Below, piece after piece: positions 1-64,000 of a stretch of 64,000 nucleotides of DNA; positions within the stretch are counted from its first letter, which is position 1; the number at the start of each line of letters is the position of its first letter. The stretch is taken from positions 9,128,001-9,192,000 of the forward strand of contig NC_021658.1 in NCBI RefSeq assembly GCF_000418325.1, given 5' to 3'. Origin of the DNA: Sorangium cellulosum So0157-2 (GTDB lineage Bacteria; Myxococcota_A; Polyangia; Polyangiales; Polyangiaceae). The notes under the pieces are model-generated. The model did no database searches, had not been told where the DNA came from, and worked only from the letters and a program-made list of their open reading frames with translations. The translations under genes were made by a program, and so were the position numbers.

Positions 1-1
1 G

Positions 2-1048
2 TCGATCGCCACCCTGCGCTCGGGGAGCACGGAGGGCGGCTACGCCGCGGCGGTCGAGGGGACGAACATCAACGCGCCCACGACGATCGATCGGCTGACG
101 ATCATGACCCTGGACCTGGGGCTGTCGGCGGCGGGGACCTCGAACTACGCCATGCGGTGCATCAATTGCACGGCGGTGACGCTGAAGAACAGCAGGCTGG
201 AGGCCGGCAACGGGGCGCCGGGCGCGGCGGGCGGCAGCGGGTCGACCGGCGAGGCGGGCGGCAACGGCTCGACCGGCGGGGCGGGCAGCTGCGACGGCGT
301 AGGCACGCGCACCGGCGGGGCGGGGGGCACGTCGAGCTGCAGCCGCACGGGCGGCAACGGGGGCAACGGCGGTCCCGAGGGGGAGCACGCGGGCAGCGGC
401 GGCCAGAACGGCGTGGGCGGGTCGCTCGGCGGGAACGGGGGCGCGCCGGGGAACAACACGAATCGCGCGCAGGCGGGCACCGCCGGCCAGAACGGCGCGA
501 ACGGCGGGGTCGGGCTGAACGGCACCGGCGGCAACGGCGGGACGATCACGGGCAACCTCTGGCGGGCGAGGGCGGGCAACACCGGCGGAGCGGGCCTGCC
601 CGGCAACGGGGCCGGCGGCGGCGGCGGCGGCGGCGGGGCCGGGGGCTGCGGCGGCCTCGGAGGCGTCGGGGGCAACGGGGGCGGCGGATCGTTCGGGCTG
701 TTCCTGGTGAACTCGAACGGATTCCAGCTCATCGCCAACCAGATCTCCAGCGGCAACGGCGGCAACGGCGGCGCAGGCGGCGTCGGCGGCGCCGGCGGCA
801 ACGGCGGCAACGGCGGGACGGTGTGCACAAGCGAGGTCGGCGCCGGCGGCAACGGCGGCCGCGGCGGCAACGGCGGCCAGGGTGGGTACGGCGGCGGCGG
901 CGCGGGCGGCGTCTCGTACGGCCTTTACCGGATCGGAAGCAGCTCGGTGTCGTACGGGGGCAACGTCCTCGCGGCCGGCTCGGGGGGCGCCGGCGGCACC
1001 TCGATGGGGTTCCCGGGCAGCGCGGGGGCTTCAAGCAGCGTCAACTGA
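2..1048 (+). CDS. Glycine-rich (PGRS-like) repeat protein, 5' end outside window
   Basis: The frame is open from base 2, so the true start lies upstream; 348 codons are visible. The first 60 or so residues (for example DRLTIMTLDLGLSA and AVTLKNSRLEAGNG) look like rungs of a parallel beta-helix. They are followed by long stretches of GGNGG/GGAGG repeats, broken by short hydrophobic segments (SFGLFLVNSNGFQLIANQ and VSYGLYRIGSSSVSY) that again look like beta-helix rungs. Proteins of this style are common in myxobacteria as exported or surface proteins, but their role is unknown. The repeat DNA is GGC/AAC-rich, which makes long false frames on the other strand. Resemblance to mycobacterial PE-PGRS proteins is compositional only. 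Confidence 0.75.
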   Translation, partial: SIATLRSGSTEGGYAAAVEGTNINAPTTIDRLTIMTLDLGLSAAGTSNYAMRCINCTAVTLKNSRLEAGNGAPGAAGGSGSTGEAGGNGSTGGAGSCDGVGTRTGGAGGTSSCSRTGGNGGNGGPEGEHAGSGGQNGVGGSLGGNGGAPGNNTNRAQAGTAGQNGANGGVGLNGTGGNGGTITGNLWRARAGNTGGAGLPGNGAGGGGGGGGAGGCGGLGGVGGNGGGGSFGLFLVNSNGFQLIANQISSGNGGNGGAGGVGGAGGNGGNGGTVCTSEVGAGGNGGRGGNGGQGGYGGGGAGGVSYGLYRIGSSSVSYGGNVLAAGSGGAGGTSMGFPGSAGASSSVN

Positions 1049-1103
1049 GAAGACCAGCGGAGAAGGCCAAGGCGGCCGCACGGCCGCCTCTCGGCGCCAC
1101 CGT

Positions 1104-1259
1104 CTCCCCGACGAGACCGTCCATCCTGGCGAGCTCTTCGGCTCCCGCACCGTCCGCGACGGCTGCGGCCTGGAGCATGGGCGCTATGTCGACGATGGCG
1201 ACGTGGTCGCGCTGGAGGGCGAGGAGATCGGCGTCCTGCGCAACCGCGTGGTGCGGTAG
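1104..1259 (+). pseudogene. C-terminal fragment of a fumarylacetoacetate hydrolase (FAH) family gene
   Basis: About 50 codons before a TAG read as the typical end of an FAH-family enzyme: PGELFGSRTVRDGCGLEHG, then DGDVVALEGEEIGVLRNRVV. The family signature is a GTV-GCGLE-G stretch followed by GDVVELEVEGIGxLRN near the C-terminus. The frame upstream runs into the out-of-frame glycine-rich gene, and no start codon or catalytic domain is present. I infer a deletion remnant. Family FAH enzymes cleave C-C bonds in aromatic-acid catabolism; this piece cannot do so. Confidence 0.6.
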
Positions 1260-1310
1260 AAATGAGCATCCGGCGAAGGCTCTCAATCGCGAACGCGATA
1301 GAAAGCGCAG

Positions 1311-1589
1311 ATGACCATGACCGAGCTAACGTATCGATTCAAGGGCGACACACCTGAGGATATCACCGTGCGGCTGTTCGATATCAGGCAGGTGCGCGAC
1401 GCCGAGGATCCCGCGCCCTGGGGCATCAACGTAACCATCGCGTGGGGAGCGGAGATCGCGTTCGATCGCCTGCTCGCCGGTGCGGATCCGCTCCACGCCG
1501 TGGAGCTGGCTTGTCAGTTTGCCTCCAAGTACATCCGCGGCCGAGCGGAAGACGAGGGTGGCACGCTCGACCCACCGATCTCGCCCTGA
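1311..1589 (+). CDS. Small hypothetical protein
   Basis: The product has 92 residues, begins MTMTELTYRF, and shows alternating beta-like segments (ITVRLFDIRQV, WGINVTIAWGAEIAF) followed by a helix (DPLHAVELACQFASKYIRGR). There is no signal peptide and no membrane segment. The ATG at 1311 is followed two codons later by a second ATG that could also serve. I do not recognise the family with confidence; the layout of two beta strands and a helix resembles small DUF6968-type proteins, which is only a guess. It stands alone between the FAH fragment and the DUF4139 gene. Confidence 0.55.
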   Translation: MTMTELTYRFKGDTPEDITVRLFDIRQVRDAEDPAPWGINVTIAWGAEIAFDRLLAGADPLHAVELACQFASKYIRGRAEDEGGTLDPPISP

Positions 1590-1783
1590 CGGCGACAAGC
1601 GGCCCCCGAATGCGGAGTTCTTCCAACCCACGCCTCGCCCAGGAGGCCTCGCAGAAGCACCCGAGCCGTTCGAGATCAGGAGCCGCCGCGCCGCCACCGT
1701 GCTCGACCGCCTGCCGTCGATCTCCGTCGGGTACACTGCCGGCGCACCCGCGCCTCCACCTCCTTCACGGAAAGCTCGCCCCC

Positions 1784-3955
1784 ATGAAGCACGCCTCCCT
1801 CGCGGCGCTCTCGCTTGCCCTCACCGCGTGCGCCGGACCGCTGGCCAAAGGGCCGTCGCCCGATCTCCGCCTGCGGCACGTCGTCCTGTACCAGAACGGC
1901 CTCGGCTACTTCGAGCGCACCGGCGTCATGTCGGGCGAGCGGCTCTCGCTCCGGTTCCGGGAGCGCGAGGTCGACGACGTGCTGAAGAGCATGGTGGTCG
2001 TCGAGCAGGACCTCGGGCCGAACGACACCCCCTCCACCGTGAGCGCGCTCTTGCCGCGCTCCGGGCAGGCGAGCGGGCCCGAGGATCCCGCCGAGGTCGA
2101 GCTCGTCTTCTCGCCGGCCGCGAAGAGGCCCGTGTCGATCGCGTACGCGGTGCCGACCGCCGCCTGGAAGGCGACCTACCGCGTGATCCTGCCGGCCAAG
2201 GGGCAGAAGGAGAAGCGGGCGCTCCTCCAGGCCTGGGCGCTCATCAGCAACATCGGCGACGAGGACTGGAGCGAGGTCAACGTGACCCTCGCGACGGGCG
2301 CGCCGCTCTCCTATGCCTCGAACCTGCGCGCGCCGGCGATGCTCGACAGGCCGGAGCTGAAGGGCGTCTACGACGGCGAGGGCGGCGCGCTCGCCCCCGT
2401 GCTCGCGGAGAGCTCGCCCGGGCCCGACGCCGACCGCGACGGCGTGTTCGACCACGAGGACGCCTGCCCGCGCGAGCCCGGCTCGGCGAGCCCGCAGCCC
2501 AACCATCACGGCTGCCCCAAGGCGGTCCGCGCCATCAGCAGCGAGATCCAGATCCTGACCGCCGTGCCCTTCGACAAGGGCTCGGACGTCATCCCGCCGC
2601 GCGCGAGGCCGCTCATCGAGGAGATCGCGCGCACGATCAAGGGCGTCCCGCACATCCGCGCGTTCGAGGTCGAGGGGCACGCGTCGACCGACGAGGCCGG
2701 CGCGGCCGATCTCGCGGCCCGGCGCGCCGCGGCCGTGCGCGCGGCGCTCCTCCAGCTCGGGGTCACGGCCGAGCTCGTGACACGCTCGCACGCCGCCGAG
2801 ATGCCCCTCGCCGCCAACGACACCGAGGACAACCGGCAACGCAACCGCCGCGTCTCGCTGCGCGCCTCGGACGTCGGGCCGGCGCAGGCCCCCAGCCCGG
2901 GGCGCGAGGCGCCGGCCGTCACGCCCGAGGCGATGGCGAAGGTGCCGGAGGGCGCGGCGAGCGTGGACGCCGTGGCCGGGGCCTTCCGGTACGCGATCGC
3001 GAACCCGGTGACGCTCCCGAAGAAGTCGTCGGCGCTGATCACGCTCATCAACCGTTCGGTCGCGGGCGAAGACGTCCTCCTGTTCCGCCCCGATCCCGCG
3101 GCGCCCGCGAGCGCGACCCACCCCTTCCGGGCAGCGCAGGTCGAGAACCGGAGCGCGCTCGGCCTCCAGCCCGGATCCGTGTCGATCTTCTCCGGCGGGA
3201 CCTTCGTGGGCGAGGGCGTGCTCACGCGCCTCTCGCCCGGGCAGAGCGCGACCATCCCGTACGCCATCGACAGCTCGACCGAGGTGCGCGCGACGAGCAT
3301 GACCACGGACGTGCCGGTGCGGCTCGTGTCGCTGTCCCGCGGCGCGCTGCGCGTGGAGGATCGGTACCGGCGCGTGACGGTCTACGAGGTGAGGCCCGGC
3401 CGGGACGTGCCGGAGACCTTGCTCATCCGCCACGCGAGGGCGACGGGGTTCGAGCCGCTGGGCCTCCCGGGGTGCACGGACGCGACGCCGGACGCCTGCC
3501 TCGTCGAGAAGAAGCTCGCGCCCGGCGCGCCCCAGAAGATCGTTGTCGAGGAGACGCGGCTGTCGCAGCGCGAGATCCCGCTCGTCCAGGCCGACAGCGA
3601 TCGGCTCTCGCTGTACCTGAAGGGATCGAGCGTCCCGGCCGAGCTCCGCGCGAGGCTGGACCGCGCGCTCGCGCTCCGGCGCGCGCTCGACGCGGCGAAC
3701 GACGAGCTCGACCCCCTGAGGCGGAGGCGCGCCGAGCTGATCGACCGCGCCGCCGAGCTGCGCGAGAGCCTGAGGACCATCGAGCGCACGCCCCAGGCCG
3801 GCAAGCTCCGCCAGACCTTGCTCGACCGGCTCGCCGAGGTGGCGCGGCAGTCCGAGGAGCTCGGCGCGAAGATCACCCAGCGCGTCGAGGACGCGGCCAT
3901 GGCGCGCGCCGAGCTCGACGAGACGCTCCGCGATCTGGTCCTCGAAGGCCGGTGA
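1784..3955 (+). CDS. DUF4139 lipoprotein with inserted OmpA-like domain
   Basis: The product has 723 residues. The start at 1784 gives a lipoprotein signal (MKHASLAALSLALTACAG, lipobox LTAC), whereas longer starts in this frame do not. A DUF4139-type mucoidy-inhibitor-like domain is split: the first part (about 20-190, VVLYQNGLGYFER) and a later part (about 400-610, AFRYAIANPVTLPKKSSALITL) flank an insertion. The insertion holds an acidic TSP3-like calcium loop (DADRDGVFDHEDACP) and an OmpA-like domain (VPFDKGSDVIPP through NRQRNRRVSL) of the kind that binds peptidoglycan. The C-terminus is a long charged coiled coil. I infer an envelope lipoprotein anchored to the cell wall; its biochemical role is unknown. 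Confidence 0.8.
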   Translation: MKHASLAALSLALTACAGPLAKGPSPDLRLRHVVLYQNGLGYFERTGVMSGERLSLRFREREVDDVLKSMVVVEQDLGPNDTPSTVSALLPRSGQASGPEDPAEVELVFSPAAKRPVSIAYAVPTAAWKATYRVILPAKGQKEKRALLQAWALISNIGDEDWSEVNVTLATGAPLSYASNLRAPAMLDRPELKGVYDGEGGALAPVLAESSPGPDADRDGVFDHEDACPREPGSASPQPNHHGCPKAVRAISSEIQILTAVPFDKGSDVIPPRARPLIEEIARTIKGVPHIRAFEVEGHASTDEAGAADLAARRAAAVRAALLQLGVTAELVTRSHAAEMPLAANDTEDNRQRNRRVSLRASDVGPAQAPSPGREAPAVTPEAMAKVPEGAASVDAVAGAFRYAIANPVTLPKKSSALITLINRSVAGEDVLLFRPDPAAPASATHPFRAAQVENRSALGLQPGSVSIFSGGTFVGEGVLTRLSPGQSATIPYAIDSSTEVRATSMTTDVPVRLVSLSRGALRVEDRYRRVTVYEVRPGRDVPETLLIRHARATGFEPLGLPGCTDATPDACLVEKKLAPGAPQKIVVEETRLSQREIPLVQADSDRLSLYLKGSSVPAELRARLDRALALRRALDAANDELDPLRRRRAELIDRAAELRESLRTIERTPQAGKLRQTLLDRLAEVARQSEELGAKITQRVEDAAMARAELDETLRDLVLEGR

Positions 3956-3980
3956 GCGCCGGCGGACGATGATCGTGGCA

Positions 3981-4003
3981 CGCGGCGGCCGCTTTCCGCC
4001 GCG
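3981..4003 (+). terminator. Candidate hairpin terminator after the DUF4139 gene
   Basis: An 8-bp perfect stem (CGCGGCGG/CCGCCGCG) with a 7-base loop ending in TTT lies 25 bases after the stop codon. There is no T tract after it, as is usual in very GC-rich genomes. Confidence 0.4.
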
Positions 4004-4199
4004 ACCGGCTTCCCTCCCGCCGCGGCGAGGGTGCTAGGATGGCGGCCCGACTCATGACCTCTCGAGCGACGCAGGCATGGCCAGAGCGGAGGTCTCATGA
4101 GCCGCGACGACGAACATCTCCGTCTCTGATGACAAGCGAGCCCATCGGACCACGGCGACGCCGTGTCGCAGGTGACGCTGGATGGGCCCAGGAGCGCTC

Positions 4200-6068
4200 A
4201 TGAGGAACAGTTCTCGAGCTGCCGGGGACAGCCGCGTTCCCCCCCGCCGTCGTCGCGCGTCCGGCGCCGCGTGGGCGGCGTCGCACGCCCTCTTCGCGAT
4301 GCAGGTCGCCTGCGGCGCGTCCATGCCGCAAGCCGCCGACACGGTGCTGCGGAACGGCTTCGTGTACACCGTCGACGGCGCGGACTCGGTGCACCAGGCG
4401 GTCGCGGTGCGCGAGGGCAAAATCGTCTATGTCGGCGCTGACAGCGGCGTGCAGGGTTATGTGGGTCCTCGGACCGAGGTCGTCGATCTGAAGGGCCGCA
4501 TGCTGATGCCGGGGCTCGTCGACGGCCATTTGCACGCGATGTCCGGCGGGACGCAGCGCCTGTTGTGCAGCCTCGAGTACAAGACGCACACGATCGCGCA
4601 GCTCCAGGCGAAGATCCAGGCTTGCCTCGACGGCGAGCCGGCCAAGGGTCCCGACCAGTGGCTCGAGGTGACGAGCTGGGATCGGCAGGGCACGGTCTCG
4701 GTGGACGCCGACCCGACGCGGGCCGCGCTCGACGCGCTCAGGACCCAGCGGCCGATCCTCGTGCACTCCACCGATCACCACAGCGCGCTGACCAACTCGC
4801 GCGGCATGGCGCTGGCGGGCATCACCGCCAAAACGCCCGATCCGGCCGGCGGCAAGATCGGCCGCGACGCAGGCGGCCAGCCGACGGGCATCTTCGAGGA
4901 TGCCGGCATCGCCCTCGTATCGGCGGCCATGCCGCCGCGGACGCCGGAGGACGACGTGCGCAGCGCCAAGGCGGCGCTCGACGCGATCCGCCGCCAGGGC
5001 GTGACCACCTTCATGGACGCGTCTTCGGACGAGCGCGCGCTGAGGGCGTTCACGGCCGTGCAGCGCAGCGGCGAGCTGACGGCGAGGGCGCTCTTCGCCA
5101 TCCTGATCGATCCCGACGAGGTGGCGAAGGGTCCTGAAAAGGCGATCGCCGCGGCCAAGGCATTGGCGTCCTCCTACGATCAGCCCGCCGCTGCGCCGGC
5201 CCCCGGCGTCGGCGCTCGCCACATCAAGGTCATGCTGGATGGCGTCCTGCAGGCGCCGGCCCAGACCGCGGCGATGCTCGCGCCGTACCATGTCAACGTG
5301 GGCGCGGACGGCGCGCCGCAATGGGTCCCGGGCAAGCACAGCGGCGACGTGTACTTTCCGCCGGACACGCTGAAATCGCTGCTCCTCGCGGCGGTCGAGG
5401 CCGGGCTCGATCCCCACGTCCACGCGATCGGCGATCGTGCCGTGCGGCAGACGCTCGACGCTTACGAGGCCGTGCGCGCCCGGCTGCCGGGCAACGACGT
5501 TCGCGCGGCGATCGCGCATTGCGAGACGGTCGATCCGGCGGATTTCGGCCGCTTCAAGGCGCTCGGCGTGATCCCGGTGATGTCGTTCCAGTGGGCGCAG
5601 GAGGCCCCGTATTCCGTCGATGCGATGAAGCATCAGCTCGGGCCGGAGCGCTATGCGCGCCTGGAGCCCGAGGGCAGCCTGCACGACGCCGGCGCGCGGC
5701 TCGCTTATGGCAGCGACTGGCCGATCGATCCGTTCGCCGAGTTCCTGGCCCTCAAGATCGGCGTCACCCGCAAGGGGGACCCGACGCATCCGGCCAGCTT
5801 CGGCCCGTCCTATGCTGGCCGGCTCAACGACGACCCGCTCCTGCCGCGCAACGTGGCGCTGCGCGCGATCACGATGAACTCGGCCTACCAGCTGCGGCTG
5901 GAGAAGGTCGTGGGCTCGATCGAGCCGGGCAAATTCGCCGACATGATCGTGCTGGACCAGAACTTCCTTCAGATCCCCGAGGATGATCTCGGCAAGATTC
6001 AGGTGCTCATGACCATGGTCGGGGGGAAGATCGTCTATACCGCCGAGGCAGTGCGGCCGAAGGGGTAG
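4200..6068 (+). CDS. Amidohydrolase family protein (YtcJ-like, amidohydrolase_3)
   Basis: The product has 622 residues. ATG 4200 is chosen because AGGAG lies 5 bases before it; an ATG at 4182 lacks a site. The N-terminus is basic and then hydrophobic, and may be an export signal. Family features are DTVLRNGFVYTVDG, the metal-binding HxH in PGLVDGHLHAMSGG, a later HAIGDRAVRQTLDAYE with a metal-ligand histidine, the aspartate in YGSDWPIDPF, and the C-terminal strand GSIEPGKFADMIVLDQNFL. This is the usual size and order for YtcJ-like metal-dependent amide hydrolases; the substrate cannot be told. The genes that follow handle pseudouridine but start 60 bases further on with their own ribosome site. 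Confidence 0.85.
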   Translation: MRNSSRAAGDSRVPPRRRRASGAAWAASHALFAMQVACGASMPQAADTVLRNGFVYTVDGADSVHQAVAVREGKIVYVGADSGVQGYVGPRTEVVDLKGRMLMPGLVDGHLHAMSGGTQRLLCSLEYKTHTIAQLQAKIQACLDGEPAKGPDQWLEVTSWDRQGTVSVDADPTRAALDALRTQRPILVHSTDHHSALTNSRGMALAGITAKTPDPAGGKIGRDAGGQPTGIFEDAGIALVSAAMPPRTPEDDVRSAKAALDAIRRQGVTTFMDASSDERALRAFTAVQRSGELTARALFAILIDPDEVAKGPEKAIAAAKALASSYDQPAAAPAPGVGARHIKVMLDGVLQAPAQTAAMLAPYHVNVGADGAPQWVPGKHSGDVYFPPDTLKSLLLAAVEAGLDPHVHAIGDRAVRQTLDAYEAVRARLPGNDVRAAIAHCETVDPADFGRFKALGVIPVMSFQWAQEAPYSVDAMKHQLGPERYARLEPEGSLHDAGARLAYGSDWPIDPFAEFLALKIGVTRKGDPTHPASFGPSYAGRLNDDPLLPRNVALRAITMNSAYQLRLEKVVGSIEPGKFADMIVLDQNFLQIPEDDLGKIQVLMTMVGGKIVYTAEAVRPKG

Positions 6069-6128
6069 AGGGCCGCGTCGCCCGAGGCCTCCCCGATCGC
6101 CAACCCCTCGCAGCCGGAGGATTTCAGC

Positions 6129-7066
<938 letters not shown>

Positions 7067-7070
<4 letters not shown>

Positions 7071-7957
7071 GCGATGCCGGCCGCGTGCTCGTGGTGGGCG
7101 ACGTGATGACGGATGTCATCGTCCGCCCCGAGGGGCCGCTGGTGCGCGGCTCGGACCGGCGCGCCAAGATCCAGCGCCGGCCGGGGGGCTCGGGGGCCAA
7201 CCAGGCGGTGTGGCTCGGCGCGATGGGAGCGCGGGTGTCGTTCGTCGCCCGGGTGGGGGCCAGCGACAAGCCGCAGCTCGAAGCCTATTTCAAGGGCTTC
7301 CATGTCGATGCGACCCTGGCGGCCGATCCGCGGGAGCCGTCGGGCGTGCTGGTCGTCCTCGTCGACGCCGACGGGGAGCGGAGCTTCCTCACCGATCGAG
7401 GGGCGAACCTCGCGCTCGAGCCTTCGGACATGCCGCTATGGCTCCTGGACGACACGCGCCTCGTGCTCGTCTCGGGGTATTCGCTGTTCGCCGAGGGGCC
7501 TCGGCGGGCGGTGCTGTGGCTCGCCGGAGAGGCGCGGAGCCGCGGCATCCCGGTCGCCATCGACGCCGCGTCGGTGGGCTTCCTGCGGGAGGTGGGGGCC
7601 GGGGCCTTCCTCGAGTGGACGAGGGGGATGTCGACGCTGCTCGCCAATGCCGACGAGGCGGAGGCGCTCTCGGGCACGGGCGACCTCGCCGGGCAGATGA
7701 TCGCGCTGGGGGCCTGGTTCGAGCGGGTGATCATCAAGCGCGGGGCGCGGGGCGCGGCGCTCGGCGGACGGCGCGGCGTGCGCCTCGACGAGCCGGCGCC
7801 GCTGGTGGACGTGGTGGACACGACCGGGGCCGGCGACGCGTTCGCGGCCGGGTTCATCGCCGCGGAGCTCGAGGGCGCGGGCGAGGCGGCGTGCCTGCGG
7901 CGCGGCATCGAGGCGGGCTCGCGGGCGGTGACGCAGCTGGGCGGACAGCCGGGGTAA
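7067..7957 (+). CDS. psuK: PfkB-family carbohydrate kinase, probable pseudouridine kinase
   Basis: The product has 296 residues. It has the PfkB layout: VLVVGDVMTDVIV at the N-terminus, the RRPGGSGANQAVWLGAMGA sugar-binding region, NADEAEALSG, and the second signature DTTGAGDAFAAGF with the catalytic aspartate near the C-terminus. PfkB kinases are broad, so specificity comes from context: a 4-base overlap with psuG, whose substrate is pseudouridine 5'-phosphate. I infer that this enzyme phosphorylates pseudouridine with ATP. A ribokinase-like activity on another sugar is the main alternative. Confidence 0.87.
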
Positions 7958-8080
7958 ACAGCGTCGCGGGCCGCGGGCTCTCGGCCCCTCACCTGCCCAG
8001 CGGCGCAGCAATTGCACCGCGTCTGCAGGCTTTGCGCGGGCGGCACCGGCAGCGCGGCGGTCCGGGGCGCGGGGGCGCGC

Positions 8081-8096
8081 TGGTCGGCCTCTTGCA
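8081..8096 (+). promoter_or_regulatory. Candidate sigma-54 (-24/-12) promoter
   Basis: The sequence TGGTCGGcctcTTGCA matches the sigma-54 layout, with GG at -24 and GC at -12 in the correct register; one or two positions of the -24 box differ from TGGCACG. It lies 89 bases before the CBS-protein start with no gene between. No enhancer site was identified. Confidence 0.4.
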
Positions 8097-8184
8097 TGCT
8101 CCGTCGAGCGGGAGCCAAGAGAAACGGAGCTCGCAACGGCGGCAGGCGCGCTCATGCGCGCCGAGGGCGCAAGGAGTCTGTTCG

Positions 8185-8616
8185 ATGAAGCCCAGGAAGC
8201 ATCGCAGGGTCGAGGATTACATGAGCACCGCGGTCATCACGATGAAGGAGGGCGACACGATCAGCGCCGCAAACCTCGAGATGAAGCTCGCCGAGATCCG
8301 GCATATTCCCGTCGTCGACGCGAAGGGGCACGTCGTCGGGATCGTCTCGGATCGCGACGTGCTCCGCCACGCGAGCAGCCTCAACGGCAAGCCTATCCCG
8401 ATCGAGTCGATCATGACCCGGCGTGTCCGTACCGTGCAATCGACGACCCCGGCCGCCGACGCAGCCCAGATGCTGCTCGATCACAAGATCGGCTGTCTGC
8501 CCGTGGTCGGCGACGAGGGGCAGCTCGTCGGGATCATCACCGAGACCGATTTTCTGAGCATCGCCCAGCAGGCGCTGCGAGGCATCGACGTGACCCACGG
8601 CGCCGAGGATCGCTAG
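8185..8616 (+). CDS. CBS-domain pair protein
   Basis: The product has 143 residues and consists of little more than a tandem CBS (Bateman) module: VEDYMSTAVITMKEGDTIS with IRHIPVVDAKGHVVGIVSDRDVL, then IMTRRVRTVQSTTPAADA with IGCLPVVGDEGQLVGIITETDFL. Such stand-alone pairs bind adenine nucleotides and often serve as energy or stress sensors. AAGGAG at 8171-8176 sets the ATG at 8185. The stop codon overlaps the stop of the convergent hydrolase gene. A sigma-54-like promoter lies upstream. Confidence 0.87.
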   Translation: MKPRKHRRVEDYMSTAVITMKEGDTISAANLEMKLAEIRHIPVVDAKGHVVGIVSDRDVLRHASSLNGKPIPIESIMTRRVRTVQSTTPAADAAQMLLDHKIGCLPVVGDEGQLVGIITETDFLSIAQQALRGIDVTHGAEDR

Positions 8617-9605
8617 AGGACGGTCGGGAGGCGCGCCCAGAACTTTTTGGATTCGACCCGTCCGAGCGGGCTGGCCGCGCCGGTCAGCGCGTTTTGCGCT
8701 TCCTGCCAGGCCGGGTCTCCGGGGTAGAGCTCGGCGCGGAGGTAGGCCCACGTGAGGCGCTGGACGGCGGCCACTCGCTCGGGGTTCTCGTCCGTGGTCT
8801 CGGCGACGTCGTATCCCGAGACGCCGCCCAGCCCGTGCCCTGCATCGAACAGGGTGACCAGGGACTTGGGGCCCGGGGAGAGGAAGTAGGGATCGGCGTG
8901 CCAGTCGGCGCCTGCGACCGTCAGGTGGGGAGAGGCGTCTTTATCGCCGGCGATCACGAGCGCGGGCGCCGTCATCGTGGAGAAGTCGATGGTCGAGAAG
9001 ATAGGATACTTCTTGGCCGCGAGCTCGCTGAGGGCGTCGCCGCCTCTGCCGGGCGCGGCGAGCAGCACGCCCGCCTTGATCCGGGGCTCGGCGAGGTTCA
9101 CCTCCGTTCCGTCGTGGGGATCTCTGAGCCGCGCGCCCAGCAGCACGCTCGCGGTGTGCCCGCCCATCGAGTGCCCAACGACGGCCACCTTGCTTCGGTC
9201 CAGACGCCCGGCGAGCACAGCGACGGCGCCCTCGATCGCGTCGAGCTGGTCGAGGATGCGCTTCATGTCCTCGGCCCGCGATCGCCAGTACAGCGGCGCC
9301 TCGGGGTGATCGGAGTCCCTGAACGGGAGCGTCTTCGAGTCGAGATGGGTCGGCTGGATCACGACGAAGCCGTGTGCCGCGAAGTAGTTGGCGAGCGGGG
9401 CGTAGCCGTTCAAGGAGGAGAGGTGGTTGGAGGGGCCGTGGCCGTGCGAGAGCAAGAGGATGGGCAGCTCGCTTCCGGTCACGGGCGCGGAGACGCGCAC
9501 CTGGAGATCGACGGCGCGGCCGGGGGCCGGCAGCACGACTGGGCTGACCGAGAGGACCGGCGTGGGTGCGCGGGGGATCTCTGCTGCGGGAGTCGGTTTG
9601 CTCAT
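8613..9605 (-). CDS. Alpha/beta hydrolase (chlorophyllase/PAF-acetylhydrolase-like)
   Basis: The product has 330 residues from the ATG at 9605; AAGGA lies about 10 bases upstream. The alpha/beta-hydrolase pattern is present: oxyanion region LPILLLSHGHGPSNHLSS, nucleophile elbow VAVVGHSMGGHTASV, an acid in PALVIAGDKDASPHL and a late histidine in LFDAGHGLGG. The spacing resembles the chlorophyllase and platelet-activating-factor acetylhydrolase branch. No signal peptide is seen, so it is probably cytoplasmic. It is transcribed divergently from an AraC-type regulator, a common regulator/target arrangement. Substrate unknown. Confidence 0.83.
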   Translation of the reverse strand: MSKPTPAAEIPRAPTPVLSVSPVVLPAPGRAVDLQVRVSAPVTGSELPILLLSHGHGPSNHLSSLNGYAPLANYFAAHGFVVIQPTHLDSKTLPFRDSDHPEAPLYWRSRAEDMKRILDQLDAIEGAVAVLAGRLDRSKVAVVGHSMGGHTASVLLGARLRDPHDGTEVNLAEPRIKAGVLLAAPGRGGDALSELAAKKYPIFSTIDFSTMTAPALVIAGDKDASPHLTVAGADWHADPYFLSPGPKSLVTLFDAGHGLGGVSGYDVAETTDENPERVAAVQRLTWAYLRAELYPGDPAWQEAQNALTGAASPLGRVESKKFWARLPTVL

Positions 9606-9889
9606 GATGTTGATTTCCTTTCGTGGACTCGGCCCCGTGAAGAGGGCCCTGGCGCCATCGGGACGCCCCGGCCTCACCCCGGCTGCTTCTCCATGTGCTA
9701 CCGCACGCGCGCGAACGCGTTCGGCTGCGTATGGACGTCCCCGCGGCCGCTCAGGGCTGCATCGCACACCAGCCTTCGTACCTCCCGCCGCCGCCCTCCG
9801 GTTGGAAGGATCGGACATTTTCACCGGCGCTTCCGCGCCGGCTTGACCGGCCGCGGCGCACGCGCGAGACTACGAGGGTGCCGCGCGCG
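9606..9889. promoter_or_regulatory. Divergent intergenic region with a 12-bp perfect palindrome
   Basis: This gap separates the hydrolase and the AraC-type gene. It contains the perfect palindrome CGAACGCGTTCG at 9712-9723, a candidate operator, though AraC proteins often bind direct repeats instead. No clear -35/-10 pair was found. Confidence 0.35.
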
Positions 9890-10672
9890 ATGGGCTCTGC
9901 AGCCTCGACGTTCTCGCTCTCCCGCTTCGTCGAGGAAGTTCGCGCTGTCGCACCCGTCGCTGGACGCGCGCTTGACGTCGAATGGCTGCCCAACGGAAGA
10001 ACGACGCTTGTCTTTCGAGTGATCGAGGAGGGCCGGAGAGGGGATGTGGCCGTCGCGGGCCCGCGGACGCGGGCGCTGTTCAAGAACGCGACCGGCGTCG
10101 CGCGGGCGGTGATGCTTCAGTTCAAGCCAGGCTGGTCGGGGCCGCTGCTGGGCGTGGCGGCGAACGCGCTGACGGACCAGATCGTCCCGCTGGAAGACAT
10201 CTGGGGGCGTTCTGGCGGCGACCTCTGCCTCGATCTCCTCGCGGCGCGAAGCCTGCCGGAGGTGCTCGACCGACTCTCCCACGCGATCGCCCTTCGCACC
10301 CGCGAGACCTCCGAGCCGGCGTCGGCGCGGCTCGCTCGCCGCGCGGTTCTCCTGCTCGAAGGCGGCGAGGTTCGGGTGGAGCGCGTGGCGGAGCGGCTCG
10401 GCGTCACGGCGCGGCATCTCCGCCGCGCCTTCACGGAGAGCGTCGGCATCGGGCCGAAGGATTTCGCGCGGACCGTCCGCCTGCAGCGCGCCGTGCGGCG
10501 GGCGGCGAGCTCGAAGGACGGGGCGCGCATCGCCGCGGACGCGGGCTATTACGACCAGGCGCACCTGATTGCCGACTTCCGGGAGCTCGTCGGGCTCACA
10601 CCGGGCGCCTTCCTGAAGCGCGCGGGCGCGCGTGGCGGCGAGGCCATGGCCGGGGGCGCCCCCTCGCGCTGA
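9890..10672 (+). CDS. AraC-family transcriptional regulator
   Basis: The product has 260 residues. The C-terminal AraC helix-turn-helix pair is clear: VERVAERLGVTARHLRRAFTE, then IAADAGYYDQAHLIADFREL and VGLTPGAFLKR. The N-terminal half (VEWLPNGRTTLVFRV, FKPGWSGPLLGV, LTDQIVPLEDIWG) matches the DUF6597-type sensory domain often fused to it. ATG 9890 has GAGGG about 10 bases upstream; an in-frame GTG at 9878 is possible. It probably controls the divergent alpha/beta hydrolase gene and itself. Confidence 0.87.
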   Translation: MGSAASTFSLSRFVEEVRAVAPVAGRALDVEWLPNGRTTLVFRVIEEGRRGDVAVAGPRTRALFKNATGVARAVMLQFKPGWSGPLLGVAANALTDQIVPLEDIWGRSGGDLCLDLLAARSLPEVLDRLSHAIALRTRETSEPASARLARRAVLLLEGGEVRVERVAERLGVTARHLRRAFTESVGIGPKDFARTVRLQRAVRRAASSKDGARIAADAGYYDQAHLIADFRELVGLTPGAFLKRAGARGGEAMAGGAPSR

Positions 10673-10712
10673 CGCCCGGCCACGGAGCGCCCCGGCCCCC
10701 CCGGCGCGCTGC

Positions 10713-11288
10713 TCAGATGCCCGAGGCCGACTCGAGGCAGGCGTCGAGCTCAGGGGTGTCCCGCCAGCCGCACTGGCCGGACGCGTCGCGCTCGCAGACG
10801 CCGTGCTTGCCGTAACACGCGTACTCCTCGCGCCACTCGCACGTCGTGAGCACGTCGTCGTCCGCGCAGACCTGCCCGCTGCAGCCGGTGACCACGCAGG
10901 GCCCGGGGCCGCCGCCAGGCGCCGCCTCCAGCACGCCCCCGCCGTCGAGGCACGCCGTGAGCTCCGGCGTCTGCCGCCAGCCGCACTGGCCGGACGCGTC
11001 CCGCTCGCAGATGCCGTAGTCGCCGTAGCACGCGTACTCCTCGCGCCACTCGCACGTGGTGTACACGGTCTGGTCCGCGCAGACCTGCCCGCTACAGCCG
11101 GTCGGCCTACAGCGGCCGGGCTTGATCCCCCCGGCCGCCGCGGAGACGAGCTCGGCGGGCGCGCTGTCCACGCCGTCGAGCTCGGGGACAGCCTGGCCGC
11201 AGCCGTCGTCATTCGCGCCGGCCAGCAGCGGGGCGCACAAGAGGAGCACAGAGAAGGCAAACCGATGACGCTTGGTGAAAGAATTCAT
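10713..11288 (-). CDS. Secreted protein with two eight-cysteine-cluster domains
   Basis: The product has 191 residues. A Sec signal (KRHRFAFSVLLLCAPLLAGA) is followed by two near-identical cysteine modules of about 60 residues, each with CSGQVCAD, TTCEWREEYACYG and CERDASGQCGW followed by a TPEL-ACL ending. Eight-cysteine-cluster proteins of this kind are known mainly from myxobacteria; function unknown, disulphide-stabilised and extracytoplasmic. The two modules are almost identical at the DNA level, pointing to recent tandem duplication. A near-perfect Shine-Dalgarno (TAAGGAGGT, complement of 11292-11300) sits in an A/T-rich leader, unlike most genes here, and suggests strong translation. 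Confidence 0.82.
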   Translation of the reverse strand: MNSFTKRHRFAFSVLLLCAPLLAGANDDGCGQAVPELDGVDSAPAELVSAAAGGIKPGRCRPTGCSGQVCADQTVYTTCEWREEYACYGDYGICERDASGQCGWRQTPELTACLDGGGVLEAAPGGGPGPCVVTGCSGQVCADDDVLTTCEWREEYACYGKHGVCERDASGQCGWRDTPELDACLESASGI

Positions 11289-11806
11289 AAGACCTCCTTA
11301 ACAAAACAAAAACAAGTACGGAGTGTCCGGAAGGGCGAGCTCCTGTCCTTAGATCAGGCGGCGGCCCAGCGCAACCCGCAGCGTCGATCGCACGATCCAG
11401 CGTCCCGGGCTCGGCGGCCGCACAGGATCCGTGCTGCCGCCTTGACGGCATAATCCGGTCATGCCGCCGTTGCTATGGCACACATAGCCGTGGGCACACT
11501 GCGGCACACTCGCGGTAGGGCCGGCCCGGGAGCGCCTTCTTTTCATTCGTCCAAGAGTGGCACGCTTGTTGAGGCTGCCTCATCGTCGATGCATGGATAA
11601 ATCGATAAGCTGTCGATATAGCATCGCTTTTCCAGGAGAGAGACGAAGCGCGTCATCGCGTACGAAACACGGGCGCGCCGCCCCGAACGTGCCCAAAGAC
11701 GCTCCAGGCGACGCCCAACTTCGAGTTGCTGTCGACGGAGCGCTGTGGCACCCTTGGATTGAGGTCGTGCGGGCGCGGGAGGCCGGTCTCCCTATCAGGA
11801 GCATCC
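11289..11806. other. Intergenic region (518 bp), divergent promoters, lower GC
   Basis: There is no convincing gene. It holds the A-rich leader of the eight-cysteine gene (11291-11320) and two dyads, CGGCAT-N9-ATGCCG at 11446-11466 and GCTATG-N5-CATAGC at 11472-11488. TGGCACGcttgTTGA at 11558-11572 resembles a sigma-54 promoter but lacks the C of the -12 GC. The dyads may be operators for either flanking gene. Confidence 0.45.
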
Positions 11807-13603
11807 ATGACCCCATCGAAGTTTCGTCGGGTCGGTCCGGGGATGTTGCGGCGCGGCTGGGCGGCCGGCGTCGCCTTGCTGCTCGCGTCGGCGCCCGCCT
11901 CAGGCGGGATGTCGAAGCTCTGGGGCGCCGCAGGCGAGGCGTGGACCCCCACGAGCCGCCTCCCGGATTATTCTCATGCGGGGTACCGCGCGGGCGAGGC
12001 GCCGCTCCCCGAGGTGCCGGTGGTGGCGAACGTCACCGACTTCGGCGCGGTCGGCGACGGCGTGACCGATGATACCGACGCCTTTGCGGCGGCCATCGCA
12101 GCGGCCGAGGACGGGGCTGTCCTCATCCCTGCGGGGCGCTACGTCATCACCGATGTCCTCCGGATTTCGAAGAGCAACGTCGTGCTCCGCGGCGAGGGCT
12201 CCGGTCCGGACGGCAGTGTCCTCTTCATCCCCCAGAGCCTCGCGGATGTCTATGGACCGAGCCCGTCGTGGTCCTGGAGCGGTGCGTTCATCGATATACG
12301 TCCCTCCCAGGAGGTGGTCGCCACGACCGCGACCGCGGTGATGACCGCGGCGCCGCGCGGCGACACCTCCCTCACCGTGGCGTCCACCGCGGGCCTCGCA
12401 GAAGGGCAGCTCGTCGAGCTGCACCAGGTCGACGACGGATCGGGGAGCCTCGGCAGGCACCTGCACAACGACCAGGCGGAGGCGGGAGATTGCCCCTATA
12501 TGGTCCCGCTGACCCTGGACTCGCCGCTGCGCGTCCGCTCGATCGATGGCGGTGTCGTGACGTTCACGCAGCCCTTGCGCACGGACGTATCCCTCGCATG
12601 GAGCCCCGAGCTCCAGACGCACGAGGTCGTGGAAGAGGTCGGGGTCGAGCACCTGCGCATCGAGTTCATCGAGGTCCCCTACGCCGGGCACCTGAAGGAG
12701 CCCGGCTACAACGCGATCACCTTCACTGCCGCCGCCGACAGCTGGGTCCGCGACGTCACCATCGTCGACGCCGACAGCGGGATCTTCACGGGGCCTTACG
12801 TGAAGGGGCTCACGTTCCAGGACATCGCGCTCGAGGGGCGCCAGGGGCACCATGGAATCGCGTTGAGCTACTCGGCGGACATCCTGGTGCGCGATTTCGA
12901 CATAGCGAACGCCTGGACGCATTCGCTCACGGTGTCTGCACGCGCGAGCGGCAATGTGTTCTCCCGCGGCACCGGCGCCGAGCTGCTCGTCCTCGATCAC
13001 CACGGCGACTCGCCGTTCGAGAACCTGTTCACGCAGCTCGGCGCGTACACGTTCGCGGGCAGCGGAGGCGAGGAATGCACGGGGCCGCACGGCGGCGCGC
13101 GCAACACCTACTGGAACCTCGAGGCCCCGATGTACGTTCCCCTGCTGTGGGGCCATGTCCAGTCGAACGTCGTCGGCGAAGGCGTGGTCGTCGCCGACGC
13201 TCTCACGGAAGATGCTCAGTGGTACGAGACCGTGAGCGCCCTCGAGCCGGCGAACCTGTACGAGGCGCAGGCCTCGCGGCGCCTCTGCGGTGAGTTCTCC
13301 AGCGCGTGCAACCTCGGGGTCTACGAGCCAGACACGGCGTCGTGCTCGCAGGCGCCTCGGCCTCGGGGTACGGCGTGTGACGATGGCGATCCGGATACGG
13401 ACGGCGACGCGTGCTCGGAGGGCGTGTGCGCGGGGACGTCGTCTTCGGGGTGCTCGTACCGTCCGGCGGCGCCGGGGCGAGGCTCATCGCCGCTGGTGCT
13501 CGGCTTGCTCCTCGCCATCAGCGCGGCCGCCGCGTTCCCGCGGCTCCGCCTGGATCGCAAGCACCTCGCGCATGTGCTCAAGCGCTGGAGTCGCTTGCAG
13601 TAG
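11807..13603 (+). CDS. Exported pectate-lyase-fold (right-handed beta-helix) protein
   Basis: The product has 598 residues. The ATG at 11807 is set by AGGAG 5 bases upstream and gives a twin-basic, hydrophobic signal (GMLRRGWAAGVALLLASAPASG). Residues about 75-115 (VTDFGAVGDGVTDDTDAFAA, AAEDGAVLIPAGRYVI) are the classic start of a pectate lyase_3/GH28-related beta-helix, and the rest of the body is helix rungs. The C-terminus has a Cys-rich linker (GTACDDGDPDTDGDACSEGVC), then GCSYRP, a transmembrane stretch (LVLGLLLAISAAAAF) and basic residues. This resembles a MYXO-CTERM surface-sorting signal but is not canonical. I infer a cell-surface polysaccharide-binding or -cleaving protein. Confidence 0.78.
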   Translation: MTPSKFRRVGPGMLRRGWAAGVALLLASAPASGGMSKLWGAAGEAWTPTSRLPDYSHAGYRAGEAPLPEVPVVANVTDFGAVGDGVTDDTDAFAAAIAAAEDGAVLIPAGRYVITDVLRISKSNVVLRGEGSGPDGSVLFIPQSLADVYGPSPSWSWSGAFIDIRPSQEVVATTATAVMTAAPRGDTSLTVASTAGLAEGQLVELHQVDDGSGSLGRHLHNDQAEAGDCPYMVPLTLDSPLRVRSIDGGVVTFTQPLRTDVSLAWSPELQTHEVVEEVGVEHLRIEFIEVPYAGHLKEPGYNAITFTAAADSWVRDVTIVDADSGIFTGPYVKGLTFQDIALEGRQGHHGIALSYSADILVRDFDIANAWTHSLTVSARASGNVFSRGTGAELLVLDHHGDSPFENLFTQLGAYTFAGSGGEECTGPHGGARNTYWNLEAPMYVPLLWGHVQSNVVGEGVVVADALTEDAQWYETVSALEPANLYEAQASRRLCGEFSSACNLGVYEPDTASCSQAPRPRGTACDDGDPDTDGDACSEGVCAGTSSSGCSYRPAAPGRGSSPLVLGLLLAISAAAAFPRLRLDRKHLAHVLKRWSRLQ

Positions 13604-13617
13604 ACGCCTGGCTGGCC

Positions 13618-13644
13618 GCTCGGGTGACGGGAGGTCACCCGAGC
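13618..13644 (+). terminator. Hairpin terminator of the beta-helix gene
   Basis: A perfect 11-bp stem (GCTCGGGTGAC/GTCACCCGAGC) with a 5-base loop begins 15 bases after the stop codon. No T tract follows. Confidence 0.6.
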
Positions 13645-13752
13645 TGGACCGCGGTGGGCGTGAACTGGAGGCGTCCCCGGCAGGTCCCGTCGTCGATGAC
13701 GTTCGGCGCGAGGATTGAGTAGGGCTGGCGTCCGCGGTAGCGCCGGCGCGCA

Positions 13753-13780
13753 GCGCGGCGGCTCACCCGAGCCGCCGCGC
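13753..13780 (-). terminator. Hairpin terminator of the DUF4215/fibro-slime gene
   Basis: A 12-bp stem (GCGCGGCGGCTC/GAGCCGCCGCGC) with a 4-base loop lies just downstream of the minus-strand gene ending at 13809. With the hairpin at 13618 it makes a paired terminator between two convergent genes. Confidence 0.5.
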
Positions 13781-13808
13781 GCTCCTCGCCGTCACGGTGC
13801 GAACCGGG

Positions 13809-16733
13809 TCAGTTGACCTCGGTCTGGCACGTCGCGCTGCAGTCGTCGCCGCTCGCGGTGTTGCCGTCGTCGCACTCCTCGTACGGCTGCTGCCGCACGC
13901 CGTCGCCGCAGTGCGGGCCGAACACGCAGCCCGCGGCGCACTCGCCGTAGCCGCCGTCGTTCTCCGCGTCGTCGCACTCCTCCTCCGGCATCTGCGTCAC
14001 GCCGTCGCCGCAGCGCGGGCCGTACACGCAACCCGGCGCGCACTCGCCGTAGCCGCCGTCGTTCGTGCCGTCGTCGCACTGCTCGCCGAGGTCCTCCTGG
14101 GGAAACCCGTCGCCGCAGACCGCGCCGATCCGGCAGCCGAGGCACCCCATGGAGCCGTCGTTCACGCCGTCGTCGCACTCCTCGCCCCACTCGTCCTGGG
14201 TCACCCCGTCGCCGCACTGCCCCGCGTCGCCGCACTCCGGCGTGCAGCCGCCGTAGCGACCGTCGTTCACGCCGTCGTCGCACGTCTCGTCCGGCATCTG
14301 GACCAGCGCGTCGCCGCACCGCGGCCCGACGAGGCAGTCCGTCGTGCAGCCGCCATACCGGCCGTCGTTCACGCCGTCGTCGCACGTCTCGCCGAACTTG
14401 CTGTCGATCTCCGCGTCGCCGCAGCGAGGCGCCGCCACGCACCCCGGCGCGCAGGCGTTCGAGCCATAACCGCCGAGGTTGGTGCCGTCGTCGCAGATCT
14501 CGTACGGCGTCGTCGGGACACCGTCGCCGCAGTAGAGCCCGAGCTCGCACCGCGTCGAGCACTTGCCGTACCCCGCGCCGTTCTCGCTCCCGTCGTCGCA
14601 CGCCTCGTCCGGCGTGACGATCCCGTCGCCGCACACCGGCTCGCAGCGGGACGGGGCCGCGTTGAAGCCGCCGAGCGTCAGCTTGTAGCTCGACCCCGTG
14701 ACGTGGCGCTCCGCCTGGAACACGACGACCTCGTAGACGCGCCCCACCGTGAGGCCGAGCTCATCCATGAGCAGCGTCCCGCGGTTGTCCGCCACCCCGC
14801 CGATCTCGCCGGTCCCCATCGGGGCGTGGATGCCGCCGAGGTCGATGCGGAGCCGGTTGTTGAGGAACACCCAGACGTCGTCGTCCCCGTAGAAATCGAG
14901 CCGCTCCCCGCCGTGGTACTCGAACCAGTAGCGGACCTCGCTCGTGAAGTAGAAGTTGTGGTTGCCGGCGTTCGCCCAGTCGTTGAACGGATCGCCCGCC
15001 GCGCGGCTCGCCTCGCGCTGCGCCACCGGCACCGACAGGTCCTGCCAGCCTCGGTCGTCGAGCGGGAAGAAGACGTGATCCTCGAAGCGGAACACCTCCG
15101 ACGTCCCGATCCGCTCGAGCGTGAGCCAGTCCACGACCGTCTTCGAGATGTCCGAGTCGTTGTACCACCGGTTGAAGTCCGCGGCGTTCGTGAGGAAGGC
15201 GTTCGGCCGCGCCGCCGCGAACTGCGGCTTGTTGTCCGCGCCGAGGAGGTTCTGCACGATGCCCGTCACGACGGCGTTCGGCGGGTTCGTGTCGGGCTCG
15301 AAGTTCGGCGAGCTCTCCTTGAAGTCGCGGTACACGATCGGCACGCGGAGCTCGTCGCCGAGCGCCACGTCGTTCGTGCAGCTGTACCCCGGCTCGACGG
15401 TGCACGTGGACGAGCAGCCGTCCCCGTCCGCCGTGTTGCCGTCGTCACACGCCTCGCCGCCCAGGCGCAGCCCGTCGCCGCACGCCGAGGTGCAGCCGGT
15501 GTCGCCGCAGTCCGGCTCGACCTGGCAGAACGGCGTGCAGCCGTCGCCCATCGTGCTGTTGCCGTCGTCGCACGGCTCGGAGCCCTCGCGCTCCCCGTCG
15601 TTGCAGACGGTGTCGCGGCAGATGTAGCCGCCGGGCGCGGGCTCGCACACGACGCCGTCCTCCCACTTGCACGCGGCGTTGCACCCGTCGCCGTCGTCCG
15701 TGCGGCCGTCGTCGCACTCCTCCCGCCCGACGACCATCCCGTCGCCGCAGACCGCGGTGCAGCGGCGCCCGGCGCGCGCGCAGTCGAACCCGGGCTCGGT
15801 CTGGCACGTGGCGGAGCACCCGTCGCCGGAGACCGTGTTGCGATCGTCGCACCCCTCGCCGACGCCGATCTGGCCGTCGCCGCAGACGACCGTGAAGACG
15901 CAGTGCACGCCGTCCTCGCACGCCCAGCCGGCCTCGACCTGGCAGCTCGGCGAGCAGCCGTCGCCCGGCGCCACGCCGCCGTCGTCGCACTGCTCGCTCG
16001 GCCGCAGCAGGCCGTCGCCGCAGCGCTCGACCGGCCTGCACGGCTGCCCCGGCTGGGGGCAGGTGATGTTGCCGGGGTCCTCGAGCGCGCAGACCTCGGA
16101 GCACCCGTCCCCGCCCACCGCGTTGCCGTCGTCGCAGGTCTCCCCGCCCGAGACGCGAGCGTCGCCGCACGAGTGGAGCCGGAAGCACGGCTCCCCGGGC
16201 CTCGGGCAGATCCAGTCGCCCTGCTCCCGCTGGCAGCGCTCGTCACAGCCGTCCCCCGAGGCCGTGTTCCCGTCCTCGCAGCTCTCCCCGGGCTCGATCG
16301 CGCCGTTGCCGCAGGCGATCGTCGTGTGGCACGGCTCCCCCGGCGGGCACGCGCAGTACGGCTCCACCTTGCAGGCGCCCGAGCAGCAGTCCCCGGGCAG
16401 GCTGTTGCCGTCGTCGCACGCCTCGGTGTCCTGGTTGATCTCGCCGTCGCCGCACGCCGCGTCGACCGCGTCGCACTCCGGCGGAGGATCCGGCGACTCG
16501 CACGGATCGCCCCCGCTGCCGCCGGTCCCGGTGCCGACGGTGATGAACCCGCCGAACGCCCCGGAGCTGTCGTCGGTCCCGCCGGTGCCCGAGGTGCCGC
16601 TGCCGCCCGCACCGCCCACGCCGCTGCCCGCGCCGCCGTTGCCGCCGCCGCCGCCGTCGTCCCCGCAGGCGGCGAGCGGACCGGCAAGCAGGACGAGGAG
16701 CACGGAAGAAGTAAGTCTCTTTCCCAAGCGCAT
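13809..16733 (-). CDS. Cys-rich DUF4215-repeat lipoprotein with central fibro-slime domain
   Basis: The product has 974 residues from the ATG at 16733, which has GGTGG 5 bases upstream; an in-frame ATG at 16745 is possible. The lipoprotein signal ends LAGPLAACGDD, followed by a Gly/Ser/Thr linker. Eight Myxococcus-type Cys-rich repeats (CGDGxxxxxExCDDGNxxxGDGC) come next, then a fibro-slime/PA14-like domain (about 460-640: VPIVYRDFKESSPNFEPD, FYFTSEVRYWFEYHGGERLDF, DDDVWVFLNNRLRIDLGG). Eight further repeats of a longer variety (CDDGVNDGRYGGC) finish the protein. Fibro-slime domains occur in social amoeba and bacterial matrix proteins. I infer a surface adhesin or matrix component; acidic DDGN loops may bind calcium. 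Confidence 0.88.
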   Translation of the reverse strand: MRLGKRLTSSVLLVLLAGPLAACGDDGGGGGNGGAGSGVGGAGGSGTSGTGGTDDSSGAFGGFITVGTGTGGSGGDPCESPDPPPECDAVDAACGDGEINQDTEACDDGNSLPGDCCSGACKVEPYCACPPGEPCHTTIACGNGAIEPGESCEDGNTASGDGCDERCQREQGDWICPRPGEPCFRLHSCGDARVSGGETCDDGNAVGGDGCSEVCALEDPGNITCPQPGQPCRPVERCGDGLLRPSEQCDDGGVAPGDGCSPSCQVEAGWACEDGVHCVFTVVCGDGQIGVGEGCDDRNTVSGDGCSATCQTEPGFDCARAGRRCTAVCGDGMVVGREECDDGRTDDGDGCNAACKWEDGVVCEPAPGGYICRDTVCNDGEREGSEPCDDGNSTMGDGCTPFCQVEPDCGDTGCTSACGDGLRLGGEACDDGNTADGDGCSSTCTVEPGYSCTNDVALGDELRVPIVYRDFKESSPNFEPDTNPPNAVVTGIVQNLLGADNKPQFAAARPNAFLTNAADFNRWYNDSDISKTVVDWLTLERIGTSEVFRFEDHVFFPLDDRGWQDLSVPVAQREASRAAGDPFNDWANAGNHNFYFTSEVRYWFEYHGGERLDFYGDDDVWVFLNNRLRIDLGGIHAPMGTGEIGGVADNRGTLLMDELGLTVGRVYEVVVFQAERHVTGSSYKLTLGGFNAAPSRCEPVCGDGIVTPDEACDDGSENGAGYGKCSTRCELGLYCGDGVPTTPYEICDDGTNLGGYGSNACAPGCVAAPRCGDAEIDSKFGETCDDGVNDGRYGGCTTDCLVGPRCGDALVQMPDETCDDGVNDGRYGGCTPECGDAGQCGDGVTQDEWGEECDDGVNDGSMGCLGCRIGAVCGDGFPQEDLGEQCDDGTNDGGYGECAPGCVYGPRCGDGVTQMPEEECDDAENDGGYGECAAGCVFGPHCGDGVRQQPYEECDDGNTASGDDCSATCQTEVN

Positions 16734-17168
16734 TGATGCCACCATCCCAACTCGATGAAGAGCGTCGTGTTGTTCAGCCCGCGCCGCCACAGGCGCGCCC
16801 CGGCCTTCGGGTGCGCCGCCGGAGGCGGCGTGGGCGCGCGCCGCACAGCGCTCGCGCGCGTATGCGCGCGTAGGTCGCCCTCGTTACCGGCACATCGCAA
16901 CGCAACACCCCCCGTGCGGCAAGCGGTTTTGACGCCGCAGCGGGATTGCGACGCGCCGGTCGCCGGAACGCGAGGAAATCCGCGGGCGGCGCGCGGGCCG
17001 GCGGGGGGCAGAGCGAGCTTGACATCCCGGCGCGCGGCCCGCCCGGGCGCGCGATCGCCATCTCGCCCCCCGGGCGCGGCGAACGGCGGTAACCTGGCCG
17101 CTGGCGAGCCGAGGCCCGCGCGGATTCGACGCGGGGGCGGGCCTCGAGCCTGACCACACGGAGCATGC
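16734..17168. other. Divergent intergenic region (about 435 bp)
   Basis: No gene is supported. It must carry promoters for the fibro-slime gene and the large ATPase gene. TTGACA at 17019-17024 is a possible -35 for the ATPase, but no -10 stands out in the GC-rich sequence after it. An upstream segment of repeated GCGCGC is simple-sequence-like. Confidence 0.4.
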
Positions 17169-20100
17169 ATGGTGTCGACAGGGGCCTTGGACGGCGCGGC
17201 CCAGACCGCGGGGGCTGCGCCTCCGCAGGCGGCAGAGTCGCTCGATGGGGGCAATTACGAGGTCATCCGCCGGCGGCTCGTCGAGCGCGCCGAGGAGCTC
17301 GGCCGCCGCGCCGAGGCGCTCAACGCGCGGCGAAAGCAGGTGTTCGGCGGCGCCGACCTCGCGCTCCTCGAGAACGCGCGCGTCCGCACCGAGAACAACT
17401 GCCTGCCGCGCGACATCGTGAGCATCCGGGGCAAGCTGCTCGTCGGCTACCTCGTGTTCATGGGGCTCAAGGAGGTGAACGTCGGCGACGTCTTCAGCCT
17501 CCACCGCTTCGCGAACGACGGCGGCGCCCTCGACCTGGCGCACGTGCCGCTCGACGAGGGCGACGCGTTCCTCGGCGACCCCGCCTTCGTCAAGGAGTTC
17601 AAGGACCTCCACCGCTACGTCAAGGAGCCGCGGCTGCTCCAGCTCCGGCGCAGCGACAGCAGGCTGCTCGCCATCTTCCAGGTCGGCGCGACCGAGCGCG
17701 ACGCCAAGGTGTTCCGCTGGAGCATCGACGCGACCGGGCGCCTGCGCTACCTCGACGCCCGCGGCGACGAGGACAACGTCCGGCCGCGGGCGCACGACTT
17801 CGCCTGGACGCAGACCACGCGCGACGACCACGTGCAGGGCAAGCACCCGCACGTCGCCATCCTCGGCGAGATCTTCGTCGAGACCGTCGGCGGCGACCTC
17901 ACGGTCAAGGTCGAGAACAACACGGCCACGGGGCTCGGCATCTACCGCGAGCCGGTCGACGACGCGGGCCAGGCGCTCGACGACGCCGACATCCAGTACG
18001 CGCGGCTCGGGCCGCTCATCCTGCTCAAGATCAAGCCGTTCCGGGAGCCGTCGTACCGCTACCTCGTCTACAACGGCCGCACCCGGAAGGTCGCGCGCAT
18101 CGACGCGATCGGCCTCGCCTGCCTGAGCCTCCCCGAGGAGCAGGGCATCGTCTTCCCGAACGGCTACTACCTCATCACCGGCGAGACGAAGCGCTTCGAG
18201 GGCAGCACCGACAGCCTCGTCTTCGAGCGGGTCATCCGCTCGCCGAACGGGGAGGACGTGCTCTACGTCTTCCACCAGGTCGTGGACGGGCGCTACGTGC
18301 TCTTCCCGTACAACCTGATCCGCAAGGAGATCGCGACCCCGATCCAGTGCCACGGCTACAGCCTCTTCGACGACGGCAAGATGGTGATCTTCCGCGCCTC
18401 GAGCGAGGAGCCGACCCGCGTCCACCCGATGCAGATCTGGCAGACGCCGTTCATGACCGCGGAGTTCGCGGCGTCGGCGCCGACCGACGGCTCGTACCTC
18501 GCCAAGGTGGGCAACGCCGACCTCGTGCGCGGGATCTCGGACGCGCTCAGCATGCGGCGCGCCGCGCTCGACGCGTCGCCGACCCGCCAGACGTACGAGG
18601 ACCTCATCCGGACCGCCGAGCGGATGACCGACGCCTTCTACTGGCTCGGGCACGCCGAGGCGGGCGACCTCCTGTCGACCGTGAACGAGCTCCGGGCCGT
18701 CTCCGAGAGCATCGTCGACGAGTTCGAGAAGGTCGAGGCCATCAAGGCGCGCGCGGCGAGCGCGCTCGCCGAGACCGAGGCGGCGCAGCGGCAGCTGCTC
18801 GGCGGCGTCCGGCCGGAGGACGCGGCGACCGTCGACGCGTTCCTTGGGGCCCTGACCGCGCTGCGGCGGCAGCGGGGGCACCTCATCACGCTCCGCGAGC
18901 TCAAGTACATGGACCTCGGCCGCGTCGACGCCCTCGAGGCCGAGATCGTCGGGCGGTCCGACGAGGTGAGCCGCGCGTGCGTGGCGTTCCTCCTCGGCGA
19001 CCACGCGTTCCGGCCGCTGGCCGACCGGCTCGCGGGCCTCATCGCGAAGATCGAGGCGGTCGCGAAATCGTCCGAGCTCGCGCCGTTCGCCGCGGACCTC
19101 GACGCCGTGAGCGAGGGGCTCTCGGTGCTCGCCGACATCGTCGCGGGCCTCAAGGTCGACGACCCCACGGCGCGGACCCGCATCCTGGAGGGGATCAGCG
19201 AGGTCTACGCGCAGCTCAACCGCGCGCGCGCCACGCTCGGCGCCCGCGGCAAGGACCTCCGGGGCGCCGAGGGGCGCGCCGAGTTCGGCGCGCAGTTCAA
19301 GGTGTTCGGCCAGAGCGTCGCGAGCGCGCTCGCGGTCTGCGACTCGCCCGAGCGCTGCGACGCCGAGCTCTCGAAGCTCCTCGTCCAGCTCGAGGAGCTC
19401 GAGGGCAAGTTCGGCGAGTTCGACGAGTTCCTGGGCGAGCTCGCGGCGAAGCGCGAGGAGGTGAACGACGCGATCGCCGCGCGGCGGCAGGCGCTGCTCG
19501 ACGAGCGGCAGCGGCGCGTCGCGAACCTCGTCGCCGCGGCGGACCGGATCGTCCAGGGGGTCTCGCGGCGGGCGCGCACGTTCGCGACGGTGGACGAGCT
19601 CAACACGTACTTCGCGTCCGACGCGATGGTCGCGAAGATCCGCGATCTCGCGGCGAGCCTGCTCGCGCTCGGCGACAGCGTGAAGGGGGACGAGGTCGAG
19701 GCGCGGCTCAAGTCGGCGCGGCAGGACGCGCTCCGGGCGCTGCGCGACCGCGAGGACCTGTTCGAGGGCGGCGGCGACGTCATCAAGCTCGGCCGCCACC
19801 GCTTCAACGTGAGCACGCAGGCCCTGGAGCTCACGCTGGTCCCGCACGGCGACGGGCTCGCGCTGCACCTCACCGGCACCGACTTCTTCGAGCCGATCGA
19901 GGATCCGGCGCTCGAGAGCGCGCGCGACCTCTGGGGCCAGGAGCTCGTGAGCGAGACCGCGGACGTCTACCGGGGCGAGTTCCTCGCGGGCTCGATGCTC
20001 CTCGACGCCGAGGCCGGGCGCGGCGGGCTCTCGATCGAGCGGCTGCGCGAGGCGTCGCTCGGCCCGGGCGGGCTGCTCGCGACGGTGCGCGCGTACGCGG

Positions 20101-22520
20101 CCGACCGGCACGACGAGGGCTACGAGCGCGGCGTCCACGACGCGGACGCGGCGCTCGTCCTGGAGAAGCTGCTCGCGCTGCGCGCCACGGCGGGGCTGCT
20201 CCGCTTCGGCAGCGCGCCGCGGGCCCTCGCCTGCCTCCACTGGGCGGGGCTCGACCCGCGCGCCCGGGATCTCGCGCAGAGGCGGGCGCGGAGCCTCGGC
20301 CGGCTCGCGGCGCAGCTCGGCGAGGGCGAGGCGCGGGCGGCGCTCGCGGCCGAGCTCGCGGAGGGCGTGGCCGCGACGGCGGCGGCGCACCGGCTCGGCG
20401 CGGACGTGAGCGGCGCGGCGGACGTGCGCGTCGCGGCGCGGTACCTCGTGGAGGAGCTCGCGGCGGAGCGCCCCCGGTTCGTGACCAGCGACGCCGCGCT
20501 CGCGCTGCGCGACGCGCTGCTCGCGCGCCTCGACCTCGAGGGGAGCCGCGCGGCGTTCGACGACGACCTCCGGCAGCTCGAGAAGCACCCGGCCGAGCGG
20601 CTGGAGCTCGCGCTGGCGTGGCTGCGGGGGCTCACGGCGCGGGACGCCGCGTGGGCCCGGATGGGCCACCTCGCGCTCGAGGCGGCGGTCGTGCTCGTGA
20701 CGGAGCGCCACCTCGAGCGGGAGCCGAGCGGGGCCGTGACCGAGGCGCGCGTGGAGGGGCTGCTCGGCCAGCACCCGCGCATCAAGGAGCGCGCGCTCGC
20801 GCTCCGGCTCGACGAGTTCCTGAGCAGGATCGAGGGCTTCTTGCGCGAGCGGGCGCCGCGCTACCGCGCCTACCGCAAGGTGCGGAGCGAGATCGCGGAG
20901 CGGGAGCGGAAGCGGCTGCGCCTCGGGGAGTTCGCGCCGCGGGTGCTCACGTCGTTCGTGCGCAACCGGCTCATCGACGAGGTGTACCTGCCGCTCGTCG
21001 GCGCGAACCTGGCGAAGCAGCTCGGGGCCGCGGGCGACGTGAAGCGCACCGACCTCATGGGCATGCTGCTGCTCATCTCGCCGCCGGGCTACGGCAAGAC
21101 GACGTTGATGGAGTACGTCGCGAGCAAGCTCGGCCTCGTGTTCATGAAGGTGAACGGGCCGTCGCTCGGCCACGAGGTCACGTCGCTCGACCCGACGGAG
21201 GCCCCGAACGCGACCGCGCGCCAGGAGGTCGAGAAGATCAACCTGGCGTTCGAGATGGGCAACAACGTGATGCTCTACCTCGACGACATCCAGCACACGA
21301 ACGCCGAGCTCTTGCAGAAGTTCATCTCGCTCTGCGACGGGCAGCGCCGGGTCGAGGGCGTGTGGCGGGGCCGGACGAAGACGTACGACCTGCGCGGCAA
21401 GAAGTTCTGCGTGGTGATGGCGGGCAACCCGTACACGGAGTCGGGCGCGCGCTTCCAGATCCCCGACATGCTGTCGAACCGGGCCGACACGTACAACCTC
21501 GGCGACATCCTCGACGGCAAGGAGGAGCTCTTCGCGCTGAGCTACCTGGAGAACGCGCTCACCTCGAACCCGACGCTCGCGCCGCTCTCGGGGCGGGCGC
21601 CGGGGGACACGCACAAGCTCATCCGGATGGCGCGGGGCGAGGCCATCGCCGCGACGGAGCTCGAGCACGCCTACGCCGCGGCGGAGGTCGCGGAGATCGT
21701 CGCCGTGCTCGAGCGGCTCTTCCGGGTGCAGCGGGTGCTCTTGTCCGTGAACCTCGAGTACATCCGGAGCGCGTCGCAGGACGACGCCTTCCGGACCGAG
21801 CCGCCGTTCAAGCTGCAGGGCAGCTACCGCAACATGAACAAGCTGGCCGAGAAGGTCGTGTCGGCGCACACGCCCGAGGAGATCGAGCGGCTCATCGACG
21901 ATCACTACGTGAGCGAGTCGCAGACGCTGACGACGGGCGCCGAGCAGAACCTGCTCAAGCTCGGCGAGCTGCGCGGGCGGCTCTCGCCCGAGCGGCAGGC
22001 GCGGTGGGGCGAGATCAAGAAGGGGTACCAGCGCATCAAGCGCATGGGCGGCAAGGAGGACGACCCCGTCGTGCGCGTGACCGGGACGCTCTCGATGCTC
22101 GGCGAGCAGCTGGAGGGCATCCGCGGGGCGATCGGCAAGGCGGCCGCGGCGGCGCAGGCGGGCGACGGGCGGGCGCGGGAGGTGAAGCAGTGGCTCGCGC
22201 CGGAGCTCGAGCGGCTCTCCGCGGCGCTCAAGGGGGTCGCGCAGCCGAAGGTCGAGGTGAAGGTCGAGACCGATCGATCGGTGTCGGAGTTCGTGGGCCA
22301 CCACCTGTCGCTGGTCGAGCGGCTCGTCGCGCCGCTGGCGAAGGCGACCACGCAGAGCGCGTTCGGCATCCGGGCGATCGAGGCGCAGATCGCGGAGCTC
22401 GGCCAGGCGCTCCGGTCGCTCGACGAGAAGGTCCGCGGGGCGGCGCGGCCCGAGGCCCAGCCGGCGCCGGGCGAGCGGCCTGGTGAAGCAGACCACGCTC
22501 GCGGGCGCGGAGGTGCGTGA
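17169..22520 (+). CDS. Giant DUF3686-type AAA ATPase ('DNA repair ATPase' family)
   Basis: The product has 1783 residues. The N-terminal region (RTENNCLPRDIVSIRGKLLVGY, VGDVFSLHRF, RYLVYNGRTRKVARIDAIG) matches the DUF3686 family. Long charged helical, coiled-coil-like stretches follow (about 470-860). A AAA+ domain lies near the C-terminus: Walker A SPPGYGKTTLMEY (lysine about 1310), Walker B NNVMLYLDDIQH (about 1372-1373), and sensor-1-like KFCVVMAGNPYTES. It ends in helical segments. Databases call such proteins DNA repair ATPases; I know of no direct biochemical proof, and the coiled-coil plus AAA+ layout equally suits a MoxR-like remodeller. It starts a row with FIST and NTF2-fold genes. 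Confidence 0.83.
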   Translation: MVSTGALDGAAQTAGAAPPQAAESLDGGNYEVIRRRLVERAEELGRRAEALNARRKQVFGGADLALLENARVRTENNCLPRDIVSIRGKLLVGYLVFMGLKEVNVGDVFSLHRFANDGGALDLAHVPLDEGDAFLGDPAFVKEFKDLHRYVKEPRLLQLRRSDSRLLAIFQVGATERDAKVFRWSIDATGRLRYLDARGDEDNVRPRAHDFAWTQTTRDDHVQGKHPHVAILGEIFVETVGGDLTVKVENNTATGLGIYREPVDDAGQALDDADIQYARLGPLILLKIKPFREPSYRYLVYNGRTRKVARIDAIGLACLSLPEEQGIVFPNGYYLITGETKRFEGSTDSLVFERVIRSPNGEDVLYVFHQVVDGRYVLFPYNLIRKEIATPIQCHGYSLFDDGKMVIFRASSEEPTRVHPMQIWQTPFMTAEFAASAPTDGSYLAKVGNADLVRGISDALSMRRAALDASPTRQTYEDLIRTAERMTDAFYWLGHAEAGDLLSTVNELRAVSESIVDEFEKVEAIKARAASALAETEAAQRQLLGGVRPEDAATVDAFLGALTALRRQRGHLITLRELKYMDLGRVDALEAEIVGRSDEVSRACVAFLLGDHAFRPLADRLAGLIAKIEAVAKSSELAPFAADLDAVSEGLSVLADIVAGLKVDDPTARTRILEGISEVYAQLNRARATLGARGKDLRGAEGRAEFGAQFKVFGQSVASALAVCDSPERCDAELSKLLVQLEELEGKFGEFDEFLGELAAKREEVNDAIAARRQALLDERQRRVANLVAAADRIVQGVSRRARTFATVDELNTYFASDAMVAKIRDLAASLLALGDSVKGDEVEARLKSARQDALRALRDREDLFEGGGDVIKLGRHRFNVSTQALELTLVPHGDGLALHLTGTDFFEPIEDPALESARDLWGQELVSETADVYRGEFLAGSMLLDAEAGRGGLSIERLREASLGPGGLLATVRAYAADRHDEGYERGVHDADAALVLEKLLALRATAGLLRFGSAPRALACLHWAGLDPRARDLAQRRARSLGRLAAQLGEGEARAALAAELAEGVAATAAAHRLGADVSGAADVRVAARYLVEELAAERPRFVTSDAALALRDALLARLDLEGSRAAFDDDLRQLEKHPAERLELALAWLRGLTARDAAWARMGHLALEAAVVLVTERHLEREPSGAVTEARVEGLLGQHPRIKERALALRLDEFLSRIEGFLRERAPRYRAYRKVRSEIAERERKRLRLGEFAPRVLTSFVRNRLIDEVYLPLVGANLAKQLGAAGDVKRTDLMGMLLLISPPGYGKTTLMEYVASKLGLVFMKVNGPSLGHEVTSLDPTEAPNATARQEVEKINLAFEMGNNVMLYLDDIQHTNAELLQKFISLCDGQRRVEGVWRGRTKTYDLRGKKFCVVMAGNPYTESGARFQIPDMLSNRADTYNLGDILDGKEELFALSYLENALTSNPTLAPLSGRAPGDTHKLIRMARGEAIAATELEHAYAAAEVAEIVAVLERLFRVQRVLLSVNLEYIRSASQDDAFRTEPPFKLQGSYRNMNKLAEKVVSAHTPEEIERLIDDHYVSESQTLTTGAEQNLLKLGELRGRLSPERQARWGEIKKGYQRIKRMGGKEDDPVVRVTGTLSMLGEQLEGIRGAIGKAAAAAQAGDGRAREVKQWLAPELERLSAALKGVAQPKVEVKVETDRSVSEFVGHHLSLVERLVAPLAKATTQSAFGIRAIEAQIAELGQALRSLDEKVRGAARPEAQPAPGERPGEADHARGRGGA

Positions 22521-22721
22521 GCGGATCACAGCGCCCGAGCTCTGCCGACGCGCGGCCGCGGGCTCCGCGCCAGGCGGGCGGCCGCACGGGGCAGAAGTCT
22601 GCAAGAGGAGTAGAGGGGCGTCCCTCGTGCGTGTTATCACCGACCCGCGACGCGTATCGTCAGCGATGGCCTGGACTCGAGGCCCCGCGCTCCGGCGCTG
22701 GGCAGGCAGGAGCTTCGGCGC

Positions 22722-23930
22722 ATGAAGATGATGACCCTCGGACCCTTCGATGGGAACGCCTGGCTGCTCGGCCGGAAGATCGAGCGAACGGTCGCCGAGT
22801 GGAAGGAGCCTGCGCGGCTCGCGATCGTGGCGTTGCCGAGCGGGACGAAGCACGAGGAGTACCTCGCCGCGGTCGAGGACGCGACGGGCGTCCCGGTGAT
22901 CGGGGCCACCACCGGGGGGGTGTCGTTCACGGAGCGGGGCTTCAGCAGGAGCGGCGTGTCGTGCGCGTTCCTCGGGGGCGCGGGCGTCGAGGTGACGTGC
23001 GCCGCGGCGCGCGAGCTGCGGGCCGATCACGGCAAGAGCATCCGGGCGGCGCTGAGCGACATGGACGAGGCGGTGTCGAGCAACGGCCCGCGCAGCGGCG
23101 CGCCGAGCTCGATCCTGGTGCTGGCGGACGCGTTCGCGTGCGACGGGGACGAGCTGGTGGCCGCGCTGCGGCAGGGTGTGCCGCCGCACATGCGGGTGTT
23201 CGGCGGGACGGCGGGCGACGGGTGGACGTTCGAGGGGGCGCGGGTGTTCCTGGGCCGGAAGGCGCTGACGGACGCGGCGGTGCTGGTGCGGCTGACGCAC
23301 CGGCACCGGGTGAACCTCGACGTGGTGCACGGGTTCCGGGCGGCCGAGGGTGGGCGGGATTTCACGATCACGGACATCGAGCGGAACGTGCTCCGGACGC
23401 TGGACGGGCAGCCGGCGGCGCGGGTGTACGAGGAGGAGCTGTCGCGGCTCGGGCTGCGGTCGACGGGCGAGGGGCTGCTCCAGACGATGGCGAAGCACGC
23501 GCTCGGGGCGAAGACGCCGTTCGGGGAGGCGCTGAAGATCCGGTCGCCGATCGCGATCCGGGGGGACGGGGCGGTGGTGCTGACCGGGGGGCTCTCGCGG
23601 GGGCAGGTGGTGCGGGTGGTGAGCGCGACGGCCGACGCGCTGCTGCAGGCGGCGAAGGGGCTGTCGACGAAGGTGCTCGGGCCGCTGCCGGCGGTGTCGG
23701 GGGCGCTGGTGTTCGACTGCGCGTCGCGGTTCCGGCTGCTGGGGGAGCGGTACCGCGACGAGGTGCGGGCGTTCCTGTCGCCGAACGCGGCGCCGCATCC
23801 GATGTTCGGATTGGCGTGCTACGGGCAGATCGCGAAGTTCGGGGGGAGCGTCGAGGGGTTCCACAACACGAGCGCGGTCATGGTGGCGTGGGGGGAGTCG
23901 GACCAGGGGACGGGGCCGGCCAGCGGGTGA
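22722..23930 (+). CDS. FIST-domain signal-sensing protein
   Basis: The product has 402 residues. FIST_N covers about 25-215 (LAIVALPSGTKHEEYLAAVEDA, PVIGATTGGVSFTERG, VFGGTAGDGWTFE) and FIST_C about 220-385 (ARVYEEELSRLG, PIAIRGDGAVVLTGGLSRGQ, GALVFDCASRFRLLGERY, FGLACYGQIAKFGG). FIST modules bind small ligands, probably amino acids, and usually feed signalling proteins. Here the protein stands alone with no fused output domain. The ATG at 22722 has AGGAG about 9 bases before it. It lies 201 bases after the ATPase gene in the same direction, so a functional link is plausible but not shown. Confidence 0.88.
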   Translation: MKMMTLGPFDGNAWLLGRKIERTVAEWKEPARLAIVALPSGTKHEEYLAAVEDATGVPVIGATTGGVSFTERGFSRSGVSCAFLGGAGVEVTCAAARELRADHGKSIRAALSDMDEAVSSNGPRSGAPSSILVLADAFACDGDELVAALRQGVPPHMRVFGGTAGDGWTFEGARVFLGRKALTDAAVLVRLTHRHRVNLDVVHGFRAAEGGRDFTITDIERNVLRTLDGQPAARVYEEELSRLGLRSTGEGLLQTMAKHALGAKTPFGEALKIRSPIAIRGDGAVVLTGGLSRGQVVRVVSATADALLQAAKGLSTKVLGPLPAVSGALVFDCASRFRLLGERYRDEVRAFLSPNAAPHPMFGLACYGQIAKFGGSVEGFHNTSAVMVAWGESDQGTGPASG

Positions 23931-24016
23931 CGGCCTTCGCGGGGTGGGGTCTTTCCACCGTGGGGCGGCGGATGATCGCGTACACCCCTCAGTCGTTGGA
24001 AGGAAAGAGGGAGCCC

Positions 24017-24421
24017 ATGACGGTTGATCTGGAGCAAACCATCGAGCAGGTGAAGGCATTCGCCGAGCAGTGGAACAAGCTGTACGCGGAAGAGCGGTTC
24101 GAAGAGATGAAGGAGCTCGCGACCGAAGACGTGGGCATCGCCAACGCCCCCGAGTCGAAGTCGGGAACGGGCCTGATTTACGGGCGGCAGGCGTATTACG
24201 ATGGGATCGTGGGCGCCTACCGCGGCGCGAGCGGCAAAGAGAAGAACCTGCTCGTCATGCAGTACGAGGGCTGGGAGTACGTCTCGCTCGGGGACCCGCT
24301 CAGCTTCTACACGATCGGCAAATACACGCTCCAACCGGACACCGTCGGCGTCAATTGCTGGCTGCTGCGCAGGACCTCACCGACAGCGCCCTGGCAAGTC
24401 TATCGGGTCATCAACACGTAG
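24017..24421 (+). CDS. SnoaL/NTF2-fold protein
   Basis: The product has 134 residues and the alpha+beta cone pattern of the NTF2-like superfamily: a long N-terminal helix (VKAFAEQWNKLYAEERFEEMKEL), then the DVGIANAPESKSGTGLIYGRQAYYDG stretch and final strands ending WLLRRTSPTAPWQVYRVINT. DUF4440/SnoaL-like proteins range from enzymes to binding subunits; no catalytic residues can be named. GAGGGAG just upstream sets the start. It follows the FIST gene by 86 bases and could share its transcript. Confidence 0.7.
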   Translation: MTVDLEQTIEQVKAFAEQWNKLYAEERFEEMKELATEDVGIANAPESKSGTGLIYGRQAYYDGIVGAYRGASGKEKNLLVMQYEGWEYVSLGDPLSFYTIGKYTLQPDTVGVNCWLLRRTSPTAPWQVYRVINT

Positions 24422-24652
24422 CCTCTGGCATCTGGCCAGGGTCCCACCTCTGCGAAGCGCTCTCCGCCGAGCTCGCGCGCACGCTGGGAATCGGGCTCGC
24501 ACCCCAGCTCGCAGGCACGCCGGTCGTACGGCGCCGCAGAAGCAACCGTCGCTGATCATTCGGCGGATCGCGCCGACAGGTGCTGGGCGGTTCGCCCCTC
24601 TCGCCGCCGTGAGGGGCCGGGCGGCCTGCGCCGCCGCCCCGCCGCATCGCGC

Positions 24653-24873
24653 TCAGGAGATGACCCGGTCCACGTACTCGAAGGTCAGGCCGGTGCTCTT
24701 CTTGGGCGGTTGGCTCGTCAGGTCCGGGTCGCTCGGATCCGGCTGGCCCAGGACCTCGTAGGCCAGGATGCGGAGCTGGTACATCAGCCCCAGCACGGCC
24801 TTCAGGTGCGTTGGTCGACCATTGAATGTCGTGTCCTCAGCCGCGAGATCAGGGTCGGTTTCACGCGGAGCAT
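24653..24873 (-). pseudogene. Small gene with a frameshift near its start
   Basis: A strong Shine-Dalgarno (GAGGAGGAGGA) precedes an ATG at 24873, but frame 1 (MLRVKP) meets a stop after 23 codons. The neighbouring frame from about 24857 runs to a TGA at 24653-24655 and reads as a normal protein: DPDLAAEDTTFNGRP, LKAVLGLMYQLRILAYEVLG, KKSTGLTFEYVDRVIS. One missing base after codon 5 (AAA CC_ GAC) would join the two into about 73 residues. No family is recognised. It sits just downstream of another broken gene, and both look like one operon. Sequencing error cannot be excluded. Confidence 0.5.
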
Positions 24874-24910
24874 GGGGTCCTCCTCCTCGTCTTCGGTTGG
24901 GCGATCGCGC

Positions 24911-27022
24911 CTACGCGGCGCCGTTCTTGATGGCCTGGCTCTTGCTTAGACTTGCTTAGAATGGAGGTGCGGGCGGCAGCGGCATCCCGGTTCACGACCG
25001 GGATGGGCGCGCCCACCGGCCTCGGGGCGCTGGTGCTTTGCAGCGACTCCGGCGCGGCCGCCGGCTTACCCTGCACCTTGCGAAGATAGGCGAGCACGGT
25101 CTGCTGCTTGGCCGGCGACATGTCGCGCGTGACCGGCATGTAGTTCGGGTCGCTCATGTCGAGGCTGAAAGCGAGCTCGATGGACGCGGCATGGGCAGCG
25201 ACCGACTGCTCGTCGCTCAGGTCGACGAGCCGCCGGCTCATGACCGGATAGAGGTTGGCGTACTGGGAGAAGATCGGGGCGACGTCCTGCCAGGTCGGAT
25301 CCAGCTTCGCGGCATAGCCGTCGCGCACGTGCAGGTCCACGTAATCCAGATAATGCTGCTGGGCGGGCGGCGTTCTCGCGCCCGACGGATCGAGCGTGTA
25401 CTTGTACAGCTCCCAGTCCGACGTCTCCTGGAGCTTGTAGATGAGGCTATAGATCTGGCCGTCCATGTAGGTCCCGACGAGCGGAGTCGGCTGTTTCGCG
25501 GGGGTAGGGAGCGGGTCCTTGTCGTTCGGCGGCGGCGTGTAGTAGTAGACGAGGCGCGCTCCCGCGGGGTCGGTCGCCGTGACCGTCACGACCGCCCGCC
25601 CCTCGAAGAAGCGTGTCTGGGACTGGGTCACCACCTCTGCCGGCAAGCCCGTCCAGGGGACCTCGATCCCCTTGATATCCTGCTGGGCCCCCGTACCGAG
25701 GCTCGTCGGCCCCAGTTGTTCCACGTGGAGGCCAGCGCTGTTGAAGGGTTTGCCCCACTGGGCCGCGTAAACCGTCACGTCGGCCGAATCGGTGGGCTGC
25801 GGATCGGGAACCTGGCTCTGCGGGTTGAGGCGCTGGACGAACTCGTCGGCGCGGACATGGTAGCCCATGACGGTCTCGCGAGCCCAGATCGTAAAAGTGG
25901 GCGGCAGCAGGTCGCGCTGCTTCGGCGTCACGATCGCCAGCGGATGATCGGCGACGAGCGCGAGCGCCGCGGCGGGCAGGGCCAGCGAGACGATGCCCGC
26001 CGTGGTCGTCATCCAGTCCGGATCGGCATAGGGGAGGTCACCGATCTTGTCGAAATCGCCGTCCGACAGGTCACTGCCTTCCGGCAGGAATGTCGGCTGC
26101 CCGTTCGCGACCGTGTCGACCTTGGCCAGCACCACGAGCGACATTCGCCCCAGGTTGGTCTGCACCTGGCCGTCCTCGTCCAGCGGCAAGGCGTTGCCGA
26201 GGTCGACGGACACGGTGCCCGACGCCATGTCCACCACGGCATCGAAGTAGGCCGACGCATGCGGGTTCTCTGCCCGCTTCGTCGGGGCGAAGCGACGACC
26301 GAGGACGAAGCTCTTGGGTTCGCCGGGGAGCGCCACGCCGATCGCCCCCACGACATCGCCGAAGGTGTAGCGCTTGGCGATCTCCGGGTGATCGTAGTTG
26401 CGGCAATAATTGTAGAGGTTGAAGTGGATCGAGAGCGCCGCCTCGGGGCCGTGCTGCTGGAGCAACCGCCTGATCTGCTCGAGCACCCGAGAAGCGATGG
26501 TCGGGGACGGATTCCACACCAGGTTCTGCAGGACCGAGGTATAACTGGCGCCGAGCGGCTGTCCGTTTTGCCTGGGCTTCTCCTGCCGCATCGTGAGATC
26601 GCGGAAGCAGGCCGGCCAGAAGTCGCCCGCCACATAGCCCGGGCCGGTTCCGTCGGTCAGCCGCACGCCCATTCCCCAGATGCCCGAGGCCATCTGCATC
26701 TGCGGATCGAGGTCGACCATCTTGCCCGCCGAGCGGCCCAGCGCGTTGGCGACGAGCAGGCCGATGGCTGGATCCTTCGCCGGGTCGGTCACCCAGGCGC
26801 CGTCGTGCCAGGCGCTGGTCACCTTGCAGTCGACCAGGCGGAAGGCGCCGGACCCGGTCGGGTTCCACCAGCCGCCTTCGTCGGGGTTTCCGCTCGGCCG
26901 GCGGTCCTGGAAGGCCGAGTCGAACGTCTCGTTGTAGTAGTACCGGACCTCGTTGTTGATGGTGGAGACATCCGCCTGGACTGGCCGGCGAAGGTGATTC
27001 GCGGCCCGATCAGATAGCTCAC
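24911..27022 (-). pseudogene. Unknown approx. 700-residue protein gene with two apparent indels
   Basis: AGGAGG precedes a GTG at 27022 that reads SYLIGPRITFAGQ, then goes out of frame; the next frame continues DVSTINNEVRYYYNETFDSA. One lost T in CAGT(T)CCAG near 26979 would restore GQFQADVST. The long body (WWNPTGSGAFRLVDCKV, YTSVLQNLVWNPSPTIASRV, PYADPDWMTTTAGIVSL) has no membrane segments or nucleotide-binding motif, and I do not recognise it. At the other end a 10-bp tandem duplication shifts the frame; without it the protein would end ILSKSQAIKNGAA at TAG 24911. As it stands, translation would run on to 24861. Probably an inactive or badly read gene. Confidence 0.6.
24941..24960. repeat. 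Tandem 10-bp duplication CTTGCTTAGA x2
   Basis: Two exact adjacent copies occupy 24941-24950 and 24951-24960. Removing one restores a natural-looking C-terminus to the minus-strand gene, so this looks like a replication-slippage mutation. Confidence 0.75.
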
Positions 27023-27221
27023 TGGCACCTCCTCGCAGGGCGAGGCCACGAACGCCGTCCGTCGCGCGGTAGACCTCGCGCATCGATAACCACAACCACG
27101 CTACCGGCGCCGCGCGCGCCCGGCAACGGTCACGTCGGCCCAACGGCGAGGCCCGCGCATTCCCGCGATCGCATGGCGGGGCGCGGCGCGGCGCTGGAGC
27201 CGACGTTTGCGTTGACAACCT

Positions 27222-27243
27222 CAATCGGACCATGGTCCGATTG
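27222..27243. promoter_or_regulatory. Perfect 22-bp palindrome in a divergent promoter
   Basis: The half sites are CAATCGGACCA and TGGTCCGATTG, an exact inverted repeat with no spacer, 5 bases after TTGACA (27212-27217), which would be a -35 box for the plus-strand gene. Size and position fit a dimeric repressor operator of TetR type. The gap 27023-27340 separates the broken minus-strand cassette and a lipoprotein gene; no regulator gene lies beside it. Confidence 0.6.
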
Positions 27244-27340
27244 CCCGATCGAGCACTGGGCTCGATGGTCGAGCGCACGCATCGACGCGGACGAAGCACC
27301 TTCGCGCGTCTGCGGCGCGAGCGCACGCTGGAGCGAGTAC

Positions 27341-28423
27341 ATGGCCATGCCCTCTGAAAGAACGTTTTCATCCTCGATCGGCCGCAGCCTGCGCCTCGGG
27401 CCTGCGGCGCTGCTGCTCACCGCCGCGTGCGGCGCGGGTCCCAGCGGGGACGCCGGCGCCGGCCCGGACAATGTTTTCCCGACGAACGGAACGCACAACG
27501 AGCCCGATGCCAGCCGCAAGTGCATGGCCTGCAGCGACTCGCCGACGTGCACCTGCACCCGCAAGAGCGGCGAGCCGACGCCGGACCCCCAGTGGCCGGC
27601 GGCCTGGGTGAGCGACTGGAACATGTACCGGGCCCACGAAAACTGGCAAGCCAACCCGCCGCCCTACGCGGATCCGCCGAAGACGCTCGCCCCGAGCGAT
27701 TACGAACTCTCCCAGGGCACCTCGTACTACGACTCGACCTACAAGCCGGCGGACGGCGACGGCGAGGGCGCGATGATGGAATACTACCGCCGGAGGTGCC
27801 TGCCCATCTTCCCCAAGAGCAATCATTATTCCTGCGCTTTCGTGTCGCTGGGGAACAAGGCCTACTTCTTCGGCTTCCCGGAGGAGGCGCCCCAGGCGCC
27901 GGATCTGTCGAAGACCGCCTATTTCTGCTTCTTCTCACCCAACAATCACCCGCCGCGGCCCAATTTCGTCGAGCACCTGCCCTACAACCCGGACGACACC
28001 GCGCGCGTCCCGGATATCCAGGCGTACTCGCTCACCGCGCCCGTGCCCGCGGGCCCGCCGATCCTCTTCGGATATGCCTTCGAGAAGAACAGCCGCGCCG
28101 ACGCGGGGGGCGGCGCGCCGTACCAGCACCCGTTCGCGTTCTACTTCTCCGGCTACATCGAGCTCGACGAGCACGGCCAGCCCACGCACGGCGCGCCCGA
28201 CGCCCCGTACGTGAGCCAGAATTACGTCGGCTTCCACCAGGAGAAGCCGGGCGCATTCGCCGATCTCTGGGCGAAGGTCGACCAGTACCGGAAAGAAAAG
28301 AAGGCTCCGGACTGCACGCTGTTCGAGAACGGTTACCCTCTGCTCGACCCTGGAGCGCAGGCCGTTCAGGGCGCGACCGGCGGCAAGAAGCGCGGGCGCT
28401 CCTGGCAGCACCTGAAGCGGTGA
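27341..28423 (+). CDS. Secreted lipoprotein of unknown function
   Basis: The product has 360 residues. The signal is MAMPSERTFSSSIGRSLRL followed by a hydrophobic run ending LTAACGAG; the lipobox has T at -3, which is a little unusual. A short Cys cluster (RKCMACSDSPTCTCTRKSG) follows, then a globular, Tyr/Pro/Trp-rich body (WNMYRAHENWQANPPPYADP, MMEYYRRRCLPIFPKSNHY, PFAFYFSGYIELDEHG). No family is recognised. It is divergent from the decayed cassette and shares the palindromic promoter region with it. Confidence 0.65.
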   Translation: MAMPSERTFSSSIGRSLRLGPAALLLTAACGAGPSGDAGAGPDNVFPTNGTHNEPDASRKCMACSDSPTCTCTRKSGEPTPDPQWPAAWVSDWNMYRAHENWQANPPPYADPPKTLAPSDYELSQGTSYYDSTYKPADGDGEGAMMEYYRRRCLPIFPKSNHYSCAFVSLGNKAYFFGFPEEAPQAPDLSKTAYFCFFSPNNHPPRPNFVEHLPYNPDDTARVPDIQAYSLTAPVPAGPPILFGYAFEKNSRADAGGGAPYQHPFAFYFSGYIELDEHGQPTHGAPDAPYVSQNYVGFHQEKPGAFADLWAKVDQYRKEKKAPDCTLFENGYPLLDPGAQAVQGATGGKKRGRSWQHLKR

Positions 28424-28435
28424 AAGGCGCACGCC

Positions 28436-28651
28436 ATGCAACAGAACGAGCGCGACGACCCCGCGATCGCGCCGATCCATCCCGCCCTCGCCGGCCCCCA
28501 GCGCTGGCCCGGCAGGCCGCCGCTCTCTCTCACCCTCGACAGGGGCACGGGCCAGGAATCGCCAGGCTCCGCCCCCGGGCTGATCCATCATCTATCTTCG
28601 TCACTCGCCACGGTGCTGGGGCAGGAGGTCCAAGGAAATGCCGCTGTGTAG
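28436..28651 (+). CDS. Possible small ORF between lipoprotein and protease
   Basis: Seventy-one codons start 13 bases after the lipoprotein stop, with AAAGG 8 bases upstream, and overlap the protease start by 14 bases. The peptide (MQQNERDDPAIAPIHPALAG and onward) has no recognisable domain and is rich in Pro/Gly, so this may be chance. Confidence 0.2.
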   Translation: MQQNERDDPAIAPIHPALAGPQRWPGRPPLSLTLDRGTGQESPGSAPGLIHHLSSSLATVLGQEVQGNAAV

Positions 28652-30833
28652 CCGTTCTTTCTTCGTGGAACGAGTCCTCGCGCGCGCGCGGCGCTCTGCG
28701 CGCCGCGCCGGCGCGGGGCTGCTCATCGCGCTCTCCTCCCTGCCGCTCGCCGCCGGCTGTAGCGCTGACGAGGGAGAGCTCGAGCTCGACGCCGGCGCGA
28801 GCGCGCGTGCCTTGCAGGTGCCCAGCGATCCGCTCTTCTCGCTGCAGTGGCACTACCCCGCCATCCGGCTCCCCGAGGCGTGGGAGCTGACGACGGGCAC
28901 CCCCAACGTTCGCATCGCCATCCTCGATACCGGCCGCGGTGTGCATCCCGATCTGAATGGCAAGTGGGTCCCGGGCCTGGAGTACGACGCGGTGGCCCAG
29001 GATGCGAACGCCTCGAACACTGGCTGGGCACATGCGAATCACGTGGCCGGCATCGCCGGCGGCAGCACCAACAACGCGGAGGGTGGCGCCGGCGTGTGCT
29101 GGGGATGCCAGCTCCTGAACGTGGACGTCGCCAACGGTGATTTCCCGGATCTCCTGAACATGCCTCGCGCCGTTCGCTGGGCGGTAGACAACGGGGCACA
29201 GGTCATCAACCTGAGCCTGGGGGAAAACCTGAATGTGCCCTGCTCCGACCCCCGCTATTCAGCGCTGCGCGACGCGCTCGCCTTCGCCGCCAGCCGGAAC
29301 GTGACCGTGGTGGCGGCGGCGGGGAACCTCTCGAGGGACTTCGCCACCACCGTGCCGGCCGCGTGCCCGGGCGTGATCTCGGTGGCCGCCGCCGATCACA
29401 ACAACCAGCTGGCGTCTTACAGCAACCACGGCGCGGTCACCCTGGCGGCTCCCGGCGGTGGCGGGGTGTTCACCACTCCCAATGGCTTTGGCGCACCGAT
29501 CGGATGCCCGGAGGACTACCTCAGCAGATTCACCTCGGACACCGTCGGCGTTGTCTCCGCCTGGACCACCAGCAACGGGACCCCCTGCTACCGCTACCTC
29601 TCGGGGACGTCGATGGCGGCGCCCCATGTCGCCGGCGTCGTCGGCCTGATGCTGTCGCGGAACCCGAACCTGACGCCGGCTCAGATCCGGCAGATCTTGC
29701 AGAGCACCGCGCAGCCGATGCCCAGTTGTGGCGGCAATTGCGGCGCCGGCCTGCTCGACGCCGCGGCCGCGGTGGCGCAGGCGGCCGCGCTGCCGGTCGA
29801 CGACGCGGCGCCGGTGGCGCGCTTCACCGCGCAATGCGCCGGGCTCGACTGCTGGTTCGACGGCAGCGGCTCCACCGACGACCGCGGCATCGTGGCCTAT
29901 CAGTGGATGCTCCCGGGACCCGTCGTCGGCCCGTCGATGACGCCGGTGTCCCATCCCGGCCAGCACCTGCGCACCGGCGCCGCGGCCTCGTTCCTCTTGC
30001 CCGGGTATGGCAGCCACCTGGTGCGGCTGCGCGTGACCGACGCCGCCGGGCAGAGCCACGAGCTCACGCAGACGGTGACGCCGCAGCAAGCCCCGCTCGA
30101 TCCGAGGCCCGGCTCGTACATCAACACGCAGCGCGCGGGGAACACCCTCGATCTCCACCAGACCGCCAACGGCGACTGGGTGCTGGGCTGGTTCACGTTC
30201 GACACCAGCGGCGAGCCCGTCTGGTACAACAGCGCCGTCGGGCCGGTCATCAACTCGCGGTTTCAGCAGCCGCTGATGCGCTACACGTGGGCCAATAACG
30301 TGGCGACCGAGACGCAGGTGGGCACGATCGCGCTCGACTTCTCCACCTCGCAGGCCGTCTGGGTGTCGTGGGTGCTCCACGGGGTTGCAGGCGGAGAGCG
30401 CTACCAGTATCTCCGCGGAGGGGATGGCCGCAGCGGGCTCTGGTATGCGCCCAGCCAGCCGGGGTGGGGCTTCAGCGTCCAGGAGAGCTTCTGGTACTTC
30501 CACGCCACCGTCACGTTCTATCTCCCCGACGGAGAGCCGCGCTGGATGAGCGGCTGGAACTGGGCCGGCAGCAACGTGAGCCTGGCCCTGGAGTACCTGC
30601 GCGGCCCCGGGCTCTGCCCTTCCTGCGGCGGCAAGGACGCCACGGTGGTGCACCAGGACTGGAGCCACCCCGAGCGGCCTTCCTCGATGAACCTGCAGAT
30701 CTCCGACGGCGCCTCCACGGCGGGCTGGGGGAGCACCGACATCAGCCGGTTTATCGCTTCGCCCACCACCAACTGGGTCGTCCCGGTGTGGACTCGCTCG
30801 CCGCTGCCCATCGGGTTGTTGACCAGGCCCTGA
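28638..30833 (+). CDS. Subtilase (S8) serine protease lipoprotein with C-terminal beta domains
   Basis: The product has 731 residues; AGGAGG lies 9 bases before the ATG. The lipobox LAAGC puts the lipidated cysteine at 41. The peptidase S8 domain covers about 65-380: catalytic Asp97 in VRIAILDTGRG, His132 in AHANHVAGIAG (canonical HGTxVAG is changed to HANHVAG), oxyanion Asn in VVAAAGNLS and Ser325 in SGTSMAAPHVAG. It is followed by a PKD-like segment (DCWFDGSGSTDDRGIVAYQW) and about 250 residues of Trp/Tyr-rich beta structure (GLWYAPSQPGWGFSVQES). There is little propeptide. I infer an outer-surface protease used in feeding on proteins or prey. Confidence 0.88.
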   Translation: MPLCSRSFFVERVLARARRSARRAGAGLLIALSSLPLAAGCSADEGELELDAGASARALQVPSDPLFSLQWHYPAIRLPEAWELTTGTPNVRIAILDTGRGVHPDLNGKWVPGLEYDAVAQDANASNTGWAHANHVAGIAGGSTNNAEGGAGVCWGCQLLNVDVANGDFPDLLNMPRAVRWAVDNGAQVINLSLGENLNVPCSDPRYSALRDALAFAASRNVTVVAAAGNLSRDFATTVPAACPGVISVAAADHNNQLASYSNHGAVTLAAPGGGGVFTTPNGFGAPIGCPEDYLSRFTSDTVGVVSAWTTSNGTPCYRYLSGTSMAAPHVAGVVGLMLSRNPNLTPAQIRQILQSTAQPMPSCGGNCGAGLLDAAAAVAQAAALPVDDAAPVARFTAQCAGLDCWFDGSGSTDDRGIVAYQWMLPGPVVGPSMTPVSHPGQHLRTGAAASFLLPGYGSHLVRLRVTDAAGQSHELTQTVTPQQAPLDPRPGSYINTQRAGNTLDLHQTANGDWVLGWFTFDTSGEPVWYNSAVGPVINSRFQQPLMRYTWANNVATETQVGTIALDFSTSQAVWVSWVLHGVAGGERYQYLRGGDGRSGLWYAPSQPGWGFSVQESFWYFHATVTFYLPDGEPRWMSGWNWAGSNVSLALEYLRGPGLCPSCGGKDATVVHQDWSHPERPSSMNLQISDGASTAGWGSTDISRFIASPTTNWVVPVWTRSPLPIGLLTRP

Positions 30834-31707
30834 GAAGCCGGCCCCGTCAGATGCGGAAGGCGGCGCCGAGCTGGAGGCCGAAGGTCTCGTGTCCTCGCTG
30901 AGGAGGCCGAGACGTTCTCCCTCCTCGTCGCCCCCTGCCTCCTGCTGGAGCTGGATGGCCTGGCCTGCGTAATCCCATCCAGGGAGCCGCGTTCACTCCA
31001 CAGCCTGCGGGTCGAGCGCCGCGCTGTAACGGAGAGTCTTCGCTTGCGCCACCGGTTTGTCACGCGCGCGGGGTCACGCTGTTTCCCAGGAACATGCTGC
31101 TCGATCCGCCAGCCACGCTGGGACGACACACCGTGACCCTGTACCTCGGGCCCGCGGAGGACCAGGGCCCCGAAGCCAACGAGTCGTTGGGCGAGGCCAT
31201 CTCGTTCGACCGCCGGGATCCACGATCCATTCGCCGCGCCCAGGAGATCATCCAGGACCGGCTGCGACTCTCGGTCGCACCGACGCTGTGCGACGAGCCG
31301 TCGCCTGGCCTCGGGGCAGCGTTGGGCAGGCTCCTCGCGGCCCTCGTCAACGTGCTCGAGCGCTGGCATTGGCGCGTTCGCCACCGCAAATTCGTCGCCC
31401 GAGCTCCCGCGCCTTGACGGGCCGGTGGGGGTCGGCGCCTGTGGATCGGCCATGCGGTGAGGGTCCGCGAGGACCACCGCCCGCGGCCTCGAGTCTCGCT
31501 GCCGGCGCCTGCCTGTCAGGCCCTCCGGTCCCGGCGGAAGGCCAGCTCGAACGCACCGTTGGCCGCCCCACCGGACGGCCCCAGCGGTGATGGCGACCGG
31601 CCGGGCTCTTCGCTGCCCGCCCGGGCCACGCGCGGGCCAGCGGCAGCGCTCTGGCCTACGCACGAGGTGCGCGGTACCCTTGCAGCTGAGGGCGCTGGCA
31701 CGGCTGG
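30834..31707. other. Gene-poor stretch (874 bp)
   Basis: No gene is convincing. At 30847-30905 the minus strand reads GHETFGLQLGAAFRI and a stop, like the last strand of an outer-membrane beta-barrel, so a barrel gene may once have ended here. A 107-codon plus-strand frame (31094-31417) has no Shine-Dalgarno or known motif. GC stays high throughout, so this looks like eroded coding sequence rather than a regulatory region. Confidence 0.4.
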
Positions 31708-32274
31708 ATGACCGACGAACCCAAGGTCAAGGGAGTGGCGTTTCGTTCCGTGTACGTGAGCCTCGGCAAGCTGCGCGGAGAGCCCCTCCAGAAGCTCAGC
31801 CTGGACGAGATGTGCGAGCCGCTGCGCGCCGCCATGCGCTACGGCAGCATCGTCTCCACCGGCTGGTACCCGATCGGCTGGTACAAAGATCTCTTCCAGG
31901 CCATCCGGCGCGCCAGCGGCGAAGGCAAAGACCTCGTCCACCAGATCGGCCGCCAGTGCACCCGCGACGACATGAGCGGCATCTACAAGGTCATCGCGGC
32001 CCTCATCTCCCCCTCCACCCTCTTCTCCCTGGGCCAGCGCGTCTTCGCCAACTACTATTCCGTCGGCCGCGTCCAGGTCCTCGAATCCCGCCGCGGCTTC
32101 ACCCACGCTCGCTGGAGCGGCTGCTACGGATTCGACGAGAACATGTGGACCGAGGTCATCGGCTCCTGCGAACAGCTCCTCGAGATCGGCGGCGCCAGCC
32201 ACGTCCGCCAGCGCATCATCGCCGGCGGCGGCGACGCCGACGATCATCTCGAGTTGACCGCGCACTGGAGCTGA
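31708..32274 (+). CDS. TIGR02265/DUF2378 family protein (myxobacteria-specific)
   Basis: The product has 188 residues, the usual length. Segments typical of the family are VKGVAFRSVYVSLGKL near the N-terminus, the helical middle (YKDLFQAIRRASGEGKDLVHQIGRQ), GIYKVIAALISPSTLFSLGQRVFANYY, and the late SGCYGFDENMWTEVIGSCEQLLE stretch. The family is highly expanded in myxobacteria and nearly confined to them; function unknown. No signal peptide is seen. It ends convergently with the PAS-STAS gene. Confidence 0.8.
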   Translation: MTDEPKVKGVAFRSVYVSLGKLRGEPLQKLSLDEMCEPLRAAMRYGSIVSTGWYPIGWYKDLFQAIRRASGEGKDLVHQIGRQCTRDDMSGIYKVIAALISPSTLFSLGQRVFANYYSVGRVQVLESRRGFTHARWSGCYGFDENMWTEVIGSCEQLLEIGGASHVRQRIIAGGGDADDHLELTAHWS

Positions 32275-32324
32275 CGCCCGCGGGGAGCAGCTCGAAGAAA
32301 AAGCGCCCAATTGCAAATCGCCGA

Positions 32325-32364
32325 GACGCCAAAAACACCGAGAAGAGGAGCCCATCTTGGCGTC
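32325..32364. repeat. Inverted repeat GACGCCAA...TTGGCGTC between convergent genes
   Basis: Exact 8-bp arms with a 24-base A-rich loop lie in the 93-bp gap between two convergent genes. The A-rich, low-GC sequence stands out. It may act as a bidirectional terminator or be a dispersed repeat. Confidence 0.4.
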
Positions 32365-32367
32365 CGC

Positions 32368-33969
32368 TCAGCGGCGCCGGGGCAGCGCGCGCAGGCAGAC
32401 CTCGATCCCGGCGCGGAGGTTGCCATGGGTGGTGACGCCGGAGAGGTCGACCTCGAGGCCGCACATCGACTGGGCGACGGCCGGTCCGATGCCGGTGAGG
32501 ACGCCGCTCGCGCCGAGCAGGCGGATCGCGCGGACGATGCGGACGAGGTGGTCGGCCGTCGCGGCGTCGACGCTCTCGATGCCGGTGACGTCGATGATGG
32601 CGAAGCGAGCGCCCGTGCGCACGACCTCGTCGAGGAGCTTGCTGGTGACGTCGGCCGCGCGCGCGTCGTCGAGCGCGCCGATCAGGGGCACGGCGACGAC
32701 GCCCTCGGCGACCTGGAGGATGGGCGTGGACAGGGCGCGGATGAGCGCCTGCTGCCGCTGGATGACCGCGAGCTGATCGGCGAAGGCCTGCCTCTGCCGC
32801 TCGAGCTCGGCGATCGTGGCGGCCATGTGCTCCTCGTGCTCCCGCTGCGCCGTGATGTCCATGCCGATGGCGAGGATGTGCGTCGTGCCGTCCTGCTCGA
32901 TCAGGGGCACCTTGACGATGGACATCCACCGCACGTTGCCGTTCGGGCGCGCGACGGGTTGAACCCTCGAGACCGGCTGCATGCGCGCGAGCACCTCCCG
33001 GTCCATCTCGCCGATGGTGGAGAGCTCGGCGTGGGAGGACGGCAGATCGCCGACGGTCTTGCCCACCGCCGCCTCCGGCGTGGTGTCGTAGAGCGCGGCG
33101 TAGCTCTTGCTGACGAGCTTCATCTTGCCGTCCCGGTCCTTGACCGTGACGACGATCGGGATCGTGTCGAGCACGAGGCGGATGAACTGCCGCTCGCGCT
33201 CGAGGGCGAGCTCTGCCTGCTTGATCTCGGTGGTATCGATCCGCAGGCCGACGGTGCTGCCGTCGGCGAGGCGGGTGCTCTTGAGGGTGAGCCAGCGCTC
33301 CCCGAACCGCCGCATGTAGACGTCCCCGGAGCGGCGATGGTCCGCGAGGCGACCGGCGACCCACTCTTCTTCGCTGAGGCCGCTGTGGAGGTGGATCCCG
33401 TTCCGGCAGCCCTCGCGGACGACGTCTTCGAACGTATTGCCTACCTGAATGGCGGCGGCGCACTCGGGGTAGTGCGATTTGTACGCCGTGTTGAAGAAGC
33501 AGAGCCGCTCCTCGGCGTCGTAGATGACCAGGCCCACGTCGAGCGCCTCGACGGCGGCGTGCAGGCGCGCTGCTCGATCGCGCGCCGCCTGCTCGGCCCG
33601 GCGGCGCTCGGTCACGTCGCGCAGGGCGAGGAGCACGCCGGCGCACGCGCCCGCGGGGTCGACGAGCGGGCTGAGGCTCCCCTCGGCGAGGACGGCGCGC
33701 TCGCTCGCGAGGTGAAGGGTGAAGTCGGGCGGCAGGGCGCGCGGCGCGCGATCGCGGATCACCTCATCGAGCAGCGCGCCGAGGGGCGGCTGGGGCCGCA
33801 GGGCCTCATCGACGGGCCCTCCGCGCGCCGTCGCCCCGGGCGTGGAGAGGAGGCGCTCGGCGGCGGGGTTCAACGCCAGGATCCGGCCGGTTTCGTCGAG
33901 CAGGAGCAGCGGGTCGACGCTGCAGGTGAAGGCGAGCGAGCAGAGATCGACAGGAGCGTCGCTGGGCAT
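32368..33969 (-). CDS. PAS-PAS-PAS-STAS regulatory protein (RsbR-like)
   Basis: The product has 533 residues. Three PAS domains are visible: about 12-125 (DPLLLLDETGRILALNPAAER), 136-252 (ALDVGLVIYDAEERLCFFNTA) and 262-385 (LDTIPIVVTVKDRDGKMKLV, ending ILAIGMDITAQREHEE). After a helical linker comes a STAS domain (about 418-528: TPILQVAEGVVAVPLIGALD, FAIIDVTGIESVDAATADHLV, GASGVLTGIGPAVAQSM). STAS proteins with N-terminal sensors resemble stressosome RsbR paralogues, which sense a signal and bind RsbT-type kinases. There is no kinase domain, and no partner gene nearby. T and D residues in DVTGIESVD sit where RsbR-type proteins are phosphorylated. Confidence 0.88.
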   Translation of the reverse strand: MPSDAPVDLCSLAFTCSVDPLLLLDETGRILALNPAAERLLSTPGATARGGPVDEALRPQPPLGALLDEVIRDRAPRALPPDFTLHLASERAVLAEGSLSPLVDPAGACAGVLLALRDVTERRRAEQAARDRAARLHAAVEALDVGLVIYDAEERLCFFNTAYKSHYPECAAAIQVGNTFEDVVREGCRNGIHLHSGLSEEEWVAGRLADHRRSGDVYMRRFGERWLTLKSTRLADGSTVGLRIDTTEIKQAELALERERQFIRLVLDTIPIVVTVKDRDGKMKLVSKSYAALYDTTPEAAVGKTVGDLPSSHAELSTIGEMDREVLARMQPVSRVQPVARPNGNVRWMSIVKVPLIEQDGTTHILAIGMDITAQREHEEHMAATIAELERQRQAFADQLAVIQRQQALIRALSTPILQVAEGVVAVPLIGALDDARAADVTSKLLDEVVRTGARFAIIDVTGIESVDAATADHLVRIVRAIRLLGASGVLTGIGPAVAQSMCGLEVDLSGVTTHGNLRAGIEVCLRALPRRR

Positions 33970-34297
33970 CGGGTGGAGCTAGCGTAGAGCAAGATCTCCT
34001 CAGGGTGTCGGCCTCGGTGACCACACGGCACCTCCACAGGCAGCCAAGCTGCTGGCCGAGCTCTGCATGGGCTCGAGCCCTTGGACCGCCGGACCATGGT
34101 GCCGCCGACGCCGCGTCGCCTGGACCACGATGCGCTGTGGCACACCCGCAGGCCGTCGTGGCCTTGCCCGCCCATGCACCCACACACGCTGTGTTCGAGC
34201 CCTGGGCCCCTACCCCCGCCCCGACCGCGGTTGTAGCAAGCGTCTCCGCGCCGTGCAGGCGCCCGCCCCCGCGCCCCCGGCGCCCACCGACGACACG
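33970..34297. other. Intergenic stretch (328 bp) without a recognisable gene
   Basis: It lies upstream of the PAS-STAS gene and downstream of the DUF1810 gene (both minus). Short frames on both strands have no Shine-Dalgarno or motif. The 34200-34300 part is C-rich. A promoter for the PAS-STAS gene should be here, but none is clear. Confidence 0.4.
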
Positions 34298-34720
34298 CTA
34301 CTCGAGGAGCGCGAGCGTCCGCGGATCCAGCTCGCCACCGCAATACTTCTCGAGCGCCGCGAGGAACGTCTCATTGTCGGGAGCCGCGCGGGCGAACAGG
34401 GTCATCGACGAGCAGAACTTCATGTCATCGGGGCTGTCGAAGATATCATACAACGAGCACCCCTCGATCTGGTTGACGAGGCGAGCGCACTCGATCAATC
34501 TCGGGCCGAGCGTCGGGTGCTGCAGATAGGCTTCGGCTTCGGCCTTCGAAGCGATGCCATACCTGTGAGCCATGGCGCTGTGGCCCAGGCCCCGCAGCTG
34601 CGGGAAGATGAACCACATCCAGTGGCCGGTCTTCTGTCCTCGGCGCAGCTCGGCCACGACGCGGTCATAGACCGGAGCCTGCGCGTCCACGAATCGTTGC
34701 AAGTCGTACGGATCCGGCAT
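34298..34720 (-). CDS. DUF1810 family protein
   Basis: The product has 140 residues, the normal length. The family pattern is plain: DLQRFVDAQAPVYDRVVAELRRGQKTGHWMWFIFPQLRGLGHS, YGIASKAEAEAYLQHPTLGPRL, IFDSPDDMKFCSSMTLFA and FLAALEKYCGGELD. These are small cytosolic proteins, also called calpastatin-like in old annotations, without a proven function. GGAGGAG just upstream of the ATG fixes the start. It is a single gene. Confidence 0.92.
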   Translation of the reverse strand: MPDPYDLQRFVDAQAPVYDRVVAELRRGQKTGHWMWFIFPQLRGLGHSAMAHRYGIASKAEAEAYLQHPTLGPRLIECARLVNQIEGCSLYDIFDSPDDMKFCSSMTLFARAAPDNETFLAALEKYCGGELDPRTLALLE

Positions 34721-34822
34721 GGCGCTCCTCCTGCCAGCTTAGCACCTTCGGCGGAGCGATTGAAACAGCGACGATCGCCTGCGCACGATCGTGCTCACCG
34801 GATCCTATGATTCATGAGAGAT

Positions 34823-34913
34823 GAACCACAGAGACACAGAGTGCACAGAGGGAAGAGAAGAAAGGCAATCAGCATCTTCTCTCTCCTCTGTGCACTCTGT
34901 GCCTCTGTGGTTC
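34823..34913. repeat. Long imperfect inverted repeat of the CACAGAG type
   Basis: Arms 34823-34856 and 34878-34913 pair almost fully (GAACCACAGAG...GTGCACAGAGG against its complement) around a loop of about 20 bases. Composition is far below the surrounding GC. Similar AACCACAGAGACACAGAG palindromes are scattered in unrelated bacterial genomes, which suggests a mobile small element. Here it lies between DUF1810 and lactate dehydrogenase and would fold as a strong RNA hairpin. Confidence 0.75.
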
Positions 34914-34970
34914 AAATTCTCCCCATCACCGAGCCAGCAACGCGCTCGGGCGACGCGGCGCGAGGTCGCG

Positions 34971-35933
34971 TCAGAAGCCGAGCGACCGGATCGCCTTGCG
35001 GATCGTGTCCGCGCTGGCGCGGACGCCGGCCTCCTCCTCGGGGCTCATCGGGATGGGCAGCTGCGACTCGACGCCGGAGCGGTTCACGACGCACGGCACG
35101 CTCAGGCACACATCGTCGATCCCGCGGTAGCCGCTGAGCAGGCTGCTGACGGGCAGCACGCGGTTCTCGTCGCGGAGCAGGGCTTCCAGGATCTTGGCGG
35201 TCGCCAGGCCGATCGCGTAGTTGGTCGCGCCCTTGCCGGAGATGACCTGGGCGGCGGCGTTCTTCACGTTCGAGAAGATCTCCGCCCGGTCGCCCGCGGC
35301 GAGCTTGCCGTGGCCGGGCACGGACCACGCGTCGAGCGGGATGTTCGCGACGCTCGCGCTGCTCCACAGCGGCACCTCGCTGTCCCCGTGCTCGCCGGCG
35401 ATGTACGCGTGGACGTTCTGCACGGCCACGTTCAGCCGCCGGGCGATCAGGAAGCGAAAGCGGCTGCTGTCGAGCACCGTGCCGCTGCCGAGGACGCGGG
35501 CGGGCGGCAAGCCGGTCAGCTTCAACGTGACATAGGTGATCACGTCGACCGGGTTGGTGACGAGCAGGTAGAGCGCGTCGGGCGCGACGGCCTGGAGCCG
35601 CGGCAGGAGCTCGCGGCAGATAGCGACGTTCGCGGTGGCGAGGTCCATCCGGCTCTGCCCGGGCTTCTGCTTCGCGCCGGCGGTGATGACGACCACGTGC
35701 GCCCCGCGGCAGACCTCGACGTCATCGCTGCCCTCGAGCGTCGCCGGCGGGACGAACTGGAGGCCGTGGTTCAGGTCGAGCACCTCGGCGTCGACCTTGG
35801 CCCGGTTCACGTCGAACAGGGCGACCTCCTTCGCCACGCCGCGGAGCAGGCACGCGTAAGCGATCGTCGCGCCGACGCTGCCAGCGCCCACGACCGCGAC
35901 CTTGTTGGGGGAGACAGGCTGGTTGTCAGGCAT
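34971..35933 (-). CDS. ldh: L-lactate dehydrogenase
   Basis: The product has 320 residues. NAD-binding GAGSVG lies at 16-21. Gln89 in AGAKQKPGQSR occupies the specificity position that favours lactate/pyruvate rather than malate. Arg95, Asp155 and Arg158 in LDSSRFR, and the catalytic His182 in AGEHGDSEVP are all present, as is LLVTNPVDV. The enzyme interconverts pyruvate and L-lactate with NADH in the cytoplasm. It stands alone between a CACAGAG repeat and a 22-bp tandem repeat. A malate dehydrogenase is less likely because of the glutamine. Confidence 0.93.
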   Translation of the reverse strand: MPDNQPVSPNKVAVVGAGSVGATIAYACLLRGVAKEVALFDVNRAKVDAEVLDLNHGLQFVPPATLEGSDDVEVCRGAHVVVITAGAKQKPGQSRMDLATANVAICRELLPRLQAVAPDALYLLVTNPVDVITYVTLKLTGLPPARVLGSGTVLDSSRFRFLIARRLNVAVQNVHAYIAGEHGDSEVPLWSSASVANIPLDAWSVPGHGKLAAGDRAEIFSNVKNAAAQVISGKGATNYAIGLATAKILEALLRDENRVLPVSSLLSGYRGIDDVCLSVPCVVNRSGVESQLPIPMSPEEEAGVRASADTIRKAIRSLGF

Positions 35934-36000
35934 ACCGCTCGGCTACCGCAGCGACGCGACCGGACCAAGCCAAATCAGGGTGACACGGCGGCCCTCGGAC

Positions 36001-36044
36001 GGCCGCGGCGGGCCGCGGAGCCGGCCGCGGCGGGCCGCGGAGCC
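36001..36044. repeat. 22-bp tandem repeat, two copies
   Basis: Two exact copies (36001-36022 and 36023-36044) of a unit beginning GGCCGCGGCG and ending GCGGAGCC lie between the ldh start and the MscS stop. Each copy can form a hairpin. Confidence 0.75.
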
Positions 36045-36083
36045 AAGGCGATGCCGGGGCGCTGGCTGGCGCCGATCGCGCGC

Positions 36084-37292
36084 TCAGCGCTCCGGGAGCG
36101 GCTCGGCGGAGCGCCCCTGCTGGCGCGGCGATCCCGCGTCGGGCTTGCCGCTCGCGACCGTGGGCGCCGGGGCGGCCGGCACCGCGACGATCGCCGGCAG
36201 GACCACCGGAGCTGCGGTCGGATCGACGGGGGCGCGCGGGTCGAGGATGCGCGGATCGACGGCGAGGCCCGGCTGCGCCGCGGCGGGGCTGAGGGCGACG
36301 CCTTCGTCGCGGCAGGCGCGGAAGAACGCCCTCATCAGCTCGGACTCCAGGAGATCGTGGCGCTCGAAGTCGGCGATCCAGAACTTGATGACGTAGCGCT
36401 GGAAGAGGGGAGTGACGGCCGCGAGCCAGAGCCTGGGCGGCGGCTCGCGGAGGATGTCCGGCACCTGCGCATAGGCGCGCTGCGCCGCGCGCTCCACGGC
36501 CTCGGGGGCGGCGCCGAGGGCGACGAGCATCTCGATGTTGCGCGCGCACGTCCGATCCGGCGCGCAGAAGTTCTGTACGCGCGCCTTGGCGATGATCGAG
36601 TTCGGCAGGATCACGATGTCTCCGGAGAACGTCCTGAGGCGGGTCGAGCGCCATCCCACGTAGACGACCTGCCCCTCGATCCCGTCGACGAGGATCCAGT
36701 CGCCGACGCCGAACGAGCGCTCGGAGTGCAGGGCGAGCCCGGCGAAGAGGTTGCCGAGGGTGTCCTGGAGCGCGAGGCCGAGGACGACCGTGATGACGGT
36801 CGAGGTCGCGAGCAGCGGCACGAGGTCGACGCCGGTGACCGCGCCGACGATCGAGAGGCCGGCGACGAGGTAGAGGATCGCGAGCAGGAGGTGCCGTACG
36901 AGCGCCGGGAGCTGCACCTTCCGGCGCTCGGCGAGCCAGTAGTCGATGACCATGGTCTCGGCCATCTCGATGGCCAGGTACGACGCGAGCGCGAGCTCCA
37001 GGAGGAGCACGCCCTTGTGGAGCGTGGGCAGCTCGCCGCCGCGCAGGGCGATGAACGTGTGCAGCGCGAGCAGCGCGACGAGCAGGCGCGCTGGCAGCCG
37101 CATGCGCCGGAGGAGGAGGTCGTCGAGCGACGTCTGGGTCGCGCGGGCGGCGCGCGAGAGCAGGGCGAAGAGCAGGCGGTAGGCGAAGAACCCGAGCGCG
37201 AGGACGGCGATGGCCGCGCCGAGCGCGACGGGCAGCGAGGTGGGGTGGCGGAGGAGGTCGGCCCAGAGCGCGGGGAGCCGGTCGAGGTTCAC
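36084..37292 (-). CDS. MscS-family mechanosensitive channel
   Basis: The product has 402 residues from GTG 37292. Membrane segments lie at about 20-45, 70-85, 95-112 and 130-150. The pore-lining TM3 and beta domain are typical of MscS: VITVVLGLALQDTLGNLFAGLAL, RSFGVGDWILVDGIEGQVVYVGWRSTRLRT, GDIVILPNSIIAKARVQNF. A soluble C-terminal domain and a Pro/Ala-rich tail follow. It releases solutes under osmotic down-shock. The gene begins 48 bases after another membrane-protein gene and shares an almost identical start region with it. Confidence 0.9.
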   Translation of the reverse strand: MNLDRLPALWADLLRHPTSLPVALGAAIAVLALGFFAYRLLFALLSRAARATQTSLDDLLLRRMRLPARLLVALLALHTFIALRGGELPTLHKGVLLLELALASYLAIEMAETMVIDYWLAERRKVQLPALVRHLLLAILYLVAGLSIVGAVTGVDLVPLLATSTVITVVLGLALQDTLGNLFAGLALHSERSFGVGDWILVDGIEGQVVYVGWRSTRLRTFSGDIVILPNSIIAKARVQNFCAPDRTCARNIEMLVALGAAPEAVERAAQRAYAQVPDILREPPPRLWLAAVTPLFQRYVIKFWIADFERHDLLESELMRAFFRACRDEGVALSPAAAQPGLAVDPRILDPRAPVDPTAAPVVLPAIVAVPAAPAPTVASGKPDAGSPRQQGRSAEPLPER

Positions 37293-37340
37293 GCGGGGGA
37301 GTCTGCCACAGGAGGGCCGCCGCCACGCCGGCGACCGCGG

Positions 37341-38018
37341 CTAGCCGGCGCTGCCCGCGCGGCTCGTCCACGAGATCAGCGCGGCGAGCGCGAGCGCGAC
37401 GAGGAAGAAGCCATAGGTGGCCGAGTTCGCCCTCTTCGCCCAGCGGAGCGCGTCGGCCGCCGGCACGCGGCGTCCGGCGCTCCGCGCCTCGATCCACACC
37501 GAGGCGAAGAAGAAGGGCACACAGAGGAAGGCCCCGGCGGCGAGCACGCGCCAGCTCTCCTTCACGGGGCCCAGCCAGGGAGCCGAGATCGGCACCATGA
37601 GCAGGGTGGCGGCCGTTCCGAGATCTCCGCGAGCCCTCGACAGGGTGGGCGCTACGGTCATCTCGAGGACCGTCAGGAGAGCCCAGGTGATCGGGATCCC
37701 CGCGAGCGTGGACCATGCGTTCGCCGCCAGAGAGAGCTTGATCGCCTCTCGCGTCGGCAGGCGCAGGACCCGGCGAGCCACCGCGGCCTCGACGAGCACG
37801 ACGGGAACGAAGGCTATCCACGATGCGGGCCACGCGAAGATGAGCATCGGGATGCCGATGTTCGCGAGCGCGGCCTTCGGCCAGAGCAGGATCGCGGCGC
37901 CGGCCGAGATCCCGATGGCTACGGCGAGCCGGCGGCATGCGTCCTGGGGACGAAGGGCGGCGAAAGACACGCCGTGCGCGATGTCAGCCCGGGGCGCCTG
38001 GAGCTGGTCGAGGTTCAC
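37341..38018 (-). CDS. Multi-pass membrane protein
   Basis: The product has 225 residues from GTG 38018. Hydrophobic segments lie at about 34-50, 54-72, 105-125, 140-158, 163-177 and 200-217. The motif LWPKAALANIGIPMLIFAWP and late WAKRANSATYGFFLVALALA are the most distinctive. No transporter signature is recognised. It probably forms an operon with the MscS channel downstream. The start was chosen because a 36-bp segment around it matches the start of the MscS gene; a longer in-frame extension to 38324 has arginine-rich, non-native composition. Confidence 0.7.
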   Translation of the reverse strand: MNLDQLQAPRADIAHGVSFAALRPQDACRRLAVAIGISAGAAILLWPKAALANIGIPMLIFAWPASWIAFVPVVLVEAAVARRVLRLPTREAIKLSLAANAWSTLAGIPITWALLTVLEMTVAPTLSRARGDLGTAATLLMVPISAPWLGPVKESWRVLAAGAFLCVPFFFASVWIEARSAGRRVPAADALRWAKRANSATYGFFLVALALAALISWTSRAGSAG

Positions 38019-38110
38019 GCCGCGGAGTCTGCCACGAGCGGCGGACGGGGAGCTGCGCTGAGCTAGATACCGTCGCGCCGCTGCATGCGCGGCGGCGGGG
38101 GCGGGTCGGA

Positions 38111-39154
38111 TCAGCGCGGGGGAGCAGGGAGCGGCTGGCAGCAGAAGGTCGAGGGATGCGTGGGGGTAGCTTCGCCGAGCAGCTCTCCGCCGCTGGTCTC
38201 GCACGTGCCGGGGCGGTGCGTGGTCCATGTGGCGCTCATGCTCTTGAGCGCGACGCCTTCCATGACGTCGACGCACAGCCCTGCCTCCGTGCCGACCGCG
38301 TGCGAGGCGAACGCGTCGGTGCACGCGTCATCGGCGTAGGCGGAGACGGAAGCGGAACAGGAGCTCTCCCCCGTCGGGGTGCACGCGCACGGCGTGCATT
38401 CGCGGGTGTCTTCGAAGTCCCTGTAGAACACGTGCATGAGCGGGTAATCGTCCGGGCACACCGGCTCGCCGCCGCCCAGGTACATGATGCATTGCCGGAA
38501 GCCGGGTGGCGGAGGCTCCGGTGCTGGCCAGCACTTCTCTCCGGCCGGGCATACGGGCTCATCGGTGTCCCCGAAGACGTCTTCGTCGTCCACCGCGATC
38601 GGGTCGCCCTTGCATGCGCGCGCCAAGGTCTTCCAGGGGGAGATGAACCCGTCTCGAGCGCTTCGCCGCGGCACCGGCTCGGGCTCGATCGGCTCGCATG
38701 CCGTCGCCGTGACCGGCGCGATCACCAGCGAAGCCAGCCGTTCGTCCGGGACCGCGGTCGCCGCGACGCAGGATCCGTCCCAGCCTGTAGGAGCGCCGAA
38801 GGCCGTGAACGTCGGGCCCTGGCAGAGAGGAGCGTCGCTCGCCCGCAAGACGGAGGGCAGCCCGCAGGTCGGCTCGCTGCACCGGCACGCGGGACACTCG
38901 TAGGGGACGTCCAGATCCGCGTGGCCCTCGTAGACCTTCGCCGGAGCGCTCAGAGGCGGACATTCGGGCGCCGACAGCTCGCTGCCGATGTAGAGCAAGA
39001 CCGGATCCGTGAAGCCCAGCGGCGGAACAGAGGTGCACTCGCAGGGGCAAGAGCGGGTTTCCCGGCAGTCGTAGGAGTACGGGGAGCCGCAGCCCTGCCA
39101 CAGGGCCGCAGCACATGCGGCCACGACGATGACTCCTGAGGAACGCCGCGCCAT
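38111..39154 (-). CDS. Cysteine-rich lipoprotein
   Basis: The product has 347 residues. The signal is MARRSSGVIVVAACAAALWQGCG. The mature part has about 30 cysteines in clusters (SYDCRETRSCPCECTS, YECPACRCSEPTCG, CPAGEKCWPAPEPP, ECTPCACTPTGESSCSAS) and ends TFCCQPLPAPPR. The final CC motif recurs in the lipoprotein at 50751. No enzymatic motif is seen. Such Cys-rich lipoproteins are numerous in Sorangium-type genomes and of unknown function. It is the last gene before the CRISPR locus. Confidence 0.72.
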   Translation of the reverse strand: MARRSSGVIVVAACAAALWQGCGSPYSYDCRETRSCPCECTSVPPLGFTDPVLLYIGSELSAPECPPLSAPAKVYEGHADLDVPYECPACRCSEPTCGLPSVLRASDAPLCQGPTFTAFGAPTGWDGSCVAATAVPDERLASLVIAPVTATACEPIEPEPVPRRSARDGFISPWKTLARACKGDPIAVDDEDVFGDTDEPVCPAGEKCWPAPEPPPPGFRQCIMYLGGGEPVCPDDYPLMHVFYRDFEDTRECTPCACTPTGESSCSASVSAYADDACTDAFASHAVGTEAGLCVDVMEGVALKSMSATWTTHRPGTCETSGGELLGEATPTHPSTFCCQPLPAPPR

Positions 39155-39247
39155 GAGGGCAGCCTATCGCACTTGCCGTCGGGGATCCAGATGGAGCGCT
39201 CCAGTGAGACTGCAGGCACGACATTGCGTCGAGAGGCGATAATTTTC

Positions 39248-39792
39248 CATGACGAATCGCAAACAGTGAAGGATTACGCGGAGGATGGGGCGTCGCTGCG
39301 TGCAGGGAAGGGCGGGCTGGGGGTGCTTTGCTGAGCTCGCAGGAACGGGGGCGTCGACGGAGCAAGGGGAGAGGAGGAGCAGGTAGACGTCTTCCCGGCG
39401 GGCTCGGCCGCTCCGGAGGCGCGCGGGTCGGAGGCGCCGGAGAAAATCGGCGCAAGGCCGAGATCCGGCTTCCATGGGGCCGCCGCCTTTCAGCGGCGGA
39501 GAGGGGCGGCGCCCCGTACTCCGCGCCTCCCTCGGGCATGACGAATCGCAAACAGTGAAGGATTACGCGGAGGATGGGGCGTCGCTGCGTGCAGGGAAGG
39601 GCGGGCTGGGGGTGCTTTGCTGAGCTCGCAGGAACGGGGGCGTCGACGGAGCAAGGGGAGAGGAGGAGCAGGTAGACGTCTTCCCGGCGGGCTCGGCCGC
39701 TCCGGAGGCGCGCGGGTCGGAGGCGCCGGAGAAAATCGGCGCAAGGCCGAGATCCGGCTTCCATGGGGCCGCCGCCTTTCAGCGGCGGAGAG
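39248..39792. repeat. Direct duplication (256 bp, 289-bp offset) of array flank plus terminal repeat
   Basis: Positions 39248-39503 and 39537-39792 read identically. Each copy has about 220 bp of non-coding flank followed by one CRISPR repeat carrying the same A-to-C change (GCTTCCATGG for GCTTCAATGG). The 33 bases between them (39504-39536) look like what remains of a spacer. Confidence 0.85.
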
Positions 39793-42662
39793 CCGGCCTC
39801 GTCGCTTCTCATCCCCTCTCGGGTGAGGCTTCAATGGGGCCGCCGCCTTTCAGCGGCGGAGAGTCGGGCAAGAGAGCCTCCGCCCACGTCCTGACGTCCC
39901 TCGTCCAGCGGTGGCTCAAGGAACAGCGGCTTCAATGGGGCCGCCACCTTTCAGCGGCGGAGAGGTGATTCCGGGCGGCGGAAGCGTGCTCGCGGTGGTC
40001 GCTTCAATGGGGCCGCCGCCTTTCAGCGGCGGAGAGTGTTGGTGAACACAACCTTAGCCAACTCGCTCATGTTGCTTCAATGGGGCCGCCGCCTTTCAGC
40101 GGCGGAGATCGGGATCGCCCTCGTCCAGCGGTGGCTCAAGGAACAGCGGCTTCAATGGGGCCGCCACCTTTCAGCGGCGGAGAGGTGATTCCGGGCGGCG
40201 GAAGCGTGCTCGCGGTGGTCGCTTCAATGGGGCCGCCGCCTTTCAGCGGCGGAGATTCAAACACACCTCTCCGACCGTGCTGTTCGCAGAGCGGCTTCAA
40301 TGGGGCCGCCGCCTTTCAGCGGCGGAGATCGGGATCGCCCTCGTCCAGCGGTGGCTCAAGGAACAGCGGCTTCAATGGGGCCGCCGCCTTTCAGCGGCGG
40401 AGAGTTGGCGCGGACCGTTGCGGCGCGCGCCGGACCCCCTGGCTTCAATGGGGCCGCCGCCTTTCAGCGGCGGAGAGCGAGGCAGAGGAGCGGATGTTTA
40501 ACACCGGAGACTTGCTTCAATGGGGCCGCCGCCTTTCAGCGGCGGAGAGAGAGCGCCGAGGCGCGCGGGAGGATGGAGATGAGCATGCTTCAATGGGGCC
40601 GCCGCCTTTCAGCGGCGGAGAGCTCCGAGGCAACCAGCGCATCGGCCGCGCACGTGAGGCTTCAATGGGGCCGCCGCCTTTCAGCGGCGGAGAGCGCGGC
40701 GCAGACGGCGCCGGAGCAGACGATCGCGGAGCTTCAATGGGGCCGCCGCCTTTCAGCGGCGGAGAGAAGATCGTCGAGGCCACTGGCAACGTTCGCCAGG
40801 TCTAGCTTCAATGGGGCCGCCGCCTTTCAGCGGCGGAGAGTAGAAGGCGGGCCGGAACCCTCGCACGTGGTCGGCGTAGCTTCAATGGGGCCGCCGCCTT
40901 TCAGCGGCGGAGAGCACGTTCCTGATCACGACGACGAAGATGCTCATCAGGCTTCAATGGGGCCGCCGCCTTTCAGCGGCGGAGAGGCCCTGCTACAACG
41001 TAGAGCTTGAAGACCCGGACCGTATGCTTCAATGGGGCCGCCGCCTTTCAGCGGCGGAGAGGTCTCCCCGACGACCCTCACGCCGGGCGTCTACCTGCTT
41101 CAATGGGGCCGCCGCCTTTCAGCGGCGGAGAGACCGCGTCGTCGTACACGCTCTCCGGCAGATCGAAGCTTCAATGGGGCCGCCGCCTTTCAGCGGCGGA
41201 GAGCGTGCGTGCCGTTCGCACGGACGCGCCGGATTTTGTCCGGGCTTCAATGGGGCCGCCGCCTTTCAGCGGCGGAGAGCTCGATGGCGCGCCCCGAGGC
41301 GTCGCAGCCCTCCTGGCCGCTTCAATGGGGCCGCCGCCTTTCAGCGGCGGAGAGGCGGGAGTTCGACCGGCTCCGCGGCGACGCGAAGGCGCTTCAATGG
41401 GGCCGCCGCCTTTCAGCGGCGGAGAGCCGCCGGTCGTCGTGGTCGGCGGCGCGCGCGTGCCAGCTTCAATGGGGCCGCCGCCTTTCAGCGGCGGAGAGGG
41501 CCCAGTGGATGGATAATAGCGGCATGTTCCGCAAGCTTCAATGGGGCCGCCGCCTTTCAGCGGCGGAGAGCGCATAGGCACTGCTGCGACGTCAGGAACG
41601 TGCACCTGCTTCAATGGGGCCGCCGCCTTTCAGCGGCGGAGAGGATGCAGGGATTTTTCGTCCCTCCTACGCATGCCATCGCTTCAATGGGGCCGCCGCC
41701 TTTCAGCGGCGGAGAGCCAGCAAGGCTCCGGCATCGAACACGACCTTAGAGGCTTCAATGGGGCCGCCGCCTTTCAGCGGCGGAGAGCGCGTTCGGACGC
41801 GATGCCTCGATGTCGCGGCTGTTGCTTCAATGGGGCCGCCGCCTTTCAGCGGCGGAGAGCCACCTCGCAGACACGTGGGAGGTCATCTGCAAGACGCTTC
41901 AATGGGGCCGCCGCCTTTCAGCGGCGGAGAGTCGTGCAGGTCGACTTGACGGTGCGCCCGACGGAGCGGCTTCAATGGGGCCGCCGCCTTTCAGCGGCGG
42001 AGAGCTGCGCAGCGAGTCCGCGCGCGACGCGTTCGTCGAGGTGCTTCAATGGGGCCGCCGCCTTTCAGCGGCGGAGAGATGGAAGCGAGATGAGCTGTGG
42101 TTCACATTTGCGGAGCTTCAATGGGGCCGCCGCCTTTCAGCGGCGGAGAGCTCAAGGAAACAGGGCGCACGGGGAGCTCCCCGAACTTGCAGCTTCAATG
42201 GGGCCGCCGCCTTTCAGCGGCGGAGAGCGCGCGGCAGGGCCATTACGCAGCGCTCCCCTCTCCGGCTTCAATGGGGCCGCCGCCTTTCAGCGGCGGAGAG
42301 GTGCTCTCAGCCCAGTCGCGCACGCTCTCCGCGGTGCTTCAATGGGGCCGCCGCCTTTCAGCGGCGGAGAGTCAGCGTCGACGGGACGTCGCCGAGCAGG
42401 GCGAGCGCTTCAATGGGGCCGCCGCCTTTCAGCGGCGGAGAGCACACGCGCTGTGCGAACCGGTCGATCGCGTACCTCGTGCTTCAATGGGGCCGCCGCC
42501 TTTCAGCGGCGGAGAGTGGGTGAGCCAGTCAGCGAAGAGTATACGTGCACTTGCTTCAATGGGGCCGCCGCCTTTCAGCGGCGGAGAGGCGGTTTTCGCT
42601 GTGCCGGAACCGGAGCCACTCTGGATGCTTCAATGGGGCCGCCGCCTTTCAGCGGCGGAGAG
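39468..42662 (-). CRISPR. CRISPR array, 41 repeats of 36 bp, no cas genes in window
   Basis: Forty-one 36-bp repeats (plus-strand reading begins GCTTCAATGGGG and ends GCGGCGGAGAG) are separated by mostly 35-40-bp spacers; one outlier is 65 bp. A 7-bp stem CCGCCGC/GCGGCGG lies within the repeat. On the minus strand the repeat ends ATTGAAGC, like the crRNA 5' handle of many class 1 systems. Repeat variants cluster at the left: A-to-C in the first two (39468, 39757), CCGCCACC in those at 39929 and 40149, and a final T in those at 40074, 40221 and 40294. Both facts suggest transcription right to left with the leader after 42662. Many spacers are less GC-rich than the genome. Frames through the array are false. 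Confidence 0.95.
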
Positions 42663-43278
42663 AGACCTCCCAGGCCTACCTGAAATTTCGCACACTTGCG
42701 ACCCGGTTTGCGAGAGGTCCCCGCCGCCCCCCTCGCTCCGGCCGCCGGAGGCCGCCCCGCGCGCCCCCGGCCATCCCGAAATCCATCGTCTTTTCAAACA
42801 CCTGCCGGCCTTGCGAGCGCCCCCCCGGCTTTTCCGCACCACTCCACCGCTCGCAGCCGGTGCTCCCGCCCTCTTCTACCACGCCCCCTCCTCCCCTCGA
42901 CCAGCCCTTCCGTTCTCCTCGGCCGCTTTGCCGCTCCCTCGCGCGGATCCCCGCCCCTCTCCTCCTCCTCCTTTCCCCGGATCCCCGCCCCTCTTCTCTC
43001 GATCCCCGCTCTCCCGCACTCGATCCCCGTCTCCCGCGACCTCCACCCCCACCTCTCGCTCGTAATCCCCCAGCTCCCCTCACTCGATCCCCGCCTTCCC
43101 CGACTCGATCCCCCGCGCCGGCGCCTCCCTCCCCCCGGGTACTCCGACCCGCCGACCGGGGGCGCCCCTCGCCCGCCCTGGGTTTCCCCTTCCCGACCCC
43201 GGCGCTCTCTTGCTCCGCCCTGGTGGACGCGTCCCCCGACCCCGTACGGTCGTCTTCCACGGGAGGACCTCATTTGTC
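42663..43278. other. C/T-rich intergenic region with degenerate GATCCCCG repeats; candidate CRISPR leader
   Basis: The first 55 bases after the array are relatively A/T-rich (CTGAAATTTCGCACACTTG) and are the best candidate leader if the array is read leftward. From about 42840 the plus strand is strongly pyrimidine-rich. It contains at least six copies of (C/G)GATCCCCG (at about 42945, 42977, 42999, 43020, 43084 and 43105), several about 21 bp apart. No gene is seen. GGAGG at 43262 belongs to the next gene. Confidence 0.6.
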
Positions 43279-44070
43279 ATGGCCCGGTTGACGCTCCGAC
43301 AGAAGGCGGAGCGGGTGCTCAAGCTTCTGTTGGCTCTTCGCACGAACGAGATCGCTGCGGCGCTCGTCGCGCACGGCTTCACCGACGCCGACCTCGCGGA
43401 GGGGTGGCGCCTCCTCCAGGGCCTCACCCGCCCCCGGCTCGACATCGACGTGGGCACCAGCGCTCCCGAACCCGACCTCGTCGCCGCGCTCGACGGCTGG
43501 CAGAAGCGGTGGTTTCCCATCGCCGCGGCGACCCTCAAGCGCCGTCACCCCGAGGTCCACGCCTGGATGTTCAGGAACCTCGGCCAGACCGAGGGCGCGG
43601 CCGTCGTCGTGTCCGTCGGCACCTTCGTCGAGCGCTGGGACCAGCTCGCCAGGCGCAAGGACAAGGGCGGCCCCGAGCGAGACGGCCGCGAAGCCAGGAA
43701 GCTCCTCGCCAGGCGCGGGATCACCAGAGAGATCGTCGACGAGGCCAGGGAGCTCCTCGCCCGCGCCGAGAAGGTCGAGCCCGCCGCGGATCGGTCGCCG
43801 GCAGACCCCGACCATGACGGCGAGCAGGCCGAAGCCGACCTCTGGGCCTGGTACCTGGAATGGAGCGCCGTCGTCCGGTCGGCCGTCCAGGATCGCAAGC
43901 TCCTCCGCGAGCTCGGCTACCGCCGCCCGAGCGGCCGCCCCAGCGGCGGCACGACGCCCATCGCGCAGCCCCCGAGAGGCTCGATCCAACGACGCGCGGA
44001 CCAAAGCGACTCGCCCCCACGCCCCAGGCCGACACGCGCCCGAGCCTCCGCCGGCCGCCGCCCCCGCTGA
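43279..44070 (+). CDS. Unknown helical protein beside the CRISPR array
   Basis: The product has 263 residues. The first 60 are helical (LTLRQKAERVLKLLLALRTN, LVAHGFTDADLAEGWRLLQG). A central part (ALDGWQKRWFPIAAATLKRRHPEVHAWMF) and a charged region (DGREARKLLARRGITREIVDEA) follow, then WAWYLEWSAVVRSAVQDRKLLRELGYRR and a disordered Pro/Arg tail. No Cas, nuclease or HTH signature is seen. GGAGG lies 12 bases upstream of the ATG, a rather long spacing. Not recognised; link with the CRISPR locus is positional only. Confidence 0.65.
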   Translation: MARLTLRQKAERVLKLLLALRTNEIAAALVAHGFTDADLAEGWRLLQGLTRPRLDIDVGTSAPEPDLVAALDGWQKRWFPIAAATLKRRHPEVHAWMFRNLGQTEGAAVVVSVGTFVERWDQLARRKDKGGPERDGREARKLLARRGITREIVDEARELLARAEKVEPAADRSPADPDHDGEQAEADLWAWYLEWSAVVRSAVQDRKLLRELGYRRPSGRPSGGTTPIAQPPRGSIQRRADQSDSPPRPRPTRARASAGRRPR

Positions 44071-44173
44071 ACGCAGCGGTCCCAGCGCCGAGCGCCGCCC
44101 AGGCCCCACGCCTCCGGCTCTGCATCGCGCCGTCCCGGGTGCCACGCCGGCTCGGCGGACGTACACTCTCCCC

Positions 44174-44620
44174 ATGAACGACATTCGCGACATCAGCGAT
44201 GACGATGCCCGGGTGGCCGAGCTGGTCCGCGGGGCGCGGCGCGTCGCCGTGCTCGGCATCAAGACCGAGGCGCAGGCGGATCAGCCCGCCTTCTACGTCC
44301 CGAGCTACCTGCACAGCGCGGGCGTGGAGGTGATCCCGGTCCCGGTCTACTACCCCGACGTGAAGACCATCCTCGGCCAGCAGGTCTACCGCCGCGTGGC
44401 GGACGTCCCCGGCCCGATCGACATCGTCGACGTCTTCCGGCGCGGCCAGGACGTCGCCGCGCACCTCGACGACCTGCTCGCCGCCCGCCCGCGCGCCGTC
44501 TGGCTGCAGAGCGGCATCCGGAACGACCAGGTGGCCGAGCGGCTCGTCGAGGCCGGGATCCTCGTCGTGCAGGACCGCTGCCTCATGGTCGACCACCGCC
44601 GCTTCGCCGGGCGAGGCTGA
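44174..44620 (+). CDS. CoA-binding domain protein (YccU-like)
   Basis: The product has 148 residues and is a single CoA_binding_2 Rossmann domain: VAELVRGARRVAVLGIKTEA, VPSYLHSAGVEVIPVPVYYP, GPIDIVDVFRRGQDVAAHLDDL, RAVWLQSGIRNDQVAERLVEAGILVVQDRCLMVDHRR. These proteins bind CoA or a related nucleotide and have no proven reaction. The conserved WLQSG and DRCLMVDH segments are intact, with the family cysteine in DRC. It is followed 52 bases later by the AAA ATPase. Confidence 0.88.
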   Translation: MNDIRDISDDDARVAELVRGARRVAVLGIKTEAQADQPAFYVPSYLHSAGVEVIPVPVYYPDVKTILGQQVYRRVADVPGPIDIVDVFRRGQDVAAHLDDLLAARPRAVWLQSGIRNDQVAERLVEAGILVVQDRCLMVDHRRFAGRG

Positions 44621-44672
44621 GGCCGGCTCACCCGGTGGCGCCGATGAGCGCGATCCGGGTAGAGTTCCGCGC

Positions 44673-45836
44673 ATGCTCCTCAAGAGTCTGCGGCTGGATC
44701 GGTTCCTGTCCTTCGGCCCGGGCTCCGATCCGATCGAGCTCAGCAAGCTCAACGTCCTCATCGGACCCAACGGGTCAGGCAAGTCGAACTTCATCGAGGC
44801 CATCGGCTTCCTTCGCGCCGCGCCCACGGATCTGCTCGCCCCGGTACGACAAGGCGGGGGAGTGAGCGCATGGATCTGGCGAGGCGAGCCGGGCGCGAAG
44901 GCCGAGGTGGAGGCCGTCCTCGCGTACCGGCCGGAATCGAGCTGGAACCTACGCCACCGGGTCTCCTTCACCGAGCTCGGAGCACGCCTGGAGATCGTCG
45001 ACGAGCGCATCGAGGACGAGGAGCCGCCGGCCGAGCCGACGGGCCAGCACGTCTACTTCGGCTACGAGCACGGACGCCCGATGCTCAACGTGAGAAACGG
45101 CAAACGCGAGCTCCGCCGCGAGGACATCGATCCCCAGCAGTCCATCCTCTCCCAGCGCAAGGATCCCGATCATTATCCGGAGCTCTCGTTCGTCGGGGAT
45201 CACTACAGCAAAATCCGGCTTCACCGTGACTGGGGCCTCGGACGCGCCTCGTCGCCACGATACCCGCAGCCGTCCGATCTGCCGACCGACCACTTGCGAG
45301 AAGACGCACAGAACCTCGGGCTGATCCTGAACCGGTTCCGCCGGGATATCCCGACGAAGCGGGTGCTGATCGACGCCTTGCAGCAGGTCTTCGATGGAGC
45401 CGTGGACTTCTCCGTGCAGATCGAGGGAGGAACGGTCCAGATATTCCTCGAGGAAGAGCGCTGGACGCTCCCCGCGACGCGCCTCTCCGACGGCACCATC
45501 CGATGGCTCGCGCTGCTCGCCATCCTGCTCGATCCAGCGCCACCGCCGCTCGTGTGCATCGAGGAGCCGGAGCTCGGCCTCCATCCGGATCTGATGCCCA
45601 CGCTCGCGCGCCTCCTGCTCGGCGCATCGGAGCGCACACAGGTCATCGTGACGACGCACTCGGATGTCCTCGTCGATGCGCTCTCCGACGCGCCGGAGAC
45701 GGTGCTCGTCTGCGAGCGCCACGAAGGACGGACGACCCTGCGGCGCCTCACGCGGGACGCACTCTCGACGTGGCTTGAGGCGTACACGCTCGGTGAGCTC
45801 TGGCGCAAGGGCGAGCTCGGGGGCACACGATGGTAG
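44673..45836 (+). CDS. AAA-family ATPase (AAA_21/RecF-like)
   Basis: The product has 387 residues. Walker A LNVLIGPNGSGKSNFIEAIG is at about 27-46, the ABC-type signature-like RLSDGTIRWLALLAILLDP at about 270, Walker B PPLVCIEEPELGLHPDLM and the H-loop VIVTTHSDVLVDAL. The layout is that of small SMC/RecF-like ATPases (AAA_21) found alone or beside TOPRIM-like or DUF4276 proteins in defence contexts. The stop overlaps a following ATG by 7 bases; that next gene begins like a DUF4276 protein but stops after 18 codons. The ATPase itself appears intact. Confidence 0.88.
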   Translation: MLLKSLRLDRFLSFGPGSDPIELSKLNVLIGPNGSGKSNFIEAIGFLRAAPTDLLAPVRQGGGVSAWIWRGEPGAKAEVEAVLAYRPESSWNLRHRVSFTELGARLEIVDERIEDEEPPAEPTGQHVYFGYEHGRPMLNVRNGKRELRREDIDPQQSILSQRKDPDHYPELSFVGDHYSKIRLHRDWGLGRASSPRYPQPSDLPTDHLREDAQNLGLILNRFRRDIPTKRVLIDALQQVFDGAVDFSVQIEGGTVQIFLEEERWTLPATRLSDGTIRWLALLAILLDPAPPPLVCIEEPELGLHPDLMPTLARLLLGASERTQVIVTTHSDVLVDALSDAPETVLVCERHEGRTTLRRLTRDALSTWLEAYTLGELWRKGELGGTRW

Positions 45837-45886
45837 CCGTGCGCGTCTACGTGGAGGGGGGCGGAGCGTCGCGGCAGGCTCAATGA
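45830..45886 (+). pseudogene. Truncated DUF4276 gene coupled to the ATPase
   Basis: An ATG overlaps the ATPase stop and reads MVAVRVYVEGGGASRQAQ, then TGA. DUF4276 proteins start with just such a strand and glycine-rich turn (VRVYVEGGGD) and are regularly encoded directly after an AAA_21 ATPase. No continuation is found in the other frames before the convergent cupin gene, so most of the gene is deleted. The call rests on about 12 residues plus context. Confidence 0.5.
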
Positions 45887-45920
45887 CAGGCCCCCCGCGG
45901 CGCAACTCGCCACCATGCGA

Positions 45921-46343
45921 TCACAGCGGCCGGTGCTGCGTCCCCTTGCCGTAGGTGATCGACAGGAGGTCCCCCGGCTCGCGGACGAGGATCCGGTGCC
46001 ACGCGCCCTGCGGGACCTTGCACGCCGCGCCCGCGAGCAGGGCGACGACCCGCTCGCCGCCCTGCTCCTCCAGCACGACGTCGCTCGCGCCGGACAGGAG
46101 GACCAGGATCTCGTCACCCGCCGGGTGCATCTCCCACTGCGGCGTGTCCTCGGTCAGCGGATACCGTATCACCAGCCAGCCTCCCTCGTCCGTGATCCGC
46201 CGGATGTCGGCGGCCTCCGAGTCGCCGGACATCAGCTCTTGCCAGAACGTCGGCCTCACCTCGATCGGGAGCGCATCGCCCCCGTCCGCGAGGTGCAGGT
46301 ACGTGCTGCGGAGATCGAACCCGGGCTGTGTCGGATTGGCCAT
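45921..46343 (-). CDS. Cupin-domain protein (DUF4437/ChrR-like)
   Basis: The product has 140 residues. It has a single cupin barrel: WLVIRYPLTEDTPQWEMHPAGDEILVLLSGASDVVLEE and VALLAGAACKVPQGAWHRILVREPGDLLSITYG, with metal-ligand candidates in EMHPAGDE and the late WHRI histidine. AGGGA just upstream sets ATG 46343. It is soluble and could be an isomerase or a binding protein; the substrate is unknown. It ends convergently close to the DUF4276 remnant. Confidence 0.82.
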   Translation of the reverse strand: MANPTQPGFDLRSTYLHLADGGDALPIEVRPTFWQELMSGDSEAADIRRITDEGGWLVIRYPLTEDTPQWEMHPAGDEILVLLSGASDVVLEEQGGERVVALLAGAACKVPQGAWHRILVREPGDLLSITYGKGTQHRPL

Positions 46344-46586
46344 CTTGTCCCTCACCTCGCTCCTGAGCGCCCGCATGCCAGCAGGCGCCCCCTCGGCTGT
46401 CAATCCGCTCTCCCCGCCCCCCCGCCGCCCCCCCCGCCGCACCCCCCAGGCTGCCCCCGCCGCCCAGCCCGCCGCGTTGCACGACGGCGCCCACCGGGCT
46501 CTACTGAACAAACGCTCCCACCCGGACGAGGACGCGCTACACTCGGCGCGCAGCGCCCGCCCCCTCGCCCGGCGCTGACCCGCACC

Positions 46587-47615
46587 ATGCCGCGCCCCGT
46601 GAACAACCCTCCGAACCCGTGGTCGTCGACGCAGGTCGAGTACCTCGAAGAGGCGCCCCCGGCGACGCTGCAGGTCTTCGAGGAGCAGGCCCGCTCCATC
46701 ATCACCGCCAACGACAGCCCCGATCTGCCGTTCCAGTACAGCGTCAACCCGTACCGGGGCTGCATCCACGCCTGCGCCTACTGCTACGCCCGGCCCTCGC
46801 ACCAGTACCTCGGGTGGGGCGCCGGCACCGACTTCGACCGCAAGATCGTGGTCAAGGCGAACGCGCCCGAGCTGCTCGAGAAGGAGCTCAACAAGCCGGG
46901 CTGGCAAGGCGACACGATCGTGTTCTCCGGCAACGTCGATTGCTACCAGCCGCTCGAGGCGAGCTACGAGCTCACCCGCCGCTGCCTCGAGATCTGCCTC
47001 GCGTTCCGGAACCCCGTCGGGCTCATCACCAAGGGCGCGCTCGTGCGGCGCGACGCCGCCCTGCTCGGCGAGCTCGCGCGGCGCGCTCGCGCCCGCGTCC
47101 ACCTCAGCATCCCCTTCGCCGACGACGCCGTGGCCCGCAAGATGGAGCCGTACGCGAGCCGCTCGTCGCTGCGCTTCGAGGCCATGCGCGCCCTCTCGGA
47201 CGCGGGCGTGCCGACCGGGATCTCCCTGTCCCCCCTGATCCCCGGGCTGAACGACAGCGACGTCCCCGAGCTCCTCGAGCGCGCCCGCGACGCCGGGGCG
47301 CAGAGCGCCTTCATGATGCCGCTGCGCCTGCCGCGCGAGGTGCTGCCGGTCTTCGACGAGCGCCTCGAGGAGGCCTTCCCGGACCGCGCCGGCAAGGTGC
47401 GCCGCGGCATCCAGGAGATGCGCGGCGGCAAGATGAACGAGGCCGCCTTCGGGGCGCGCTTCCAGGGCGCAGGCGCGCGCTGGGCGGCGATCCAGCGGCT
47501 GTTCGAGGTGCACTGCCAGCGCCTCGGGCTGAACGCCGCGCGCGAGCGCGAAGCGGCAGACGAGCGCTCGACCTTCCGGCGGCCGAGCCGGCAGGGGACG
47601 CTGTTCGACCTCTGA
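46587..47615 (+). CDS. Radical SAM protein, PA0069/SPL-like family
   Basis: The product has 342 residues. The [4Fe-4S] cluster motif is PYRGCIHACAYCYARPSHQY (CxxxCxxC), preceded by FQYSVN and followed by GAGTDFDRKIVVKANAPELL and DTIVFSGNVDCYQPLEASYELTR. This is the pattern of the PA0069 family, related to spore photoproduct lyase. The reaction is unknown. It is cytosolic and stands alone; the ATG at 46587 follows 240 bp of C-rich sequence. Confidence 0.92.
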   Translation: MPRPVNNPPNPWSSTQVEYLEEAPPATLQVFEEQARSIITANDSPDLPFQYSVNPYRGCIHACAYCYARPSHQYLGWGAGTDFDRKIVVKANAPELLEKELNKPGWQGDTIVFSGNVDCYQPLEASYELTRRCLEICLAFRNPVGLITKGALVRRDAALLGELARRARARVHLSIPFADDAVARKMEPYASRSSLRFEAMRALSDAGVPTGISLSPLIPGLNDSDVPELLERARDAGAQSAFMMPLRLPREVLPVFDERLEEAFPDRAGKVRRGIQEMRGGKMNEAAFGARFQGAGARWAAIQRLFEVHCQRLGLNAAREREAADERSTFRRPSRQGTLFDL

Positions 47616-47754
47616 ATGACCCTTGCGACCGGCGCCGGGAATGGGGTACCAGTGAGACCGCAGTGCGTTTTCCGGGGGGGTCGCACCGGGGCGGCCCCGC
47701 CCATGCACATGTCCTGTGCTGGCGGTCATGCCGTCCGCCCGCTGACGAGACCTC

Positions 47755-48534
47755 ATGACCTCTCCCGCCCAGGATCGCGCCACAGCCCGCCCGGCCCCGC
47801 GCCGCAAGCTGCTCCTCAACCCGCGATTCCAGCTCAAGTACACGGGGCTCCTGGTGTCGGTGGTGCTCGCCGTCATGGTGGTGCTCGGACTCGTCATCTG
47901 GCAGACCGCGAGCGTCGCCAACGAGCAGGCGCAGTACGCGGCGTCCCAGGCCGAGCTCGCGCTCAAAGAGGCGGCCAACAGCGCCAAGATCCTGAGGATG
48001 AGCACCGCCGCCCTCGGCGGCGACGGCGCCGAGCTCGGCACTACCCTCGACGAGGAGCTCGAGAAGACGAACCGCGAGTACGAGCGCAACCTGGCGGAGG
48101 TCGGCAGGCGGCGCTCCGAGGTCGAGGCGCTGCGCCAGCGCCTCCTCAACATCCTCGTCGGCGGCGGCGTGTTCCTCCTCGTCGTCCTCGGGGTGCTCGG
48201 GATCTTCATCACCCAGCGCATCGTGGGGCCGGTCCACCAGATGAAGCGCCTGTGCCGCCAGGTCGGCACGACGCGGCTCACCATCGGAGAGGGGCTGCGC
48301 AAGGGCGATGAGCTCGGAGACCTCTTCGACACGTTCGTGCAGATGACCTACTCGCTCAAGGCGCTCCAGACAGGGCGGCTCGCGACGCTCGACGCGGCCA
48401 TCGAGCGGGCCGAGGCCGAGAAGGCGTCGGCCGAGGTGCTCGCGGGGCTGCGCGCGCTCCGGGCGCAGCTCTGCCTCGGGCTCAGCGAGTCCGAGGCCGT
48501 GCGGCGCCGCGCGCCGAAAGGTGGTGAGTCATGA
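47755..48534 (+). CDS. HAMP-domain membrane signalling protein
   Basis: The product has 259 residues. TM1 lies at about 32-52 (GLLVSVVLAVMVVLGLVIW), followed by a periplasmic coiled-coil segment (to about 130). TM2 is at about 137-158 (LVGGGVFLLVVLGVLGIFI), then a HAMP domain (TQRIVGPVHQMKRLCRQVG, LRKGDELGDLFDTFVQM) and a helical tail. There is no kinase or receptor signalling domain, so it must act through a partner. It probably forms an operon with the TerB-like gene that starts 26 bases after it. Confidence 0.85.
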   Translation: MTSPAQDRATARPAPRRKLLLNPRFQLKYTGLLVSVVLAVMVVLGLVIWQTASVANEQAQYAASQAELALKEAANSAKILRMSTAALGGDGAELGTTLDEELEKTNREYERNLAEVGRRRSEVEALRQRLLNILVGGGVFLLVVLGVLGIFITQRIVGPVHQMKRLCRQVGTTRLTIGEGLRKGDELGDLFDTFVQMTYSLKALQTGRLATLDAAIERAEAEKASAEVLAGLRALRAQLCLGLSESEAVRRRAPKGGES

Positions 48535-48559
48535 GGCGAATCGCCGGAGCGGAGGCGAC

Positions 48560-49018
48560 ATGAAGCCTCCCGCGTTGGTCCACCAGGCGGCCGGCTTGCT
48601 CCGCGCCCGCTTCGACCTGAACGAGTACAACCCGACCCCGATCGTCGACCTCGGCGCGCTCGTGGCGAACGCCGACGGCAACGTGGACGCCGAGGAGATC
48701 GACGCCCTCCGGCAGCTGATCGAGCCGATGCTCGGCGCCGAGCTGAACGCGGAGCTCGTCCGCTACCTGATCGAGGCGAGCCTGAAGGTGATCGCGGCGG
48801 CGGGCGTCGAGCCGCGGGTGCGGCTCCTCGCGGAGATCCTCATGGACTGCGACGCGGTGGAGGAGGGCGTCATCGTCGCGCTGGCGGTGGCCCACGCGAG
48901 CGAGGGGATCTCGGACGCGGAGCGCGCGGTGATCGCGTCGCTCGCCCGCGCGGCGGATCTGCCGGCGCGCCGGCTGGATCAGCTGAACGAGCAGGTCCGG
49001 GCGGCGTTCACGGCCTGA
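48560..49018 (+). CDS. TerB-like protein
   Basis: The product has 152 residues. The ATG at 48560 is chosen because GGAGG is 4 bases upstream; an in-frame GTG at 48521 would overlap the HAMP gene. The acidic helical pattern of TerB proteins is present twice: ALVANADGNVDAEEIDALRQLIE and AVAHASEGISDAERAVIASLARA. TerB domains bind metal and often act with membrane stress proteins. Linkage to a HAMP protein suggests a membrane signalling pair. Confidence 0.78.
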   Translation: MKPPALVHQAAGLLRARFDLNEYNPTPIVDLGALVANADGNVDAEEIDALRQLIEPMLGAELNAELVRYLIEASLKVIAAAGVEPRVRLLAEILMDCDAVEEGVIVALAVAHASEGISDAERAVIASLARAADLPARRLDQLNEQVRAAFTA

Positions 49019-49142
49019 GGGCGGCCCGCCACGGGCGGAGCGAGGGCGTCGCGGTCTGGACCCGAGGGCGCCGCAGCCCGGCCGCGGGGCGCTCCGCGGC
49101 CTGCGCGTGAGGCGCATGGGCATCGGCGCGAGCGCCCCTCGG

Positions 49143-50729
49143 TCAGCCCTCTTCCTTGGTCGCGAGCAGCCGCGACAGGCGCGCCCCCTCGATGCGCACG
49201 GCGATGACCTTCTCCCGATCGAAGACCACCGCGCCCGGAGCCGCGCCGCGCGGCTTGCGCACGTAGCGGCGCGGGACGTAGCTCACCTCGCAGACCGCCT
49301 CGCCGCGCGCATCGCTGAAGTGCGCCGCCAGGGTCGCGGCGTCCACGAGCACCTCGGCGGGGCAGCTCGCCCCCTTCGGGAGCGGCACGACGACGTGCGA
49401 GCCCGCGACGCCCTTCGCGTGCAGCCAGAGGTCGTGCGGCCGCGCGTGCTTCGTCGTCAGGGCGTCGTTGTCCTCGGCGCCCCGGCCGACGAGGATCGCC
49501 GCGCCGGACGCGCTCCGGTAGGCATGGAACGGCCGGCGCGGGGCGGTCCGTCCGGCCCGCGGGCCGCGCGCCCCTCCGGCCGCCCCCGGCTCGCCGGCGA
49601 GGGCGGCGCCCGCCCCGGCGATGTCGGCGCGGGCCACGCCGAGGGAGCGCGCGCGCTGCGCGAGCGGCTCGAGCGCCTCCGGCCGCGCCTCCGCCGCCGC
49701 GACGTCGGCCTCGAGGGCGGCGATCGCCTCGAGGGCGCGCTCGGTCTCGGCGAGGCGCGCGCGCATCACCGCCTCGCCGCGCTGGTAGCGCCGCGCCTTG
49801 GCGAAGAACGCCTCGGCCTGCGCCTTCGCGGGGCGCGCCGGGTCGAGCGCGACCTCGAGCTTGCCGCCGGTCTCCCAGTCGTCGAGGAGCGCCTTCGCGG
49901 CCCCGCGCGGCACCCGCGCGCCCTGCGCGAGCAGGAGCTGCCCCGTCTTCTGGAGGCGCGCGACGCTCCCCAGCCGCCCGAGATCGCCGCGCACCGCCTC
50001 GGCCCTGCGCTCGAGCGCCGCGCGCCGCGCCTTGACGGCGCGCGCGAGGGCCGCCTTCTCCTGGCCGGCGGCGGCGTCGTCGCTCGCCTCGACCAGCGCC
50101 GCGCCGGCGGCCAGCGGATCCTCCGGGTAGGCGGTCTCGGCCGGCGGGGCGCTCCCCTGAGGCGGCCAGCGGAGGATCAGGTTGCCGGCGCCGTCGAGCA
50201 GCCGCACCTCGCCGCGGCGCCCCGGGGCGAGCTCCAGCCGCGCCGCCGCGGCGGGCGCCGGGCTCAACCCGGGTGCGGGCGCCGCCGGGCCCAACCCGGG
50301 TGCGGGCAACCCGGGTGCGGGCGACCCCCGGCTCAACCCCGGTGCGGGCGGCGACGACCCCGCCCCGCTCGCCGATTCACCCTCCCGGTCTCCTTCCGCC
50401 AGCAGCGCATCACCGGCGACCACGACGACGCCGTCGCCTCGCACCTCGATGGCCAGCACGCGGCGGCCGACCAGGTGAGCTCGCATGGCCGAGAGGAGCG
50501 GGTGCGACGCGCCGGCGCGGAGCCGCGGCAGCCGCGGCAAGACCCCCACCCCCGCGACGCGCGGCCCGATGCCGGCGCCGAGCACGCGCCGAGCTCCGGC
50601 GTACACGGCCAGCGCGACGAGCCCCGTCGCGGGGTTCGCGTGCGCCGCGTCGATCCGCGCCCCCACCCAGCTCGCGACCGCGTCGGCGAGCACCCTGCCC
50701 GGCGCCGCGCTCCCTTGCTGGTCCTCCAT
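49143..50729 (-). CDS. NFACT (RqcH/Rqc2-like) family protein
   Basis: The product has 528 residues. The C-terminal NFACT-R domain is clear: PFHAYRSASGAAILVGRGAEDNDALTTKHARPHDLWLHAKGVAGSHVV, LVDAATLAAHFSDARGEAVCEVSYVPRRYVRKPRGA. A coiled-coil middle (about 260-380) and an N-terminal NFACT-N-like part (SHPLLSAMRAHLVGRRVLAIEV) are present. Between them lies a low-complexity insert (about 125-160, PAPGLS-type repeats). NFACT proteins bind 60S/50S-peptidyl-tRNA and add alanine tails in ribosome rescue. The standard N-terminal DHR-type residues could not be found, so tailing activity is uncertain. Confidence 0.83.
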   Translation of the reverse strand: MEDQQGSAAPGRVLADAVASWVGARIDAAHANPATGLVALAVYAGARRVLGAGIGPRVAGVGVLPRLPRLRAGASHPLLSAMRAHLVGRRVLAIEVRGDGVVVVAGDALLAEGDREGESASGAGSSPPAPGLSRGSPAPGLPAPGLGPAAPAPGLSPAPAAAARLELAPGRRGEVRLLDGAGNLILRWPPQGSAPPAETAYPEDPLAAGAALVEASDDAAAGQEKAALARAVKARRAALERRAEAVRGDLGRLGSVARLQKTGQLLLAQGARVPRGAAKALLDDWETGGKLEVALDPARPAKAQAEAFFAKARRYQRGEAVMRARLAETERALEAIAALEADVAAAEARPEALEPLAQRARSLGVARADIAGAGAALAGEPGAAGGARGPRAGRTAPRRPFHAYRSASGAAILVGRGAEDNDALTTKHARPHDLWLHAKGVAGSHVVVPLPKGASCPAEVLVDAATLAAHFSDARGEAVCEVSYVPRRYVRKPRGAAPGAVVFDREKVIAVRIEGARLSRLLATKEEG

Positions 50730-50750
50730 GGCGAACGCCGCTCGTACCTC

Positions 50751-51422
50751 TCAGCGGAACAGCTCGAAGATCGGCTCGCAACAGAGGCGGGCGAGGTCGC
50801 ACGCCGGGCCGATGTCCCCGCAGCTGGCCACCTCGGAGCCGTCGACGAAGCAGGAGCAGGAGAGGTCGGCTCCGCCCATGGTCGGCCTGCACTCGACAGC
50901 AAAATCCACGCTCGAGCACGAGCCCTTGCAGCTGCACACCCTGTCCCCACCGCCGAAGCACTCCAGCCCCCCACAGTCGGCGCCGGCGCCGGAGCCGGAG
51001 CCGGAACCGGCGCCGAACGCACACGCGTCGTACTCATCCAGCAAAGGCTGACACCTGGACGGGATGACATCGCAATTGAACGCCTCGATCGCGCAATCGA
51101 AGAACGGCGCGAGCCGATCGTTGCACGCGGGCGCGGTGGACAGCTGCTGGTCACAGACGTCGCCGCAGCTGCCCGGCGCCGCGCCGCACGTTGGCAGGAA
51201 CATCTCGCAGTACTCGAGACACTTCGACCGCGCGTCGCCGCCGCCGCCCCCGGTGGAGGTCACCCCCACGTTGCTCGTCCCGCTCGCGCTGCTGCTGGTC
51301 GCGCCGGCGCCCCCCGACCCTTCGCCGGGCATCCCGTCGACGACGACGTTGCCACCGCAGGCGCTCCCCAAGGCCAGGACCGCGAGCGCGGCGAACCGCA
51401 TCCTAAGCAGCGTCATTCCCAT
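50751..51422 (-). CDS. Cysteine-rich lipoprotein
   Basis: The product has 223 residues. The lipoprotein signal is LLRMRFAALAVLALGSACGG, followed by a Ser/Gly/Thr linker. The mature domain is Cys-rich (KCLEYCEMFLPTCGAAPGSCGDVCDQQL, CSCKGSCSSVDFAVEC) and ends LARLCCEPIFELFR. It starts GGAATG so an alternative ATG at 51416 exists. No known domain; surface protein of the kind common in this window. Confidence 0.72.
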   Translation of the reverse strand: MGMTLLRMRFAALAVLALGSACGGNVVVDGMPGEGSGGAGATSSSASGTSNVGVTSTGGGGGDARSKCLEYCEMFLPTCGAAPGSCGDVCDQQLSTAPACNDRLAPFFDCAIEAFNCDVIPSRCQPLLDEYDACAFGAGSGSGSGAGADCGGLECFGGGDRVCSCKGSCSSVDFAVECRPTMGGADLSCSCFVDGSEVASCGDIGPACDLARLCCEPIFELFR

Positions 51423-51539
51423 GGCGCGAGACTAGCCCGACGCGGGCGCGGGCGCGAGCGCCCGCGCGAGGTCCGGTGAGGCGAGCCGCCGCGCGGCCTC
51501 TCGTGCGGCGCGCGCGGCTTTGCGATAGAGAGCCGCCGC

Positions 51540-52283
51540 GTGCTCCTCGACCTCCTGCTCGCCCCGCTGCTCGCCCAGGCCGACGCGCTGCCCCGGCCCG
51601 GGGCTCCGGCGTCCTGCCCGCCCGACATGGTGCTCGTGGAGGGCACGCACCGCGAGAACGTGCAGCGGATCTGCACGAGCTACCGCGGCGGCCACTGCTT
51701 CAGCTTCTTCCCCGGGCTGTTCGCCGCCGAGCCGCGCTTCACGCCGGTGCGCACGTGCATGGATCGCCACGAGTGGCCGAACCGGGCGGGCGCGCTGCCG
51801 GTCGTGATGCTCCGCTTCGTCGAGGCCGAGCGGGAGTGCGCCGCCGCCGGCAAGCGCCTCTGCACCGAGTTCGAGTGGGAGCTCGCGTGCGAGGGGCCGT
51901 CGGCGCTCCCCTTCCCTTACGGTTACGCGCAGGACCCGGCCGCCTGCAACGTGAGCAAGCCGTACCGGGGCATCAGCGAGCGGCGGCTCGCGTCGGACGA
52001 CCCGGCGGTGCGGGCCGCCGAGACGCAGCGGCTCTGGCAGGGCGAGCCGTCGGGCTCGTATCCGGCGTGCGTGAGCCCGTACGGCGTCGTCGATCTGGTC
52101 GGCAACGTGGAAGAGTGGGTATCGACGTCGCGTCCCGAGTGGCCGCACCGCTCGTCGCTGAAGGGCGGCTACTGGTCCAAGCCGTGGGCGGGGTGCCGCG
52201 GGACCAACGACTCGCATGGACCGATGTTCCGGTTTTACGAGATCGGGTTTCGCTGCTGCAAGGATCCGGGGGCGGGGACGTAG
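51540..52283 (+). CDS. SUMF1/formylglycine-generating-enzyme-like protein
   Basis: The product has 247 residues with a GTG start and a short signal (MLLDLLLAPLLAQADA). FGE-sulfatase domain motifs are DMVLVEGTHRENVQRI, TCMDRHEWPNRAGALPVVMLRFVEAERECAAAGKRLCTEFEWELACEG, VVDLVGNVEEWVS and GGYWSKPWAGCRGTNDSH, FYEIGFRCCKD. These are typical of the wider SUMF1 family. No sulfatase gene is nearby, and the fold is often used for non-enzymatic roles. Exported. Its end is 41 bases before an 18-copy tandem repeat. Confidence 0.83.
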   Translation: MLLDLLLAPLLAQADALPRPGAPASCPPDMVLVEGTHRENVQRICTSYRGGHCFSFFPGLFAAEPRFTPVRTCMDRHEWPNRAGALPVVMLRFVEAERECAAAGKRLCTEFEWELACEGPSALPFPYGYAQDPAACNVSKPYRGISERRLASDDPAVRAAETQRLWQGEPSGSYPACVSPYGVVDLVGNVEEWVSTSRPEWPHRSSLKGGYWSKPWAGCRGTNDSHGPMFRFYEIGFRCCKDPGAGT

Positions 52284-52324
52284 CGCCGGGGGCGAAAGGG
52301 GTTCCCCGCGCGGGGGGTGAGTGC

Positions 52325-52666
52325 GGGTCCCTCAACCCCGGTCGGGTCCCTCAACCCCGGTCGGGTCCCTCAACCCCGGTCGGGTCCCTCAACCCCGGTC
52401 GGGTCCCTCAACCCCGGTCGGGTCCCTCAACCCCGGTCGGGTCCCTCAACCCCGGTCGGGTCCCTCAACCCCGGTCGGGTCCCTCAACCCCGGTCGGGTC
52501 CCTCAACCCCGGTCGGGTCCCTCAACCCCGGTCGGGTCCCTCAACCCCGGTCGGGTCCCTCAACCCCGGTCGGGTCCCTCAACCCCGGTCGGGTCCCTCA
52601 ACCCCGGTCGGGTCCCTCAACCCCGGTCGGGTCCCTCAACCCCGGTCGGGTCCCTCAACCCCGGTC
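52325..52666. repeat. Minisatellite: 18 exact copies of a 19-bp unit
   Basis: The unit GGGTCCCTCAACCCCGGTC is repeated 18 times without a single change over 342 bp. Because 19 is not a multiple of 3, all plus frames read the same peptide period. The complementary strand has GGGG and GGG runs in each unit, so G-quadruplexes are possible. It lies in the 524-bp gap 52284-52807, of which it fills most; the rest holds no gene. Confidence 0.95.
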
Positions 52667-52807
52667 GGGTCGCTCCATCGTCGGTGCTCCGGCGCGGGCC
52701 GCTCCGCCATGGCGCCGCCACCCGCCCGATGCGCATGCCACGCCCCCAAATCCCTTGATTTCGGCCTCTCGACCGCCCGGCACGCGATCTGCCATCGACG
52801 CCACGCC

Positions 52808-53767
52808 ATGGGAGACGCCGACATCACCTTGCGCCACCTCGCCCGACGGCGCCCCGAGGACCTGGTGCGCGCCCTCGTCCCCGAAGGCCCCATCGAGGTC
52901 CTCGGCTGGGTCGACAGCCAGGTCACGAACATCGAGCGCCGCCTCGACAAGGCGCTGCGTCTGCGGGTCGGCGGCGAGCCGCGGGTGCTGCACGTCGAGT
53001 TCTGCTTCGCGCTCCGCGACGACGTGCCGGATCGCATCTTCGAATACCTCGGCTTCCTCTTCGCCGCGCTCCGCCTCGAATCACCTGGCGCGCCGGTCCC
53101 GCCCATCGAGAGCGTCGCCGTCGTCCTCTCGGGGCGCAGGCGGCGCTTGCCGAAAGCCGGAAAGCGCCGCATCGCCTGGCCGGGGCGGCCGTTCAGCGGC
53201 GCGCGCTTCCGGGTCGACGCCGTCTACCAGCGCACGGTCACCGAGCTCCGGGCGCGCGGCAGCGTGCTCTGGCTGGTGTTCGCCCCGCTTGCACGTAACG
53301 CGACCGCGGCGGCGCTGCGAGAGGTCGTCGCGGAGATCCACGCGGGGGCGAAGGGCGCGGAGGAGCGGGCCGAGCTGTATACAGCGCTCCTGGTGATGGC
53401 GACCATCGATCCCTGGGGGCATAATCTGCTGAAGGAGCTCATCATCATGGTGGAGGACAAGGAAGAAGGGCTGCTCCGGCGCACGCCGATCATCGGGGAG
53501 ATGATCATCGAGGCCGAGCGACGAGGAGAGCAACGGGGAGAGCAACGGGGAGAGCAACGAGGCGAGGAGCGCGGGCAGAAGGCGATCGCAGAGCTCCTCG
53601 GCCGCCTCTTCGCGCGGCGCATCGGGCGACGTCTGACGGCCGAAGAAGAGCGATCGCTCGTCGAGCGCGCTCGCGTGAACGGTCCAGACGAAGTCGAAGC
53701 CGCCTTGCTCGATCTCGAGGGCGAGGCGCTGGTTCGATGGCTCGCTGAGCCGATGCGCAACGCCTGA
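52808..53767 (+). CDS. Rpn/DUF4351-type PD-(D/E)XK nuclease-like protein
   Basis: The product has 319 residues. Pattern: LRHLARRRPEDLVRALVPEG (N-terminal), GWVDSQVTNIERRLDKALRL, RVLHVEFCFALRDDVPDRIFEYL (PD-(D/E)XK-like core), and C-terminal helices ending VEAALLDLEGEALVRWL that resemble DUF4351. A linker repeats GEQR three times, which is typical of Rpn proteins (53515-53570 DNA repeats 12 bp). In most Rpn proteins the core reads E-x-Q; here it is E-F-C. So nuclease function is not certain. These proteins are implicated in recombination and in some phage-defence settings. Confidence 0.72.
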   Translation: MGDADITLRHLARRRPEDLVRALVPEGPIEVLGWVDSQVTNIERRLDKALRLRVGGEPRVLHVEFCFALRDDVPDRIFEYLGFLFAALRLESPGAPVPPIESVAVVLSGRRRRLPKAGKRRIAWPGRPFSGARFRVDAVYQRTVTELRARGSVLWLVFAPLARNATAAALREVVAEIHAGAKGAEERAELYTALLVMATIDPWGHNLLKELIIMVEDKEEGLLRRTPIIGEMIIEAERRGEQRGEQRGEQRGEERGQKAIAELLGRLFARRIGRRLTAEEERSLVERARVNGPDEVEAALLDLEGEALVRWLAEPMRNA

Positions 53768-53784
53768 GCTCCCGGGGCGCCTTC

Positions 53785-54747
53785 GTGCCCACCGCCGGCG
53801 GCGCGATGGCGCGCCCTCCGGTTCGTGGACATGCTGCCGCGATGGTGCCGCCGTCCGATCCCGTGGCCCCGTTCCTGCCCACGGTCGCGCGCGCCCGCGA
53901 CGAGGGCCTCGCGCTTCCGCCCGGCGCGCCCGCGGACGAGCGCCGCGTGGCCGCGCTGGTCGTCCTCGCGTCGATCGTGCGCCGCGAGGGCTGGACGGAG
54001 GTCGTCGACCTCAGCCCGGCGGCCGCGGCGCAGCTCGAGCCGGGCGACCCGCCCCGTCCGCTGTCCTTCGAGCCCCGCGCCTACCGGCGCCTGGTCGAGG
54101 ATCTCGGCCTCGCGCCCTGCACCGGGTGCGCCGGCGCCTCGGGGCGCGCCCGCTGCCCCCGCTGCGGCGGCCGGGCCCGGCCGTACGCCTGCTCGTGCCG
54201 CGCGGGAACCGTCCGCTGCCCGTCCTGCATGGGCGCCGGCCGCGTCCGGCGGGTGCGCATCCGCCATCTGCAGGACCGCCCGCTCGAGATGCGCGAGCTC
54301 TACGCGCCACCCGAGATGACCTTCGTGCCCTCGCTGTTCTCGTTCGAGAGCGCCCTGGAGCGCCGCCTGGGCGCCGCCGCCCCTCCCGAGCCCCTGCGCT
54401 GCCACGACCTCCGCCCCCGCGCGATGAGCACCGCCTACCGCGGCGGCAGCGATCGGACGGTCGAGCCGGATTTCCACGGCCACCGCTTCGCCGGCACGAT
54501 CGAGCGCGCCGTGTCCGGCCTCACCGCGCTCGCCGCCGGGGGCCGCCTCGTGGCCCAGGCGGTGCGCGCTTACGCATGGCCGCTGCTGTGGCTGCGTTAT
54601 GGTCCGGACGAGCCCGCGCGCGACGTGGTCGTCTATCCCGATCTCACCGGCGCGCTCCGGATCTTCGCCGGCGTCGAGGGCGCGGCGACCGCAAACCACG
54701 CGCAGGAGAGGACACGAGGCGCCCGCGTTCCAGGGGTGACGCGATAG
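53785..54747 (+). CDS. Protein with DnaJ-like zinc-ribbon cluster
   Basis: The product has up to 320 residues; the start is uncertain (GTG 53785, ATG 53806 or ATG 53842, none with a clear ribosome site). Residues about 112-155 contain CTGCAG, CPRCGG, CSC and CPSCMGAG, a pattern like the CxxCxGxG zinc modules of DnaJ. The rest has short strands and no other motif. It lacks a J domain. Function unknown; possibly a zinc-binding protein for another substrate. Confidence 0.65.
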   Translation: MPTAGGAMARPPVRGHAAAMVPPSDPVAPFLPTVARARDEGLALPPGAPADERRVAALVVLASIVRREGWTEVVDLSPAAAAQLEPGDPPRPLSFEPRAYRRLVEDLGLAPCTGCAGASGRARCPRCGGRARPYACSCRAGTVRCPSCMGAGRVRRVRIRHLQDRPLEMRELYAPPEMTFVPSLFSFESALERRLGAAAPPEPLRCHDLRPRAMSTAYRGGSDRTVEPDFHGHRFAGTIERAVSGLTALAAGGRLVAQAVRAYAWPLLWLRYGPDEPARDVVVYPDLTGALRIFAGVEGAATANHAQERTRGARVPGVTR

Positions 54748-54832
54748 CTCGCTCGCGCATCGCTCGAGCGCCCCGCCCGCGCCACGCGCCACCGGCTTCT
54801 CTGCGGGAGGCGTGCGGCGGTAGAGTACCGCG

Positions 54833-56137
54833 ATGCGACAGAGCGAATGGACCTGCCTCGCGGTGTTCGCCGCCATGAGCACGGCGCTGAGCTGCAATGC
54901 GATCTGGGGGATCTCCGAAGGTGAAATAGCCGATGATCCCGCGACGGGCGGCGCAGGCGGGGACGGCGGCGCAGGCGGGGACGGCGGCGCAGGCGGGGAC
55001 GGCGACGCAGGCGGGGACGGCGACGCAGGCGGGGACGGCGGCGCCGGGGATCCCCCTTCGGCGTGCCCCTCCGAGCCGTTCACCGGGCGCGCGCCGGGCG
55101 CGTGCCAGGCGTCCGACGCCGATCACGATTACCTCTCCGATCCGGAGAACTGCTGTGTTCCCGGCAGGAGCTGCCTCGGCGGCGCCTGCGACGAGGGCCG
55201 GTGCCAGCCGGTCCTCCTCACCTCGATCACCGAGGACCACGAGACGCTCGGCGTCGTGGTCGAGGGCGACGGCGACGACGCGCGCGTGCTGTGGGCGAGC
55301 GGCTACGGGAGCACGGTCTTCGCGACCGAGAAGGCGGCCTCCGGCTCGACCGAGCCGCTCGTGGTCCTCGACTCGCTCGTGACCATGCTCGCGCGCGACG
55401 GGCGCTCGCTGTTCATCACCGACTGGAGCGCGTCGGACGTGTACCGGATGCCGCTGGACGGGAACATCACTGTCCCCACGGTGGCGAGCGCCGAGGGACA
55501 GGCGCGCTTCCGGGCGCCTGTGGCCGGCGGCGGCTGGGTCTACTGGATCACCGGGATACCCCAGAACCCGGACCAGGAGGCCGACGCGCCCGACGCCCCG
55601 CAGCGCATCTGGGCGGCGCGGGTCGACAAGACCGATCAGACGGGCCTGCCGGTGCTCGACCGGGACACGTACGTCGGCGGCCTCGCGCTGGACGACACCC
55701 ATCTCTACTGGACCGAGCTGGAGCCCGGCAGCACGGAGAGCACGGTTCGACGGATGCCGATCGGCGAGCCCAGCGCGCCCGAGATCGTCGCGTCGATCCG
55801 CGTCGAGGACGACGAGCTGCCCGGGAACATCGCGGTGAGCGATCGCATTTACTGGATCCTCGGCGCGACCATTCATGCCGTGAACAAGGACGGCTCCGGC
55901 GCCGGGATGCTCGCGGCGGCGAACTACCCCACCCGGATCCTGGCGGACGCCACCTTCGTCTACTGGTACAGCGATGGCGCGAAGCAGCTCCAGCGGGTGC
56001 GCACCTCGGGCGGCGCCCCGGAGACGCTCGCCGACAGCACGTACATCAATGGCCTCGCGCAGGACTGCCGCGCCATCTACTGGACGACGTGGCATACCGA
56101 GGAATTGCCGGCCTCGGTGTTCAAGCTGGCCAAGTGA
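54833..56137 (+). CDS. Exported beta-propeller-like lipoprotein
   Basis: The product has 434 residues. The signal is MRQSEWTCLAVFAAMSTALSCN. A GGDGGAGGDG linker of about 35 residues follows; at DNA level it repeats a 15-bp unit. After a Cys-rich segment (ENCCVPGRSCLGGACDEGRC) the body is built of blades with YW/TDW-type ends (SLFITDWSASDVYRMPLDG, WVYWITGIPQ, HLYWTELEPG, RIYWILGATIHAVNKDGSG, FVYWYSDG, AIYWTTWHT), which fits a beta-propeller with DUF5050-type repeats. No enzyme motif. Surface role inferred. Confidence 0.77.
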   Translation: MRQSEWTCLAVFAAMSTALSCNAIWGISEGEIADDPATGGAGGDGGAGGDGGAGGDGDAGGDGDAGGDGGAGDPPSACPSEPFTGRAPGACQASDADHDYLSDPENCCVPGRSCLGGACDEGRCQPVLLTSITEDHETLGVVVEGDGDDARVLWASGYGSTVFATEKAASGSTEPLVVLDSLVTMLARDGRSLFITDWSASDVYRMPLDGNITVPTVASAEGQARFRAPVAGGGWVYWITGIPQNPDQEADAPDAPQRIWAARVDKTDQTGLPVLDRDTYVGGLALDDTHLYWTELEPGSTESTVRRMPIGEPSAPEIVASIRVEDDELPGNIAVSDRIYWILGATIHAVNKDGSGAGMLAAANYPTRILADATFVYWYSDGAKQLQRVRTSGGAPETLADSTYINGLAQDCRAIYWTTWHTEELPASVFKLAK

Positions 56138-56183
56138 ACCGCCGGGGGCCGGCGCGCGAGCCGGCCCTCGCGGGGCGCGGCCG

Positions 56184-56966
56184 TCAACGCGGCGTCTGCT
56201 TGCCCGTGGCCTGCGCGAGCTCGGCCCGCAGCGCGTCCAGCTCGGCCTGGAGCTTCCTGTTCGCCTCCCGCGCCTCGGCTTCGGCCTCCCTCGCCTTGGC
56301 CGCGGCCTCACGCTCCTTCGCCGCGGCCTCGTCCGGCGTCGGCAGCAGCTCACGGCCCTCCCTGTCGCGCGCCAGCCGGAGCATCGGGCCGACCGACGGG
56401 TCCTCCACCACGGTCCACCAGAGGCCCAGCGTCTCGCACGCGCAGAGATCCGGGTCGTCCGGCGACCGCTCCACGAGATCGCCGTCGAGCGCATCCCAGA
56501 CGCGGATCGGCCGCGCCCGGTCGTCTGGATCGAAGCGCACGACCTCGCGGATGCCCGCGGCGCGGTAGCGCTCGAGCTTCTCCTCCCACGCGGGCTCGCC
56601 CTCGTCCGACTCGCTCACGATCTCGACGCCGAGGTCGGGGGCCCCGTGCAGCCACGTCTTCCAGGTGCGGAAGGTCCGATGAGGCGCGCCCAGACGCACG
56701 AAGGCGTCGGGGGCGAGGCGCTTCCTCGGCGTCGTCGGGTCCCAGTAGACGAACTGGTCGGAGCCGAGCGTCGCTGCGTGGGCGAGCTCGCGCTTGAGGA
56801 TCAGGTACAGCGCGGTGCGGAGCTCCAGGTGGCGGTTCGTTTCGGGCACCTCTTCGGACTCCGGGAAGACCACCGGCTCGGGCGGGCGGCGGTAGACGTG
56901 GGCCCCCACCCGCCGGTGAGGCGCAGCGGGCGGACGGGCGGTCATCTCAGGCTCGACAGCGGACAT
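56184..56966 (-). CDS. Uma2-family (DUF820) endonuclease-fold protein
   Basis: The product has 260 residues. The Uma2 core shows ETNRHLELRTALYLILKREL, DQFVYWDPTTPRKRLAPDAFV (first acidic position), GAPDLGVEIVSESDEGEPAWEEKLERYRAAGIREVVRFDP (acidic and lysine positions). These match the PD-(D/E)XK arrangement of Uma2 proteins. A C-terminal coiled coil of about 50 residues (AKAREAEAEAREANRKLQAEL) follows. Family size and the coil are usual. AAAGG precedes ATG 56966. Substrate unknown. Confidence 0.88.
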   Translation of the reverse strand: MSAVEPEMTARPPAAPHRRVGAHVYRRPPEPVVFPESEEVPETNRHLELRTALYLILKRELAHAATLGSDQFVYWDPTTPRKRLAPDAFVRLGAPHRTFRTWKTWLHGAPDLGVEIVSESDEGEPAWEEKLERYRAAGIREVVRFDPDDRARPIRVWDALDGDLVERSPDDPDLCACETLGLWWTVVEDPSVGPMLRLARDREGRELLPTPDEAAAKEREAAAKAREAEAEAREANRKLQAELDALRAELAQATGKQTPR

Positions 56967-57301
56967 GGCCTTTCGCCGAGCGTAGCACGACCGCCGCCGT
57001 GCGGAGACGTTCGCCCCCTCTCCCATCCCAGGCCCAGCCCAGCCGCCGCGCCGAAAACCAGAGCTGCTTACGTCTCGCGCAGGCACCTCATTTCGCGCAG
57101 GCGCCTGAGCCGCACGCCGAGCAGCGTCGTCCATCGCGCCCGCCGGGACGCTGGCCTCGCGGCGGCCCGCAAAGGCGCGGGAGGACCCACGCGACAGCGA
57201 GCAGCACCTGGTCAGCTCCGACCGAGCTCAGCTATGTTGGAGACGGATCGATCGCCGGCCGCGCCGGCATCCCCCCTTCTTGAGCAGAGCGGAGGAATGC
57301 G
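56967..57301. other. Divergent intergenic region (335 bp)
   Basis: Between the Uma2 gene and the methyltransferase gene. A short direct repeat (CGCGCAGGC(A/G)CCT at about 57078 and 57098) and GGAGG at 57291-57295 for the next gene are the only notable features. Confidence 0.4.
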
Positions 57302-58351
57302 TTGACGTCCATGAATCTCGAAAAACCTACCTGTGACGACTCCTTGATGCGGCAGCTCGGGTATTCGGTCTACCAGCTGCCCATCATCAGCGTTGCCGAC
57401 GAGCTCGGGGTGTTCTCGCTCCTCGAGCAGGAGCCCGCCGGCATCGCCGAGGTGGCCGGGAAGCTTCACCTCAGCCTCCGCGCGACCGAGGCCCTCCTGG
57501 CCTCCCTGGCAGGCATGGGGCTCCTGGTGCGGTCTCATGGCAAGTTCCACCTCACCGAGACGTCTCGCAATTTCTTGATCCCGACCAAGCCGTTCTACTG
57601 GGGCTACTTCGTGCGGCTCATCTGCCAGGTTCCCATCACGCACGGCGCCTTGCTGGAGACGCTGCGGCGGGACGGGGCCGTCGCGTGGGGCGACGGCCAG
57701 GGCAAGGTCATCTCGGACGAGTGGGCAGCGGCCAACCTGTCGGACGAGCGGGCCTTCGTCTTCACCCAGGCGATGCACAGCCACTCGTTCGCGACCGCGG
57801 TCGGGCTCGCGCAGCGGGCCGAGCTCTCGGGCGTGGGGCGCCTCCTCGACGTCGCCGGCGGCTCCGGCTGCTTCAGCATCGCCCTGGCGCAGCAGAACCC
57901 CGGGGTGCGTTTCACCGTCGCCGAGCTGCCGCCCGTGTGCAAGACGACGAGGAGGTACGTCGCGGAGCACGGCCTCGAGGATCGCATCGACGTGCTGGAG
58001 CTCGACATGTTCCGCGACGCGTGGCCTCCGGGTCACGACGCGATCTTCTTCGCCAACATCCTCCATGACTGGGACAGCGCGCGCCAGCGGCGCTTGGTCC
58101 AGCGCAGCTTCGAGGCGTTGCCGCCGGGCGGCCGCGTCCTCATCTACGAGCTCCTGCTCTCGGACGGGCAGGACGGCCCGCTCACGGCGGCGCTGTTCTC
58201 CATGAACATGGTGTACATGACCCCCGGCAAGCAGTTCACGGCCGGCGAGCTCGACGAGCTCGTCCGCGGGTGCGGGTTCACCGACGTGTCCGTCATCCCG
58301 GTGTACGCGGGATACTCGCTCATCAGCGCCAGGAAGCCGCTCGCTCGGTGA
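57302..58351 (+). CDS. SAM-dependent O-methyltransferase (methyltransferase_2 type)
   Basis: The product has 349 residues. A TTG start at 57302 is favoured by GGAGG 6 bases upstream; the ATG at 57311 would have a spacing of 15. The N-terminal winged-helix dimerisation domain (LPIISVADELGVFSLLEQEPAG, LRATEALLASLAGMGLLVR) is followed by the catalytic domain: SAM motif LLDVAGGSGCFSIALAQ, DMFRDAWPPGHDAIFFANILHDWD with the usual catalytic histidine in HDWD, and LPPGGRVLIYELLL. This is the small-molecule O-methyltransferase type common in polyketide and carotenoid pathways; substrate unknown. Confidence 0.92.
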   Translation: MTSMNLEKPTCDDSLMRQLGYSVYQLPIISVADELGVFSLLEQEPAGIAEVAGKLHLSLRATEALLASLAGMGLLVRSHGKFHLTETSRNFLIPTKPFYWGYFVRLICQVPITHGALLETLRRDGAVAWGDGQGKVISDEWAAANLSDERAFVFTQAMHSHSFATAVGLAQRAELSGVGRLLDVAGGSGCFSIALAQQNPGVRFTVAELPPVCKTTRRYVAEHGLEDRIDVLELDMFRDAWPPGHDAIFFANILHDWDSARQRRLVQRSFEALPPGGRVLIYELLLSDGQDGPLTAALFSMNMVYMTPGKQFTAGELDELVRGCGFTDVSVIPVYAGYSLISARKPLAR

Positions 58352-58423
58352 CATCCTCCACCGCGGGCGCCCGGCGCCGCGGCGCCCCGAGCGAGCGGCA
58401 GGGCCGGCGCGCCCGGGCCCTCT

Positions 58424-59224
58424 TCACGGCGCGCAGCGCGTGATCGTCACCTCGCGCAGGCGCAGCTCCACGAGCGGTTTGTCGTCCTCGTCCGTCTCCA
58501 CGTGCGTCATCGCGGTGACCACCTCGACCGGCGCGCACTGGCCGAAGATCGTGTAATCGCCGTCGAGCCAGTCCGTCGCCACCTCCGTGATGTAAAACTG
58601 GCTCCCGTTGGTGTCGGCCCCGGCGTTGGCGTAAGCGAGCGTCCCCGCTCGATGCTCCAGCGCGGAGATCTCGTCGTCGAACTCGTACCCTGGCCAGCCC
58701 TCGCCGGTGCCGAGCGGGTCGCCGCCTTGCGCCATGAACTCCGGAATCACCCGGTGGAAGGTCAGCCCATCGTAGAACCGCCGCTTCACCCAGCTGCCGG
58801 TCGCCGAGTCCCGAAAGGGCCGGCGCCCGCGGGCGAGGCCGACGAAGTTGGCGACCGCGTTCGGGGCCTGCTCCGGGAAGAGCTCGCACGTGATCTCGCC
58901 CTTGTCGGTGTCGAGGATCGCGCGCAGCGGCCCAGGCCCCTCCGGGAGATCGGCGAGCGCCTCGGCCAGGGTGAACACCCCCGCCTCGGGATCGGCGGCG
59001 CCGGGGAGCACCTCCTCGGGCGCGTCGACATCGGGGCCGCACGCGGCGGCTCCACCGCCCCCGGCGCTCGCGCTGCTGGTCGAGGCGCTCGAGCCCGCGG
59101 CGCCTCCCCCGCCGCCGCCGCCGTCGCCATCGTCACAGCCGGCGGCGAACGGGAAGGCCAGGAGCATCGCGGCACAAAGGACGCTCGCATACCCACGAGG
59201 AGAAGACGCGGTTCGGATCTGCAT
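58424..59224 (-). CDS. Lipoprotein cyclophilin-type peptidyl-prolyl isomerase
   Basis: The product has 266 residues from ATG 59224. A lipoprotein signal ends LAFPFAAGCDDG, followed by a Gly/Ser linker. The cyclophilin fold starts with GPLRAILDTDKGEITCELFPEQAPNAVANFVGLARG and contains YDGLTFHRVIPEFMAQGGDP (active-site FHR.I..FM.QGGD), GTLAYANAGADTNGSQFYIT and the ending FGQCAPVEVVTAM. It catalyses proline isomerisation in the envelope. Upstream in-frame ATG 59290 lacks a signal. Confidence 0.9.
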   Translation of the reverse strand: MQIRTASSPRGYASVLCAAMLLAFPFAAGCDDGDGGGGGGGAAGSSASTSSASAGGGGAAACGPDVDAPEEVLPGAADPEAGVFTLAEALADLPEGPGPLRAILDTDKGEITCELFPEQAPNAVANFVGLARGRRPFRDSATGSWVKRRFYDGLTFHRVIPEFMAQGGDPLGTGEGWPGYEFDDEISALEHRAGTLAYANAGADTNGSQFYITEVATDWLDGDYTIFGQCAPVEVVTAMTHVETDEDDKPLVELRLREVTITRCAP

Positions 59225-59356
59225 CCGATCGACGCTCGCACGAGCCGTGCGAAAAAGCACGCCCGACTCGCCCAGGGATCTCGCGCGCAACGAGGCGACA
59301 AAACGCTCCTCGCCGGCGGGCCGGAGCGCGGCGGCCCCACCGGGCCCGCCCCGTCG

Positions 59357-59905
59357 TCACTGCGCCACCACGCCGAGCTGCTGAAACAGCGTCAGGTTGT
59401 CCTCGATATGCCAGTTGTCGGTGATACGGCCGTTCTGGACGCGCAGGATGTCGGTGGCGATGAAGTCCACGGCCTGCCCTGCGCCCTTCCTGTCGCCGAA
59501 CGTGCCGGTGAAGTGCCCTCGGAAGCGCAGGTGCGCCACCACGTGATCGCTGACGACGATCAGCTGCTCCACCTCGCAGCTCAGGTCCGGCACGGCGGCG
59601 CGGAAGCTCTTCGACGCGAACGCCGGGCCCGTCGGGCCCTGCGGGCGCCCCTTGGGCAAGGTGCGGTCCGTGAAGGTCGGCGCGATCGCCGCGTCGAGGT
59701 AGCGCTCATCGCCGGTGTTCCAGAACGCGTAGAACCGGCGCGCCGCGAGCACCTCCGCGTCGGCCTGCTCCCTCGGCAGGCTCCCGTCGACGACGAGCGA
59801 CCGCGGCGATGGCAGGTCCTCCGCGCCGGCGCCCTGCACGTAGCAGGCGCTCGCGGCGGCGAAGAGCGAGAGGGAGAGGGCGCTGATCAACAGGGTCTTT
59901 TTCAT
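59357..59905 (-). CDS. Exported SnoaL-like (NTF2-fold) protein
   Basis: The product has 182 residues; GAGGAG sets ATG 59905. The signal is MKKTLLISALSLSLFAAASAC. The NTF2/SnoaL core reads EVLAARRFYAFWNTGDERYLDAAIAPTFTDRTLPKG, AAVPDLSCEVEQLIVVSDHVVAHLRFRGHFTG and a DILRVQNGRITDNWHIEDNLTLFQQLG ending typical of ester-cyclase-like SnoaL proteins. The histidine and aspartate residues of the family are present. It is divergent from the LysR regulator. Confidence 0.85.
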   Translation of the reverse strand: MKKTLLISALSLSLFAAASACYVQGAGAEDLPSPRSLVVDGSLPREQADAEVLAARRFYAFWNTGDERYLDAAIAPTFTDRTLPKGRPQGPTGPAFASKSFRAAVPDLSCEVEQLIVVSDHVVAHLRFRGHFTGTFGDRKGAGQAVDFIATDILRVQNGRITDNWHIEDNLTLFQQLGVVAQ

Positions 59906-59952
59906 GGGACGTGTCTCCTCGGAACAAGCGATCTCGGACAGCCGATCGGGTC

Positions 59953-59988
59953 CGGTCGGCGCGCGCGCGCGCGCGCGCGCGCCGACCG
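59953..59988. repeat. (GC)12 tract inside a 36-bp perfect palindrome
   Basis: Twelve GC dinucleotides (59959-59982) are flanked by CGGTCG and CGACCG, giving a fully self-complementary 36-bp segment. It is a classic Z-DNA- or cruciform-forming sequence. Two 13-bp direct repeats follow (starting GCCGACCGACAGC at 59981 and 59994). It lies between the NTF2-fold gene and the LysR gene. Confidence 0.85.
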
Positions 59989-60125
59989 ACAGCGCCGACC
60001 GACAGCGCCGGCCGCGCTGAAGGACGCTGAACGACGCCGCGCCCGGGCACGGCGGGCCCGGCGCGGCGACACGAGCCACCTTGATCCTTTCCAGCGCGTA
60101 GGAAAATGGCCGCGATCGCCGAAAC

Positions 60126-60148
60126 ATCTTTTCGGATTTGTTGAAGAT
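60126..60148. promoter_or_regulatory. Candidate LysR-type binding site
   Basis: ATCTT-N13-AAGAT is an A/T-rich dyad 60 bases before the LysR start and in the shared promoter region with the NTF2-fold gene. Its shape (T-N11-A-like) fits LysR regulators. Confidence 0.4.
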
Positions 60149-60207
60149 CCCCCCCGGAGCGGCTACCCTGCCCCCGCTTCGCTGCCCGTGACTCGCCGGG
60201 GGTGCGC

Positions 60208-61176
60208 ATGGTCGAGCTGGAGGACATGCAGCTGTTCGTATGCGCCGTCGCGCGGGGCAGCCTCTCGGCGGCGGGGCGCGAGCTCGGGTTCTCGCCGGCC
60301 GTCGCCAGCAAGCGCATGACGCGGCTGGAGGCGGCGCTCGGCGTGCGCCTCCTCCAGCGCAGCTCGCGGCGCCTCACGCTCACCGCCGAGGGCGCGACCT
60401 ACCACGAGCGCTGCGTCGCCATCCTCGCCGACGTGCGCGAGGCCGAGCTCGCGGTGACCGCCGGCCAGGCCGAGGCGCGCGGCCTCCTGCACGTGTCGGC
60501 GCCGGTGGATCTCGGCCGCCGGTGGGTCGGGCCCGCCGCGGCCGACTTCGCGGCGGCGCACCCGGAGCTCCGCGTGCGCGTCAGCCTGTCGGACCGCGTG
60601 GTGGATCTGCTCGACGCCGGCGTGGACGTGGCCGTGCGCATCGGCGCGCTCGGCGACTCGCGCCTCGTCTCGCGCCGGCTGGCCCGGAGCCGCCGCGTGG
60701 TCTGCGGCGCTCCGGCCTACCTCGCGCGGCGCGGGTGGCCCCGCGCGCTCGCGGACCTCGACGCCCACGCGTGCATCGTGCTGCAGCGCCCCGGCATGCG
60801 CGCGCTCTCGTGGACCTTCCGCACCGAAGAGGGGCTCCACACCGTCCGCCCCGCCGGCCGCCTCGTGGCCGACAGCGGCGATCTGGTGCGCGACTGGGCC
60901 GTCGCCGGCCACGGCCTCGCCTTCAAGTCGATCTGGGACGTCGCCGCCGACATCGACGCCGGGCGCCTCGTCCCGCTGCTCACCGACCTGCCCTCGCGGG
61001 GCTCGGCCGTGCACGTGCTCTATCCGAGCCGCCGCTTCCAGCCCGCCAGGGCGCGGCTGTTCGTCGACTTCCTGGCGGAGCGCTTCGCCGCCCACGAGGC
61101 CGCGGTGCTGGCCGCGGCGACGCCGCGCGCCGCGCCGCCGGCCGCCCCTCGCCGCGCGCGCCCCCGCCCCGCCTGA
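60208..61176 (+). CDS. LysR-family transcriptional regulator
   Basis: The product has 322 residues. HTH: VELEDMQLFVCAVARGSLSAAGRELGFSPAVASKRMTRLEAALGVRLLQRSSRRLTLT. The effector domain includes GLLHVSAPVDLGRRWVGPAAADF, VDVAVRIGALGDSRLVSRRL and DWAVAGHGLAFKSIWDV. This is the standard length apart from a basic Pro/Ala/Arg tail. Likely target: the divergent NTF2-fold gene. ATG 60208 was preferred over GTG 60202. Confidence 0.92.
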   Translation: MVELEDMQLFVCAVARGSLSAAGRELGFSPAVASKRMTRLEAALGVRLLQRSSRRLTLTAEGATYHERCVAILADVREAELAVTAGQAEARGLLHVSAPVDLGRRWVGPAAADFAAAHPELRVRVSLSDRVVDLLDAGVDVAVRIGALGDSRLVSRRLARSRRVVCGAPAYLARRGWPRALADLDAHACIVLQRPGMRALSWTFRTEEGLHTVRPAGRLVADSGDLVRDWAVAGHGLAFKSIWDVAADIDAGRLVPLLTDLPSRGSAVHVLYPSRRFQPARARLFVDFLAERFAAHEAAVLAAATPRAAPPAAPRRARPRPA

Positions 61177-61215
61177 CGAGCGCCGCCGCGAAGGCGGCGA
61201 GAGGACACGCCCGCC

Positions 61216-61785
61216 TCAGGCGCCGCCCTGCCCGCCCGCGCCGAGCGCCGCCAGGAAATGCTCCCGCTCCGCGGCCGTCGGGCGCCGGCCCGAGAGGTAG
61301 CGCCGCTGGTGCGCGCGGGCCGCGCCGATCGCCGCCTGATTCAGGATCTTGATCGGCACCCTGGGCGCGTACAGGCTCGTCACCTCGAGCAGCGTCGTCG
61401 CGCCGGAGCCCGGCGAGAAGCGGTGAATCGCGAGCCCCCGCTTCCACAGCATGTTCTCCTCGATCGTATCGACGCGGATGGCGAACGCCTCCGGCGCGAC
61501 GCGCTCGGCCGAATACCGCGACGTCTGCGTGAACGGCCCGATCCCCGGGAGGCTCAGGCTCATCCGGAGCACGAAGCTCGGCTCGCGGTACGATCCCGAC
61601 TGCATCGCGCACTCCGTACCAGGGAAGAGCTCCCGCGCCTGGCCGTGCTGATCCCAGAAGACGGCGGCGGCGTCGAACGGGTCGATGTGCCCGAGCTCGA
61701 TGGTGAACCGGACGCCAGAGAGCCCCTGCGCCTCGTCGCGGACGGCCTCTGCGTGCTCGAGCTCCGTGTCCTCCTGCTGCCACAT
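61216..61785 (-). CDS. SRPBCC-like protein
   Basis: The product has 189 residues; GAGGAG 7 bases before ATG 61785. The middle has alternating strands (VRFTIELGHIDPFDAAAVFW, PSFVLRMSLSLPGIGPFTQTSRYSAERVA, AFAIRVDTIEENMLWKRGLAIHRFSPGS, TTLLEVTSLYAPRVP) and a long final helix (KILNQAAIGAARAHQRRYL), which resembles START/SRPBCC lipid-binding proteins. No active-site residues can be assigned. Cytosolic. Confidence 0.6.
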   Translation of the reverse strand: MWQQEDTELEHAEAVRDEAQGLSGVRFTIELGHIDPFDAAAVFWDQHGQARELFPGTECAMQSGSYREPSFVLRMSLSLPGIGPFTQTSRYSAERVAPEAFAIRVDTIEENMLWKRGLAIHRFSPGSGATTLLEVTSLYAPRVPIKILNQAAIGAARAHQRRYLSGRRPTAAEREHFLAALGAGGQGGA

Positions 61786-61948
61786 GATCGTCTCCTCGCC
61801 CGACGAAACGAGCCTATGGGAAGCGCGGCAGCGCATCAAGGAAGCGGCGGGCCGGCTCACGGACGCGCGACTCCGGCGAAGCCTTACGGCGCGTTCAGCA
61901 TGCCGGCATGGACCGCGCGCGGGGCGCGTTGCTACCCTCCCCGGCACC

Positions 61949-62920
61949 ATGAACTACCGCAATCTCGGACGCACCGGCCTGAAGGTCAGCCCTCTCTGCC
62001 TCGGCACGATGAACTTCGGCCCGGAGACCAGCGAGCCCGACAGCTTCGCCATCATGGACCGGGGTCTTCAGCACGGGATCAACTTCTTCGACACGGCCAA
62101 CGTGTACGGCCGGAAGCGCGGAGAGGGGATCACCGAGCAGATCGTCGGCCGCTGGCTCGCGCAGGGCGGCGGGCGGCGGGACCGCATCGTCCTCGCCACG
62201 AAGGTGTACGGCGCCATGGGCGAAGGGCCGAACGACAGGAGGCTCTCGGCCTATCACATCCGCCGGGCCTGCGAGGAGAGCCTGCGCCGCCTGCAGACGG
62301 ACCATATCGACCTCTACCAGATGCACCACGTCGACCGCGAGACGCCCTGGGACGAGATCTGGCAGGCGATGGAGCAGCTCGTCCGCGAGGGCAAGGTCCT
62401 CTACGTCGGCAGCAGCAACTTCGCCGGCTGGCACATCGCGCAGGCCAACGGGCTCGCCGCGCAGCGGCACTTCCTCGGCCTCGTCTCGGAGCAATGCGTG
62501 TACAACCTGAACGCGCGCACCGTCGAGCTGGAGGTCCTGCCCGCGTGCCGCGCCTTCGGCCTCGGCGTCCTGCCCTGGAGCCCGCTCGCCGGCGGGCTGC
62601 TCGGCGGCGCCCTCCAGAAGGCGCGCGAGGGCCGGCGCGCGTCGGCCGACGCGCAGGCGCGCATCGAGAAGAACCGCGCCAAGCTGGAGGCCTACGAATC
62701 GCTCTGCGCGGCGCTCGGCGAGAAGCCCGCCGACGTGGCCCTGGCCTGGCTGCTCAAGAACCCGGTCGTGACCTCGCCCATCATCGGCCCGCGCACCGCC
62801 GAGCAGCTCGACGGCAGCCTGCGCGCCCTCGAGATCCAGCTGTCCCCGGAGCACCTGAAGCGCCTCGACGAGGTGTTCCCCGGCCCCGGCGGCGAGGCGC
62901 CCGAGGCCTTCGCCTGGTAG
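61949..62920 (+). CDS. Aldo/keto reductase
   Basis: The product has 323 residues. Features: YRNLGRTGLKVSPLCLGTMNFG, the catalytic Asp and Tyr in INFFDTANVYG, Lys in RIVLATKVYG, His in DLYQMHHVD, the NADP-binding GVLPWSPLAGGLLGG and VTSPIIGPRTAEQLDGSL. This fits the AKR family of about 320 residues with NADPH dependence. Substrate unknown. The spacing upstream is 163 bp from the divergent SRPBCC gene. Confidence 0.93.
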   Translation: MNYRNLGRTGLKVSPLCLGTMNFGPETSEPDSFAIMDRGLQHGINFFDTANVYGRKRGEGITEQIVGRWLAQGGGRRDRIVLATKVYGAMGEGPNDRRLSAYHIRRACEESLRRLQTDHIDLYQMHHVDRETPWDEIWQAMEQLVREGKVLYVGSSNFAGWHIAQANGLAAQRHFLGLVSEQCVYNLNARTVELEVLPACRAFGLGVLPWSPLAGGLLGGALQKAREGRRASADAQARIEKNRAKLEAYESLCAALGEKPADVALAWLLKNPVVTSPIIGPRTAEQLDGSLRALEIQLSPEHLKRLDEVFPGPGGEAPEAFAW

Positions 62921-63099
62921 CGCGGCGCCGGGCGGCGCTCGCCGGCGCCGCCCGGCCCACTCGGCTCCACCTCCGCGCGGCGCCGGGCGCAGGAGTCGCG
63001 CCGCGGGACGGGTCGATTTCGATTCCCTGGCGTCGAGCGGGTGGCCTACGCTCCGGAGCCCGGAGGCGCGTCCAGCGACGCGCGCGGGAGGGGGTGGAC

Positions 63100-64000
63100 A
63101 TGGGCCGATCGCGGTATGAGCAAGGGTTGCAGGAGGTCGGCGATGGCTGCTTTGCGTATCTCCAGCCGGCCGGCACCTGGGGGCTCAGCAACGCGGGGCT
63201 CGTCACGTCGGACGGCGAGGCGCTGCTCGTCGACACGCTCTTCGACCTGAAGCGCACGCGCGAGATGCTCGACGCCATGCGCGCGGCCACCCCGGCGGCG
63301 GCGCGGATCGGCACGGTCGTGAACACCCACGCGAACGGCGACCATTGCTACGGCAACGCGCTGGTCGAGGGCGCGACGATCATCGCCACGCGCGCCAGCG
63401 CCGCCGAGATGGATGAGGTCCCCGCGCCGATGCTGGCCATGCTGATGCGACAGGCGCGCAGCGGCGCCGCCGGCGCGCTGGGCGATTACCTCGTCCATTG
63501 CTTCGGCGCCTTCGATTTCGACGGGATCGCGCCCACGGCGCCGACGCGGGTCTTCGAGGGGGAGCTGACCGTCACGGTCGGGGCGAAGGAGGTCCGCCTC
63601 CTCGAGGTGGGCCCCTCGCACACGAAGGGCGATCTGCTCGTGCACGTGCCCGCGGACCGCGCGATCTACACGGGAGACATCCTCTTCATCGACGTGACGC
63701 CGATCCTGTGGGCGGGGCCCGTCGGCAACTGGCTCAAGGCGTGCGACACCATCCTCGCGCTGGACGTCGACGTCATCGTGCCGGGGCACGGCCCGATCAC
63801 GGATCGCGCCGGCGTGCGCGCGGTGCGCGATTACCTCGTGTACATCCGCGACGAGGCGCGGCGCCGCTACGACGCCGGGATGCCGCCGGCCGACGCCGCC
63901 CGCGACATCGCGCTCGCCGATTACGCGAGCTGGAGCGACGCGGAGCGCATCGCGGTGAACGTGCACACGCTCTACCGGGAGTTCAGCGGAGGGAAGCTCA
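63100..64000 (+). CDS. Metallo-beta-lactamase-fold hydrolase, 3' end outside window
   Basis: Three hundred codons are visible, starting at ATG 63100 after GGGAGGGGG; no stop occurs before the window end. Motifs: GWLSN-like WGLSNAGLVTSDGEALLVDTLFD, metal site NTHANGDHCYGN (HxNxDH, where the second histidine of HxHxDH is asparagine), second-shell GPSHTKGDLLVHVPADRAIYTGDILF and HGP in VPGHGPITDR. The THANGDH variant recurs in a subfamily of MBL proteins, so it need not be inactivating. Substrate unknown. Confidence 0.88.
   Translation, partial: MGRSRYEQGLQEVGDGCFAYLQPAGTWGLSNAGLVTSDGEALLVDTLFDLKRTREMLDAMRAATPAAARIGTVVNTHANGDHCYGNALVEGATIIATRASAAEMDEVPAPMLAMLMRQARSGAAGALGDYLVHCFGAFDFDGIAPTAPTRVFEGELTVTVGAKEVRLLEVGPSHTKGDLLVHVPADRAIYTGDILFIDVTPILWAGPVGNWLKACDTILALDVDVIVPGHGPITDRAGVRAVRDYLVYIRDEARRRYDAGMPPADAARDIALADYASWSDAERIAVNVHTLYREFSGGKL

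Follow-up and report, generated by a model that had tools for sequence, protein, structure and literature searches.

Within the 64,000-nucleotide stretch of the chromosome of the soil bacterium Sorangium cellulosum So0157-2 analysed here (bases 9,128,001-9,192,000, hereafter the window) lies a CRISPR array, termed W, whose 41 repeats on the minus strand read CTCTCCGCCGCTGAAAGGCGGCGGCCCCATTGAAGC or close variants of it. The array itself, its leader and the features of its left end are listed below.

42663..42912, minus strand: leader of array W, last 250 nt ahead of the first repeat, placed by leader alignment
39757..42662, minus strand: main type I-G CRISPR array W, 40 of the 41 repeats (the 41st is the stranded repeat)
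39898..40255, minus strand: second tandem duplication, in the trailer half, with 138-bp perfect copies at 39898-40035 and 40118-40255
39864..39928, minus strand: 65-bp fused spacer, the first 31 bp of w31 followed by the last 34 bp of another spacer
39793..39827, minus strand: w38, last complete spacer of the main array
39757..39792, minus strand: inner terminal repeat, with the same substitution as the outer one
39537..39756, minus strand: inner copy of the trailer flank F, 220 bp
39504..39536, minus strand: Sx, a 33-bp remnant read as a truncated spacer, which links the inner copy of F to the outer repeat
39468..39503, minus strand: terminal repeat of the outer copy (stranded), carrying the change CATTGAAGC -> CATGGAAGC
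39248..39467, minus strand: outer copy of F, 100% identical to 39537-39756, with no third copy in the genome

The Duplicated Block at the Left End of Array W

Self-comparison of the window shows a 256-bp block that is present twice, at 39248-39503 and 39537-39792, with an offset of 289 bp and 0 mismatches, and a chance origin of a perfect match of this length is excluded. Each copy consists of the 36-bp terminal repeat and the 220-bp flank F, and both terminal repeats (R') carry the same substitution, which in the sense of the array changes CATTGAAGC to CATGGAAGC. Exactly 33 bp (Sx) separate the two copies, directly before the outer repeat, and the order in array sense is ...w38-R'-F(220)/Sx(33)-R'-F... 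(the slash marks the joint). Since whole spacers in the three arrays of the So0157-2 genome are 35–44 bp long, the best reading of Sx is a spacer cut short by a few bases at its start. The preliminary description, which had reported the block at this offset, its make-up of about 220 bp of flank and one repeat with a shared point change, and the stranding of one repeat and about 33 bp outside the main array, is thus confirmed in each of these respects.

Both the flank and the remnant are unique. Beyond its two copies, F has no further copy in the 14.78-Mb genome (one contig of 14,782,125 bp) and no match in five congeners, and an exact 30-mer taken from it has no match in GTDB contigs. The first 25 bases of Sx likewise have no other match in the 14.78-Mb genome, even when 3 mismatches are allowed. 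The joint between F and Sx (...GTCATG/CCCGAGG) contains no repeat and no extended homology. Among the other arrays examined in the same genome and in congeners we found no similar duplication of flank plus repeat, W being the only one of those examined to have it.

Two possible roles for F were considered and rejected. It is not a conserved CRISPR-linked element, as no match to it was found next to the other arrays, at any other place in the genome, in the congeners or (by the 30-mer) in GTDB contigs, nor a structured RNA, its folding energy being the same as that of shuffled sequences (z of −0.06). Rfam gave no match in the window, and a weak terminator-like hairpin directly follows the repeat in both copies.

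On its far side the outer copy of F runs into the intergenic region of the neighboring gene (38111-39154, minus strand). The product of this trailer-side gene has no Pfam match; its family has 25 matches in the So0157-2 genome and members in all five congeners examined, with best identities of 40–43%. An attempt to establish synteny by this gene met many paralogs at about 35–47% identity.

Polarity of the Array

The right flank of W (42663-42912) is 92% identical over 249 nt to the leader of a second array of the genome, B, and 80% identical to that of a third, A, and it matches the leaders of several congener arrays at 74–87%. Read in its canonical sense, the repeat has the tail TTGAAGC, a motif published for G-type repeats (PMC11237760). 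With the leader at the right end and the repeats read in this sense, the left end of W is the trailer, that is, the leader-distal end. It has the marks of one, lying opposite the leader and ending in a substituted terminal repeat, and the terminal repeat of B carries substitutions as well.

The preliminary description had added that, were the left side the leader after all, the structure would be a doubled leader offering two points of spacer acquisition. Nothing else speaks for this suggestion. The leader lies at the right end and is common to two other arrays of the same genome and to congener arrays, and a leader or acquisition point at 39.5 kb would call for leader homology directly upstream of a repeat. 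The region upstream of the outer repeat has no significant leader match, its best being 15 bp on the opposite strand. We therefore regard a doubled leader as extremely improbable. New spacers would thus not be expected to enter at the outer repeat, which no leader precedes.

Further Rearrangement in the Trailer Half

The region beside the duplicated block, from 39.86 to 40.36 kb, is likewise rearranged. The 34-bp half of the fused spacer comes from a spacer that is present whole (37 bp) in array A, and the repeats between the two halves have been deleted. The 138-bp duplicate has an offset of 220, equal to three repeat-spacer units, and carries variant repeats. A fused spacer and a three-unit duplicate at the same trailer indicate that both illegitimate and repeat-mediated events took place there.

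Tandem repeats were also seen at other places. The window contains at 52324-52675 a near-perfect minisatellite of 18.5 copies of the 19-mer CGGGTCCCTCAACCCCGGT (99% matches), which sits in a 763-aa open frame with no Pfam match. In one congener (G001, L038 at ~3400-4150, reverse-strand 5849-6590), an imperfect tandem duplication of 398 bp (83%) that contains no CRISPR repeat lies ~540 bp outside an array, past its trailer end.

The Type I-G System of the Genome

Array W is part of a type I-G (formerly I-U) CRISPR-Cas system. Its 36-bp repeat CTCTCCGCCGCTGAAAGGCGGCGGCCCCATTGAAGC has the TTGAAGC tail and most of its spacers are 35–39 bp long, which compares with the G-type definition of a 36-bp repeat with that tail and spacers averaging 36–37 bp (PMC11237760). 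The type I-G cas genes adjoin array A, where the effector genes for Csb1, Csb2 and Cas3g and, for adaptation, a Cas4/Cas1 fusion containing the sole Cas1 of the genome were found.

L009:6985-9984, minus strand: Cas3g, 2e-255
L009:9977-11668, minus strand: Cas56g (Csb2, a Cas5-Cas6 fusion), 2e-132
L009:11668-12945, minus strand: Cas7g (Csb1), 3e-51
L009:13482-15494: Cas4-Cas1 fusion, Cas4 Pfam 9e-14 and Cas1 5e-91

Two ORFs scanned upstream of cas3 (L009:2536-4347 and 4142-5836) gave no match to Cas8 (csx17/cas8u). A near-perfect tandem repeat with an 86-bp period lies at L009:17428-17749, ~700–1000 bp upstream of the first repeat of array A. On the leader side of W, at a distance of ~1.8 kb, the window holds an AAA ATPase gene (44673-45836) with a full-length PADLOC match to HEC-01A (566 bits), followed by a radical SAM gene; the two may form a defence neighborhood near the W leader.

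Spacer Sharing Among the Three Arrays

The genome has three arrays with the same repeat, namely W, A (C1:610-614.5 kb, L009/L010) and B (C1:8415.6-8416.7 kb, L011/L012). Counted as distinct spacers, A and W have 17 identical ones in common, B and W 7, A and B 5, and all three arrays 5, which means that 17 of the 31 distinct spacers of A and 7 of the 13 of B are also in W. Unit-exact spacer blocks of W recur in both other arrays, and B and W have an identical first spacer after the leader. A and W also have 5 ordered neighbor pairs in common, where 0.24 would be expected and none of 20,000 shuffles reached as high a count. The identical boundaries of the shared spacers, and the recurrence of adjacent pairs in the same order, speak against their independent re-acquisition. 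The 14 A-W shared spacers searched have only array matches in their own genome and no credible phage match, and neither one spacer nor the repeat, each searched for on its own, matched viral contigs exactly.

Four array loci of one congener, with more than 160 spacers, have none in common between loci, and the contrast with So0157-2 points to recombination between arrays. In a congener (G004), two arrays at ~399 and 420 kb (L034/L035) have leaders that are 98% identical over 736 bp and no common spacer, a sequence pattern that suggests recent duplication or conversion of the leader.

Array A (L010:406-4540) is itself unusual in that 15 of its 55 neighboring spacers are identical tandem copies, vs. 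0–1 per congener array. Its spacers seem to run two or three times through lists of similar order, as if the array had been duplicated and then pruned, or else misassembled. If the assembly is right, array recombination has been extensive in this genome. In favor of real sharing between B and W, the two leaders are 8% divergent and the common first spacer stands within ~110 bp of them, which would be within reach of a single 454 read.

Origin of the Trailer Duplication

The preliminary description had taken the copying of the flank along with the terminal repeat to imply recombination, and this is supported, recombination being the best explanation of the structure. A plain tandem duplication would place the same spacer before both repeats; as the spacers differ, an account in two steps, a duplication followed by loss or replacement of one spacer, is the simplest, and we somewhat favor it as the origin of a recombination scar at the trailer of this type I-G array. 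In the first step, either unequal exchange or template slippage at a fork would have produced an illegitimate tandem duplication whose joint connects flank sequence 220 bp past the terminal repeat with spacer Sx, a few bases in from its start, giving Sx-R'-F/Sx(33)-R'-F. In the second, homologous recombination between 36-bp repeats, either within the array or with another array of the same repeat, would have removed or replaced the whole Sx before the inner repeat, where w38 now stands; R' would keep its substitution, which is close to its 3' end, if the exchange fell in the preceding ~30 bases. The perfect 256-bp duplicate with a unique, spacer-like 33-bp remnant between its copies, the leader at the opposite end, the fused spacer and 138-bp three-unit duplicate at the same end, and the unit-exact blocks common to three same-repeat arrays are all in keeping with this account, and repeat-mediated deletion and duplication is an accepted route of array rearrangement (PMC8047081). 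Against it, two events are required, no relative was found to preserve the ancestral single-copy state (F being unmatched in the five congeners and, by a 30-mer, in GTDB contigs), trailers are reportedly better conserved than any other part of an array (PMC8047081), and zero divergence between the copies would fit an assembly error too. A single exchange would do without the later deletion: a version of the array ending in w38-R'-F, supplied by a sister lineage or by a converted copy, would have been joined illegitimately, inside F, to the Sx of a version ending in Sx-R'-F. This explains the differing spacers before identical repeats, and the mosaic spacer order of A, B and W shows that different versions have met in the lineage, but a second version of the W end is not known, and F occurs at a single locus in the genome and is unmatched in the congeners and GTDB contigs, so that we consider this origin rather improbable.

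The structure could also be an artefact of the 2013 hybrid assembly, which may have strung together two haplotypes of the array end or closed a PCR gap wrongly. That assembly of So0157-2 combined Illumina HiSeq with 454 shotgun data and used PCR to close gaps (PMC3696898), and with such a method the local duplication and the spacer sharing could both contain assembly errors. The copies are identical, a 545-bp structure and arrays of 36-bp repeats are difficult for short reads, and the many identical tandem neighbors in array A are out of line with the congener arrays. However, the join of F to Sx offers no overlap on which an assembler could merge contigs, Sx is real, unique sequence that needs a source, local tandem duplications that are genuine exist at other places in the genome, and seven additional paired-end insert libraries as well as fosmid end checks were reported (PMC3696898). 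On balance an artefact seems unlikely, and the duplication at the W trailer is probably ordinary recombination scarring.

No function is evident for the duplication. Lacking both a leader and a usable spacer, the outer repeat would be expected to take up no spacers and to yield no normal crRNA.

Implications and Comparison With Known Systems

A wider reading, which we advance tentatively and at slightly less than even chances, is that the scattered I-G arrays form a recombining family in which blocks are copied between arrays 0.6–8.5 Mb apart and re-amplified within them, the W trailer duplicate being one scar of this process. CRISPR arrays serve as time-ordered records of infection, and their trailers are treated as stable anchors; a trailer duplicated with its flank, together with spacer sharing among three arrays, would caution that neither assumption is safe where a genome has several arrays of the same repeat. 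If the recombining-family reading is true, spacer order in such genomes does not document when spacers were acquired, and the ends of arrays can take neighboring chromosome along.

The system closely resembles the myxobacterial I-G systems already described (PMC11237760), with the same 36-bp TTGAAGC repeat, arrays scattered away from the cas genes, and the same csb1-csb2-cas3 set with a Cas4/Cas1 fusion; the main text of that paper does not name So0157-2 or use the word "shared." With the repeat-spacer duplications and deletions reviewed in PMC8047081 and quantified in PMC11472070, the W trailer has in common its perfect copies, repeats and truncated units as breakpoints, and terminal-repeat polymorphism at the trailer. 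It differs from those cases in its breakpoints: one is 220 bp beyond the array, with the result that flank was copied with the repeat, and the other falls inside a spacer and not in a repeat; a limited literature search found no described example of a flank-plus-repeat duplication like this one. As for the sharing between arrays, SpacerPlacer puts duplication candidates at ~3% of spacers, and inter-array recombination is cited as rare (PMC11472070), while Touchon and Rocha had already marked duplications between the CRISPRs of one genome (PMC2886076). As here, their "duplication events between CRISPR" in Escherichia and Salmonella concern arrays that lie apart on one chromosome, have related leaders and hold identical spacers. 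So0157-2 differs in the extent of the sharing, with more than half of the distinct spacers of both A and B also present in W, and is a strong instance of an already known kind.
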